From contig VCJN01003596.1 of NCBI GenBank assembly GCA_006384855.1, forward strand, positions 124,001 through 188,000: a stretch of 64,000 bases of DNA, given 5' to 3'. Source of the stretch: Tetraselmis striata. Lineage: Eukaryota > Chlorophyta > Chlorodendrophyceae > Chlorodendrales > Chlorodendraceae. The notes beneath the pieces are model-generated. The model was not told where the DNA came from. It saw nothing but the letters and a program-made list of their open reading frames with translations, and did no database searches. Positions 1 through 64,000 of the stretch are shown here, piece by piece; the stretch's first letter is position 1, and every line of letters starts with the position of its first letter. Position numbers and translations under genes: made by a program.

Positions 1-2
1 TG

Positions 3-89
3 AGACGGTGGCTGGACTGGTACTCCTGCGTCGAGCATGGCAGGGGCGTCGCCGGCATCAGCCGCCGGGGCTCCAGCTTGCACTCCGCC
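3..89 (+). pseudogene. Tyrosinase-like gene, 5' fragment before the transposon insertion
   Basis: Reading from base 3, these 29 codons end in LHSA. If the transposon and one copy of the duplicated CCGCC are disregarded, the frame runs without a shift into base 6550 and gives LHSAAHQLVGG. That matches the stretch just before the second copper site of tyrosinases, usually LHN-x-VH followed by VGG. Tyrosinases are type-3 copper enzymes that oxidise phenols. The fragment is open at the window edge, so the CuA half is not visible. The match across the junction is strong evidence that this was one exon. Confidence 0.75.
85..89. repeat. Target-site duplication CCGCC, left copy
   Basis: CCGCC lies directly left of the TGTTATGTG end of the inserted element. 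The same five bases lie directly right of its CATAACA end at 6545-6549. The tyrosinase frame is restored when one copy is counted. Confidence 0.85.
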
Positions 90-635
90 TGTTATGTGCT
101 CTACACTGCTGTACTTTGTACTGCGGCAGCCGACGAAGGAGCTAAGAACTGGCGACTGAGGCGGACGAGAACGAGTACAAGCCAAGCGAAGTACGAGTAT
201 GCGGCTGAGCATTGCGAGTGCGAGTACAAGTGAAGGCGAAGTACTGATACGAGGACGACGAGGCGACAGTACGAGCGACTATAAGGCGACTACGACCTTT
301 CCGATTGTCCTTTTTTTCGGTGATGATTTCCGATATCACCTTCTGCTGCTAGCTCATGTAAGTAGGCGACTAGTAGTGCAGGACAGTATTACGAGTACCC
401 ACGTGGGGTACGAGTAACCTGTATGTACCTGCGTACCAGCAGCGGCGATTGTCGTACGCTATGGTGTCACCTGCTAGAGGATGATGACACCTAGCGTTAG
501 ATAGGGCGCTGCCTTAGGAGTGTCTTAGCAGTAGGTACCAGAACCTACTGGAACCATCTAGAACGCTATAGAGTTTTTCCATAATAACGTTAAGTACTAG
601 CGTCGCCCGGTGGGGCTCAGAATATTGGGTCGCAG
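90..635 (+). repeat. Left terminal inverted repeat of the 6.46-kb element
   Basis: This stretch is the reverse complement of 4675-4755 joined to 5822-6544, apart from scattered substitutions and the later insertions in either arm. It includes short degenerate repeats of the type GCGAGTACGAG. No gene is seen in it. Confidence 0.85.
284..372. repeat. 71-bp insertion in the left arm, flanked by a 9-bp direct repeat
   Basis: AGGCGACTA occurs at 284-292 and again at 364-372. The right arm (about 6345-6365, reverse complement) has the sequence only once and lacks the intervening bases. The insert is too short to classify and has no clear inverted ends. A 9-bp duplication is typical of Mutator-like elements, but other origins are possible. 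Confidence 0.55.
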
Positions 636-639
636 CATC

Positions 640-2930
640 GCAGCGAGTAGTCGCGACAATGTTACTGACGAGTCGCTACCCGCCGCCGCCTCGCTACTCG
701 TCGAGGCTTTTGACCAGCGTTAGAATTTCAGCAGCACACAGACTGCTCTCACACCCGCATCGCGCCGCCGACCCTGCAGCACGAGGGCACCATGGCAGCA
801 GACCCGTCGAAGCGGGGGCCGCGGTACTGCGCATGCGGGCACCCTAAGTGTGGTGAGCGGCGGCCATAGGTGGTCGAGATTGGACCCAGCAGAACATTTG
901 AAAGTCGTCGTCAACAAGCTGCCCTCGTGCGTGTCAAGCCGATGACCGTGCGCTAGTGCTCAGCATCCCATTCGAGTACCGATTCCACACTTCGTCCGAC
1001 CTGGACACAGACAAGGTGCCGTCGCAAGGCGATGGGAAGAAGTTGAAGCCCTTCGCTGCGCTGATCCCGTTTGGCACCATTTTTAAGGACAAGCCCCCGC
1101 TGACAAGAGTGCAGCCCGCTAGTGCAGTTTCCAGTGGGTCCACCTCAGGGACAGCGAACAATAAAAACCTGAATCCTGTGGCGAGCGCAGCTACCGCAAG
1201 CGCCACCACCATGCTTCGACCTGCTCTGCCAAGAAACGCCTTGCCCCCCCCCCCCCCCCCTGAATGGTCTAGGCGCAATCGCTGGACAGCTACGGCGTAG
1301 GGCAGCACCACACTATATTACAGCGATCAAATGCCGGCCGGCAGAATCTTCCCATGCTTCCGCCGGGGCCAGTCCATATCGTTACTCTGCCCACTCTTGA
1401 GAGAGATGTGCAGGCGGCCTCCACGGGAGCTACGAAGGCATGGCACCAGGAATGAAAGTGTAGCCTACGCCTACTTGCCGTGCGCTCCCTCCGACTTCTT
1501 TCTCTTAAATATACGGGAATATGCTTTCACTTTTAATATACTGTAAATATATCAATATCACGATCGTGTCGGGCAGCGTTGCCCCCCCCCCCCCCCCCCC
1601 CCCCTCCCAATTCTCCCCAACCCCCATGTTGCTGCACCCATGCATGCTGCCACAGCAGGCGCAATGGGGTCACAGGATGTGTCCATGGAGGTATTACAAA
1701 CTCCTAGCCGCCGAGCACCGCCGACCAGCCTGGCGCCTTCACTGCCCTGCCCGCCAAAGCTGCCCTGTCTGGCGCCCTCCTTGGGCTGCGCCTCAACAGG
1801 GTGCACTGCCACATTATGCTGCCTTATGCCGGACAGGGCTGCCGTCAGGAACTACCCCCCCCCCCCCCCCCCCCCCCACCACACACACACCTAACCCCCA
1901 GCAGCAGCGAACCTGCTGCGCGCCCTCCGCCGTACCGCACACCCATGACCTGCAGCACAGCCACTACCTCTCAGCGGTGGGCAGCACGTCCCAGCGGTGC
2001 GCACCTGCCGCTCGCCGCCCGCCCGCTGCGCCGCCCACCCTCCCGGCGCCACCTGCAGCACACCCACTACCCCTCAGCGGTGAGCGGTAGGGCGCAGCCG
2101 CGCGCACCTGCTGCTCGCCGCTGCGCCGCCCACCCTCCCGGCGCCACCTGCAGCACAGCCACTACCCCTCGGCGGTGAGCGGTAGGGCGCAGCCGCGCGC
2201 ACCTGCTGCTCGCCGCTCGCCCGCCCACCCTCCCGGCGCCACCTGCAGCACAGCCACTACCTCTCAGCAGTGGGCAGCACGGCCCAGCCGCGCGCACTTG
2301 CTGCTCGCCCCATGCCCGGCCGCCTGCTGCAACACAGCCACTACTACCGCTCAGCGGTGGGCACCCGGCCTAGACGCGCGCAGCTGCTGCTCGCCGGGAG
2401 AAGGCGTCGTCCAGGATGATGTGTGCGCTCTCTGCCACCTCAACGATGTATCCAGGGAGTAAGCACATCGTTTGCACTTTCAATACGAGGAATACTTATG
2501 TGGGACATGTAAGAAAATCTCAGATACACACACAAAGTGGAATGGCGGTACCTCTCCCAATGACTGTATATCATCTGCCTCTAGAGAAAGGGAGTAAGTG
2601 CGGCAATGTCATGCCTGCCAGTGATTCACTCAGACGTGGCGGGCAACGTTGTGGAATCCCCCTGCTCAGAAGGGAAGTGCCAGCAATGCCCAGACACCCG
2701 CTCCGGGAGATGCTTGTGGAGGCTGCGCCCGGAGGGGTCACGCAACATTATGCTCTCTCCTCTATGTTTCGTCTCTGCCTCTAGTGCCATCCTGGTCTTC
2801 ATAACGTTGACAATCTCATCCCAAGTACTGCCACTTTGCATAATCATTGAAGCCGTGTAGACAATTCTAACAGGATTGGGCACAGCATGCACTAGGGCCT
2901 TACCTGCACAGTGGGCCGGGTAGAACGATC
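640..2930. other. Interior of the 6.46-kb element without a recognisable gene
   Basis: Apart from the tandem repeat and three poly-C runs (near 1247-1260, 1581-1604 and 1855-1877), this stretch has only short overlapping reading frames with no family motif I recognise. It may hold decayed coding sequence of the element. Confidence 0.4.
1952..2395. repeat. Tandem repeat, about 95-105 bp period, about 4.5 copies
   Basis: The motif CAGCACAGCCACTACC recurs near 1952, 2055, 2151, 2247 and 2332 (some copies with one or two changes). Each is followed by a CAGCGGTGRGC-type stretch, CGCGCACCTGCTGCTCGCC and GCCCACCCTCCCGGCGCC. The copies are GC-rich and keep several frames open, which explains the long but meaningless reading frames here. 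Confidence 0.75.
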
Positions 2931-3963
2931 TCAGGGCCAGGAGGGCAAGCTCGCTCCATCAATCATCTCCTCCGTTAAGTGAGCCGGCATATGCACAGAA
3001 GCTGCTACACTACCATCAGGAAGCGCGCTCAGCTCGCCAGTAGGTGTCATCAGACCGAGCGCCCTACGCTCAGCATCATCAGCGGAGATTGCGCTTCCGA
3101 GGAACGGCCAGCAAATGCACGCGTCACTACAGTCCGCTCCACTCTTGGGCTCAACCCGCAGAGTTCTGGGGTTATACGCTAGTGCGCGCTCAAACACAGT
3201 AAGCGCATCCCTCGCTCTTCGGGCCCAATTCTCAACATCCAGCCCTTCTGCCGCAAACAAAGCAACCATATTTCAGGGATGCCAAACCCGGCCGCTAAGC
3301 AGGCACCACGGGCAAGGACAGCTTTGCGGCAACTTGCATGACGTCGATTGCTTCCTCTGATAGCCAGCAATGCGGTCGGCCAGAAAGCCGAGGTGGGCAG
3401 TAGGTCCGAAAAAGAAAGACCCGCTCAATCCCATGGACAATGAAGTCAGCATCCACCGTTGCGACGGCCCAGACGACGCCTGCCTTGGCGATCAAAGTCA
3501 GCTGCGAGTCTGCCGTATGGCGCAAGGAAGTTTGTGATCCCGTGCTGCCGCAGAAGCCGGACCACGGCGGATACTGCCGACCAACCCAACGAGATTCGCA
3601 GCAATCGAAGGTGTTACATCGTCACTGTGCATTACCTTGGCAAGTTCCATCGCGCGACGCCTCTGCCGCTCCTGGTCAGTGCAACGATTGGCCGGGGTTG
3701 GTGCGCCATCGAATACAAACCCCAGCTCCACTCCCTGGCCGAGGACCTACTGCGCCTGCTGTAAAAAAAAACTCGCGCGCCACTGGCTCATAATTCGTGT
3801 GGAAGACAATATGTTCAGCCCAGTGGTAGGCAAAGTGATGAAGCCACACCTGCCCATCCACGCCGATGCACTTGCCGTCAGCTACATTGTACATGTTCGT
3901 GGTTCGTAGCAGGGCGTCCAAATTTTGAAGCAGTTTGGCCAGCCCCCATCTCCCACTCGGCAT
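2931..3963 (-). pseudogene. XPG/FEN1-like structure-specific nuclease of the transposon, broken
   Basis: Read on the minus strand from 3963, the translation starts with GLAKLLQNLD and continues to CIGVDGQVWLHHFAYHWAEH, the XPG N-region with its first catalytic Asp (compare VDTYCWLH in EXO1). Further on come GFVFDGAPTPANR, the second Asp motif, and AVATVDADFIVHG, the D-x-D of the XPG-I region. The last part (3269-2931) has ARDALTVFERALAYNP and LGSAISADDAERRALGL, resembling the C-terminal half of XPG proteins encoded by transposons. These parts lie in at least three frames, so the gene is frameshifted; short introns could explain some shifts. The motif order and the retained acidic residues make the family call firm. 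The role in transposition is inferred from its place inside an inverted-repeat element. Confidence 0.7.
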
Positions 3964-4420
3964 AGAATATCACACTATAGGGTGACCAAGTGCGTTGACT
4001 GGCGGGGCAGGACCACGGTCGTTAAGGTTGCTACAGGCGCTTACCTTACAGGTGACGCAGCAACACGAAACGTCTCGCAGTCCCGCTCCTCTGCGACAGC
4101 ACCGGCAGGGCAGGGGTAAGTGTGTGCCGGGTGGTGTTTCGGGGTGTTGACCGGACGGGATCGCGGCCGTTAAATTTCTGACAACACTTACTACCTGGCA
4201 GGTGATGAGGCAGCACAAGGCCACTGCCCCCAGCGCCTACGCGTCGCCCGCACGTCGCAACGCGCGCTTCCGTCCACCCGCACTCGCCCTCGCCGCCACG
4301 GCACACGCACGGTGCGGGTAATAGAGAATATCATGGGCGTTGACCCGGCGAGATCGCGGCAGGTACAGGGAGAGCCGGCACTTACCGGGCAAGTCAGGCA
4401 GCGGATTGAGGACGGAGCGG
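3958..4420. repeat. Degenerate internal repeats
   Basis: Similar segments recur near 3990-4010, 4145-4165 and 4330-4365, with cores like GTTGACYGGRCGGGATCGCGG. Each is followed within ~60 bp by an ACTTAC or CTTACC stretch and a CAGGTGA- or CAAGTCAGGCAGC-type stretch. The spacing is uneven and similarity is low, so this is only a probable old tandem duplication. Confidence 0.35.
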
Positions 4421-4755
4421 CTCAGCGACCGGCCGCTCGAGCATCGCTGACGCGCCTCGCTCGTCAGGCTGAGCGTCTCGCTCACGTCGCCAACGTGCCT
4501 GACGTCATAAAATCGCAGTCGAAGGGTTGGGGTTTGCCCTTGGAGTGCTTTTTGGGGCAGGATCGTGGGAGATTTTGGCACGACAGGCACTGAAGGTGGG
4601 CGAGGCGCGGCGAGTTCTGTGAGCGGAACGTCGCGCTGCGCAGCTTTTGAACTGCTTGCCGCCCCCTCGCAACCCTGCGACCCAATAATCCAGTCCCCAC
4701 GGGCCAGGGTGCCAAAAAGCTAGTACTTAAACGTTATTGTGGAAAAACTCTATAG

Positions 4756-5815
4756 CATTTGACATAGCAATAGTAGATAAAATTATATCACTGTGCTGCG
4801 GACAGACGAAGGTGCTAGCAATCTGTCTGTAGTTAGTTAATATGTGTTACTAAAATAGCGACGGGCCGCGGATTAGGACCTCACACGTCGATTTTAGTAT
4901 TAGTCTAGTAGTTACACGCAGCATAAGTGGCGGGAATTGGAATAAAAATGCAGCGCACGGAATGACGGAAACCAACGACTATAAATAGGCCGGCAAAACC
5001 GCCGCCGGGCCAGTCACCCAGGTTACCGGCTTCCGGTACTGTAAGAATCCCTTTTCCCAAATCTCTGCTCATTATTCCTGCCCGTGTGGAATAACGAGCG
5101 ATCCAATGGGCCCTCGACTCAGCTCCTGCTTTAGGACTATCTATGGCTAGACGGCTATTCGGCCTAAGTCCTGATGGGGCTGTAACATCTGGTTTCGGAG
5201 CGGTGACCGGAGCACATGGTTCCAGATTCCACAAGAGAAGCGGCATAGCGACGAGAGCGAGAAGCGAGATAGGGACAGAAGAAGACTTCAGATGTCAAGG
5301 ATCCTGTGGCGGGGACGCCCACCGAGGAAGCGCACCGGCTTTGATAGATGGAGTCAAGTTCGACGTGGTGAGAACGATGTAGCGACGATGAGGAGGATGC
5401 GACAACGAGCGAGCGAAATTATGAACTAGCGAAGGGACGAAGATTGCGAGTACCAAGGAGCAGCCGAACGTTCGATCCGAGACGCGTACCAACGTTGCAA
5501 GCTGCTAAGCCATGAGGGCGGAGCAACGTGCGACTCGCGACCCTAGCCGCAGTTCCAATGACGCGAGTTGGCGATGACGCGACATCGACCAAAACCGACA
5601 TGTATCAGCCGTTATCGGTACAGTAGCGACTACTGGTAACGAGCTGTTATAGTGAACGAGAAGAACCGATAAAAAGAATCGACGTGTGCGGTCCTAATCC
5701 GCGGCCCGTCGCTATTTTAGTAACACACAATAACTTACTACAGACAGGTTGCTAGCACCTTCGTCTGTCCGCAGCAAAGTGATATAATTTTTATCTACTA
5801 TTGCTACAGCAAATG
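4756..5815. mobile_element. 1.06-kb MITE-like element with ~140-bp inverted repeats, nested in the right arm
   Basis: CTATAG occurs at 4750-4755 and 5816-5821. The corresponding place in the left arm (near 567-572) has a single CTATAG and no insert. The insert starts CATTTGACATAGC and ends with the near-complement, and its arms (4756-4895 and 5676-5815) pair almost throughout. The interior (4896-5675) has no recognisable protein. CTATAG is palindromic, so the true duplication may be the inner TATA or TA. The element is non-autonomous and its superfamily is unknown. Confidence 0.8.
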
Positions 5816-5966
5816 CTATAGCGTTCTAGATGGTTCCAGTAGGTTCTAGTACCTACTGCTAAGACATAAGACACTCCTATGGCAGCGCCCTATCTAACGC
5901 TAGGTGTCATCATCCTCTAGCAGGTGACACCATAGCGTACGACAATGGCCGCTGCTGGTACGCAGG

Positions 5967-6287
5967 TGTAAGGATATGTACCACACAAATCCCCATGTGG
6001 GTACCCAGTGCCTGGTGCGTTTTGCGCGGTATCCTTACAGTTGGTGCTTCTACGCACGCATCGGATCCGGGTTCGATCCCGCGGAGAAACATATAATATG
6101 ATATGATATCCCGCAATGTTGGACGACCCGGCCAATGCGGATCGCCACCGAATCCAAGCCGAAACGTTGCTGGAGGAGGTCCTCCATCCTATGGGGGGGG
6201 GGGGGGGGGGGGGGTGTAAGGATATGTAACACACAAATCCCCATGTGGGTACCCAGTACTTGGTGCGTTTTGCGCGGTATCCTTACA
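5967..6287 (+). mobile_element. 321-bp miniature LTR element (TRIM/SMART type), fossil, nested in the right arm
   Basis: Two direct repeats of 73 bp (5967-6039 and 6215-6287), each beginning TGTAAGGATA and ending TATCCTTACA, enclose about 175 bp. GCAGG flanks the whole on both sides (5962-5966 and 6288-6292), and the left arm of the host transposon shows a single uninterrupted GCAGG. TG/CA ends, a 5-bp duplication, terminal direct repeats and a purine run (poly-G, 6193-6214) just before the second repeat are the layout of a terminal-repeat retrotransposon in miniature. The inside has no coding capacity, as usual for such elements. It contains a tRNA-like box GGGTTCGATCCCG near 6069-6081. The two repeats differ at only a few positions, which suggests a fairly recent insertion. 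Confidence 0.75.
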
Positions 6288-6544
6288 GCAGGTACATACA
6301 GGTTACTCGTACCCCATGTGGGTACTCGTAATACTGTCCTGCACTACTAGTCGCCTTATAGTCGCTCGTACTGTCGCCTCGTCGTCCTCGTATCCGTACT
6401 TCGCCTTCACTTGTACTCGCACTCGCAATGCTCATACTCGTACTTCTCTTGGCTTGTACTCGTTCTCGTCCGCCTCAGTCGCCAGTTCTTCGCTCCTTCG
6501 TCGGCTCCCGCAGTACAAAGTAAAGCAGTGTAGAGTACATAACA

Positions 6545-7240
6545 CCGCCGCGCATCAGCTTGTCGGGGGGACCTCCGGCACGTCGAGCGGGGATTTACAT
6601 GATCCCGACACATCCCCCAACGACCCGATGTTCATGTTCCACCACGCCAACGTCGACCGCAGCAGTCTGATGCGCTTCACAATACTATGCTGGCCAACGC
6701 GGACAAGGCCGGCTACTGCTGGGGCTACACGGTGTCCAATGCCTCTGCACTGGGCGCGCAAGCGAGCCAGGGGAGTACTATGGGCTCAACCTCTACGACG
6801 AGCAAGGGCCACAACATCTGGGGCTCCACTACCTCCATGCTGGGGCTGGACAACGGGCCGGCGGCCGGTGCAAGGCAACCTGACCAACGCCGATATCGTT
6901 TGCATGCTGGCGCCCGCCGCAACCTCACCGTACACTGTGACGACACCGTTGTCAGGCAGCAGGTCGTGCAAACAAATGCACCCGCAGTCCCGGGGCAGCC
7001 GCAGACTGTCACCGGCCACATCTACTGCGACAACAAGTTCGCATTCTACTTTGACAACGGCGAGCTCATCGCGTAGGACCCCATGAGTTCACGCCGCATA
7101 ATGCCTTTATTTGAGGCCTCGCTCGAGTGGAATGGCATCAGCCCCAAGACCTATGCCATCCGCTGCAGTGACTTGCGACAGATAACTAGCGGCTCTGAGG
7201 TGACTTTTGCTTGCACTTTCTGCGCTTTCTCCCTCTCCGC
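6545..7240 (+). pseudogene. Tyrosinase-like gene, 3' part with the second copper site
   Basis: From 6550 the frame reads AHQLVGGTSG, then DPDTSPNDPMFMFHHANVDR, the CuB signature of tyrosinases (NDPxFxxHHANVDR) with both adjacent histidines. Downstream similarity moves between frames: WGYTVSNASALG, GLNLYDEQG, MLGLDNGPAA, NLTNADIVCMLAPAA, CDNKFAFYFDNGELIA and finally GISPKTYAIRCSDL. The last pieces look like a C-terminal domain after the tyrosinase core. The copy therefore has at least two frameshifts besides the transposon, plus a TAG after GELIA, and is a pseudogene. The left piece is at 3-89. An unusual intron arrangement is less likely, because no good GT-AG pairs sit at the frame changes. 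Confidence 0.75.
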
Positions 7241-7244
7241 CTGC

Positions 7245-8590
7245 CCCGGCACTTCCATGCAATGCTTCACGGCTGGCCATGCACCTTGCACGAGACACTA
7301 CCCTTTCCAATTCAATATAACATGCTCATAAATCCACAGTTAAGCCTTACAGTATTTTGCCCTCCTTTTCTATTAGAGCAGAGGATGCTTATATATTAGA
7401 GCAGAGTTTCATATATGTAGGGTCTGATACTGGGGAGGTTTATAACAATGCTACGTTTTCATCATACACTTAGGCACATCAAATATGATGCTCAATAAAA
7501 GAAGATACTATTCATTTATCACATATCTAATCCACATTATTCAACAGTGTATGGGTAATCATTTTTTTGATTAACTCGCCTCATAATTTTACTAATTTTC
7601 GAATCCAAAAACCAACATAAGGTAGGCATATACCTCAGTATTCCATTTTGTGAATTAACTGCAATGTGTGCGCAGCAAGACAGCATGGTTTCGGAGCACA
7701 CAAGCAACTGCTCCGAAACCAATGTGCTGTTTCAAGTCGGGGGGGGGGGGGGGGGGGGACTTCTATGAAAAGCGTCAATTCGGATTTTGGCCAGCACAAT
7801 ATCATGATATCGCTGTGAATGTTCAGTTCTCTGCTCTGCGCCTAATAATGCAAGCTAGATATATAGAGGTCGTCGTCAGGTGCAGACAACGGCACCACTT
7901 GAGATCCATATGCCAAATAAATATGTCCCAATATAATATAATGAAAAAATACTTTATATGTCAGTGCAAGCACCTCCGCGCACACCTGATGACGATGTAG
8001 TCCAATAACCACCCATCACACTAATACGTACAACTTCTCATCGGCCGATGATGAGTCATGAGACTGTGGATGCATTGCAGTGGGATGCCGTGTATCTCCT
8101 ATGCTTGGCATGTATTTGAGTATGGCTGCTCCAATGCTGAGGCCGTGCATCAAGTATCAACTCATCCCTTGAATTGTCTGTGTGCAGCCTTGGAGCGAGC
8201 TTCGTATGGGAGCATGCATATCGGCATTATGGTGACGGAAGGATGTCGTTTTGGAGCAAATGAGTGATACATGTGAAGCAATTGATTCGAAACCAGTTGT
8301 TTTATTGGAGGAGGGTGCTTGGCAGCTCGGCCATTTGATTGCTGGGAAATATCTTAAATACCGAGATGATTACCGGCAAACAAACCTCTGGGGCGAAGCT
8401 ATGAGGCGTGGTACATGATAGCTGCGCAGCTCGTCCGCTACTTTTTGCTCCCGGCCGCCTGCAGCTCCTGGCAAAACGGCTTGTGAATGGGCCATTACTT
8501 CCTGCGGCAAAGCCGGAAACAGAGAGCACGCATTTGTTATAGGGCTAAGCATCCAAGAGCGCACATATCGGCCGGCACAGATCAAAGGTC
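7245..8590. other. No gene recognised
   Basis: This stretch contains AT-rich patches, a poly-G run at about 7739-7759, and only short reading frames without recognisable motifs on either strand. Confidence 0.4.
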
Positions 8591-8598
8591 AGGCGCGG

Positions 8599-9117
8599 AT
8601 GTATATGGAGTACCATTTTAAGGGAAATGCCGATCTCGCTACGATGGGGGATTTATTAGCCATGCAACCGAGGCAACGGAACAGGCGTACGGGGCTGCTG
8701 CTGAGAGCGGCACGAGCTGGGGCGCACTTCTGGCATGTCTTGGAGCAGAACCCCGCGCCCTTGCAGCCGGCGCACAACTTGGTGGGAGCGTCGGCCATGC
8801 AGATGCAGCGCGCCGAGTAGCGCCAGTTGTCCTCATCCATCAGGCGCAGCAAGTCCGTCTTCATGCCCCCCAGCATACGCCCCGACCGCTCGATGGCCTT
8901 CCTCACGGCCTCCTCGCCGCCCTTGGCAAGCAAGCACGCCCCGTGTAGTGCGCCCTGGGCAAAACAGGCCGACGAGCGCCTCGACGCAGGCGCAGGAGCA
9001 CCATCACGTGCCGCGCGCGCCGCCGCAACCCCGCCAAGAACGTTGTCTGCATGTGCCATGTTGACAAGCAAGGACAAACGGCGGCGCTACACAGATAAGA
9101 GCTGGCCGATTTTCTGG

Positions 9118-9158
<41 letters not shown>

Positions 9159-9690
9159 CTAGCTTTCGCGAGCTCCACCAAGAAGGCCTCGGCGTGAAGG
9201 GCCGGCGAGCCGAACTCGGAGACGGCGAAAGGAAAGCGAAGCATGCCGGCGGCGTTTCGCACACCCTCGTCATACTTTTGGATTTTGTGCGCTCTGTAGC
9301 CGCTCTGCAATGCAGTCGTTGGATCCGAGCTTGACACGCTGAGGAGAGGGGCAATGGTGGTATCGACAGCAACCGTGTTCCCGCGGATACCACATACCCA
9401 AAAAGCCCAACATCGGCCGGCCGGCCGTCGTTGCCCTTCGGAAGAGAAACAAACACCGACGGGTCCGTGAGGATTTGGACACCCACGCCCAGGGCGGACT
9501 TCACGTCGTGCCAAACGTCGGAAAGGCCATTTGCCGCCCACTCGTCGTGCGGCGTGATTGGAGTCGCTCCCAGAGCGACGTGCCACGTGATCAGCGTACG
9601 CGACCGCCCAAGCTAAAGGAGTGAATTCCACGCGAGCATTCTCAAAACGGGCCAGCATGCCTTGTACCGAGAGGAGCAAAAAGCACAAGG
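8599..9690 (-). pseudogene. Fragment with retroelement-associated C-terminal domain and MYND-type zinc finger
   Basis: On the minus strand one frame (9504 downward) has a stretch with RPADVGLFG. A neighbouring frame continues with VAVDTTIAPL, KIQKYDEGV and FPFAVSEFGSPA. This order (PADV, VDxT, K..KY, PF..ES.G) resembles the endonuclease-like tail of reverse transcriptases in algal genomes, a PD-(D/E)XK-type pattern. Further downstream, 8725-8807 encodes CAGCKGAGFCSKTCQ after a CIC pair, which fits a MYND zinc finger although its last ligands are out of frame. A (TG)n repeat at 9120-9157 interrupts the coding-like sequence. Whether the two parts belong to one gene is unclear. The piece is broken. 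Confidence 0.4.
9120..9157. repeat. (TG)n microsatellite
   Basis: An uninterrupted run of about 19 TG dinucleotides. Confidence 0.95.
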
Positions 9691-9989
9691 GCAGGGCTCG
9701 CCAAGGGAAAGGACAAAAGCCGTCGGAAGGTCAAATGGGCGGCAAGCGGCAACGCGGAACATGGAATCGCTAATTTGATTTGGTACGTCCCTCGATACAT
9801 TGTCTCTACGATTTGTACGTTTTCGAAACGTCGTTGGAAAATTCTCAGCAACGATAGCGACTAATTGGCAACGATAACTACGGGCGACATTAACTAACAG
9901 GCAACGATAACTACGAGCAAGAATGGGTCTACTGTGCGGCAGGGCCACTTTGAGCAAACATTGTGATGTACCAAGAGGTAAGGATTACA

Positions 9990-10075
9990 TTCCTTGTCCG
10001 CTCGGCTTAGCGGTCGTCTCTTATGCGAGAGTTCCCGGGTTCGACTCCTCGTCGATGTATTTCGGCAATATCGGC
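9990..10075 (+). repeat. tRNA-derived SINE-like sequence
   Basis: GGCTTAGCGG (10004-10013) resembles a pol III A box, and GGTTCGACTCC (10038-10048) is a perfect B box about 25 bp further on. The arms around the boxes do not fold into a good tRNA: acceptor ends do not pair and the T stem has mismatches. A tRNA-derived SINE head or tRNA relic is therefore more likely than a functional tRNA gene. Confidence 0.4.
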
Positions 10076-10229
10076 CCTCCGTGTCTGGGTTTACCCGGTC
10101 GATGCAAGGGCTTCGGGGTTCGATAATCGGCGTGGCACACTCCGGTACGAGTATTTAGCGCCACTTGTCACCCTAGCGGCTTCTGTCCTGTCTGAGACCC
10201 TCTCAATTAGTCTCTAGGGCAATGCCAAC

Positions 10230-12480
10230 CCTACGACCGCAGTTGGCGCAAGAGGTCAAGTGTTGCGGCGGCTTCGGCCGATGTCCCGGGGGTGTCAAAG
10301 GGAGTTAGAAAGGGACGAGGATTCGCCGGAAAGTGCGCAGGCTTAGTTACACGGGAATGGCGGGGTACTTGCGGCAAAAAGCCGCAAAGAGGGAGGGAGG
10401 GCGGGTTGTGCGGGTAGGAAGCGTTGTCGGGTCGATGTAGTCGTTGATTATTGCAGAATTGCGGGCTCAACCGCCTAGTGGCGGATTCTGTCCAGGGGCA
10501 CGTGTGTTGCGTTTGCGCCGGACGCCGCGCCCTTCCGTAAGGAGTGCGAGGTCCACACGGACTCTTCGGGGAGAGGGGGGGGGGGGGGGGACTCGATTGA
10601 TGCGGCCGACGGCCGCCCGTTTGAGCCAGCCGCCGAGGGTGGAGGCGTTCAACATAAGGGGCGGGGTAGCCCTATCGCCGGGGAGCGCCCAGAATCGGCC
10701 AATTTGCTTGGCGGAGGGGACTGCCCGGAACGTTGTGTCGCAGTACGGGATGCATCGGCGGAGAAGGGATGCATGTCCACGCGGGCACAACGGTGGCATG
10801 TGTTTGGAGTAGGGACTTGAACCCGTCTCGACGCTTGGGACGTCCTCCCTTATTGCGGTTGACGAAGAGGACGATGTTGTGAGTGTCCACGGCCATGTCG
10901 CGGAGTCGGCAGGAGACGCTGGACTCACCACGGGAGTATAACATAGATGTTGAGCACACCGCGGCGCCCTGCTCGCTGAGGATGGTGCCGTAGCCGGGGG
11001 TGGCCAGGGGAAGGGTAGCAAGGTCGTCGAGGATATCGGCGATAACGTCGCATGGAAGGGGGGTGCGCCGCATCTCCTCGCTATAGTCTAGAGCTGACGT
11101 ATTTAAAGCGCGCTCTTCATGTCGCTGGTGGCCGGGCCGGTGGCCGGGGCGTCATCCCGACCGGTGTGACGAAGGAAGGTGTTGATGACCGAGAGGTAGG
11201 GTTGCCGAGACCCGGCGCCGATGGAGCCGCGCTTCGCAATTCATGCGAGGTAGCGGACGCAGGCAGACTCGGTGCAGTCCATGGGCGGGAAGATGCCTTC
11301 CTCGTCGATGCAAAACTCGGCGAACCGGCGAGTCTTGCCTTCGTAGTTGGAGTAGGTGCTGGCCGTGAGCGAGGTAGTCGGCAGGTCGAGCACCCTGGCG
11401 CCCAGTCGCCCGGGCCATAGAGGGCCTCGATGCTGCCTCGCATGAGCTCGCTCCTGGGGGCCTTCGCTTCGGCGTCGGCGTTGAAGTAAGTAGGCGGCTT
11501 CGTTGTGCCGCGGACGCGCCGGAACGCTCCGTACGTTGTTGCCGGGCTTGAGGGTGGTGCTCGCATGGTGGTGACGACAAGACCAAGTGCAGCACGGAGT
11601 TGCTGCCATGACGGCGGGGTACTGTAGGCGCTGACCTCGTAGCAAGCGTCGCGTGAGTACTTGGCTCGTCTAGTTGTCCGCGAGAGCCCGTTGCGCGGGC
11701 GACGGGCAACGAGGGTTAGCGCGGACGGTCGCGCGGGGGGGGGGGGGGGGGTCGCCAAAAAGGGGGAGTAAGTGTGGACTCGTGATATGTGGAAGAATGG
11801 TGTAGAGCCAGAGGGGTTGACCCCGGCGAGGGTAGGGCGGGGAGGGTGACGGCTCGTGCATGAGGGAGAGCGGTGAGGAGGGGTATCCTCGAAACGCAGC
11901 TGCCTAGGGTCCGTCGGCACGGCGGAGCACCCCATCATTCGGCCTTGTCGACCGTGGGAGCCTCAGCTTTCGCCATGCCCTTACCAAAGTCCTTGGTGGC
12001 GTCCTTTGCGAAGGTGGCTCGTGGCGCCACCGCATCCCGCCCCATACGCGCAGTTTTGAGATTTTCGCGGTTGCCGCCGCCGTCCCGGTCGCGGTCGTTT
12101 CGCAGGAAGGCGCCGCCGAAGCGCTGGCGGGCGGTGAGTTTGCGGCGTTCGTGATGTTGGCGTGGCAGACGCGGTCCTTGTAGAGCTCAAGCAGCTCTGG
12201 GAACTCGGGCGGCCCTTGGTTCTCAGTGCGAGGGCGGAGGTAGCGCTCCCGCACGACGTCGAGGGGGAAAAGGTCGCCGTGGTGCATATGCGTATCCCAG
12301 TGCTTGCGGAGGTAGGCCAGGCGGTATCGATGGCCGTCGCCGATGCTTCCATGCTGTGGACGATGGTCTCGAGCCGCTGCCCGAAGGCCAGCGTAATTCC
12401 GTCTGTGACGCATGCCGCCGCGAGTAGCGTACGCAGCTCGACAGCCGAGCCGGGGAAGAATAAAGCCCCGTGGCACGCGG
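10230..12480 (-). mobile_element. Tyrosine-recombinase element, copy 1, degenerate
   Basis: Read on the minus strand, the first part (12480-11900) has a domain shared with copy 2 (RLAYLRKHW, DVVRERYL). It is followed by a core-binding region of a tyrosine recombinase (STYSNYEGKTRRFAEFC, RQPYLSVINTFLRHTG; about 11390-11180). A catalytic part ends in DYIDP near 10440. No reverse transcriptase is seen between or beside these parts. The order matches copy 2, so both are members of one family, either Crypton-like or derived from a DIRS-type element. The copy is broken in several places and looks older than copy 2. Confidence 0.6.
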
Positions 12481-12626
12481 CGTGGTAGTAATAAATATAG
12501 TTACATGAGCTAGCTGCAAAAGGCGTAGTAGTAGCGCTAATCCTTACTCATGATGTAGTCGCTGAAAATGATGTTTACACACATCATGGTTTAGCGAAAG
12601 CGTGGAGGGAAAACGGAGTCAGGGAG

Positions 12627-12822
12627 GGCGCTGCGTGGAACGCAGCGAAAGCTGGAAGATGGCAGGCTCAGCTGTTATGGCTGCTTTTATGTCTACTCGT
12701 GCTGCACCCAAAAAGGGCGCAACGACAGGTGCCTAGTTCCCCTACCACTGAGCAGCACTTGTAGCTGAAAAGCGATTAGGTCAAGGGAGGAAACCCCATA
12801 AACTAGTTTAGATCATTTCAAG
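12627..12822. repeat. Terminal direct repeat, left copy
   Basis: Begins CTGCGTGGAACGCAGCGAAA and ends near AACTAGTTTAGATCA. It matches 15543-15728 with a handful of differences. The start contains a small inverted repeat around CTGCGTGGAACGCAG. No gene is seen. Confidence 0.85.
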
Positions 12823-15542
12823 TTGAGATTGGTTTTGCCAGTCATGAGCGAACGGAGAGAGCGGTGGATTGACGGAGAAGGGGTAGCGCCAGGTCATGAA
12901 GGAGGCACCGGGAAGGCCACCGCTGCGGAGTCCTGTTGGACTTGGAAGTGGCGGAGGGGGGCGATGTGGCCAAAGAAAAACCATGCGCCAGGTGAAGGAA
13001 GAACGTTGGGGTCGATGTAGTCCAGAACGACGTCAGAGTTAGTGGCCCAGCCGCCTTGGTAGCGAATGTGGGACAATGGAACTCCGATGGCGTTGGCGGC
13101 AGACGCTGCTCCCTTGCGAAGGCCGTGCGAGGTTTAGGAAGTGCCGGCGGGAGGGGCAGCACCGACAAGACGGATGGTTGCAGACATCCAGTCCGACATT
13201 GTAGCGGCAGTCCAAGGTTTTGACTGCTCGTTCGGGGTGACCGCCCAGAAGTTTGTTTCAGCCAAGGCAACAGTAACCAGGGGGACAGACTGTATTGTGT
13301 CGATGAAGTGGTGCATGAGACGTGCAACTCGGGGGTGCTCTGCCACCGGAAGGAGAAGTACGCGCAGGTCTTCGTGTCCCCGTCGGCCAGCGCGGCCTTT
13401 CTCGCGGTACACCTGCACGGTAATGTTGTAATCGTCGACATGCACATCCCGCACTCGGCAGGAGACGCCAGTAAGTCCTCTGGCAAAGAACATGAAGTTG
13501 ACAACCGAGGCCACGAGGGCTCGGAAGTCGTGTTGGTACTCTAGGGTGGGAGCAGACACAATCAGCTCGGCCGTTGTGACGAAGCGGTAAGCTACATCAG
13601 CATGCAGAGGAACTCGCAAAGGGGTTGCTTCCAGACGGCGCTGCCGCAGCATCAGCCCACGCCTTGCCGAAGTGAGGTGTAGGCTGTCCTTGGCGATTGG
13701 GTCGAGGTTGTGCAGCTCGAAGAACGTGTTGATTGCAGACAGGTAGGGTTGCAGTGACTTAGCTCCAATGTGCCCTCGCTCACCAATCCAGGCAACGTAC
13801 CGGACGACAGTAGCAGTGGTCGCCTCCAGCGGGCTGATGTTCTCGGCGTCGTGGCAGAACTCCGCGAACTGAGACAGTCTGCTGGCGTAGCTCTTGAGTG
13901 TCTGAGCGGTGAGGGAGCTGGAGAGCAGGTCGAGTGTCCGTTGTCCTAGCTCGTCTGAGCCGAAAGCATCCTGCAGTCGAGATCGCGTTGAAGCAGCCTA
14001 GGGAGCGACAGCTTCGGGCTCGTCAATTACGTAAGTGCGTCGTTTTACCGACAGAGTTCCAGAGGTGCGACTACAATTTGCAACGTACTCGGCAGCAGCG
14101 GTTAGGTTCCCGCCGGTTGGCCGGTAGTTGCTGGACGGGTTTGCAGTAGCACCAATACGGGTTTGCGGGGCTAGGTTCAGGTAGGAGGGCCACACTGCGC
14201 GCCCTTCGCGCTCGTAGCGCCTGTCACGCGCGTAACGTACACGCGCGAAGCTCGGTCGTTGCAAACCAGTTGTGACACGCAGTGTAACAACCGACGGACG
14301 CAGTGATGGAATGGTACGGGAGGCGGTTGGTTGAGCCGCCATGTGCAGGTGTGCGGATGGTTGAGCCGCACTCAGCTGTAGCTGCAAGAAGCGCCGCACC
14401 GAGGAAGGTCTGAATGAAGTCTGTAAGGTAGGGGGGTAAGGTCCGGACACATGGCGCTCATCCCGCCGTTGAGCTGCAAGGGTGCGCTTTGCGGCGGTCA
14501 CCGAAAGGTGGCCTCGCAAAGCTCCAGCAGCTCCGGCGAAAGGCGCCCCACACCGTCACTCGTGCTCACCTTCGCGGCCACGCCCGCGCCCACCGCCAGT
14601 CCTCGTGCACGTCCGCGACCTGCAGCTGCTGCCGCCACCCGTAGCGGTTGCTTTGGCGCTGCTGGCCACAGTCGCCTCGAAGACGCGACGCTCGTAGTCC
14701 CTCATGAGGTCCCCAAAAATCGCGGAACCCAGATGCTCAGAAGCAGGCTGAAAGTGCTGAGCTCGCAGCACGTCCAGAACACCTTGGTCACCGTGCACAC
14801 GCTTGACCTCATTAAGCCTCCGTAGGAAGGCCAAACGAAAGCGAAACGCCTTGTCGATGGCTTCGGCGTGGTTCCGAGCTCTCGCGAGGTAGGGGGTGAA
14901 GTCCTTATTTGCAGCAGGGACGTAAGGCAGCAGCTCGTCAAGAGCCACGAAAAGTGCGGCCATGTGGGCGCCGAAACACGACATCCATAGATACTCCTCC
15001 TGGGCCGGCAGACGCCGATCATCCTGCTTGAGGTACTCGTTCGTTAGGTCGGACGGTGCTCATGGGGAAGAGTCCAGGCACTCGGCTGACCGGTCGAACG
15101 GCCTCGTAACCAGACTCTGCTCTGCAGTAGTTATGGCACCACGAGGTAGTCATCCTCGTCACTCACGGATTTTGCTCCGACACGGCCGCTCTGGGCTAGC
15201 TCTAGCAAGTCGGGGCGCTCTGCGGCTCCCCCGCTGCCTGTCGGCTGTCCCGCGATGCGCTGCCCGGAACCGGAACCATGTGCTCCTTCTCCATCAACAA
15301 CGCGCTCACGAGCCGTCAATTGGGCCATCGCTGTAGCAAGCTCTCGCAGTAATGTAGATTGGGCCTTCACGTCTGCGTGTAGCGACTCGAGCGTCGGCTC
15401 AACGACGGGTTCTTCTCCATCTGGCATGGTAACGCACGGGCGTACGGATGAGAATATCACACACGGGTGGTGAGCCGGGTGTGGTCTTGAACAACCTGGG
15501 ATGACCTTGGTCGCAACAGGTTACGAGACAGTTTTAGCATCG

Positions 15543-15728
15543 CTGCGTGGAACGCAGCGAAAACTGGAAGATGGCAGGCTCAGCTGTTTTGGCTGCTTTT
15601 ATGTCTACTCGTGCTGCACCCAAAAAGGGCGCAACGACAGGTGCCTAGTTCCCGTACCACTGAGCAGCACTTGTAGCTGAAAAGCGGTTTAGTCAAGGGA
15701 GGAAACCCCATAAACTAGTTTAGATCAA
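15543..15728. repeat. Terminal direct repeat, right copy
   Basis: Same sequence and orientation as 12627-12822. It lies upstream (in the minus sense) of the first coding region of the recombinase element. Confidence 0.85.
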
Positions 15729-16098
15729 AATGCGAGTAGTGGCCCAGCCCCAGAGCCCCTCCATAAATAGTACTTTCCGTGCCTTATCTATACGCTTCCC
15801 CTGATGACGTGCGCCCGCTGCTCCTCCCCCAGCGCATGATGCTGGAGCGTTGCGCGGACCGCGATGAAGGTTTCGACTTCATTACGGTGATTCGCCCGCT
15901 GCTTGGAACCATTGCAGCGACCGTGAGAAAGCTGGCAGCGATATGTGCCGCAAGCTCCGGGCTTGATCACCCGTCATCCGACCGCCTGGCCTAACTATTT
16001 GTCCCCACCCCACAGCCGACGATCCCGCGTCTCCCCTCCGGGCTGCAACGATCCTACAACGGAGCACGCCACTCCAACCTAGCGGCCGGTAGCCACCC

Positions 16099-16107
16099 AT
16101 AAATAAA
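16099..16107 (+). promoter_or_regulatory. TATA-like box before the membrane-protein gene
   Basis: ATAAATAAA lies 66 bp before the chosen ATG at 16173, leaving room for a start site and a short leader. A second similar box (ATAAATAG) is at about 15763. Assignment is by position only. Confidence 0.35.
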
Positions 16108-16172
16108 ACCTACTTTACAAGAGTCTCTACCATTCCAAACCCGAAGAGAGCCCAGGGCTACTCGAGCGCACC

Positions 16173-18610
16173 ATGCACGGCGACGCCTTCGACAACCGGC
16201 TGAACGACTGGCGGCCGGAGGGTAGCCCCCCGCCCGGCGACGCCAGCCCTTCGCTGACGGACCGCGCCCCCACTCCGCTGTCGCACCCGCGCTCGCCCGC
16301 CGTCGAGCCGGCGGGCCTGTGGGCGCAGCCCTCGCTGCCCGCGAGCCAGGGCGCCGCGGCGACAGAGACGCTGCTGCTGGCGACCGCGCAGCTCAACGCG
16401 CAGCGGGAGGCGGCACGCGCGGAAGTCGCGCGCCGGGAGGCGGCGGCGGCCACCAGGGGCTGCAGCCCCACGGCCGGCGGCCAACGCGGCGGCAGTCCCG
16501 GCAGCGCGCGCGGCGTGTCGCTGTGGGTGGACGAGGAGGGGCACGTAGGCGCGGGCGAGGGCGGCGATGGGCAGAGCGTGTATCTGCCCTCCGAGTGGGC
16601 GGACTGCGCGGAGAGCACCGTGGTAGAAGAGCTGCTGGACGCGACCGCGTGGACTGTGGAGCCGGAGCTGGTGCACCCCAGCGTGCCGCTGCTGCGGAAC
16701 TTCTACTGGTGCCCCTGGTGAGCAGGCCCTGCCTGAGCGGGAGGCGGCCTGATCCCAACGAAGTGCGTCGGGGATGCGAATATCCGGAACTGCGACGCTG
16801 CGTAGACAAAGCAACGCGAAGAGGTGGTACAACAGAAGGGTCTAGAAACCGATCCGGAGCAGAACTTCGGGCTAGGGCTGATAGCCACCTGAAGGGGGCG
16901 CACGCCGCAAAAGCGAGAGGAGGGGGTTGGGGTTTGGGTTTGTGTGTTTGCGCGGGGGGGGGGGGGGGGTGGTCTATGCCGTGGGTACTGTTAAGGATGG
17001 GTTGGCCTGCTGCGCCTGTCGATGGCGCAGGTGAGCGCAGTGGCCGAAAAGTTCGTGACCTGGGTCGTCCCTGCAGCTGTGCTGTACCCCCCCCCCTCCC
17101 TCTTCACCCCCTGACCCCTGACCCCTGTCGTGGCAGGACCAAGACCTACGTGCCGATAGGCCGCGAGCGGCGCATCCAGCGGTTGTGGTGCTGGCAGACG
17201 TACAACCTGCCCTGGTGGACCGGCTTCCTGTTTATTGTGGGCAGCGTTGGCTTTTTCACAGGCGCAATCGCCGCGTGTTACCGCCACCCTGGGCCCGGTG
17301 CCAAGTGGTACAAGATCTGGGGCGAGCTGATGCCCTACCTGGGCGGCGGCCTCTGCTTTGTGGCTGGCGCTGTCACGCTCACGCTGCAGAGCTACCAGTG
17401 CGTGGATTGGGACACGCATCGCGACGTGCCGGGGTACGAGAAGCTTCTGAACGAGGCGGAGGCCGAGGCGCACCGGTTGCAGCCCGGCATGCAGCTGCCC
17501 ACCGCCACCGAGGCGCCGGCACGCAGCTTCCTGGGTGTCTGGGAGGTGCGACAACCCCCCCTCCCTCCTCATACTGCACGGCTTGTCATAAAGCCTTTGC
17601 TGCCAATCAGGCCTCCGGGGCTTTCCCCTGCTGCATATGGCGGCCCATCCGAGCTCGCCCCGGTCGCCAACACCCATCACCCTCCCAGTGGCATGGGCAC
17701 CTGGGTAGCTGCTTAAGAGTAGCAACGATAGTCCTAGTTGAGCGGCGTGGCTTGTGGAAGGGGGGAGGGTTCACGGTGGAGCTGGGGCTGATTCATTGTC
17801 AAAGCAACAGAATGACTGTGATTCCCAGAGGTTCATACACACCTGCTGGAGTAATGCTGTCAATAATTGGTGTAGAAGCATATCTTTGTTTGTTTCTTTG
17901 TTTTGAAAGTTGTTTGGACATTTCAAGTTGGTTGATCGGCGGGGTCCCCTCCTTCCCCGGTCTTGCGCTGCTGTGCGATGCAGGTGGTGCCCGCACCGGG
18001 CGAGGGGCTACTGGACCAGCCTGTGACGCTGCCGCGGCGCGAGTCAAGCGGGCAGCGCGTGCACCGGCGCGTGGCGGCGGAGGAGGAGTTCCAGCGGCTG
18101 TGGCTGCAGTACGACCCCTGGGCGCGCCGGCAGCACATTGTGGAGCTCGCCGGCTCGTTCATCATCTTCCTCGGCACGCTGTTCTACAAAACCGGCCTCT
18201 TCACCGACCTCTACCTCACGCTGGCGGGCGAGGACGCGCTGCCCCCGCGCGTGTCGTACCACCTGATGACCAGCACGCTGCAGGTCGGCAGCGCTGCTTT
18301 TGTTGTTGGCGGCTACCTGCTCCTGGCATCGTACGAGCAGGCGTGGCTGCCGTGGCGCCTCCTGGCCGTGAATCCAAGGCGTGCCAGCCTGGCCTGGTGG
18401 ATCGTGATGCTCAACATGGCGGGAAGTCTGCTCTTCATGCTGGGCTCCATCCCGCTGCACGTGAAGCCCCCCGCGCCCGGCATCGCCGATACCTTCGTGC
18501 AGAACTTCTTCGGCTGGGCGCTTGGCTCGGCGTGCTTCTTCGTGCAAAGCTGGCTCATGATCATCGAGGTCGCGTGCAGCGAGGACGACGTACTTCCAGA
18601 GATGCTTTAG
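16173..18610 (+). CDS. Six-helix membrane protein, three exons (possible YrhK-like helix pairs)
   Basis: Exons are 16173-16717, 17137-17545 and 17984-18610, giving 526 residues. Intron 1 (GTGAGC...GGCAG, phase 2) splits a Trp codon; intron 2 (GTGCGA...TGCAG, phase 0) follows Glu318. Both keep the frame exactly. Residues 1-180 are Ala/Arg/Gly-rich and probably disordered. Membrane segments lie at about 208-231, 249-272, 369-390, 414-433, 455-476 and 490-513, as three pairs. Within the pairs, WW or W followed by a G-S/G-A-x-x-F pattern recurs (PWWTGFLFIVGSVGF, AWWIVMLNMAGSLLF). That resembles the two-helix YrhK family, but I am not sure of it. No catalytic residue or signal peptide is visible. 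The ATG is the first in frame after a TATA-like box. The TAG at 18608-18610 is followed by poly-C. This is the best-preserved multi-exon gene in the window. Function and membrane location within the cell are unknown. Confidence 0.8.
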
Positions 18611-19275
18611 ACCCCCTCCACCCCCCCCCCCCCCCTTCCACTTCGCTCCACACCGCATGGGAGGAATCCCCCTCACCCCCACCACCACCAACCCGTCTTC
18701 CGTCGCGGGATCATCTTCTTCGCCCGCTCCAAAATGAAGGCACGCAGCATTGACAGGATTGCAGGCTTGAGATACTCATATATGGCAAGTCCATCACCGC
18801 CTGTAAATGCCAACCACCCGCCTGCCCCGCACCGCTGCTGTCTACTGACAGATTTTCGGATGCCCCCAGGCAACATGGTGCCCCATGTTTTATCTGAGCA
18901 GCACGGTGTCTTGACATGTGCCTGCGCGCCCTGTGTCGTGCGCTTGATATCATAAGCTGTACTGCTTATAGACAACACACGTATAAGCAGTGCATCTATT
19001 GCGGCGTACTTTGTTGAAGAGTTGCGCCGAAATCAATGTCATTATCACATCATCACTTCTTCCGGAAGTTACACCGATGCAGCTGATTCCAGAAGAGCTG
19101 GCATGTGTCCCAATTTGGAGAAGAGTACTACTGATCCTGTTCATACTCTCAGACATCTGGGTTCCATCGTGGGTGCTGCAACTGCACTAAGCTCCCTCAA
19201 CATTTTGCATTTAGGTATGATACTGGTGAATCACCTATGTAGGATGCCGTAAATCGTTATCTAGTCGTAGATCCA
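18611..19275. other. No gene recognised; 3' flank of the membrane-protein gene and left border of the Ty3 element
   Basis: A poly-C run (18626-18636) is followed by unremarkable sequence. I see no long terminal repeat matching the candidate 3' LTR at 24943, and no clear primer-binding site before the gag start. The left end of the retroelement therefore remains undefined. Confidence 0.45.
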
Positions 19276-22200
19276 ATGGCGACTGACATGAGCAAGATAA
19301 TGATTACTGATGTACCATGGTACGAGACTCCTGATGCTCAACTGACTGAGTCTCAGCGAAAGTCAGCTCAAGCTCAGCCTAAGCAGAATGGTGAAGATGT
19401 TCTTAAGCTAGACGTATGGCTTACTGGACTGCCGGAGCAGCTTGGTACCGTGGGACTGAAGTCGACGACTACTGCCGGACTTGCATATGCATTGCAAACT
19501 CTGAGTGGAAACTTTCAACGTTGGTGGCAGGGATTCGACTTAAAGTCGTCTTCGCTTCGCCCGACTAACGTTGATGAGTTTGTCAAGGCAGTTAGAGAAT
19601 CATCATTAATGCATGATATAGTTCATGATGCATGCATTGAGTTTGATGGCATCAAACAGGTGTCGGCTGGCCCTCATGACTCTCCAATGGATTATCGAGA
19701 GTTTGTGCAGGCCTTCAATGACATCCTGGCAAGGACAAGGCTAACCTTCCCTGATGAGATCATAGTCCTGAAGTTTGCATCTGCACTGAGTCACACTAAA
19801 CTTAAGGAGATGGCTCATAAGTTTGTGACTGAACAGAAGCGTGCAGGACATGCATTGACCCTCAATGAGCTACAACAATATGCAACGGCAATGGTTGGTA
19901 GTAACAAGCCACTGGGTAATGCGGCTAAGCCAATAGTAAATGGACATCCTGCTGGTAATAGCAATGGTGGACAGGACTCCAAGAAGAGACCCAAGGTCAT
20001 CAACATGAATAAGCGTAATCATGGAGATGATGCTTCCCCAGGCGCAAGTAATGGACGCCGCAACACCAATGCCAAACGACAGAAGTCTGGCGACAAGAAG
20101 ATGAAGAGTAAGACCTCTATGGCACCTGACAGAAAGATTATAGATTATCTTAACCATGTCAAGCTGCATGAGCCAGAGAAGTATGCTAAGCACAGGGCTG
20201 CCAAAACATGCTTTAAATGTGGTGAGGCTCACCTTCTGAGAGACTGCCCTAAGATGAAATAGGGGTGCCCGTATTCTACTGATGACAACTCAGTGGATAG
20301 GGATGTAAATGATGTTTGTGTTGCATCATGCTGTCCAGTAACTGTCGAGTCGCATGATTGCGAAGTTACTGCTGCCGATATGTCATTGGCACCTGAGGTA
20401 TCTGCATTATTGTCTAATGCACGTCTGGATGACGATATACCAATGACGAGTACATATTTGAGTGACGATGTCGTAATCTCTGACTGTAGTAACGACTATG
20501 TTGAGTCGCCTACTGATGAGTGTACACGAGTCCTGTACGACTTTGCCAGTAGCCCATGTAACGGGTGCTCGGAAAGTTTCGACTCATCGTCGCGTAAAGG
20601 CTCTAAGGCGTCGTATGCCTAGAAAGACTGCAGTCAGTGCCGAGTGGCGACTGGTCGATAGAGTCTTCGATCCCTTACATGATGTGTTCCAGCTTACGCT
20701 GGAGGGGTGTGCGGATAATGAGGGTCTGAATACCCATCGAAACTTGCCGTTCTGTTCAGAACAAAATTCGATATTATCGCGCGACTTGTCAAATGAACGT
20801 GTGTTCATACACCTTCCATGGCATATGACTGAGTCTATTGCGAGGCATTTTGAGCAATGCCGTAATAGAGCTAAAGAACATACTGTAGGAGTGTTTGTAT
20901 TGCCTGCATTTGATAAATTCAGTGCTTTGACAAAGCATTGGAAACTATTGCAGCAATACCCGGCAAAGACACCTTTGTTCACCAGGTGGTCTGATAAAAA
21001 TGCCACGGTCCAGGAAAATGTAAGACCGCCAAAGTATGGGGTTAACATTTGGTTAGTTGATGCTAACTGTGCTTTTCCTGATGACTTTGTACCTAAAACT
21101 GTCACAAGTCCAAATGTGAGTTTTTAACGTGGACTCTGCAAAAGTTGCAGATTCTAGCGTTGGTATTGGTGAACGTGCATCTGAGTTTATAAATGAGTGT
21201 GATGCTGTCAATGTGACTGATCCATCATTTTGGAGTAAGCAAAGGCAAAGTTTGCCTCAGATTGCTTCTTTGACTCGTTGGGATGACCCCAGGCCATTGT
21301 TGAAAGTTAATGTGACTATTAACGATGACGCCGTTGTGGATGCACTGGTTGATAATGCGGCATCTTTAGATTTTAAATCTGAGGACTTTGTGCGCAGAAA
21401 CAACTTGCAGATACAAAAGTTCAAAGCCAGAACACCTGTCCGTTTGGCTAATGGTCAACGTGTCTCATGTTGCCATACAACTGTTGTGTCTCTGTCTGTT
21501 GGAGGACATGTATTTGAGAATCGAGTATTTTATATACTGCGTGAGCTCAAAGTCTCCGACATTGTATTGGGCTTAACATGGCTTGATGAAGCGCAAGTTA
21601 CCATTAAGTATGGTACGGAACGTATCATGACTCTAATGGATGGAACCCATGTACCTGTTGTACTAGTGGGTCGTACTCCTGCATGTAGCATGATTACTTC
21701 CACTAGGGTACAAAAGTTGATGCGCAAAACTGCTCGTGCGTCTAAGCATAATTCTTTGGCTGAATTCTATGTCGTTGAAATGTCGGTTATAAAGGATGAT
21801 CCTGACCTGCATTTAGACAATGCTATGACACCAGAGCAAAAGGATGCTATTCGTCATTTGTTGTATGACGAGTTTCCTGAAATTTTGCGTCCAGTCAACA
21901 GGCCGCATGTTCATCGGCCATGGGATCACATGATTGAGTTAACTGGCAGGATAAAACGCCAAAGACTTAATCGTTTGTCTCCCGCTGAACGTGCTGAATT
22001 GGATCGCCAACTCAAAGATGCGATTGCCGCTGGACTTGTTCGTCCTAGTCAATCTGAGTTTGGTTCGCCTAGTCTTTTTGTTAAGAAGGCAGATGGATCC
22101 CTTCGGTTGTGTGTCGATTTTCGTGGGCTGAACGAGGTCACTCGAAAGGATATGTATCCTTTGCCGCGAATTGATGAAACGTTGGATTCTCTCCGCAATG

Positions 22201-24930
22201 CCCGTTGCTATACCCATCTGGATTTAGCATCAGGTTATTGGCAGGTTGCCATTGCAGAGGAGGACATCCACAAGACAGCGTTTCAGACACCTGATGGTCT
22301 ATGGGAGTGGATTGCAATGCCATTTGGTTTGTGCAATGCCCCAGCCACTTTCCAGCGCATGATGAATGACATCTTGAGACCATTTTTGCGTGACTTTGTG
22401 GTGGTGTATCTGGATGATATATACATATATTCAGATAATTATGATGACCACATAAAGCACCTTCGTTTAGTTTTTGAGAAACTTAATGAATATAATCTGA
22501 GGTTGCAATTAAAGAAATGTTTCTTTGGCATGCAATCTATGGATTATTTGGGGTATACCGTCGCTGATGGTAAGTTGTCTGTTTCAGAGGCCAAATTCGG
22601 AGGCCACTTAAGTGGCTGCAGTTAGGGATTGGCCTGTCCCTAAAACTCAGAGTGAAGTCAGAAGTTTTGTACAATTCTGCAATTTCTACTCTAAGTTTAT
22701 TCATCATTTCAGTGATTTAACTGCACCATTTACTGACTTATTGCGTAAGTCTAAGCCAGTTCATGTTAACTGGTCACCGGCGTGTCAGGAAGCCTTTGAG
22801 ACCCTTCGTCTGCGACTGATTTCCGCTCCGTGTCTTTCCATTCCTTCCATGGGGGCGGATGCGACGTTCACCGTAGCGACAGATGCGTCCAACGCAGGGC
22901 TTGCTGCAGTGCTACTGCAGGACCAAGGAGGAGGTCCTCAACCAGTGAGTTACTGGGCGCGAAAGCTGAATGCAGCTGAGCGTGGTAATACCTACAGTGC
23001 TTATGATTTGGAAGCTTTGGCTGTCTGTGAATCAATTAAGCACTGGCGTTGTTACCTTTAAGTGCTGCCGATTCCTTGTTGTCTCAGATCATGACACCCT
23101 GCGTCATCTGCTCAGGCAACCGGCGTAAAGGTTGAACCGGCGACAAGTGCGCTATGTACGCGGCTTGCAGCCGTTTGTTGGGTCCATATCTCTTGCATAC
23201 CGAAAGGGCAAGTGGAATGAAGCCGATCCGTTGTCGCGTAGACCGGATTTTAAGCCGATTGGTTTCGGTGGCTTATATTGGACCGGGGATGTGCCGGACG
23301 CGGCTGAATCACTCGTGAGTGAACATCGCCCATGTACTGCGGTATTGTCGGTTGTAAGTGCGTCGTCACTTAGCCTCGATGACAATATTCTCCGCCTTAT
23401 TAAGGCTGGATATGCAGAGGATGCGTTCTACTCCTTATGGGGGGGGGGGGGTGGAAGCAGTCCGGTCATGTGGTAGAGCACGATGGTTATTTTTGGAGAC
23501 ATGGACGTCTTTGCATACCAACCAATCGTGACATCATCAATAAGATATTGTATGAGCTACATGATTCTGTTGGTCACCGTGCTTATGCAAGCACCTTGGC
23601 ACGTGCCTTGGACCGTTTTTGGTGGACACGCATACGACATGACGTGAAAACCTATTGTGAACAATGTTCGGTGTGCCGGCGTGTTCGTGCACGTCCGCAG
23701 CCACCTGCACCAACACAGCCCTTACTAGTACCGCCACGTCCATGGCATACGGTTGGTTTGGATTTTATAACCGAGTTACCTGAGAGTAATGGTTAAAATG
23801 CTATGTTGGTTGTGTGTTGCCATCTGTCCCGGCAAGCACATTTTATTCCAACCACAGTCAACGTGACTGGTGGACAGGCAGCTGAATTATGTCTGAAGGA
23901 AGTATTCAGGCTGCATGGAATACCTCGTGTGATCGTCTCTGATAGAGATCCACGGTTCCTGTCTGCATTCTGGCAAACTCTGTGGCGGAGACTTGGCACT
24001 AAATTGAACATGTCTAGTGGCCAACATCCTGAAACAGATGGTTTGACTGAACGCATTAATGCCATAGTCACTGAGTTGGCTCGTGCGTTTTGTTGTTTCG
24101 ATGGTTCAAACTGGGTAGACCAGTTACCATTGATGGAATTTGCGTAAAATTCCAACAAAGCACTTGGCATTGAGCATGCACCATTTGAGATTATGTATGG
24201 TTTCAATTCCGAAACGCCTCCGGATGTATTGTTTGGTATGAGACCAACAATAGCATTCTCCCGTGATGCTCAGCAACGTATCCAAGATATGAAGGAGATT
24301 CATGAGTTGGTTCGGTCAGTGTTGGCTGTCCATAAAGATGAATTGACTGTTCGTCCTAGTGTTAGGCAACAGCGCAATCCTCCTATCTTCCATGTTGGAG
24401 ATAGAGTATCTCTGGGTACCCGTCTGCATAAGGTCAAAGGTCAGCCTTGCAAAAAGCTGATGGCAAAGCAGCTTGGCCCATTTTCTATTGTAGAGAAAAT
24501 TGGCGGTCATAGTTATCGACTGAAATTACATGCTGGTGTTAAGTTGCACCCAATATTTCATGTTAATAATTTAAGACCCTGTCCCACTGCGCCGTTGCGC
24601 CCGCGTGTACCTCTTGTTGTTGGTACCGGTGACGACTCTGATGATGAGTATGAGATTGACAAGATTACCAGCGTTAAGATCGGTTCCATGCCCGGTTTAC
24701 GTGGTACTCAGTTGCAATTCTTGTTCACTTTGCGGATGAGTCTATTGCCCCTGTTTGGCATCGTTTGTTTGATGTTAAAAGGACAATAGCATTGCAGGAT
24801 TTTATGGCTACTCCCAAATGGTTGGACTTTGTAAAGTCACCTGAATTTGTGGAGCATATGCATAAATACCCGGCATGTGTGCCGACTGCAAATTAAACTG
24901 CCTGTGGAATGCTATTTCACACTGTTGTCA

Positions 24931-24941
24931 AGGGGGGAGAG
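24931..24941 (+). promoter_or_regulatory. Polypurine tract of the Ty3 element
   Basis: AGGGGGGAGAG immediately precedes TGTAGTGTGACA, the expected start of a 3' LTR. Confidence 0.7.
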
Positions 24942-24942
24942 A

Positions 24943-25400
24943 TGTAGTGTGACAATAATGGCAAACTCTGTACGGGTACTGTATGATCGTAGCATCATTC
25001 ATGTACGAGTACCTGTTGTATCGTATGTGTGCGCGCGTGTGTCACGCGCCACAATACGAGAACTGGTGGATGATGAATCATGAGATGAGTCCTACTGGTA
25101 CCGGTACACTGTTCAGTAGTAGTTACGGGATAATACGCATGTGCGTACCCGTACCCGTAGCGGGCATATATGCATAATGCACCTGCCTCTGTAACATCAG
25201 TTGTATACTTGTGTATAAACTGATGTGTCAACTACATGTGCGGAGGTCTCTAAGCGACGACCTCCTGTTCGACACTTCAAGGCACGACTCTCCACGGTGA
25301 CGCGCTTAGCAGTGCGCGTGCTGCTTGGTGGTGGCTAGCTGTGAGCTAGCCATACGCATAAATAGCGGCGGGTGGTGACAACGTAGTAACCATTGTTTCT
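24943..25400 (+). repeat. Candidate 3' LTR of the Ty3 element
   Basis: It starts TGTAGTGTGACA right after the polypurine tract and carries a TATA-like CATAAATAG near 25349. The right end is uncertain because no partner LTR is present in the window. Coding-like sequence of the minus-strand gene resumes by about 25436. Confidence 0.5.
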
Positions 25401-27189
25401 TTCTTCACTATTGCCTCTGTGTTTTCACGCCAGTCTTGCCTTTTGCGCGTGACAAGGGGCGAGACTGCCGCACATGGGGAAGTGCCTGGTCCGTGAGGAA
25501 CCAGATGAACTTGCAATTCTGCATGCCATCGTTGCAATGATCCACCAAGCTTAGTGTGTTCTTGAATTCCGAAGTCCATGCCACATCCCAGGGCCCCAAG
25601 TTGAGCCCGTAGTTGTTGTCTGCGATAAGAAGATATACGGGCTTCACTGTGGATGCCACCAGCTGGTTGATGGTTTCCCTATGATTGTCAAAATCACCTT
25701 TGATGATGATGTGCCTATAAACAAAAACAAGTCACTCTTATTTTAGTGACCGCGTTGCAGTTGCATGCATGACAGCCAAGGGGGGGGGGGGGGGGGGGGC
25801 TTACTTTGAAATGAGATCACGCTGATGATGAATCAATTTCATTGTTGGGCATCTTTTGTCAACGGCGCAGCTTGAACGCGCTTGCAGAAATAGCCGCTCT
25901 TGACTTTCCTTATCCAATCATGCCACTTCAGGAAGAGTTTTTGTCGGACTGGAGTAAGCTGGCGCTGCTGCCTCGCAGCGGTGTACGTTGTTGTAGCAAG
26001 GAAAGTCCTCATGGACGACTCCTATTGAAGAGGGTCCTTAGGCGGTGTCATGCACTTGTGAGTGTGTGAACATATAGCACCTTAGTCAGCCAAAAAAATG
26101 GCAAATGCAAATTCGTACATCAAGCCCCACTGGATTTGGGAAAAATACGCACCACTTCTCGGCCAGAATGGCCTGTAGATACGCCTTGATTAGATCCTCC
26201 TTTGACCGGATCACGGGGTGGAGCAGGACAGCAAATCCCTGAGCATCAGATTTCTCAAGGTCCAAAGAAATTGTTTTGGTCCAGGTTCCGGTCGAGCGCA
26301 CAAAGGTACCCCAATGTGCGTCTAGATTACAAACACAGACAAGCCAAGTAAACGTCAGTTTGTGATAGACAAAGCCCGAACACAGCTACGAAGTACGGCT
26401 AATGGCGCAACCTACCGAATATACATGGCCATAGTGGGTGAGGACGATCCCCATGAGATACTCCACGTTCTTTAGGTGAGTAATGGCGGGAGTGCAAGTG
26501 GTGCCATTTAGAAACAGCGATAGATTGTCGATGGGATTCATCAAACGGTCGACCACCCGCCGAATCTGATTCGAGCACCACATGACGAGGTTTTATTAGT
26601 AATGACGCATGCCATGGTAGAGGCATATGGGATGTATGAATATAATGGCACGACTTACCTGTGGATATCCCCACCATGAATGTGATGTAGCAGTCAGCTC
26701 CTTCAGGACTTGCTCCGGGAAATGCGGCTTGAGGGATTGATCGGCTTCGTTCGAGTCCGGGGGGGGGGGGGGGGGTAGTAGCAATCGATGCCAACCTGCA
26801 GTGCCAACTTCTTAGTGAAGTGCATGTAGCCTCTATCCAGACACCTAGACTTATAGATCTTGTTGCACTCCTTGATGATAAAGGCATCCTTTGTGATGTG
26901 GCTTGATAGCAGACTTTGTTTTTCACTCCTTCGAGCAGCTTGAGAATGGTGTCTTGCTCGGGCATTTCCGGACTGCCGCTTTGAAACGCATCATAATGTC
27001 CTCGACTGCCTTCCAAATGTCAAATCTCCTCAGAACTGCAGCCTTGAAAAGAGCCGCGAAAGATGGCGGACCCAATTGACCCTGCAAAATAGCTAGACAA
27101 TGGCAAGTGTTAGGATATAAAAATTTATACTTTTTGTCGTGTCGGCGGTTTCACATATCCTATTCAATATGGCCCCATGTCCCCATCAT

Positions 27190-27305
27190 GTGGATAGACG
27201 CATGCTTCCATCCACAGCACGGACACATGCTTCCATCCACAACATGGAGGCATGTCTCCATCCACCGTATGGACGCATGCTTCCATCCACAGCATGGACA
27301 CTTGC
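27190..27305. repeat. Minisatellite, ~26-bp units
   Basis: About four copies of a unit like CATGCTTCCATCCACAGCA joined to TGGACA, with variation. It lies between coding-like blocks of the minus-strand gene remnant. The same repeat family occurs at 32349-32475. Confidence 0.8.
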
Positions 27306-28536
27306 CCACTTGTTCTACATGTATGACACGGCGACTTGTAAGATTTTTTACTAATCTCAAGCATATATTCTTAAGAAGGATAACTCAAACATGAATACTT
27401 AATTATGTAGACTGGAATAATAGTTGCTTTTATATTTCAAGATATATATTTTAGAAGTTATATATACTTTTGACTATCTGCCAAAAATATATATCTTTAT
27501 TTGGGGAAGGGCACTCACGTTTTCTGGATTCCGCTCAAGAGCGAATCCGCAACTCTTCCAAAGGTAGCTAAACCTCGAGTACTTCTCCTTCATAACTGGA
27601 TCCGTGACTTGGTCGTCCTTGCTCTCGCTACTCCAGCGCTTGTAAGAGAACTCTTCTTCGTCACCCTCAATGGCTTGCTTGTCATCTATCTGGCGGAGCA
27701 TCTCGTATTCTTTGCGAAGAAGGCGGAAGTTGTCAAGCTGGATGTTGATTGTGGTGTTGGCGTTGGTGACATTCTGGCGATCGCCGATGTATCTCGCAAC
27801 CTGTTCATTCAATGCACAGAGAACGAGGCACTCCCACTTGGATAGCTCCTGCTTTATGGCTTCGACGTCGTTCGGGAGATCACGAGTTTTGAAGCCGCCC
27901 TTCTGTGATTCCCGACAACGACATAGAACTTGAATTCCTTGATAATCCTTCCGATCCACTCATGTTACATGTACATGGAAACTTTGTTAGCAATAATTAT
28001 GTGGGGTGGCAAAACGTTGGGAAACTTTGGAGCAATCATGATCGAGAGTTTCACAGCACATTTCCGCTATAATACGCGCGGACATTTTAATATCGCGCGC
28101 GCGCGGGACACGAGTGTAAAAGCCCGCGTCAGCGAGACGCCCCGCCCAACCGCCTCACCCATTGCAGAGCCATCGTGGCCCGGCCCACCGTGCGCACCAG
28201 CTACCCGCTCTCGACCAGGGCCCTTCCAGGGTATTGCACCCATAGCGTTGACCGACATGTAGGTGGGAGCATAGGCGCCGAGGGCGCCCCATCTGCCTGC
28301 GAGACGGGCACCTCCAGGTGGGTTTGGGTTGGGTGTGGCTCGCAACCACCCACTGACTCACCCACTCGCTGCCACAGGGATGAACACGCCTCCATCGCCA
28401 TCCCCGTTCGCGTGGCCGTTTTTCGCCCATCGTGTTCCTTAGGACCAGTTGCATGAACGCACTCGGGGGAAGAACTCTCACGTTCTCCTCACTGCCCCTC
28501 TGTTGCACATGTGCCGCCCGTCACGTAGGGGGGCTT

Positions 28537-29100
28537 ATGGCGGCCGTAAATCGGCGGAGCCGCGTCCTAGAGGGCGAGTGCCTAGAGTGCCTAGTGGAGT
28601 GCTCCGAGGAGGCCTACGCCTCGGAGCCGCAGCGCTACAAGAACACCGCCTCCACAGCCTGCTTCGGCCCTCTCCTGGCCCCGGTGGCGGTCGTGGAGCG
28701 GGCAACGTGGGAGGCGCAGCACCAATTGGCCGCGTGGAATGAGCTCGGCCGGGACTGGCGGCTCTCGAATGCCGCCAAGTCCTTCAAGCTTTGCGGCTTC
28801 CCCTCAGCGCTGCTTGCCAGTTGGGTCAGCGACATCGTCAAGAAGTGTCGGGAGCCGAGCCTGGAGGAGTGGGACCGGGAGTATCCCTCGGTCAAGTACT
28901 GCGAGCGCGGCGACAACGAGAAGCTTGGAGTCGGCCGCCTCGTGCGTGGCTACGTCTTCCTGAAAATGCGCGCGATGGAGCTCCTGTTTCAGCAGGCGAA
29001 GGTGATTAGATACCCCCACATCCCCCCATGGGTGTGTGACCAACGCGAGTATGTGCATTATAAGTTCGAGCAGTCAGTGCTGGAGGAGCCAGAGATATAA
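28537..29100 (+). CDS. Hypothetical protein of 187 residues, frame continuing past stop codons
   Basis: The ATG at 28537 opens MAAVNRRSRVLEGECLECL; an in-frame ATG at 28432 lies in less coding-like sequence. Recognisable stretches such as DWRLSNAAKSFKLCGFPSA and RGYVFLKMRAMELLFQQAKV look like an ordinary soluble protein, but I do not know the family. The frame closes with TAA at 29098. It then continues in the same phase with coding-like sequence (WDKLQLPNLEQVIQRAGTWG, INYYPVTARMY, HPALTKAVAGFVT) interrupted by TAG, TAA and TAG, to about 29350. It is therefore either a decaying gene or a sign of stop-codon reassignment. It lies inside a presumed intron of the minus-strand gene and may be part of an unrecognised mobile element. 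Confidence 0.4.
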   Translation: MAAVNRRSRVLEGECLECLVECSEEAYASEPQRYKNTASTACFGPLLAPVAVVERATWEAQHQLAAWNELGRDWRLSNAAKSFKLCGFPSALLASWVSDIVKKCREPSLEEWDREYPSVKYCERGDNEKLGVGRLVRGYVFLKMRAMELLFQQAKVIRYPHIPPWVCDQREYVHYKFEQSVLEEPEI

Positions 29101-30924
29101 TGGGATAAGTTGCAGCTGCCAAATTTGGAGCAGGTTATCCAGCGGGCTGGCACGTGGGGCTTTCCTGAGCCCGCCCTGAGACCAGGTTGGGGTCAGCAGG
29201 GGCACATTAACTACTACCCAGTCACTGCCAGGATGTATTAGCACCCGGCGCTGACGAAGGCTGTGGCCGGCTTCGTGACATAAGGCGGCGTCGCTGATAG
29301 TCACCAGCATGCATAGGCGGCATTGCGGGAGGATGCCAGCATGTGTGTAATTACATTTCCAACATGTTTCTTTGCCGCACGGGGTGTGTTAAAGGTGTGC
29401 TCTGGGAACTTGCGCTTCATGCTGGCATGTGTCTGCTCATGCTTCTCTCGCTTTACCTTAGCGACATGCCCAGTGCCCAGACAATCTGCGCAGCCACAAC
29501 ATCACCATCCCTTTTAGTGACATGTTAGTATGCAGTGCGGCGCCGACAGTTTACCATCACCACCCCATTTCTCTTTTTCCTGCGACAATGTTGTGTAAAC
29601 ACCATGACTGTAAATGACATCAAAATATAATTGCAGCATACCTTCAGCACCACAATTGTGCCATTAGTCCTTGTGGCATTGAAGATTCCTGTGGCATCAA
29701 CAACTAGCTGGTTGCTGAGAGACTCTTCGGGTTTGATGAGCCCCTCCTTCAACAGTAGCCTGGCACGATGCTGAAGCTCCAGCTTGAGATCCAGTGTGCT
29801 TGATATAATGCCCTCCGCAGTGTTGAGCCCCACAGCAGCCAGCTCCTCCCCTTGCCCTTTCAGCATGTCCTCCACTGATGGCCACTTGATCATCAAGTTG
29901 CCATATGGCAGCACCATCTGCACCAGCTTCACCATGTCCGCGTCCCACTTGGAGCTGCTGAGGTTGATGAGACGCTGAAAGGCATCTTGAGATAGCTTCA
30001 TGTCAGTGTAGACCTGCACAGCGTTGTGCTCCCACATCTTTCTAATGTATGGCCAGCAACGTTGGCCTCTCTGCTGCTGCCAAGTGATGTTTAAACTGCT
30101 TAGACTCCAATATGGAGGCCAGCAACTCGGGCTAGTTGGCTAGGAGGGCGCCTAGGATAAAGCGGGGGTTGTGCGCTGCTAGCACATCCGCCGGCTAGCC
30201 CACTAGGTCCACCTCCTCCACGATGCCCGCCTCCTCCCCGTCAGCTCCATGCGCGTCGACATCGCACGGCTGCTGCTGCTGCTCCGCTCCTTCCTCACCG
30301 CCGGAAGGGGGTCCGAACTGTGCGCCGGGCCTGCCCTCCGCATACACAGGCTGCCAGCTGTCGTCGTCTCCGACTGCGTGGGTGAGCCACGCCTCCAACT
30401 GCTCGGCAGATGAACTTGCGCACCGTCGCTCGGGTCGTCGCCTCCCGCAGCTTGTAGGACAGGCCTGCCGGCCGCTCCCTCCCCGGCTTCTGGCCCCCGC
30501 CCTCATCGTCACTGCCGCTGCCCTCAGTGCCAGCTGACTCGGCCTCGCTGCCATTTGACTCGAACATTAACCGTATCTTGGCTTTTAGGCGCGCTACCTT
30601 CTTGTCGCGCTTCCGGCGCAGGATGTCCGCCTCCACTCGCGCCCTCTCCTCCGCCGCAAGTTGGGACCGCAGCTCCTTCTCCACTTCTTTCTGCATGTTG
30701 ACAACGCTCCGCTTCCTCCGAGGCCGTCGCTCTCTTCAGCAGGTATTTGACTTCTGACTCGAGGTTTTGCAGCTAGGTCGACACACGAGTCGTCGCTGCT
30801 GATGCCTGCAACGACGGCCCGGCCGGCATGCCGCTGCCGCTGGCACCCGCCCCTCCTCCTCCATCACCACCGGTATCGCCGCGGCTTTCTTAGACTGCCG
30901 TTTCTTTGACTTGTAGCCCATAGT

Positions 30925-31310
30925 ACCCGGACGGGGGACGGGGGGAGGGGGGCAAAAGACGTGGCTGTTGTAAGCAAAGATGGTATGCAAGCTGTTGTGA
31001 CATGCCGTGGTAGATGTTGCATCCCGACTGTACGCGGCAGCCAGCCCCCCCCCATCACCGCCTGCGCACCAGCCGCCTCGCTCCCGACACCGTCTGTACT
31101 ACCCCAAAAGGACTTGGCAGAGGTACCTACAAGGTCCCTATACATAGGTCGGGCACTATGGTGACTGCCAGTACGGCCAGAGGTACTGGAGGGCGCGTAC
31201 GCGTGCTCGCACGTTAAAATGTCCGATTTTCGGGCCCGGAACTGCGCTGTGTTCGGGTTTTACCTACATCAATAGCCAGGGTAAGCGTACCTTGGACCCG
31301 AAATCATCCG
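30925..31310. other. No gene recognised
   Basis: G-rich and C-rich sequence between two minus-strand gene remnants. The only open frames are short and lack motifs. It could include the promoter of the 30921 start. Confidence 0.35.
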
Positions 31311-32265
31311 TTTTCAGGATCTTGCCAACCGCGCTTTGCTTTAAAGTCTTAGAACTCCTCTTGCCGGTCACCAGAACAATAAACTTGCCTTGGCTATGAT
31401 CCTTGCCGTTGGCCTATGCACATTGCCGTTTCTTAGATTGGCGGGTCAAGAACCAGTTTGCCATGATCATAATTCCAGCTTCAACATTAATTTGTGTTAC
31501 GGCATGAGTGTGGTACACTTATCACCTCGAACTCAGAAGCAAGCTCGTGGACATGAGGCATGTGGAGTTCACGCGCGGCGAGATCGTTTGTAGGAGGCGA
31601 TAGGACTTCGATTGGTAACTCGAAAGTGCCAGCCAATCCAGAGACACCCGGCATCTGAGTGGAGAACACGAATAAGTATTGTAGACATTTAGTCAGCGGT
31701 ACACAAGCAAAACGTCAATGAACCAGACAGATGAAAAGTGACTGTCATGAGCAATGAATGGGCTCATTACGCACCCTGGCGTTCAATGTCACGAGGCTTA
31801 AAAGCTTGACCCCGGAACTTGGATCAACAAGATGTTGCGATCCATGCATTGCATACAAGCCAAAGTAACCATTCAAGAAGATGCTGAAGAGGTTTGTCTT
31901 GGAGTTCTTCCTCATGAAAGCGACTTTGTGCTTCGCGTATGGGTTCACAGCTGTTGAATTCAGGACGTCCTAAATGGTGTCTCTTGCGTACCGGGGGTTG
32001 AAAAGCCAAGCTGGAATGTAGCCCCAGTTACTCGACAAAGACGAAGCAAAGGTAGGGTTCATGGATTTTGGAACCAGGCCAGAGATGGGGAGGATATACT
32101 GTGTTGCATCACCGCCGTCGTTCTTGAATCTGAACAACAAACCATCTGTCCCGCTTACCTCGACTGACGGAACATCACCAAGCTTGATGATGGAATAGCA
32201 AGAATATGCTCCTAGTGCAGCCGGACCAGCAAAATTGCCGGCTTTGTCACATCTTTCCTCCTTGT
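31282..32265 (-). pseudogene. Exons of an unknown minus-strand gene
   Basis: After an acceptor-like CCCCGCAG, an exon starting at 32265 reads DKEERCDKAGNFAGPAALGA and runs through WGYIPAWLFNPRYARDTI. A TAG then interrupts, and the same phase continues DVLNSTAVNPYAKHKVAFMR to LLSLVTLNAR at a GT donor near 31777. A second exon (about 31660-31533) reads MPGVSGLAGTFELPIEV to HVHELASEFE, again followed by GT. A third block reads GKDHSQGKFIVLVTGKR and SAVGKILKTDDFGSK before GT near 31290. I do not recognise the family. Three donor/acceptor pairs and steady coding character support a real gene, and the in-frame TAG points to decay or recoding. It could be the 5' part of the ParB/methyltransferase gene. 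Confidence 0.5.
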
Positions 32266-32348
32266 CTGCGGGGAGAGTCACAACAATTAGTAAAATGAAT
32301 AATAATAATAGCATGACTAGTATGCATAATATAATAATATAATAATAG

Positions 32349-32475
32349 CATGGGCACATGCTTCCATCCACAGCATGGACGCATGCGTCCATCCACGGCA
32401 TGGACGCATACGTCCATCCACAGCATCGATACATGCGTCCTTCCACAGCATGGACGCATATTGTGGATGGACGCA
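32349..32475. repeat. Minisatellite, ~26-bp units, second locus
   Basis: Four to five copies of a unit like CATGCGTCCATCCACAGCA plus TGGACG, the same family as at 27190-27305. It lies just upstream of the exon starting at 32265. Confidence 0.8.
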
Positions 32476-32479
32476 ATCT

Positions 32480-33720
32480 TTCATTCAAATCATTACTTAC
32501 ATTTTCATTAACACACATACATTGATTCTCATATTTCCTTGCACAGGAATTCAATCACAGATTTACAAATGCAAGCATAAGTTAATGTACAAATGCATGT
32601 CTGTCTGTGTGTATGTGTTACAGTGTTTATAAGTGTGTATTTGTGAACGTTTGTGTGTTTGATAATGCATGCATATATTCACATATATTCAATTATATAT
32701 TTATGCCATGTGTGTATACGAAATAAAATATACATAAGTGTGCATACATGACATGTTTATGTGCACATATATTCACACATGGTATTTATGCTTCAACGTA
32801 AATACATGTACATACATGTATAATAGCAATAAACGTATATACGTATATACTTACATATAACCGCAATAGATGTGTAAATATAGTTGCATATCTGTATATG
32901 TCTGACACACATCTACAGATATGAAGTAACTTGACAGTTGAATCAGCGATGCGTCGATTTTCAGAAAATTTTAAAAGAACGGGTTCTATATCACTGGCCT
33001 ACAGTTCTATGAATTGCATTGCCAGCGCTTTGAAGTACCACCAGCGAGCGTTTGCATTGCCAGGGCTTTGAAGTACCATAGTTTTTTTCCATTAATACCA
33101 GCAGCGAGTAGCGAGTACCAGTACTAGTACCACCTGTTTTAGGGAACTGCCCTTTTTGTAACTCAAACCAGTACCAGCTGTACCAGCAGCGAGTAGCGAG
33201 TACCAGTAAGGATTGCCAGCAGCGAGCGTTCGCATTGCCAGCGCTTTAAAGTAGTCGCTACCAGAGTTTTTTTTCATTACCACCGTTCGTCGCCGTTCGT
33301 CAGGTCTATGGGGCGGGCATGGCGCGAAGCGCCGAGCCCGCCGCGTAGACCGGACCCAGGCGCCGGACGCCGTGGTTCGTCCGTCGTTGAACGCCAAACA
33401 ACCGTCGCCCGTCCGCCTCGCCGCCTGTCCGTCGACGGATGCCGGGCCCCGGGTACAACCCGGGGGGGGGGGGGGGATGTACAATGTAGCGACTGCTACG
33501 ATTGATCCTTGCGGCTCTCTGGATTCCACACTCATGCAACGGGTCTACTTGTAATGCAATCAATTTATACATGAGCTAGTATAGCTGCAAAAGGCGGTAA
33601 GGAAGTCACCCGAAAAGGCAATGTAGTAAACGTCCACTACATCAACTGCGACGACATCAACGAGGTGGAAGCAACAAGAAAGGAAGGTGCGGAATGAGCA
33701 CGCGCAGATAGGCATCAAAC
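32480..33720. other. AT-rich intergenic stretch and degenerate short repeats
   Basis: 32480-32930 is AT-rich with alternating CATATA/TGTGTAT tracts and no gene. 33000-33280 contains degenerate repeats built from CCAGCAGCGAGTAGCGAGTA and GCATTGCCAGCGCTTTGAAG. A poly-G run lies at 33461-33475. No protein motif is seen. Confidence 0.5.
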
Positions 33721-34630
33721 GAAGGCATGTATGACACGGGACGTGCTGCTCTACCGGTAGACCGCTCTACCGCCGTAATTTCTACGTACACGCACAGCGT
33801 GCCACGTCGCAAAAAGCAAATGGCGAGTAGCCAATCATCATGTGATTTTTTTTTTACTTTTTCAATTGCTTTTTGAGCCCTCAGAACGGCATGACACGAG
33901 AACAGCTCTACCGGTCAAACTAGCCGCTACCGCCCTACCGCTAGTGTCGAGCGCATATTTTGAAATATGTCCGTAAAGCGTTGACGAGTTTTCAAAACGA
34001 GGCATCGCCCGCCACCACGCACTCCCTCCGACGAGCATCACTTTCGACCTTCCTGGACTCGCAGAATTACCGTGCTACCAGTGGACGGCGGTCCGCTGAT
34101 GGCCGTCGTCGGCTGCGTTGCGAATGCCCTCATGCTCTGCCATAGAAGTGACTACGATCGGCCCAGAAAGCTGATGCTGGTCGGTGCTGCAACGAACCAT
34201 GGCCACAGAGGCTGCCAACGGCGCCTGCGCCAGCGGCATCGCCATTGTGGACGAGATCTCAGCTCGTTTCGTTGGCCACGGCAACATATCGAGGGGATCC
34301 TTAAACTGAAGACGTGCATTACGACAGCACTACCCAACAACGCGCCGCGAAAACTGGGCGCGCAGCGCCGTTCCGTTTATGCACTTGCTGCGGGGGTGCC
34401 CGTGGTGGCCGTCACGCCTCGGGTTTGCCAACGTCGGGATCTCGTGGCAAGCGACGGCCCGAAGCCCCCCCAAAGCCCCACCCAGCAGCCCCCCTTGCCC
34501 GTCAGACGGCGGCGGTGGGCGCCGGCATCGGGCGGCTGAGAGCGAATGCCGGCCGCCGGCACATGTACTACCATGCGCCCACCCAGTTGCACACCCGCGG
34601 CGTGCCAACCTGCCCACCTGCTTCGTCTGC

Positions 34631-36737
34631 ATGGCTAGTGGCCAGGCTGAGGCTTTAGCCTCAGCCAGTGGGGCTAAGAAGTCTAAGGCGGGTACGTGCG
34701 TGTGCAAGAAGTCGTGGTGCGGCTTGACTGTCGGCAGCCATGCATTTAAATGCAGCACGTTCAAGGGCAACCTGGAGAATCTGCTGCGCCGCCACCTGCT
34801 TGATAGAGCGGACGAAGCTTATATTCAAAGGATGTTCGCCAAACCTTGCAGCTATCGATTGCACGCCTCGCACTGTGATGTTTGCTCGAGCCGCGTGGTC
34901 GGCAAAGGCCGTCCGAGCATTGATCCAGCGGCGAAGCCGTTGGCCAAGGTGCACGCGCTGCAGCGGCGCGAGGAACTACTCGGAGCCACACCCACCGCGG
35001 CCGTTGCGCCGCGACACCCTCAAGCCCCCTCCAGTCGCCCCCTCAAGCCTTCCGCTCGTGCGCAAGCCTCTGCCGCCAGCCGTGTGGGGCGCGGCGCACC
35101 TGGTTCTGCCCCGCCGCGGCGCCGCACCAGGGAGGAGGTAAATGCGCATGAGGCATTGCAGGCCTCCCGCCCTGAGGTGGCTCAGCGGCAAGTGGACGAG
35201 CTGCGCAAGCAGCTCGATCACGTAAGTCATACCTCGTCCAGAGCTAGGGCGGATGCACAAGAGGCACAGAATCGCGTGAAGGAGCTAACGCGTTTTCTTG
35301 AGGAGCTTTCTGACGACAACATAAGATTGCAGCGCGAGGTTACCCGTTGCAGGGCAAGCAAAGACGTTGAAGGCAAGCGCAGACTTAGCTCGGGAAGTGC
35401 AAGCTAGAGCGGGTGATAGTTTATCTCGGGAGTCGGTAATGTCCCCAACTGGTAGCTGGCGCGAGCGAGTTCAGGAGCTCGCTGGTCTAGCCACTGTTGA
35501 TTTGTTGGTATGCGTTTATGAGCTGCTTAATTGGAATGGTCAATGCGAGCGGCTTAAGCTCTGGTTGGGCAAACAAAGCATTCAACGAATGCAAGCTGAG
35601 CGTGACGGCACCGCCAAGCTGCATGGTTCTGGTCATACCGACAAGAAAATTAGTTCACAAGATGCCTTCCTGCTGACGCTAATGAAGATGCGCACATGTC
35701 CGTCGCTGAATGTGATCAGCATTTGGGCCAGAACATTGGATGGCGGCCTGGCCAGAACCGTGGTGACATGGATAAATTTCATGGCTTATTTCTTCAGGTA
35801 TCTTTTTTTGAGCATTTGTTTGACTTGCTTTTGCTGCATTTGTTTGATTCTGATTTTGTTGCACTTGTTTGACTTTGATTTTGCTGCATTTGTTTGATTT
35901 TGATTTCGATTTGCATTTATTTTGATTTTGATTTTGTCTGCATTTGCATTTGTTTGATTTTGATTCCTGTTGATTAAGTTTGAATTAATTTTTGATTATT
36001 TATGCTCAGGTACCATTTTTTCGCCACCTACAGCCAGCGACCTCACTGGCCGCGCATCCGATCAATGGTAGGCTATGTATGGCAGCAAGCTAGTGAGAAT
36101 GGTGTTGGACTGCACATAGTACCGGATACAAGCACCTTCTAGCAACAGGGCAGTGCGGACCGTCTGGAGTAATTACAAGCAAGCTCACACCGCCAAGATT
36201 CTGGCGGCTATTGCCCCGACTTGTGCGTATGTCTGGTCGTCTGATGCTTATCCTGGGCGAATATCAGACATAGAGATATGCGATCATAGTGGTTTTCTTG
36301 ACATGGTGCAGAAAGGAGATGTCTCTTTCGCGGGCAAGGGCTTTGATTACCTTGCAGCCCTTATGAAAGCTCAAGGCGCCCATGTTGTAGACCCGCCCCG
36401 TAAGTTTCGCGGTGTAGACAAGTTTACCTCTGATGAAAGAGAAGAGGGTAATTTGCAGTCCAATATCCGCATTCATATGGAGCGGCACTTTTCTTGCGTC
36501 CAGGGCTGGGGTTCTTTTGCCACAAAAAATCCCTTTGATGTATTCCGATCTTATTGGAAATGCGTTTTCTGTGGTGAGCAACTTGTGCAACATGGGCCGG
36601 GCGCTGCACATGGATGCATCATGGGACGGAGAAGACCCCGATGGGGAGGAGGAACAATTAATGTAATAACTCTTTTCCAATTACATCGAGCTGGTGGGGT
36701 CATATGTGATTTGCATACGTACGGCGCCACGGTGTAG
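34631..36737 (+). pseudogene. ISL2EU-like DDE transposase with THAP-like finger, broken
   Basis: The ATG at 34631 starts MASGQAEALASASG. A Cys-rich block (CVCKKSWC, HAFKC, RRHLLDRAD, then a late Cys/His group) recalls a THAP-type C2CH finger. A coiled coil follows (QRQVDELRKQLDHVS; RFLEELSDDNIRLQREV). After a frame change near 35370, QDAFLLTLMKMRTCPSLNVI is the helix-turn-helix region. A GT-AG intron (35798-36009) keeps an Arg codon. Then come LDCT (first Asp), WSNYKQAHTAKIL, YPGRISDIEICDHSGFLDMV (second Asp) and NIRIHMERHF (Glu), the layout of DDE_Tnp_4 enzymes. The copy is damaged: a TAG follows LDCT where Glu is usual, a frameshift lies before it, and the usual ADKGF reads AGKGF. The family is known to cut and paste its element through the inverted ends. 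Confidence 0.7.
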
Positions 36738-37183
36738 GTCAGACCGGCTCTACGTAGGGCTGCGATGCAGGCGTTTGTGGCAGGCCACCCAAGCGTCATG
36801 GCGTCTGCGTGTGCGACATGGTCGGGTTTCGCTCCATCGTACAAAACTGCCGCGGCCGCGCCGCCGCCATCGTACAAAACTGCCTGGCTGCGCCGCCGCA
36901 GCCGCGCAGCGTCGGTAGGCCTCTTGGCAGGAAAGCGACTGCCGTCGAACACTAGCACTACGTTCAAGCCTCTATATACGATATACTGGGCGCGCTACCG
37001 TACCGCTGTTGCCATGCGTGTGTAGTCAGGGATGTCAGCGACAACATCGCCAGCATACGCACACGCGAGCTGGTGCATCCACACACACGCATCCACCGCC
37101 ACTATCTCACCGGCTGCCGAGACGTAGATATTGGAGTGCCGGCATAGCGGACCGATGGCCTTCAAAAAACCCGTGACACCCAT
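36551..37183 (-). pseudogene. Second XPG/EXO1-like nuclease, N-terminal part
   Basis: The minus-strand ATG at 37183 reads MGVTGFLKAIGPLCRHSN, then EIVAVDACVWMHQLACAYAG, the canonical XPG start with its first catalytic Asp. A TAG interrupts after MATAVR. The same phase resumes RAQYIVYRGLNVVLVFDGSR, the second Asp motif, followed by PAKRPTDAARLRRRSQ. LGWPATNACIAALRRAGLTY and VAPY match the entry to the XPG-I region. The D-x-D part is absent, so the gene is truncated. It is not a recent copy of the one at 2931-3963, because the two differ throughout. Its position between two transposase genes suggests it belongs to one of those elements. Confidence 0.65.
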
Positions 37184-37415
37184 CTTGGGTCAAGCCACGG
37201 CAAGTAGGGTGCGTGCCTGGTTGGTGTAGGATGGAGAATTGCCGACTAGTCGGAGTCGGCGGCAGATGCATGGCTGCGGCGCCCCCAACTGCTGGTCGCC
37301 CGATGCCGGCGCCCACCGCCGCCGTCTGACGGGCAAGGGGGGCTGCTGGGTCGGGTTTTAGTGGGGCTTCGGGCCGTCGATTGTCACAAGAGCATGACGT
37401 TGGCAAACTCGACTC

Positions 37416-38486
37416 GTGACGGCCGCAACTGGGAACGCCCGTAGCAACTGCATAAACTCCATGGCGTTGCGCGCCCAGTTTCTTGGCGCGCCCTCCTGCC
37501 GGACATCTCCTAATGTATGGAAAAGGAGTTTGTGGATCTCCTCTATAGGCAGGAAGATCAAGAACAAGCGTGCGAACACCCGTCGGCCAGCGCGCATGAA
37601 CTGGACGTCCTACTGCGACAACCTGACCGAGCGCGGTTTCCGCCGCAGATTCAAGATCACGAAGATGACCTTCGCTGACCTGGTCGAGAAGCTCGGGCCC
37701 TCCCTCACGTCGAACTCCTTCTTCGCAATTCTTTCGTCAGGATCTGCGACTTCTGTCGAGCTCAACCTAGCTGCGACTCTAAGGTGGCTTGCTGGCAGCA
37801 ACTTTCTGGATATCGAGGACCTGTACCTGATGGACAACTCGACCTTTTACAAGTGCGTGTTGTTGCAGATGATCTACGCGCTCGACAAGATTTTCACTGT
37901 CGACTTTGACATCTCGTCCTTTGAGCCACACATGGAAACCCTGTCCCAGAACATACATCTCCACAGCAAGCGGGTGGTAAGCTGTTGCATCGCTGCAATC
38001 GACGGCATGGCTGTGAAGATCGGACGTCCGAGCCGCCGTGACACTCGTCCCAACTAACCCCCGCATGGCTTACATGTGCAGGTCGGGCGGCTTCTTCGCG
38101 ATCAACTTGCATGCGCTTGCAACGGCGGAGCGGCGGTTCTTGTGGTGGAGCACGGCATACACCGGAGGCAGACACGACTCCGTGGCTTGGGAGTCAACTA
38201 GTATGCTGGCTGCACATCTGCGTGAACATCCACTGCCGTGGGTTACTGGATTGCCGGAGATGAGGCGTATGTGGCGTCATAGCATATGTTAGTGTCGTAC
38301 TCTTCTGATGGCGTTATGGACATCCGGAAGGACGGCTTCAACTACTACCAGAGCAGGTGCCGAATCAATGAACGTCGAGTGCGCCTTCGGAGAGCTGGTT
38401 AAACGGTTTGGCATTATTCTACGCAGGCCACTGACCACCACCCTCCCTCACACTGTGGTTGCAGTTTCAGTGTGCATGAACCGGTA
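37416..38486 (+). pseudogene. PIF/Harbinger-type transposase, broken
   Basis: The N-terminal part has SIGRKIKNKRANTRRPARM, then FRRRFKITKMTFADLVEKLG and LNLAATLRWLAGSNFLDIED, the conserved helical region before the catalytic domain. CCIAAIDGMAVKIGRPSRR carries the first Asp. After a frame change near 38035 it continues MCRSGGFFAINLHALATAER, RHDSVAWESTSMLA and FNYYQSRCRI. After another shift MNVECAFGELVKRFGIILRR carries the Glu. These landmarks are in the order known for PIF/Harbinger enzymes. At least two frameshifts and a weakened middle part make it inactive. It begins inside one arm of the ~200-bp inverted repeat. Confidence 0.75.
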
Positions 38487-39006
38487 GAGCACGTCCCGTG
38501 TCATACATGCCTGATGTTGCGGCGTCCACCTCTGAGGTATTGTACTGGACGGTAATAGGATCAGCTGATCCCGAATAGGTCAGAACGGTACATAGGATCG
38601 ATATTCACTTCGGTTCGGTTTTCATTATTCCGGTTTTCATTTCGGTTTTCAGTATTCCGGTTTTCATTTTTCATGGAAATAATAAGGGAGACGGGTCAGG
38701 AGGCCAGCGGGGCGATGCCCTTCCGGTCGAAACACGCTAGGATGGGCATGATTCAAACTATACGGGGCGACATCGGCCGGGTGGAGACAGAGGACACGCT
38801 TGACTGGCCGCTTGACCGGCCGCCCGTGGCGCCTTGCGGGGCTGATCCGGACGGGCAGCCATGGCCGTGAGGCATGCAATCCATGTACCACCCGCGCGAG
38901 GGTTCGGTGGGAGCGACGGGCGAGGGGTAGCGCGATGAAGGTGGATTCGCCAGCTACCGAGTGCCGTGTGCTAGAGCGGTAGTAAGGTAGACTGCCGCGG
39001 TACAGC

Positions 39007-39033
<27 letters not shown>
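39007..39033. repeat. Poly-G run, about 27 bp
   Basis: One of the longest of more than a dozen G or C homopolymers in the window. It lies between copies of the CTACCG motif. Confidence 0.9.
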
Positions 39034-39037
<4 letters not shown>

Positions 39038-39715
39038 AGCTACCGATGCCACCCTACCGCCGAAACGCGAGATCGGTCTACCGCTCTAGGGGCGGGTGAC
39101 CGCTCTACGCCGGAATTACACTTTGTGCGACATTGCGCGCTGTGTGTGTAGAAATTACGGCGGTAGGGCGTTCTACCGGTACCAGGGTAGAGCCTATCCC
39201 CTGGCCTACAGGTCTAAAGTGTATGGAGATAGTCCCTGGCCTGGGGCGGGAAAACAAAAAAGTGTATGGAGACAGTATTTATTTGTTGAGCAGTACAGGT
39301 ACCGGTACCGGGCGGGTAGTACTGTACTTTACAGGGGGCCCTCTGATGATGAGCTATAGGCCTTTAGCCAGCGCAGCGTCAGCAGCAGTACAAGCAGCAT
39401 TATCACAGCAGCAGCAGCGATGGTCCGCCGCCGCCTACTATACTACTAATCCTTACCTAGACGTCTATCCACGTGACGGGTACCAGTAAATGTCTCGATA
39501 CTGCAGATTGCAAGTGCGCGAGTCGATGACGACGCAAGTTTACGCCAATGCGAATAATAATGTGGTGAGCAGCAGCATAAGGATTGTATCACGCGCCCCG
39601 CGCCCCGAACCAATACTGACACCCTCCGGTGTGCTAGTGGACGTCGCAACAGTGGAACTCCGTTGCCCTGTGCCGAAGCAGAGCCGCCGCAGTCTGCCAG
39701 GCCCAAGGTTCCATC

Positions 39716-41026
39716 ATGCCGCGCCCACGCGCGCCCACACGCGCTCTGTTTGAACACACGGGCACTCGTCGCTGCGGCGGCAAATTCGACGTGTACCGCT
39801 GCAAACGCTGCGGGGTCGAGATCCTCGAAAACGCGTACCGCTTCGCGGTGCACATCTCAGTGTGCAAGAAGGCCACCGACGAGGACCGCGCGCTAGCGCA
39901 GCAGCAGCTGACCAAATCCAAGAAAGGTTCGAACTTCCAGTCCCCGCGGAACTCGCTGCCTGGCGACGTGGAGCTGGCGGGGCTGGTGGCCAGCGTCCGC
40001 GAGCGAGCGCAAAGTATCTCCGGTCTGAACAAGGACGACTTAACTACTCGGCTACTGCAGCAAGTGGCCAGCCGCTTCCAGCAGGACAGCTTCCCCGAGA
40101 GGCGCGCGACCCACCACGCTGGCGGACAAGACAAATCCAAGCGCCAGGTGTTGGAGAGCCAGGCCGAGGTGATTTTTCCGGCAGAGTCCCTGCTGGACAG
40201 CGGCCTCGGCGGGGGGCGCGAGTTTTACCACGTTTATTCGCGCGACAGCCAGTGGGATTCGCAGCCGCTCACGCACGGCCTCCCAAGCCACCAGGTGCAG
40301 CAGCAGCGCCGCGCGTACGACTGCGAGGCCGACCTGCCGCAGTACAATTTCGGTGCTGGTACCAGCCGCCGGCATAGCAGCTTTAGCGGCGGCAGCAACG
40401 TCGGCGTGAACCCCTTCGCCCGGGAGGAGCTGGCGATGGCCGGCGGCGGGTTCGACGGGCATCTCGGGGACGGCTTCGAGGGCGGCATCGACATGTCGAA
40501 AGACTATAGCGATGACCTGGACGCGCTGGTCGCCGCCGTCTCCGGCGGCAGCGGCGGTTTCGGCAGGTCGAATAACCAGCCGGCCGGAACCGCGCCCGGG
40601 AAGTTTGGCTTCGGCCAGCCTCAGCAAGCTCCCGACACCGTGAACCCTGACCTCGAGTTCGAGAGGTTCGAACAAGGCGGCAGAGCGTTCCCCCAGCAGC
40701 ACTACCCCAACCAGCCGCCGCAGCAGCAGTTCTCACATCCTATGACCTCGCAACCACAGCAACCGCAGTCAATGTCCCCCACAGAGCAGCTGCATCCACT
40801 GCAGCCACAACAGGCGCACCAACGGCCACCGCAGCAGCAGCCGTTCCCCTCACCTACAGGCCCGCAGGGAGTTTCCAGTACTGAGGGTTTTGGGTGGGGC
40901 ACGGACAATGTGCCAGTCTCCAAAGATATGACCACCGGGATGACGATGAGGGAGACAATCAGGGAGTCCATGGGCCACTCCAACATGCCCGCCGGTCAAC
41001 CGACTTTCAGCAACGGCTTTGTGTAG
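39716..41026 (+). CDS. C2HC zinc-finger protein with Q/P-rich disordered tail, 436 residues
   Basis: A single uninterrupted exon from ATG 39716 to TAG 41024-41026. Residues 29-50 form C-x2-C-x13-H-x3-C (Cys29, Cys32, His46, Cys50; core YRCKRCGVEI and HISVCKK). This resembles BED-type or related C2HC fingers and suggests nucleic-acid binding. Residues 55-130 are polar and could be helical. From about 200 the chain is Gly-rich, and residues 330-400 are Gln/Pro-rich. No catalytic domain is present. It lies just outside the transposon cluster and could be a host regulator or an accessory protein of a mobile element. Length without stops and codon use like the membrane-protein gene favour a real gene. 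The next in-phase stop after the TAG is TGA, 31 codons on. Confidence 0.6.
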   Translation: MPRPRAPTRALFEHTGTRRCGGKFDVYRCKRCGVEILENAYRFAVHISVCKKATDEDRALAQQQLTKSKKGSNFQSPRNSLPGDVELAGLVASVRERAQSISGLNKDDLTTRLLQQVASRFQQDSFPERRATHHAGGQDKSKRQVLESQAEVIFPAESLLDSGLGGGREFYHVYSRDSQWDSQPLTHGLPSHQVQQQRRAYDCEADLPQYNFGAGTSRRHSSFSGGSNVGVNPFAREELAMAGGGFDGHLGDGFEGGIDMSKDYSDDLDALVAAVSGGSGGFGRSNNQPAGTAPGKFGFGQPQQAPDTVNPDLEFERFEQGGRAFPQQHYPNQPPQQQFSHPMTSQPQQPQSMSPTEQLHPLQPQQAHQRPPQQQPFPSPTGPQGVSSTEGFGWGTDNVPVSKDMTTGMTMRETIRESMGHSNMPAGQPTFSNGFV

Positions 41027-41029
41027 AAG

Positions 41030-41500
41030 TTTCTGGCGCGCAAGTGCGCAGACCCCTGGCCACCAACATCGACCAGGCGCCCCAAAAATTGGCCAGCGTC
41101 ACTTTGATTTGGGCGGTTCTGGCTTCTTGGTGCACGGTGCACCTAGAAGGAAACGAGGACACCGGCAGGCGGCGTCGGTGTGAAAACATGCTCATTCATT
41201 ACGGCGTCCCAGACAGGACGCAGAGGTGACTGAAATCCAGCCCCCCCCTTTTATTCTCACTTGTATAATGTTAGTGGTTATAGCTGGCAACTTGTGGATA
41301 TGTGAATGTACTGTGTCAGCCATGAAAATATGCAAGATTCCCCTGGGCCACGACCTATGCTGCACCAAACACGCCCTTGGTGTGGTTTTGTCTGCGACCG
41401 GGGGAGCGAGGACGGGGTGGAGGGGGTTCACAGACTGTAGCCGCGTGCACGTGTGAGTGCGTTTGTGTATTGGGGTGACCTAGGGGTGTTTTGTGTGATT

Positions 41501-41582
<82 letters not shown>

Positions 41583-41998
41583 CAAACGCACTCACACGTG
41601 CGCGCGGCTTTATATATATAGAAAAGGGGGGGGTGAAGGCGCTTTTGGAGGTCCTGTTGATTTATCCCAGCCAGTTTGAATTGAGGGCATTGAGGAATCC
41701 CTGTCCTTCCCAGCAGCTGTCAGCCAGAGCTGCATGGTTTCCCCGTCATTTCGCCCTCGCAGTGGCATGCAGATGATCATGGCGATAACGCCGCTGGGTG
41801 TGGGCTGTGTTTGGTGGCGGGACCGGTTACCAGCTAGTTGGTTTCCAGTGGCTTCACTCATGGGGTCGTACAGCTCTTTGCATAGGGTCCCGCAATGGTG
41901 CTTACTTTATGCCTCTCCCTGCCAGCCAGCTGTTTGTTCCTATTTTGGGCAGCTTAAAGGGCTGTCATTTTCCCATCTTGCGTAGATGCGGGAAGTAC
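41030..41998. other. No gene recognised; contains a long (AT)n tract
   Basis: Short open frames without motifs on both strands. CACTCACACGTGCGCGCGGC near 41589 is a reverse-complement partner of sequence near 41440-41461, so the (AT)n tract sits between short inverted repeats. Confidence 0.45.
41501..41580. repeat. (AT)n microsatellite
   Basis: About 80 bp of alternating A and T with one TG interruption near 41525. Flanking sequences CGCGTGCACGTGTGAGTGCG (left) and its complement-like partner (right) could make the locus a large cruciform. Confidence 0.95.
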
Positions 41999-41999
41999 A

Positions 42000-42380
42000 A
42001 TGTACTAGCGCACACACTACGGCGGGGCTGGTTGCAGAGGCCGCATAGTTGCCATGTTTTCGATACGCCCCGCTTGTCTGGCCGTGCACGACGGCCGTGT
42101 GCATGCGAGCATCCTGGCTGCTTGGAGTCGGTTGAGCAGAGTTTCGCAACATGTCCGCTGTCATGCACGTCCCAGTCCCTCTGCTTGCGGGTTCTCTCAC
42201 ACCCTGACATGCTGCGCACCTGGTCGTGTTGGCCATGACAATACACCTGCTGTATCGGCGGCGCAGTCCAACTGCTGAATGGCGATGGAAGTGGCAGGGT
42301 GAATTCGTAGTATCCTGCGCTCTTGCTCAACGCGAACCCGCCAGCAGTCATGGCCATGAAAGGTGGTCCGTCCTAGGGGC
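42000..42380 (-). pseudogene. Possible TnpB/Fanzor-like zinc-ribbon fragment
   Basis: On the minus strand one frame reads QQVYCHGQHDQVRSM and ERTRKQRDWD; an adjoining frame continues with MTADMLRN. The order Cys pair, then RD, then an Ala/Asn-rich helix is reminiscent of the C-terminal zinc ribbon of OrfB/Fanzor proteins (…RDxNAAxN). The upstream RuvC-like part is not identifiable, and frame changes are needed. This is a weak call. Confidence 0.25.
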
Positions 42381-42929
42381 AGACAATCTGGGAATTACAG
42401 GTTCTGTGACAGTGGGGATTAGCAATGAGTTTGTTAGCAAGGCAAACCTTGGAACAGCAGGGAGTCGTCGAGGCTATATCTACAAACGCAATTCATGCTA
42501 TGGCCTCGTCTACCAGCGCAGCCCCGGAGGCATGGCTGTTCAGGGATCACCCGCAGCGAGATGCAGTGAGGTGCAGCAAAGCGGCGAGCTGCTGAGACAA
42601 AAAAAGTGGAACCACAGCCCCGGGGGGGGGGGGGCGGGTTGGGGGGGGGGGGGGGGGGCGAGGAGAGGGCGGCTTGGCGCAACTAGGAGCTTCGCGCGTT
42701 CACACAAGTAGTAATTGTAATATAAGGGCACTGTAATGGACTATGTCTTTGCATCTGTCGTGCATGCGCCCGCGCGCCATGTCGATCATCTCGGATGAGC
42801 AAATAAGCGGTAGAACATCATGAGCGCCAGTCAGAGCACATACGTCAACAAACCCCCCACCCCCCCAATGGTACACCGGGGCTTTGTATGACAGGAACCT
42901 GGTTGGCATCGCACTCGTCGGAGTTTGCT

Positions 42930-45433
42930 CTACCTACCACCAGCCCATTGCAGTACGCGCGTGCTCCTCGAGCAGTGGTGGAGATAAGGGCTTGGTGCGC
43001 ATGTCTGCTATGTTGAGGTCGGTCGGAATAAACTCCACCCTGCCAATACTAGCCTCAGTGCGATCTTTGACGAAATGTCATTTCACGTCGATATGCGTTG
43101 TGCATTCACTAATAACCGCATTGTGGGCGTAGATTATCGCGCCCTGATTGTCCTCCCACATCAATAGTGGCTGCACAGGAGGACCAAGAATCTCGGAGTC
43201 GGTGGTCTTTAAGTGGTGGATGCTGTCCTTGATTGCATTCGCCAGGGCCACCGTGTCAGCCTCGACTGTCGATTTTGCAATGCCGCCGCCCGGTTCATGA
43301 GTGGGGGTGGGCATCAATGTGGAGTTGTAGCTGCAGGCGCCGTGGTCGCTGAGGTGGAAGACGTAGCCGCTGCGGGCCCGGTGCTGGAGCAGGTTGGAGT
43401 GCATAGCCGACGAGGTGCAGTCTGCCAGGAGGGTCAGCGCCTAATGCGATGCCACAATGCATGGTACCCTTCAGGTACCACAGCACCTTCTTCAAAGCTG
43501 TGCATTACTCGGGGTTATTTCTGCACACTGCCCAAAATGCTGAGTGGGGTGGTGATGATTGTCCGGCCTCGTGCGTGTACAGATGTAGAGCAGGCATCCC
43601 ACCAGGTGTACATGCTGGGAGCGTTCCGGAGCATCCAGCAGAGGTGAGGCTGCCATAATTGTAGGCTTCTGCTTGCCTACATTGCTTACAATTATGGCAG
43701 GTACCATAGGGACGTCACAGTCATGGCATTCCTGCATCCCGAACCGGTCCATGCCATCCCGAATGTAGGGTGTCTGTGTGATGGTGACCCAGCGCCGTGG
43801 TCTATCATAGATAATCAACGTGCCAACAACCCATGGCTGTCCCGCCTTGACCTTGAATCGAGCATAGAGTGTCTGTAGTTGGAACGTGTCCAGCCAGTCA
43901 TCATCACTCCCTGCCAATTCCATGTCATCCACATAGACACCCAATGTAGCAAAGATGTCGTCCTGCTTGAAGATGTGGATGCAGGATGGGTTTGCCTCGC
44001 ACTGAATCCAGCCCTTGCTCTAGAGTCACTTGATAAACATATGATACCAGCACCTGCATGATTGACGTAGTCCATAGAGGCACTTGCGGAGCTGGCATAC
44101 TGTGCCAGATCCATCATTGAAGCCTTCCAGCTGCTCCATGAACACCCGCTCCCCTGCAGGTATCTCAGCGTTGAGAAAGGCTGCGACCACTGGACCACAT
44201 CGAGATGCTGGATTGCCGGAGGTGAAGCTGCATGGTAGCCACGATGGTGTAGAACACCCGGAGGCTGGAGATGCGGATGACAGGAACGAATATCTGCCCA
44301 GCATCCAGGCCATCCTTCTGGAAATTGCCGGATACCACTGCCCGTGATTTGGCCTTCTCCACTGATACGCCGGCCTTTCCTTTGGCACTGCGATCTCATT
44401 TGATCGGCAGGACAGGTCCTTCGCGGTGGACGTGGAGAAAGATCCCATATGTCGTTGCCGGCCAGTCCATCCCATTCCACTTGAATAGATAGACGAGGCC
44501 CATAGCTTGCAGAAGGCTGGGCTCATCGCCTCTTTGTAGTTGCGGGGTGTGGGGATCCCTGATGCCGACAGCAATGCCAGTGGCTGGTCCATGCACTGGT
44601 CAGGGGGGTAGCTGGCGTAGTCCACTGGTACATCAGTGGATGTGTTGTTCAGGCAGATGTCGCTAGCCATCATCGGAGTGAATCTATCAGGTTGCCATTT
44701 GCCCCTGATGGGTCGATCATGGACAATCGAGTGTGGCATGTTGAGTGCATCGGCGGGCATGATGTGTCCACCTCATCCAGATCATGAGGTGCCATGTCCT
44801 CTTGATATTCAATCTCCGCTTTGTACTATCCCTCGGGTGCCTCGGGACAGTGGAGCCGTCCTCCCGTGGGCTGCGGTCAAAACCGCTCTCGGACTCAATG
44901 AATCGGACGTGGGTGCTGACCGTGATCCTCCCCGTGCCCGGCTTGAGCACCAGTCAGCCATGTGAGTTGCCGGGGTGTCCCACAAAGACCCCGATACATG
45001 CCTTGCTGTCAAGGTTCTTACAACTACCCTCCGGCACTTTGACGAAAGCCTTGCAGTCATCGACTATGGTCTTTTCAATGCGGAGGCCAATGTTGCCCTT
45101 GGTCAAAACTGTTAATGGCGCTTCCCACCGGTCCGTGTTGCCCGCAGCCAGGACTGATCGTCTGTTCTTTAGCCAAAGGCTGGTGCTTATGGCAGTTGTC
45201 CAATACTTGCTGGGCACTGACATGTCAGCCACCATGCTCGTAGCGCCGCTGCTGATGGTACGCCATGGCCGTTCAATCTTGCGATGTTTATGCTGATGAT
45301 ATGGTGCAGTCCACTCAGCCCCGCTCTCTATGCCGCCGACCAGGTCATCAATAGCAGTGGTCCCAAAGACGGAGTCGCTGTCAAACCTGATGACCGCACT
45401 AGCCTCCCGGACTGTCTCATAAGTATACCTCAT
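42930..45433 (-). mobile_element. Ty1/copia pol remnant, fossil
   Basis: On the minus strand the order is integrase (45433-44954, with VIRFDSDSVFG and KACIGVFVGHPGNS), reverse transcriptase (44760-43492, with GVYVDDMELAGSDDDW) and RNase H (43404-43078, with STVEADTVALANAIKDSIHH and WEDNQGAIIYAHN). This order marks the copia superfamily. Gag and protease are missing, and no LTRs are recognised at either side. The copy is truncated and broken many times and looks old. Confidence 0.85.
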
Positions 45434-45439
45434 AATTAT

Positions 45440-45929
45440 GGCATATAATTGCGATTTTCCCAGGGAATGGGCGTGTAATCGCCGTATCTACCGTGTATTC
45501 GCCACTTTTCTGCTAGGCTCAGTAGTCGCAATGACGTGCCCGGCTCGCCCGCGTTCCGTAATATGCTACCGGTAGCATGTTCTGCCATCCCATAGTACAT
45601 TGGACCCACATCACGCACCCCCGTGTACCCGTAATCACTCCGGGTTTCGCCACGCTGTATTTTAACGCCTCGCAAGCTCCGTGACGACGCAACGGCCAAT
45701 GGTACCGTAGGTCTCTACCCGACTAAGTTGCTGCAGTCGCGCCGACACTTGGACCATGCATCGCAACAGCGCCGGAGCGCCAATGACTAGCCCCTACCAA
45801 CCCCCGCCGCTGATGCGAGCCGCCGGCGCCGAGTAGTAATGTGCCATGGGGCGTCGGAACTCCAAGCGCCGTATTCTTGCGGATAAAGGAGGGCTGGTCC
45901 ACTGCCTAGGGGATTCTGGAACTAGGGAC
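45440..45929. other. No gene recognised
   Basis: Sequence between the copia remnant and the next element. A short minus-strand frame (45699-45436) has no known motif. Confidence 0.35.
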
Positions 45930-48330
45930 TAGGAGAATCCGCTGCTGCACGTGTGGCGCCTGCTTGACGAAGACCTTGTTCTACCGCAAGCACAGGTGGG
46001 CGTGCGCCAACCCGCCTCCGCCCAGCACCGCCGCGCCGGTCGCAGCCGGTGGTGATGGATGGCGCCCCTGCGGTAGTTGCTGCACCATACGGCGGTCATC
46101 CCTTTGCTCCGTCCGGACCGGGTCGGACCGAAACGCATCGATACCGCCCCCCCCCCCCCCCCCCCCCGCTTCCCCCTGCCTCCTCCGCCGCTCTCGTCAC
46201 CCGAAACGAATCAGCGAGCCCCTACCGAGCGGCAGGGAGGGGCGTTCGGTGTCGTCTGATGGTGGCATGGCAACAAGGATGGCAACGCATGAGATGAATG
46301 CCGAACTTCATGTGGGCGTTGTCCGGGATCAAAGCCAAGACGTTCGGGTCGCGGGGGAGCTTTCTCGGCCAGCCCCCCCCCCCCCCCCCTCCCCCCCGTT
46401 GCCCTCCCTGATGTCCCGTTACACCTGCCATAGGCCCACCGCCGCCATGTGATAGCCACTACCCGTGTATCATCAAACATCCATGTCGCTTGATGGAGAT
46501 GGGATAACGAGGACATAGACCTGGCGGATAGGGAGCTGGTGATGAAGGTGATTTACGACGACGGCGACTCGGAAGCAGAGCTATATGAGTCGGAGATACA
46601 ACCGCTACTATACTTGACGACAGAGTAGCTGAGCGATTTCACTCGCAAGTTGCCTCAAGGCGCCATTGACGCTCTACCGGCGGTGCGCCCATTGCGCACC
46701 CACCGCCAGGTCGTGCTTTTGGGGCGGGTTGCTTGCCTGCCTTATTGCCCCGTAGTTTAGGTATTGGTGAAAGTATCGCACTGGCAACCTGCAAATGATG
46801 ATTTGCTGTGCTTCCTTAGTACACGCGCGTTCGTTTAGATATGCGTGTGCGCATGTGCACCTGGCAGGAGCTATGCGAACTTCTCGACGCCGACAGCGAC
46901 GCCAAAGACAAGTCGTGGGGGTTGTGGAAGGCCACCCCTTTGACGACAGCCGAAGCGACAGCGACGGTGAAGGAGACGCCGGCGCGAGGTATGACTTCAG
47001 TACCGGGACCAGCAGCGCTCGAGGGAAGTACGACGACGGGAAGAGGCGAGCCTAAATCGTGTCGCCCCGCCCCCCCCCCTTGTGTGGCGCCTACTAGTCC
47101 GTTGCTAACACTAGTTCCTCCACCCCCCTTCGCAACATACGCCGTCAGTTGTACACCGGTGCCGACGCTGCCCTGATGGAGGCCGCGCTCAATCTCTGCG
47201 AGTGGAAGCTAACGCACAACATAAAGACGGCAGCGTTCGAGAGGCTGTCGAAGCTGCTAGAAAAGCACATGCTATTGAAGGACGGGTCAGAGCTTACCGA
47301 GACGTGGTACCAGTGGGAGCAGTGCTTGAACGTCCCGGACATAAAGAACCATATTGTTCATTGCTGCCCGTTGGACGAGCATCGGTACGGCCCCTTCCTG
47401 GATGGTGACTGGAGCTACGACGACCGTTGCCCTCTCTGCAATCTGACACGCTGGACACCCGAGTCACCGCGGCACCCACATCCCGCCACGCCTCAACCGC
47501 GCAAGTTGTACTACGACTTCAACGTTTGTGAGGTGATACGCCCCCCTCTTCCGTTTGCCCCCATTCGGCTGCATTGTCGAGCGCGAAGCTTAATTAAGTT
47601 ATGGTTGTTGTTACACGAAACACGCTGCAGGTGTTGAAGCAATTCTTTCTGGATGAGGGATGGGCTCTACGCAGAGGCACATGCAGAGACCAATCTATCA
47701 GTAGTGGGTTTTGGAACCCTGGAGCATGCAAGGCCATGGATGCTTTCACCAACGGGCAGTTTTCTCACAAAGACAACGGGGTATATGATTGGTGTGGAGA
47801 TGGGGTGGAGCTGCACTACAGCAAAGCATATTCTTGCTGAATATCTGTCATTAGGTTCGTACCCCAGTGCTGTTTTATTATGCTGTGAGATATATGAAAA
47901 TAATTATAGTTGGGTGGCTTTGACATGCTGTGCGGTGTGGCCTATTACTGAAGGTGTCAAGACATGCCATCATCAAATCGGGAGAAGAAGCGCAATAGGA
48001 AAGTGTTGATCATCATCCCATGACCCTTTGCACAAATTCACATTGACATATATGCGGAGGAGACACTTAAGGCAATTGCGAGAACGCAAAGCGCGGAGGG
48101 TGCACTGACTGTTCGGGATGTGTTGATGAGGTGACTGACAGCGATGGCAAGAAGCCATAGCGCGCCATGACGTACACCCACTATCAACATGCAATGGGCA
48201 TGCTAGCCCGCGGTTGGCTGTTGCTGGCATATAACACTGACATGCATAATGTGGGATGATGGACTACAGGTATGATGCACAACATTGGCGCCTTCTTTGC
48301 TAACATGCATGGACGCTTCAATAAGGCTAT
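45930..48330 (+). mobile_element. Possible CACTA/KDZ-type DNA-transposon remnant
   Basis: A Cys/His block CCTCGACLTKTLFYRKHRW (45940-45996) could be an N-terminal zinc finger. After low-complexity sequence (poly-C runs near 46148 and 46374), 47149-47540 encodes HRYGPFLDGDWSYDDRCPLC and PRKLYYDFNVCE, similar to the CPxC...P.K.YxYF region of Tnp2-type transposases. A further frame (47653-47840) has FSHKDNGVYDWCGDGVELHY, like the DGVE motif of the same group. Later pieces (GAFFANMHGRFNKAMKRGG, near 48285) are coding-like but unassigned. Frames change often, so the copy is decayed. No inverted ends were found. The family is tentative. Confidence 0.35.
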
Positions 48331-48849
48331 GAAGCGTGGTGGAGTTACGTCGTGGCACGGCTACTTCTATAGTTTGCTACAGAGTAGAGAGGGTAGGGAC
48401 AAGAAAAAAGTGTGACTATGAATGCGTTATGTGCCTGCATACATATATCGTACTACTCCTCTGGATGATGCTGATCATACATGGGCGGCTTCGGGTGCAT
48501 GCAAGTACTGCTTCGGAGTCTGCCGTCCAACAAACGCCCCGTAATTCAACGGCTATACAAACGGTGTGCACATGGTGGTGGTGGACGCAGCGCAGGGAAA
48601 GACTGCCGACGATGACTATGAATAACCCATCATTGCCTACTGCGGGGATGCCCACCTCCATCTATCTAGCGCAGACATGCGGTGAAGAGCCGCCGTCCTC
48701 CGACCGCCGGTACCGTCTTCTTGGGGATGACTAGCCGACTTCTGCCAGTATGCTGGCAGCTGATGCCTTATAATCGCACCTTTGAAAGGCAAGCGCTCAA
48801 ACACCGCGCCCTCTTCTCAACGAGCCCCTATTCCAACCGCGCCTGCTGC

Positions 48850-51170
48850 GCGGGTTGGTGGTACTAATGGCCCCTTTGCGTGGCCTCATAATGGCACGCT
48901 CCATCTTGGCGCCGACTGCTCGGCGCCTCAACTTAGCTGGCCGATTCAACATCTACCTCGGGACTGGCAAGGATTCCGTGTCCGGCCGGTGGCTAACTCG
49001 TTTACCGTGACCGAGCGAGCTGCTCCCTCCGCTCGGTTACTCATGCCGCGGCGTGCGACGAGCACGCGGCCTAGGGCGGCGGATGTCGCTTCCGAGCGGG
49101 GGCGGACCCGTGCGGGTCACGCCCGTGGTCCCGCGGGCTCCGGCTCGCGTGCCGACTCGTGCACCCCATAGTCGGATTACATGCGCCACCGGGTGCGACG
49201 CACTTGGCAAGCCTGGGCGGACATCTTCGCTGGCCGCCGGGTCGTCGACATAATCCGCAACGGCGTGCGAATCCCGTTCAAGAACGGCGGGCCGCCCGCC
49301 CCTTCAACCAAGGGGTCTCGATGTAGGACGCGACTCCCGACCAACTACGCTTTATGGACGACGAGCTGGCCCGCTTCCTGGCTAGCGGAGCGTGGGAAGA
49401 AGGCCACTGCTCGCGGTGGGTTTCCCGGTTGTTCCTCGTACCTAAACATGGCGTCAATAAATGGCGGCTCATCATCGATCTACGATCCCTCTACCGGCAC
49501 TGCGAGGCGCGAAACCTGAGTTTCAAGACTCTCACGCGGCTGCGTTACCTGGCTCGGCCGGGCGACTACATGCTCTCCATATATGGACCTACATGACGGC
49601 TTCTACGCCGTCGGCGACACTCCCGAAGACCGAGATTATTTCACCGTCAAGTACCGAGGCAAGCTCTACATGCTTTTGGGGCTCCCCATGGGGCGGTGGA
49701 GCCTGAGCCCCTACTACTTCTGCTCCCTCACTGCGTCGTTCAACCGCCATCTGCGACGCCCCGACTTCGCATTGACCTCCCAAGCAGTGCGTCGTGCCAA
49801 GCTGAGCATGAAGTGACTTCAAGCGCTGCGCAACCACTTCCGTGGCTGCCGCATGCTCCCCTACATGGATGAGTTAATGTTCTTTGCGTCCAGCCGAGGG
49901 CAAGCCTATAATGTGCGCGACCGCCTCACCTCCCTACTCGGACGGCTGAGGCTCAGCCGACATCCCGACAAGGGCCAATGGGAGCCGGTACAACGGAGCG
50001 GTACGAACCGAACCTTCGGAAACTCGATGCACTCACTGCTACAGCCCTTGGCCTCATCCGCCGCGCTAAGCGAGACATGCCAGATGGCTGCATGTGCGAG
50101 GGCTCGCGTCCCTGGTAGGACGCGCTCAATTCTTATTTCTCGCCATCAAGCCGGCGCGGTTTTACCTGCGCGAGCTGCACGACGTGCTCCGCACGAAAGA
50201 CTGATGGAGTGGGCGCGTCAAGATGACGCGCCAGCTCCGACGTGACCTCGAGCGATGGGTGGCGATCCCCAACCACAGCAACGGCCGCTTCATCTACAAG
50301 TCCGTAGAGACGGCCTACATGCATGTCGACAGCTCCGGCTACGGGTGGGGCGCCGTTCTCAACGAAACCACCGAGGCGCGCGGGTTCTGGTACGACGGTG
50401 ACCTCGAGCTGCACATCACCTACAAGGAGCTCTAGACTGTCCGGTACCCCGTGCTCACATTCCTCTCAGAGCTGCGAGGTCGACAGGTGCTGCTCCACGA
50501 GTGCAACATGGGGGTGGTCGACGTCCTCGCCAACCTCACCTCCCGCTCCCCTCTGCTCATGACGGAGCTGCGAAAACTGTGGTTCATCCTTGATTCCAAC
50601 GACATCTCCGTCCGTGCGCACTACATCAAGACCACGGCGAACACTTGGGCTGACCGCTTCATCAGCCGCGAAATTGACTACGGCGACTGGGCGTTCAGCC
50701 TACGCCACTACAACCAGCTCGATAACATATGGGGGCGTCACACCATCGATTGCTTCGCTACCATGGAGAACGCGACGCTATTGCAGCGAGCGAGGCCACC
50801 GACAGCCTGCGCCTCTCCGATGGCGCATGGCGTCGTGAGCACAACTGGTGCACCCCCCTGGGGCCTCCATTGACACACCTCTGGCGCGGCGGCCATCGTC
50901 ATCGTGCCCTGCTAGCCCGACCGCGGCTGGCACCAGCGCCTCTCAGAAATGGCATCCGAGGTGGTTGTCTTCCCGCCCTCCCCGGACCTCTTCGCGCCGG
51001 GCCGCCTCGGCGTGCGCACTGGCGTCGGTCTTCCCAAGTGGCAAGTGGTCGCCTTCCGGCTCCCCCTTCGGACCCGGTGCCCGGCCCCGGGTTCTTGACC
51101 ACCCCTCGTCTGCCTCTCGGGCCGGCCGGCGCCCTCCTGCGTCGTGCCCCAAGATTGAGCTCGGTAAACC
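48850..51170 (+). mobile_element. DIRS-type retroelement, RT/RNase H remnant, fossil
   Basis: In order: an N-terminal linker with RRVVDIIRNGVRIPFKNGG, reverse transcriptase with SRWVSRLFLVPKHGVNKWRL, YMLLGLPMGRWSLSPYYFC and LLPYMDELMFFAS, RNase H with VDSSGYGWGAVL and TANTWADRFISREID, and the DIRS-typical stretch RHTIDCFATMENATLL. No tyrosine recombinase follows; the satellite begins 0.7 kb downstream. The element is broken in several places and truncated. Related algal elements usually carry a recombinase, so the 3' part has been lost or lies elsewhere. Confidence 0.75.
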
Positions 51171-51179
51171 TCACAGCCC

Positions 51180-51880
51180 CCTCCCCTTTGAAATGTTTAC
51201 TACCGGTAGTTGGGGTTTCTTTTTCCGCATGGCGACCGCTGCGCGCGTTCTCCTGCGTACGCGTTACAAATGTAGCACGCATGCGATGCTCGCAGCTGAA
51301 AAGATCGCACTCAAAAGCACGGTAGTTCGCGTACCAGTATGTATGCTTCAACCCGAAATTTGCTTGACGAGACGAAACTGCCGACCAACGAGCACGGTCA
51401 ACTCGAGCACCACACGACGAGTCAACCGCAATCAAGGTAGAATTCTTATTAAGGCTAGCGGGCTATCTGCTGTCCCCATCTTCCATCTTCGCGCCGCGCC
51501 TACACCATGTGGCGGGCCGCGTCCTTCCTCCATCCCTCGCTTCGTGCTTTCTGTTCTCGCGGGCTGCCGACAGGCTCGTGACTTAGAAAACACTGTAACC
51601 CAAAGCCATGGCGTCTTTTCGGCAGACCATACAGCCCCCTCCCTGAACCTTGAGGAAAAAATGTTGCGATGCCGCGGCGCGCGCCGCGCGAAGGTAGAGA
51701 CGGCGATGAGGAGTCGATGACGGACAGCAGGTACCGCGTAGCGTGTATGGGGATACAGGGTACACAGCCACGGGTGCCCCGGCCGGGGAGCAGTACACTA
51801 ATTTGCCAGGGTCATTAGCCCACTAATATGTACATTGAATGTGCATTATGTACATTATTGCGACTTTAAAAATTATTATT
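51180..51880. other. Junction sequence before the satellite, no gene recognised
   Basis: Short frames without motifs. The last 60 bp are AT-rich (TTAAAAATTATTATT) and the first satellite base follows directly at about 51881. Confidence 0.4.
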
Positions 51881-53579
51881 ACACCCCTCCACATAAGTCC
51901 GGGTTTTGCATTTTCGATCGCAAAGCGCATGCATGGGCGAGGATAACGCCGGCTGCATGTGCATACATGCTAACTACAGTAGGAATAGTTCGGGCGAACG
52001 CCTATCGCGCGCTTTATACCCACCCGCGCGACAACACGACCATTTGTGGGCGCCCTTAAAAAAACGCGAAATCAGTGCATGATGCGTTGGCGCCGGAAAA
52101 TTGTGGGTTGCGCCAACCGTCCAAACCTATGGAAAAAGCGGCACTCGTCGCACCAAACTCGGTGAATACGCCCCTCGGCACAAGTTGCACACACCGTGCG
52201 TGTAGGCCACTGAAAGCATGTCGCTATAGGCACGACGCGACACCCCAACGACAAGTTGGCCACTGTGGGGAGCAATTTTGGGGTGAAAATGCTGCTGTTT
52301 CTGTGGCGAACGCACGTAGGAGAGGCGCTCGATGGGACCCTTGGCGTAGGGCGATGCTCTACTATGGGGGCGCGTGGTGGAATGCCAGCTGCACCGTTTC
52401 GTGGGCGGGGTGGTGCGGTAGGGGCGTGGACTTTAATTAATATGAAATTCCTTGAAAAATGCTGTGGAAAATGGCATTTTGGCTGGTAGATGTGTGTATC
52501 GCTAGGAGGCGGCACATGCCCAGCGTTGGTGGTCCGTGGTCATCCACACACATAACGCTCTCGCACAGCCGAGTATGGGGCTTAGACACGCACTTGGCGC
52601 AAAGCCACGCGCCCGACATGGGTGGGCACATGAGGCAGTGAGGGGCAACTTGGATGATCATCTTTGGGGAATTTTTCCGGGGCCCCAAAAAATCGAATTT
52701 ATGATTTTGAAAGTTGTTTTCGACGCAGATTTAAACGAGCAATTGCGTGGTATTTTTAAAACAATTTTCTGAGCAAACCCTGAGAAGTTATAGCGTTTTA
52801 AAGCCAAGGTGGTGTTGCTGAGCGTGCCCGACACTGATGCCATGCCAGTACCGCAACGCGACATGTACTAGCCGCCGCCCACACGGCTGCACCCCAACCA
52901 AATGCACCCGAGCCCCTCGCCAATGTGTTTCCTCACGCGTTCATGGCCATCCCGCCGTTTGGTTGCCTATGCACGCGCGTCGGCGTGTGCGTGATACCGA
53001 CCCTGGTTTTTGTGCAGTTGCAGGCGACGCCCATCCACGCACCAAGTGCAGCGTGACACCCTAGTCAAAGGTCTTTAAGCTTCGATTTGAGCCACTCGTC
53101 ACGCAGATTTTATAAAACCCTCTGAGATTCCAGGGTTTCAACTCATGTACCCTACGTTCAGGTACCCTAGACCTCTGAAGTCTTGAGACTGCCAAAAAGG
53201 GACCCCAAACTTATGTGCAGGGGTGTGCTAGCCATATGTCATTCGGCCATATACGGCCGACGCGGCATGTTTGAATCACCCCAATGTTCCTACTGGCTGC
53301 ATATGCCTATGACGCATCCACATGCGAGCCACGGGCTCGAAAGGGCTCACTGTCCTAAGACGCCTTATTGCGACCTCGTCGAGCGCGCTTGGTGCGGCGC
53401 ACAGTGCTAGCCATATGTCATTCGGCCATATACGGCCGACGCGGCATGTTTGAATCACCCCATTGTTCCTACTGGCTGCATATGCCTATGACGCATCCAC
53501 ATGCGAGCCACGGGCTCGAAAGGGCTCACTGTCCTAAGACGCCTTATTGCGACCTCGTCGAGCGCGCTTGGTGCGGCGC
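51881..53579 (+). repeat. Satellite unit 1, long (1699 bp)
   Basis: Carries two 179-bp segments (53225-53403 and 53404-53582, the last bases shared with the next unit start). C at offset 550, C at offset 755. Confidence 0.95.
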
Positions 53580-55278
53580 ACACCCCTCCACATAAGTCCG
53601 GGTTTTGCATTTTCGATCGCAAAGCGCATGCATGGGCGAGGATAACGCCGGCTGCATGTGCATACATGCTAACTACAGTAGGAATAGTTCGGGCGAACGC
53701 CTATCGCGCGCTTTATACCCACCCGCGCGACAACACGACCATTTGTGGGCGCCCTTAAAAAAACGCGAAATCAGTGCATGATGCGTTGGCGCCGGAAAAT
53801 TGTGGGTTGCGCCAACCGTCCAAACCTATGGAAAAAGCGGCACTCGTCGCACCAAACTCGGTGAATACGCCCCTCGGCACAAGTTGCACACACCGTGCGT
53901 GTAGGCCACTGAAAGCATGTCGCTATAGGCACGACGCGACACCCCAACGACAAGTTGGCCACTGTGGGGAGCAATTTTGGGGTGAAAATGCTGCTGTTTC
54001 TGTGGCGAACGCACGTAGGAGAGGCGCTCGATGGGACCCTTGGCGTAGGGCGATGCTCTACTATGGGGGCGCGTGGTGGAATGCCAGCTGCACCGTTTCG
54101 TGGGCGGGGTGGTGCGGTAGGGGCGTGGACTTTAATTAATATGAAATTCCTTGAAAAATGCTGTGGAAAATGGCATTTTGGCTGGTAGATGTGTGTATCG
54201 CTAGGAGGCGGCACATGCCCAGCGTTGGTGGTCCGTGGTCATCCACACACATAACGCTCTCGCACAGCCGAGTATGGGGCTTAGACACGCACTTGGCGCA
54301 AAGCCACGCGCCCGACATGGGTGGGCACATGAGGCAGTGAGGGGCAACTTGGATGATCATCTTTGGGGAATTTTTCCGGGGCCCCAAAAAATCGAATTTA
54401 TGATTTTGAAAGTTGTTTTCGACGCAGATTTAAACGAGCAATTGCGTGGTATTTTTAAAACAATTTTCTGAGCAAACCCTGAGAAGTTATAGCGTTTTAA
54501 AGCCAAGGTGGTGTTGCTGAGCGTGCCCGACACTGATGCCATGCCAGTACCGCAACGCGACATGTACTAGCCGCCGCCCACACGGCTGCACCCCAACCAA
54601 ATGCACCCGAGCCCCTCGCCAATGTGTTTCCTCACGCGTTCATGGCCATCCCGCCGTTTGGTTGCCTATGCACGCGCGTCGGCGTGTGCGTGATACCGAC
54701 CCTGGTTTTAGTGCAGTTGCAGGCGACGCCCATCCACGCACCAAGTGCAGCGTGACACCCTAGTCAAAGGTCTTTAAGCTTCGATTTGAGCCACTCGTCA
54801 CGCAGATTTTATAAAACCCTCTGAGATTCCAGGGTTTCAACTCATGTACCCTACGTTCAGGTACCCTAGACCTCTGAAGTCTTGAGACTGCCAAAAAGGG
54901 ACCCCAAACTTATGTGCAGGGGTGTGCTAGCCATATGTCATTCGGCCATATACGGCCGACGCGGCATGTTTGAATCACCCCAATGTTCCTACTGGCTGCA
55001 TATGCCTATGACGCATCCACATGCGAGCCACGGGCTCGAAAGGGCTCACTGTCCTAAGACGCCTTATTGCGACCTCGTCGAGCGCGCTTGGTGCGGCGCA
55101 CAGTGCTAGCCATATGTCATTCGGCCATATACGGCCGACGCGGCATGTTTGAATCACCCCATTGTTCCTACTGGCTGCATATGCCTATGACGCATCCACA
55201 TGCGAGCCACGGGCTCGAAAGGGCTCACTGTCCTAAGACGCCTTATTGCGACCTCGTCGAGCGCGCTTGGTGCGGCGC
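53580..55278 (+). repeat. Satellite unit 2, long (1699 bp)
   Basis: Two 179-bp segments. C at offset 550, C at offset 755, and a private T-to-A change at 54710. Confidence 0.95.
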
Positions 55279-56798
55279 ACACCCCTCCACATAAGTCCGG
55301 GTTTTGCATTTTCGATCGCAAAGCGCATGCATGGGCGAGGATAACGCCGGCTGCATGTGCATACATGCTAACTACAGTAGGAATAGTTCGGGCGAACGCC
55401 TATCGCGCGCTTTATACCCACCCGCGCGACAACACGACCATTTGTGGGCGCCCTTAAAAAAACGCGAAATCAGTGCATGATGCGTTGGCGCCGGAAAATT
55501 GTGGGTTGCGCCAACCGTCCAAACCTATGGAAAAAGCGGCACTCGTCGCACCAAACTCGGTGAATACGCCCCTCGGCACAAGTTGCACACACCGTGCGTG
55601 TAGGCCACTGAAAGCATGTCGCTATAGGCACGACGCGACACCCCAACGACAAGTTGGCCACTGTGGGGAGCAATTTTGGGGTGAAAATGCTGCTGTTTCT
55701 GTGGCGAACGCACGTAGGAGAGGCGCTCGATGGGACCCTTGGCGTAGGGCGATGCTCTACTATGGGGGCGCGTGGTGGAATGCCAGCTGCACCGTTTCGT
55801 GGGCGGGGTGGTGCGGTAGGGGCGTGGACTTTAATTAATATGAAATTCCTTGAAAAATGCTGTGGAAAATGGCATTTTGGCTGGTAGATGTGTGTATCGC
55901 TAGGAGGCGGCACATGCCCAGCGTTGGTGGTCCGTGGTCATCCACACACATAACGCTCTCGCACAGCCGAGTATGGGGCTTAGACACGCACTTGGCGCAA
56001 AGCCACGCGCCCGACATGGGTGGGCACATGAGGTAGTGAGGGGCAACTTGGATGATCATCTTTGGGGAATTTTTCCGGGGCCCCAAAAAATCGAATTTAT
56101 GATTTTGAAAGTTGTTTTCGACGCAGATTTAAACGAGCAATTGCGTGGTATTTTTAAAACAATTTTCTGAGCAAACCCTGAGAAGTTATAGCGTTTTAAA
56201 GCCAAGGTGGTGTTGCTGAGCGTGCCCGACACTGATGCCATGCCAGTACCGCAACGCGACATGTACTAGCCGCCGCCCACACGGCTGCACCCCAACCAAA
56301 TGCACCCGAGCCCCTCGCCAATGTGTTTCCTCACGCGTTCATGGCCATCCCGCCGTTTGGTTGCCTATGCACGCGCGTCGGCGTGTGCGTGATACCGACC
56401 CTGGTTTTTGTGCAGTTGCAGGCGACGCCCATCCACGCACCAAGTGCAGCGTGACACCCTAGTCAAAGGTCTTTAAGCTTCGATTTGAGCCACTCGTCAC
56501 GCAGATTTTATAAAACCCTCTGAGATTCCAGGGTTTCAACTCATGTACCCTACGTTCAGGTACCCTAGACCTCTGAAGTCTTGAGACTGCCAAAAAGGGA
56601 CCCCAAACTTATGTGCAGGGGTGTGCTAGCCATATGTCATTCGGCCATATACGGCCGACGCGGCATGTTTGAATCACCCCAATGTTCCTACTGGCTGCAT
56701 ATGCCTATGACGCATCCACATGCGAGCCACGGGCTCGAAAGGGCTCACTGTCCTAAGACGCCTTATTGCGACCTCGTCGAGCGCGCTTGGTGCGGCGC
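55279..56798 (+). repeat. Satellite unit 3, short (1520 bp)
   Basis: One 179-bp segment. C at offset 550 and the diagnostic T at 56034 (offset 755), shared only with unit 6. Confidence 0.95.
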
Positions 56799-58318
56799 AC
56801 ACCCCTCCACATAAGTCCGGGTTTTGCATTTTCGATCGCAAAGCGCATGCATGGGCGAGGATAACGCCGGCTGCATGTGCATACATGCTAACTACAGTAG
56901 GAATAGTTCGGGCGAACGCCTATCGCGCGCTTTATACCCACCCGCGCGACAACACGACCATTTGTGGGCGCCCTTAAAAAAACGCGAAATCAGTGCATGA
57001 TGCGTTGGCGCCGGAAAATTGTGGGTTGCGCCAACCGTCCAAACCTATGGAAAAAGCGGCACTCGTCGCACCAAACTCGGTGAATACGCCCCTCGGCACA
57101 AGTTGCACACACCGTGCGTGTAGGCCACTGAAAGCATGTCGCTATAGGCACGACGCGACACCCCAACGACAAGTTGGCCACTGTGGGGAGCAATTTTGGG
57201 GTGAAAATGCTGCTGTTTCTGTGGCGAACGCACGTAGGAGAGGCGCTCGATGGGACCCTTGGCGTAGGGCGATGCTCTACTATGGGGGCGCGTGGTGGAA
57301 TGCCAGCTGCACCGTTTCGTGGGCGGGGTGGTGCGGTAGGGGCGTGGAATTTAATTAATATGAAATTCCTTGAAAAATGCTGTGGAAAATGGCATTTTGG
57401 CTGGTAGATGTGTGTATCGCTAGGAGGCGGCACATGCCCAGCGTTGGTGGTCCGTGGTCATCCACACACATAACGCTCTCGCACAGCCGAGTATGGGGCT
57501 TAGACACGCACTTGGCGCAAAGCCACGCGCCCGACATGGGTGGGCACATGAGGCAGTGAGGGGCAACTTGGATGATCATCTTTGGGGAATTTTTCCGGGG
57601 CCCCAAAAAATCGAATTTATGATTTTGAAAGTTGTTTTCGACGCAGATTTAAACGAGCAATTGCGTGGTATTTTTAAAACAATTTTCTGAGCAAACCCTG
57701 AGAAGTTATAGCGTTTTAAAGCCAAGGTGGTGTTGCTGAGCGTGCCCGACACTGATGCCATGCCAGTACCGCAACGCGACATGTACTAGCCGCCGCCCAC
57801 ACGGCTGCACCCCAACCAAATGCACCCGAGCCCCTCGCCAATGTGTTTCCTCACGCGTTCATGGCCATCCCGCCGTTTGGTTGCCTATGCACGCGCGTCG
57901 GCGTGTGCGTGATACCGACCCTGGTTTTTGTGCAGTTGCAGGCGACGCCCATCCACGCACCAAGTGCAGCGTGACACCCTAGTCAAAGGTCTTTAAGCTT
58001 CGATTTGAGCCACTCGTCACGCAGATTTTATAAAACCCTCTGAGATTCCAGGGTTTCAACTCATGTACCCTACGTTCAGGTACCCTAGACCTCTGAAGTC
58101 TTGAGACTGCCAAAAAGGGACCCCAAACTTATGTGCAGGGGTGTGCTAGCCATATGTCATTCGGCCATATACGGCCGACGCGGCATGTTTGAATCACCCC
58201 AATGTTCCTACTGGCTGCATATGCCTATGACGCATCCACATGCGAGCCACGGGCTCGAAAGGGCTCACTGTCCTAAGACGCCTTATTGCGACCTCGTCGA
58301 GCGCGCTTGGTGCGGCGC
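56799..58318 (+). repeat. Satellite unit 4, short (1520 bp)
   Basis: One 179-bp segment. A at 57349 (offset 550), as in units 5, 7 and 8. Confidence 0.95.
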
Positions 58319-60017
58319 ACACCCCTCCACATAAGTCCGGGTTTTGCATTTTCGATCGCAAAGCGCATGCATGGGCGAGGATAACGCCGGCTGCATGTGC
58401 ATACATGCTAACTACAGTAGGAATAGTTCGGGCGAACGCCTATCGCGCGCTTTATACCCACCCGCGCGACAACACGACCATTTGTGGGCGCCCTTAAAAA
58501 AACGCGAAATCAGTGCATGATGCGTTGGCGCCGGAAAATTGTGGGTTGCGCCAACCGTCCAAACCTATGGAAAAAGCGGCACTCGTCGCACCAAACTCGG
58601 TGAATACGCCCCTCGGCACAAGTTGCACACACCGTGCGTGTAGGCCACTGAAAGCATGTCGCTATAGGCACGACGCGACACCCCAACGACAAGTTGGCCA
58701 CTGTGGGGAGCAATTTTGGGGTGAAAATGCTGCTGTTTCTGTGGCGAACGCACGTAGGAGAGGCGCTCGATGGGACCCTTGGCGTAGGGCGATGCTCTAC
58801 TATGGGGGCGCGTGGTGGAATGCCAGCTGCACCGTTTCGTGGGCGGGGTGGTGCGGTAGGGGCGTGGAATTTAATTAATATGAAATTCCTTGAAAAATGC
58901 TGTGGAAAATGGCATTTTGGCTGGTAGATGTGTGTATCGCTAGGAGGCGGCACATGCCCAGCGTTGGTGGTCCGTGGTCATCCACACACATAACGCTCTC
59001 GCACAGCCGAGTATGGGGCTTAGACACGCACTTGGCGCAAAGCCACGCGCCCGACATGGGTGGGCACATGAGGCAGTGAGGGGCAACTTGGATGATCATC
59101 TTTGGGGAATTTTTCCGGGGCCCCAAAAAATCGAATTTATGATTTTGAAAGTTGTTTTCGACGCAGATTTAAACGAGCAATTGCGTGGTATTTTTAAAAC
59201 AATTTTCTGAGCAAACCCTGAGAAGTTATAGCGTTTTAAAGCCAAGGTGGTGTTGCTGAGCGTGCCCGACACTGATGCCATGCCAGTACCGCAACGCGAC
59301 ATGTACTAGCCGCCGCCCACACGGCTGCACCCCAACCAAATGCACCCGAGCCCCTCGCCAATGTGTTTCCTCACGCGTTCATGGCCATCCCGCCGTTTGG
59401 TTGCCTATGCACGCGCGTCGGCGTGTGCGTGATACCGACCCTGGTTTTTGTGCAGTTGCAGGCGACGCCCATCCACGCACCAAGTGCAGCGTGACACCCT
59501 AGTCAAAGGTCTTTAAGCTTCGATTTGAGCCACTCGTCACGCAGATTTTATAAAACCCTCTGAGATTCCAGGGTTTCAACTCATGTACCCTACGTTCAGG
59601 TACCCTAGACCTCTGAAGTCTTGAGACTGCCAAAAAGGGACCCCAAACTTATGTGCAGGGGTGTGCTAGCCATATGTCATTCGGCCATATACGGCCGACG
59701 CGGCATGTTTGAATCACCCCAATGTTCCTACTGGCTGCATATGCCTATGACGCATCCACATGCGAGCCACGGGCTCGAAAGGGCTCACTGTCCTAAGACG
59801 CCTTATTGCGACCTCGTCGAGCGCGCTTGGTGCGGCGCACAGTGCTAGCCATATGTCATTCGGCCATATACGGCCGACGCGGCATGTTTGAATCACCCCA
59901 TTGTTCCTACTGGCTGCATATGCCTATGACGCATCCACATGCGAGCCACGGGCTCGAAAGGGCTCACTGTCCTAAGACGCCTTATTGCGACCTCGTCGAG
60001 CGCGCTTGGTGCGGCGC
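58319..60017 (+). repeat. Satellite unit 5, long (1699 bp)
   Basis: Two 179-bp segments, but A at 58869 (offset 550), unlike the other long units. It looks like a recombinant between a unit-4-like left part and a unit-2-like right part. Confidence 0.95.
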
Positions 60018-61537
60018 ACACCCCTCCACATAAGTCCGGGTTTTGCATTTTCGATCGCAAAGCGCATGCATGGGCGAGGATAACGCCGGCTGCATGTGCA
60101 TACATGCTAACTACAGTAGGAATAGTTCGGGCGAACGCCTATCGCGCGCTTTATACCCACCCGCGCGACAACACGACCATTTGTGGGCGCCCTTAAAAAA
60201 ACGCGAAATCAGTGCATGATGCGTTGGCGCCGGAAAATTGTGGGTTGCGCCAACCGTCCAAACCTATGGAAAAAGCGGCACTCGTCGCACCAAACTCGGT
60301 GAATACGCCCCTCGGCACAAGTTGCACACACCGTGCGTGTAGGCCACTGAAAGCATGTCGCTATAGGCACGACGCGACACCCCAACGACAAGTTGGCCAC
60401 TGTGGGGAGCAATTTTGGGGTGAAAATGCTGCTGTTTCTGTGGCGAACGCACGTAGGAGAGGCGCTCGATGGGACCCTTGGCGTAGGGCGATGCTCTACT
60501 ATGGGGGCGCGTGGTGGAATGCCAGCTGCACCGTTTCGTGGGCGGGGTGGTGCGGTAGGGGCGTGGACTTTAATTAATATGAAATTCCTTGAAAAATGCT
60601 GTGGAAAATGGCATTTTGGCTGGTAGATGTGTGTATCGCTAGGAGGCGGCACATGCCCAGCGTTGGTGGTCCGTGGTCATCCACACACATAACGCTCTCG
60701 CACAGCCGAGTATGGGGCTTAGACACGCACTTGGCGCAAAGCCACGCGCCCGACATGGGTGGGCACATGAGGTAGTGAGGGGCAACTTGGATGATCATCT
60801 TTGGGGAATTTTTCCGGGGCCCCAAAAAATCGAATTTATGATTTTGAAAGTTGTTTTCGACGCAGATTTAAACGAGCAATTGCGTGGTATTTTTAAAACA
60901 ATTTTCTGAGCAAACCCTGAGAAGTTATAGCGTTTTAAAGCCAAGGTGGTGTTGCTGAGCGTGCCCGACACTGATGCCATGCCAGTACCGCAACGCGACA
61001 TGTACTAGCCGCCGCCCACACGGCTGCACCCCAACCAAATGCACCCGAGCCCCTCGCCAATGTGTTTCCTCACGCGTTCATGGCCATCCCGCCGTTTGGT
61101 TGCCTATGCACGCGCGTCGGCGTGTGCGTGATACCGACCCTGGTTTTTGTGCAGTTGCAGGCGACGCCCATCCACGCACCAAGTGCAGCGTGACACCCTA
61201 GTCAAAGGTCTTTAAGCTTCGATTTGAGCCACTCGTCACGCAGATTTTATAAAACCCTCTGAGATTCCAGGGTTTCAACTCATGTACCCTACGTTCAGGT
61301 ACCCTAGACCTCTGAAGTCTTGAGACTGCCAAAAAGGGACCCCAAACTTATGTGCAGGGGTGTGCTAGCCATATGTCATTCGGCCATATACGGCCGACGC
61401 GGCATGTTTGAATCACCCCAATGTTCCTACTGGCTGCATATGCCTATGACGCATCCACATGCGAGCCACGGGCTCGAAAGGGCTCACTGTCCTAAGACGC
61501 CTTATTGCGACCTCGTCGAGCGCGCTTGGTGCGGCGC
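60018..61537 (+). repeat. Satellite unit 6, short (1520 bp)
   Basis: One 179-bp segment. C at 60568 and T at 60773, the same variant pair as unit 3. Confidence 0.95.
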
Positions 61538-63057
61538 ACACCCCTCCACATAAGTCCGGGTTTTGCATTTTCGATCGCAAAGCGCATGCATGGGCGAGGA
61601 TAACGCCGGCTGCATGTGCATACATGCTAACTACAGTAGGAATAGTTCGGGCGAACGCCTATCGCGCGCTTTATACCCACCCGCGCGACAACACGACCAT
61701 TTGTGGGCGCCCTTAAAAAAACGCGAAATCAGTGCATGATGCGTTGGCGCCGGAAAATTGTGGGTTGCGCCAACCGTCCAAACCTATGGAAAAAGCGGCA
61801 CTCGTCGCACCAAACTCGGTGAATACGCCCCTCGGCACAAGTTGCACACACCGTGCGTGTAGGCCACTGAAAGCATGTCGCTATAGGCACGACGCGACAC
61901 CCCAACGACAAGTTGGCCACTGTGGGGAGCAATTTTGGGGTGAAAATGCTGCTGTTTCTGTGGCGAACGCACGTAGGAGAGGCGCTCGATGGGACCCTTG
62001 GCGTAGGGCGATGCTCTACTATGGGGGCGCGTGGTGGAATGCCAGCTGCACCGTTTCGTGGGCGGGGTGGTGCGGTAGGGGCGTGGAATTTAATTAATAT
62101 GAAATTCCTTGAAAAATGCTGTGGAAAATGGCATTTTGGCTGGTAGATGTGTGTATCGCTAGGAGGCGGCACATGCCCAGCGTTGGTGGTCCGTGGTCAT
62201 CCACACACATAACGCTCTCGCACAGCCGAGTATGGGGCTTAGACACGCACTTGGCGCAAAGCCACGCGCCCGACATGGGTGGGCACATGAGGCAGTGAGG
62301 GGCAACTTGGATGATCATCTTTGGGGAATTTTTCCGGGGCCCCAAAAAATCGAATTTATGATTTTGAAAGTTGTTTTCGACGCAGATTTAAACGAGCAAT
62401 TGCGTGGTATTTTTAAAACAATTTTCTGAGCAAACCCTGAGAAGTTATAGCGTTTTAAAGTCAAGGTGGTGTTGCTGAGCGTGCCCGACACTGATGCCAT
62501 GCCAGTACCGCAACGCGACATGTACTAGCCGCCGCCCACACGGCTGCACCCCAACCAAATGCACCCGAGCCCCTCGCCAATGTGTTTCCTCACGCGTTCA
62601 TGGCCATCCCGCCGTTTGGTTGCCTATGCACGCGCGTCGGCGTGTGCGTGATACCGACCCTGGTTTTTGTGCAGTTGCAGGCGACGCCCATCCACGCACC
62701 AAGTGCAGCGTGACACCCTAGTCAAAGGTCTTTAAGCTTCGATTTGAGCCACTCGTCACGCAGATTTTATAAAACCCTCTGAGATTCCAGGGTTTCAACT
62801 CATGTACCCTACGTTCAGGTACCCTAGACCTCTGAAGTCTTGAGACTGCCAAAAAGGGACCCCAAACTTATGTGCAGGGGTGTGCTAGCCATATGTCATT
62901 CGGCCATATACGGCCGACGCGGCATGTTTGAATCACCCCAATGTTCCTACTGGCTGCATATGCCTATGACGCATCCACATGCGAGCCACGGGCTCGAAAG
63001 GGCTCACTGTCCTAAGACGCCTTATTGCGACCTCGTCGAGCGCGCTTGGTGCGGCGC
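61538..63057 (+). repeat. Satellite unit 7, short (1520 bp)
   Basis: One 179-bp segment. A at 62088, plus T at 62461 (offset 923) shared only with unit 8. Confidence 0.95.
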
Positions 63058-64000
63058 ACACCCCTCCACATAAGTCCGGGTTTTGCATTTTCGATCGCAA
63101 AGCGCATGCATGGGCGAGGATAACGCCGGCTGCATGTGCATACATGCTAATTACAGTAGGAATAGTTCGGGCGAACGCCTATCGCGCGCTTTATACCCAC
63201 CCGCGCGACAACACGACCATTTGTGGGCGCCCTTAAAAAAACGCGAAATCAGTGCATGATGCGTTGGCGCCGGAAAATTGTGGGTTGCGCCAACCGTCCA
63301 AACCTATGGAAAAAGCGGCACTCGTCGCACCAAACTCGGTGAATACGCCCCTCGGCACAAGTTGCACACACCGTGCGTGTAGGCCACTGAAAGCATGTCG
63401 CTATAGGCACGACGCGACACCCCAACGACAAGTTGGCCACTGTGGGGAGCAATTTTGGGGTGAAAATGCTGCTGTTTCTGTGGCGAACGCACGTAGGAGA
63501 GGCGCTCGATGGGACCCTTGGCGTAGGGCGATGCTCTACTATGGGGGCGCGTGGTGGAATGCCAGCTGCACCGTTTCGTGGGCGGGGTGGTGCGGTAGGG
63601 GCGTGGAATTTAATTAATATGAAATTCCTTGAAAAATGCTGTGGAAAATGGCATTTTGGCTGGTAGATGTGTGTATCGCTAGGAGGCGGCACATGCCCAG
63701 CGTTGGTGGTCCGTGGTCATCCACACACATAACGCTCTCGCACAGCCGAGTATGGGGCTTAGACACGCACTTGGCGCAAAGCCACGCGCCCGACATGGGT
63801 GGGCACATGAGGCAGTGAGGGGCAACTTGGATGATCATCTTTGGGGAATTTTTCCGGGGCCCCAAAAAATCGAATTTATGATTTTGAAAGTTGTTTTCGA
63901 CGCAGATTTAAACGAGCAATTGCGTGGTATTTTTAAAACAATTTTCTGAGCAAACCCTGAGAAGTTATAGCGTTTTAAAGTCAAGGTGGTGTTGCTGAGC
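63058..64000 (+). repeat. Satellite unit 8, cut by the window edge
   Basis: 943 bp visible. A at 63608, T at 63981 as in unit 7, and a private T at 63151. Confidence 0.95.

Follow-up and report, generated by a model that had tools for sequence, protein, structure and literature searches.

A probable LTR retrotransposon derivative with a U3 end at both termini in a tyrosinase-like sequence of Tetraselmis striata

The DNA analysed here, a stretch of 64,000 nucleotides referred to as the window, begins in a tyrosinase-like sequence that is interrupted by more than 6 kb of foreign DNA with inverted ends and a 5-bp target-site duplication (TSD). Which kind of element was inserted, and how could it have acquired two ends of the same type?

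Insertion site and host sequence

The pentamer CCGCC is present at positions 85–89 and again at 6545–6549, and the insertion between the two copies occupies 90–6544, starting with TGTTATGTG and ending with ACATAACA. The left host flank (1–84, plus strand) continues upstream into C2891:122599–124084. The right flank (6550–7076, plus strand) contains the CuB motif HHANVDR and matches the Pfam Tyrosinase family over 6550–6660 (PF00264, E 6e-9). In the alignment, an exact empty site was identified at C1791:976–3008 (minus strand), which spans both flanks with one CCGCC between them. The host region of this copy is 94–96% identical to that of the window; 1.5 kb of left flank align at 93.7% and 536 bp of right flank at 96%. 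The initial annotation had placed both borders at single-base level, described an exact duplication and argued that the host sequence predates the insertion, suggesting other strains or paralogues as the place to look for directly joined flanks; the C1791 copy bears out each of these points. The next 4 kb upstream on C1791 also align to C2891 at 89–91%, with a tandem repeat within them, and C1791 therefore represents either a haplotype that has diverged or a copy made by segmental duplication. The exact empty site makes the window copy a clean case for dating.

When the element and one CCGCC are disregarded, the window copy reads ...LHSA-AHQLVGG...HHANVDR in a single frame, as originally proposed. 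The C1791 copy has 11 additional bases just upstream of the site and is out of frame there. Since the reading frame changes soon after HHANVDR in both copies, through a frameshift or an intron, the host is termed a tyrosinase-like sequence here, and no claim is made that the gene is functional.

Structure of the nested insertion

The insertion had been interpreted as a single 6.46-kb transposon, which proved incorrect, as about 4.6 kb consist of later insertions with duplications of their own. The structure is a nest, in which a 4,178-bp element with terminal inverted repeats (TIRs), a 321-bp mini-LTR retrotransposon and a 73-bp insert entered an outer element roughly 1.87 kb long. The 73-bp insert (291–363), which is unclassified, is flanked by AGGCGAC (284–290 and 364–370), and the related locus L010 lacks an insert at this point. 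Sequence comparison placed the TIR element at 572–4749, with TIRs of about 30 bp (AGTTTTTCC...GGAAAAACT), the TSD CTATAG (566–571 and 4750–4755) and a full-length relative at C2162:3877–8076 (97%). Within it, remnants of an XPG/FEN1-like nuclease were observed on the minus strand (2931–3963), including XPG_I in 3295–3525 and a weak XPG_N in 3676–3963 (Pfam E-values 2.9e-4 and 0.077, neither reaching the curated cut-offs) and a PDB match to exonuclease 1 (E 0.002); the Pfam and PDB comparison gave no match for 2931–3269. An Academ-type identity is a tentative lead for this element, to which a literature search added nothing. The mini-LTR element, also delimited by sequence comparison (5967–6287, plus strand, TSD GCAGG at 5962–5966 and 6288–6292), contains 73-bp LTRs with three differences, a PBS-like site beginning with TGG at 6042 and a poly-G tract. 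Its combination of short LTRs, PBS-like site, PPT and TSD suggests a TRIM-like element.

The remaining sequence was assigned by comparison with unit H of the outer element's family. The left arm begins with the U3-proximal part of a 5' LTR (90–571, plus strand, unit 1–396), split by the 73-bp insert, so that 90–292 and 364–571 match unit 1–197 and 189–396 at 95% in BLAST. The remainder of this LTR (4750–5187, plus strand) ends with CTGTAACA and is followed, two bases further on, by a PBS-like 12-mer, TGGTTTCGGAGC (5190–5201, plus strand), found at the same position in the L010 unit. A non-coding internal region (5202–5668, plus strand) is truncated at unit position 1311, and the match of 4746–5668 to unit 387–1311 amounts to 92%. 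Eight filler bases, ATAAAAAG (5669–5676), separate it from the right arm, an inverted LTR piece (5677–6544, minus strand, unit 533–1) that ends at the U3 terminus CATAACA; here, 5677–5967 and 6288–6544 match unit 533–252 and 257–1. The junction between the arms was found once in the genome. As the copy is made up of a single LTR together with an inverted piece of LTR, both of its termini are U3 ends, a layout that departs from the canonical one U3 and one U5 terminus. The inverted ends first noted are present; they are not short, with 90–292 pairing with 6544–6348 at 94% and the similarity continuing piecewise to 4746–4893 and 5825–5677, and they represent a single LTR's U3 end in two copies.

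Canonical and two-U3-ended members of the family

The relatives of the outer element are non-autonomous LTR retrotransposons, and the original view of it as a DNA transposon was accordingly abandoned. Canonical copies possess 827-bp LTRs (TGTTATG...TGTAACA) in direct orientation and the order LTR-PBS-internal-PPT-LTR, with a 5-bp TSD in all six copies checked, among them C474 with an extra tandem LTR and C1 with an insertion in the 3' LTR. The 5' and 3' LTRs are 98.7–100% identical in the four pairs computed. The purine tract before the 3' LTR (ACAGGGTGAGAG followed by TGTTATGT) was found in 123 places, compared with 0 in the reversed control. In the four ORFs scanned for coding such as gag-pol (three from L010, one from L016), no Pfam match exceeded the cut-off, which points to a non-autonomous family mobilised in trans; no autonomous partner with reverse transcriptase and integrase came to light among the members compared here. 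In the 17–32 kb part of the window, around the RVT_1 frame, no direct or inverted repeats of at least 80 bp were found. Two patterns yielded no convincing primer tRNA gene fitting the PBS-like 12-mer, the second among 100 of its 188 matches listed.

The U3–U3 structure was observed in the window copy and at 16 other loci, with an exact 5-bp TSD in 17 of 17. Outside this set stand L011 and L013, which are incomplete in the DNA examined, and L023, which shares its junction, flanks and TSD with L017 and was counted once with it. Among the first 100 of 607 listed U3 termini (exact matches), the external U3 pairs were 14 convergent and 0 divergent, giving 14 U3–U3 copies in about 63 presumed insertions; the other 49 are unpaired ends, some of which may be internal LTR starts that were missed because the purine-tract list used covers 100 of the 123 places. 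Genome-wide, 607 U3 ends and 382 U5 ends were counted with two patterns that are not strictly comparable. The two arms are 99.5–100% alike in 9 of the 13 loci computed, compared with 94.9–96.6% between four canonical elements, and those of the window copy (92.5%), L043 (94.9%) and L052 (96.3%) are no closer than separate elements. The 15 printed junctions, which do not include L042 and L049, are all different. In L018, L042 and L043, 1.3–5.1 kb of DNA unlike the unit lie between or inside the arms, which leaves the original junctions there uncertain.

Two other forms were rejected: a plain LTR retrotransposon with the whole inverted structure as its LTR, as the two ends differ, and a palindromic form propagating as a unit, given the single occurrence of the window junction and the differences among the 15 printed junctions.

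Arm ends and proposed origin

The arm ends cluster at the LTR plus 2 plus 12 nt and near the U5 end, with 8 of 34 in unit positions 824–841 (p < 1e-6 when ends are taken as uniformly distributed, a crude null, for an interval picked after viewing the data and coordinates partly read by hand). Printed junctions were preferred over BLAST limits, for instance 832 and not 838 for the right arm of L045, and 826 and not 829 for that of L044. Exactly 11–12 nt of the PBS-like word are carried by arm ends in L010, L024, L045 and L046 and in the incomplete L011 and L013, each with an arm end at 840–841. One arm extends no further than 841 (LTR+2+12 nt) in all 17 full loci. The window junction lies at neither stop. 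The Ty1/Ty3 PPT-recycling model predicts that plus-strand synthesis halts 12 nt into the tRNA and where U5 ends (PMC5371799).

We consider it probable that the outer element is a non-autonomous LTR retrotransposon derivative formed from plus-strand cDNAs that, once connected tail to tail, integrated via two U3 ends. Such joining, probably by template jumping of reverse transcriptase, would produce linear DNA with a U3 end at both termini, which an integrase could insert into the tyrosinase-like sequence with duplication of CCGCC. For the window copy, a strand stopped at unit 1311 would have been joined to one stopped at 533 with the eight filler bases between them. Displaced plus-strand strong-stop DNA may be a frequent partner, since the joined strands often end at expected plus-strand stops. 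It would not always be one, as both of the strands joined in L013 extend beyond the LTR. Counting against the proposed origin are the position of the window junction away from both stops, the failure of the two patterns to give a fitting primer tRNA gene, the genome-wide excess of the pattern ending in GCTCCGAAA and the low arm similarity of the window copy, L043 and L052.

The filler bases and ragged junctions could also result from end joining by the host, in which two finished linear cDNAs are joined at U5 with trimming and the dimer integrates via its U3 ends. L013 resembles such a dimer of two long molecules. We regard this as a somewhat unlikely origin, because finished cDNAs end at U5 and arm ends within the PBS-like word are unexpected from them, and the limit of 841 for one arm in every full locus also argues against it. 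Still less likely is that the peak at 840–841 arises from a GCTCCGAAACC motif prone to breakage or recombination and not from tRNA copying, the elements still being U3–U3 products. Matches in the genome to a degenerate pattern with GCTCCGAAA at its end are indeed over-represented (188 vs 22 in the reversed control), and the L024 junction contains repeated partial copies of the PBS-like word, but a motif of this kind leaves the second end group (826–832, at or near the U5 end) unexplained, and the ends fall on the last or last-but-one base of the 12-mer. At window 7686–7721, the word is part of a hairpin.

Readings outside cDNA joining fare considerably worse. LTRs in inverted order can recombine, and the unit also occurs in tandem arrays (L055), so the right LTR of a canonical insertion might have been inverted or replaced after integration by inter-LTR recombination. 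This would leave the TSD beside U5 or lose it, whereas an exact TSD adjoins the second U3 end at every one of the 17 loci, making such an event very improbable. Long inverted ends and exact TSDs would equally suit a cut-and-paste DNA transposon with long TIRs and non-autonomous members that differ inside. That reading is the most improbable: the same ends begin direct-orientation LTRs behind the purine tract at its 123 places, canonical copies terminate in TGTAACA and not CATAACA, no two printed junctions agree, and no transposase match was obtained in the scanned ORFs (window 4905–5246 and four ORFs of relatives).

Beyond the joining of plus-strand cDNAs at this locus, we tentatively propose, as something that may apply to the family here, that plus-strand strong-stop DNA regularly becomes linked tail to tail to other plus strands and that integrase accepts the product. 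About one fifth of the family's insertions would then be fossil plus-strand stops, and part of the family would resemble a TIR or foldback transposon. If so, an automatic call of a "TIR transposon with 5-bp TSD" can hide an LTR retrotransposon, the integrase serving this family frequently takes a pair of identical U3 ends, and the junctions form a natural archive of plus-strand stops through which the Ty1/Ty3 PPT-recycling model becomes testable by genome sequence in other lineages. In the titles and abstract beginnings covered, with subscription journals mostly outside coverage, no description of integrated two-U3-ended or inverted-LTR copies was found. One paper, on Dictyostelium, pairs the term "inverted LTRs" with retrotransposon.

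The family shares with non-autonomous LTR retrotransposons of the LARD/TRIM kind its TG...CA LTRs, PBS-like site, purine tract and 5-bp TSD, and the ORFs scanned in it contain no Pfam domain over the cut-off; it differs in that about one fifth of the sampled insertions have two U3 ends and an inverted LTR piece. Foldback elements and MITEs are palindromic, with a variable middle and a TSD, as are the U3–U3 copies, whose termini, however, belong to an LTR, whose printed junctions all differ and whose parent retrotransposon is present. DIRS elements likewise combine a retroelement with inverted terminal repeats, but they use a tyrosine recombinase and are not known to make a TSD, which is present here at all 17 loci. 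A further correspondence is with plus-strand strong-stop DNA and PPT recycling in Ty1/Ty3, where the predicted stops match both groups of arm ends; there, such ends belong to particle intermediates or dead-end products, whereas here similar ends are fixed in integrated copies (PMC5371799).

Nested insertions in the tyrosinase-like sequence

The outer element at 90-6544 is flanked on both sides by CCGCC, as proposed in the initial annotation, and the host frame continues uninterrupted across the junction, as was also claimed. A genome search with the right flank returned one other copy, on contig C1791 (96%). This copy also matches the left flank and carries a single CCGCC with no element and no footprint, an exact empty site. 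The similarity extends over a further 4 kb of C1791 upstream at 89-91%, which makes this copy either a segmental duplicate or a diverged haplotype. It is out of frame in the junction region, with 11 extra bases, and the frame changes after HHANVDR in both copies. The host sequence is tyrosinase-like at the CuB site (Pfam), and a domain search identified Pfam Tyrosinase at no fewer than 3 loci in the genome, of which the one on C2683 contains both domain halves.

The 6.46-kb element had been described as one transposon; its CCGCC-bounded insertion stands, but the interior is a nest of several elements. In a self-comparison, the inverted repeat of the outer element was split into pieces by foreign blocks. 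These include a TIR element (572-4749) with a 6-bp duplication, a target-site duplication (TSD) length observed in one case for this family, and XPG/FEN1-like nuclease remnants. A full-length relative was found at 97%, and three relatives of ~5.9 kb each (C2011:5067-11009, C1259:2008-7945 and C2683:173055-178983) may be fuller versions. A tandem array of ~95-105-bp units, 71-83% alike, lies inside the TIR element at 1899-2396. The other blocks are a mini-LTR retrotransposon (5967-6287, TSD GCAGG) and a 73-bp insert (291-363) absent from L010, the source of the unit used for mapping. Relatives of this insert were observed just outside the ends of two other retrotransposon copies (L016, 1865-1933; L019, 5206-5274), which may reflect a small mobile repeat or a favoured target. 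Once the nested insertions and their duplications are removed, the outer element measures ~1.87 kb. Other mobile elements in the window are represented by two frames, one encoding a phage-integrase SAM-like domain (13137-13997) and one an aspartic protease and a reverse transcriptase (RVT_1, 21120-22622).

Canonical copies of the retrotransposon family

Mapping the L010 unit on the fetched loci revealed direct-order units, tandem arrays and ends with an inverted piece. The array at L055 (C76:12000-21900) is head-to-tail; the DNA fetched there contains three complete units and two partial ones. The canonical order is an 827-bp LTR, CT, TGGTTTCGGAGC, a ~1.8-kb internal region, AACAGGGTGAGAG and a second LTR. 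A conserved purine tract immediately 5' of the U3 terminus was found at 123 places. All six canonical copies checked (C514, C2590, C790, C1, C1816 and C474) have 5-bp TSDs; among them, C474 carries an extra LTR, and C1 contains an insertion. The 5' and 3' LTRs were 98.7-100% identical in all four pairs computed, and LTRs of different elements 94.9-96.6% (six comparisons). No Pfam match exceeded the cut-off in the four ORFs of the family scanned.

Insertions with a U3 end at both termini

Genome-wide, 607 U3-end termini were identified at ≤2 mismatches (reversed control, 0). The 382 U5 ends are fewer, in the expected direction, with patterns unlike in length and strictness. Among the first 100 termini listed, 77 were external and gave 14 convergent pairs and no divergent pair. 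These pairs, together with L018, L024 and the window copy, form a set of 17 U3-U3 copies, in which the C238 locus is counted through its duplicate L017 (same flanks). An exact 5-bp TSD abuts both U3 ends in all 17. The 15 junctions printed are mutually different, and that of the window copy occurs once in the genome. Unmatched DNA of 1.3-5.1 kb lies between or within the arms of L018, L042 and L043, so these junctions are less certain.

Arm-to-arm identity was 99.5-100% in 9 of the 13 loci computed and lower in L045 (97.9%), L042 (97.5%), L052 (96.3%) and L043 (94.9%); for L047, L048 and L049, the comparison covered just the initial 140-190 bases. The window copy, at 92.5%, may be an older insertion or may derive from two distinct templates.

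The termini, TSDs, empty site and junctions are the observed part of the mechanism. Plus strands would have been joined at their 3' sides before integration, by template jump or end joining, and integrase supplied in trans would then use the two U3 ends. The TSDs disfavour rearrangement after integration.

Arm ends and plus-strand stops

Arms end at unit position 841 (L010, L024, L045) or 840 (L046), on the last base of the 12-nt PBS-like word or one before it, and at 826-832 (L017, L044, L045, L052), at or close to the U5 end. Further ends at 841 and 840 occur in L011 and L013, both incomplete in the fetched DNA. Some coordinates were hand-read from printed junctions. Eight of 34 arm ends fall within 18 unit positions, an interval picked after viewing the data and set against a crude uniform null. 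In L017, L043, L044 and L045, one unit lacks positions 728-823, just upstream of the PBS-like site; an LTR having them is also present in L017, L044 and L045. Their absence is not accounted for by ordinary reverse transcription.

In the window copy, one arm reaches unit position 1311 and the other 533, and 8 filler bases separate them. This copy therefore displays the U3-U3 form but not the signature of strong-stop DNA, although its interior may have undergone a deletion later. Genome pattern searches returned no primer tRNA for the PBS-like word among the matches listed, and matches to a pattern with GCTCCGAAA at its end are over-represented genome-wide, some of them in arrays with a ~2.1-kb period on C16, C933 and C1080. 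For both reasons, we infer rather than observe a tie between arm ends and tRNA-primed strong-stop DNA. A hairpin of TGGTTTCGGAGC, identical to the PBS-like site, is located at window 7686-7721.

The components, namely a non-autonomous LTR retrotransposon, strong-stop DNA and nested insertions, are already known. A frequent integrated U3-U3 form was not found in the open literature searched on the topic, which is no proof that it is undescribed. According to a review of Ty3 reverse transcription (PMC5371799), the first plus-strand DNA stops once 12 nt of primer tRNA have been copied and the second at the U5 end, and dead-end strong-stop DNA builds up in particles. The arm ends of the family agree closely with these stops.
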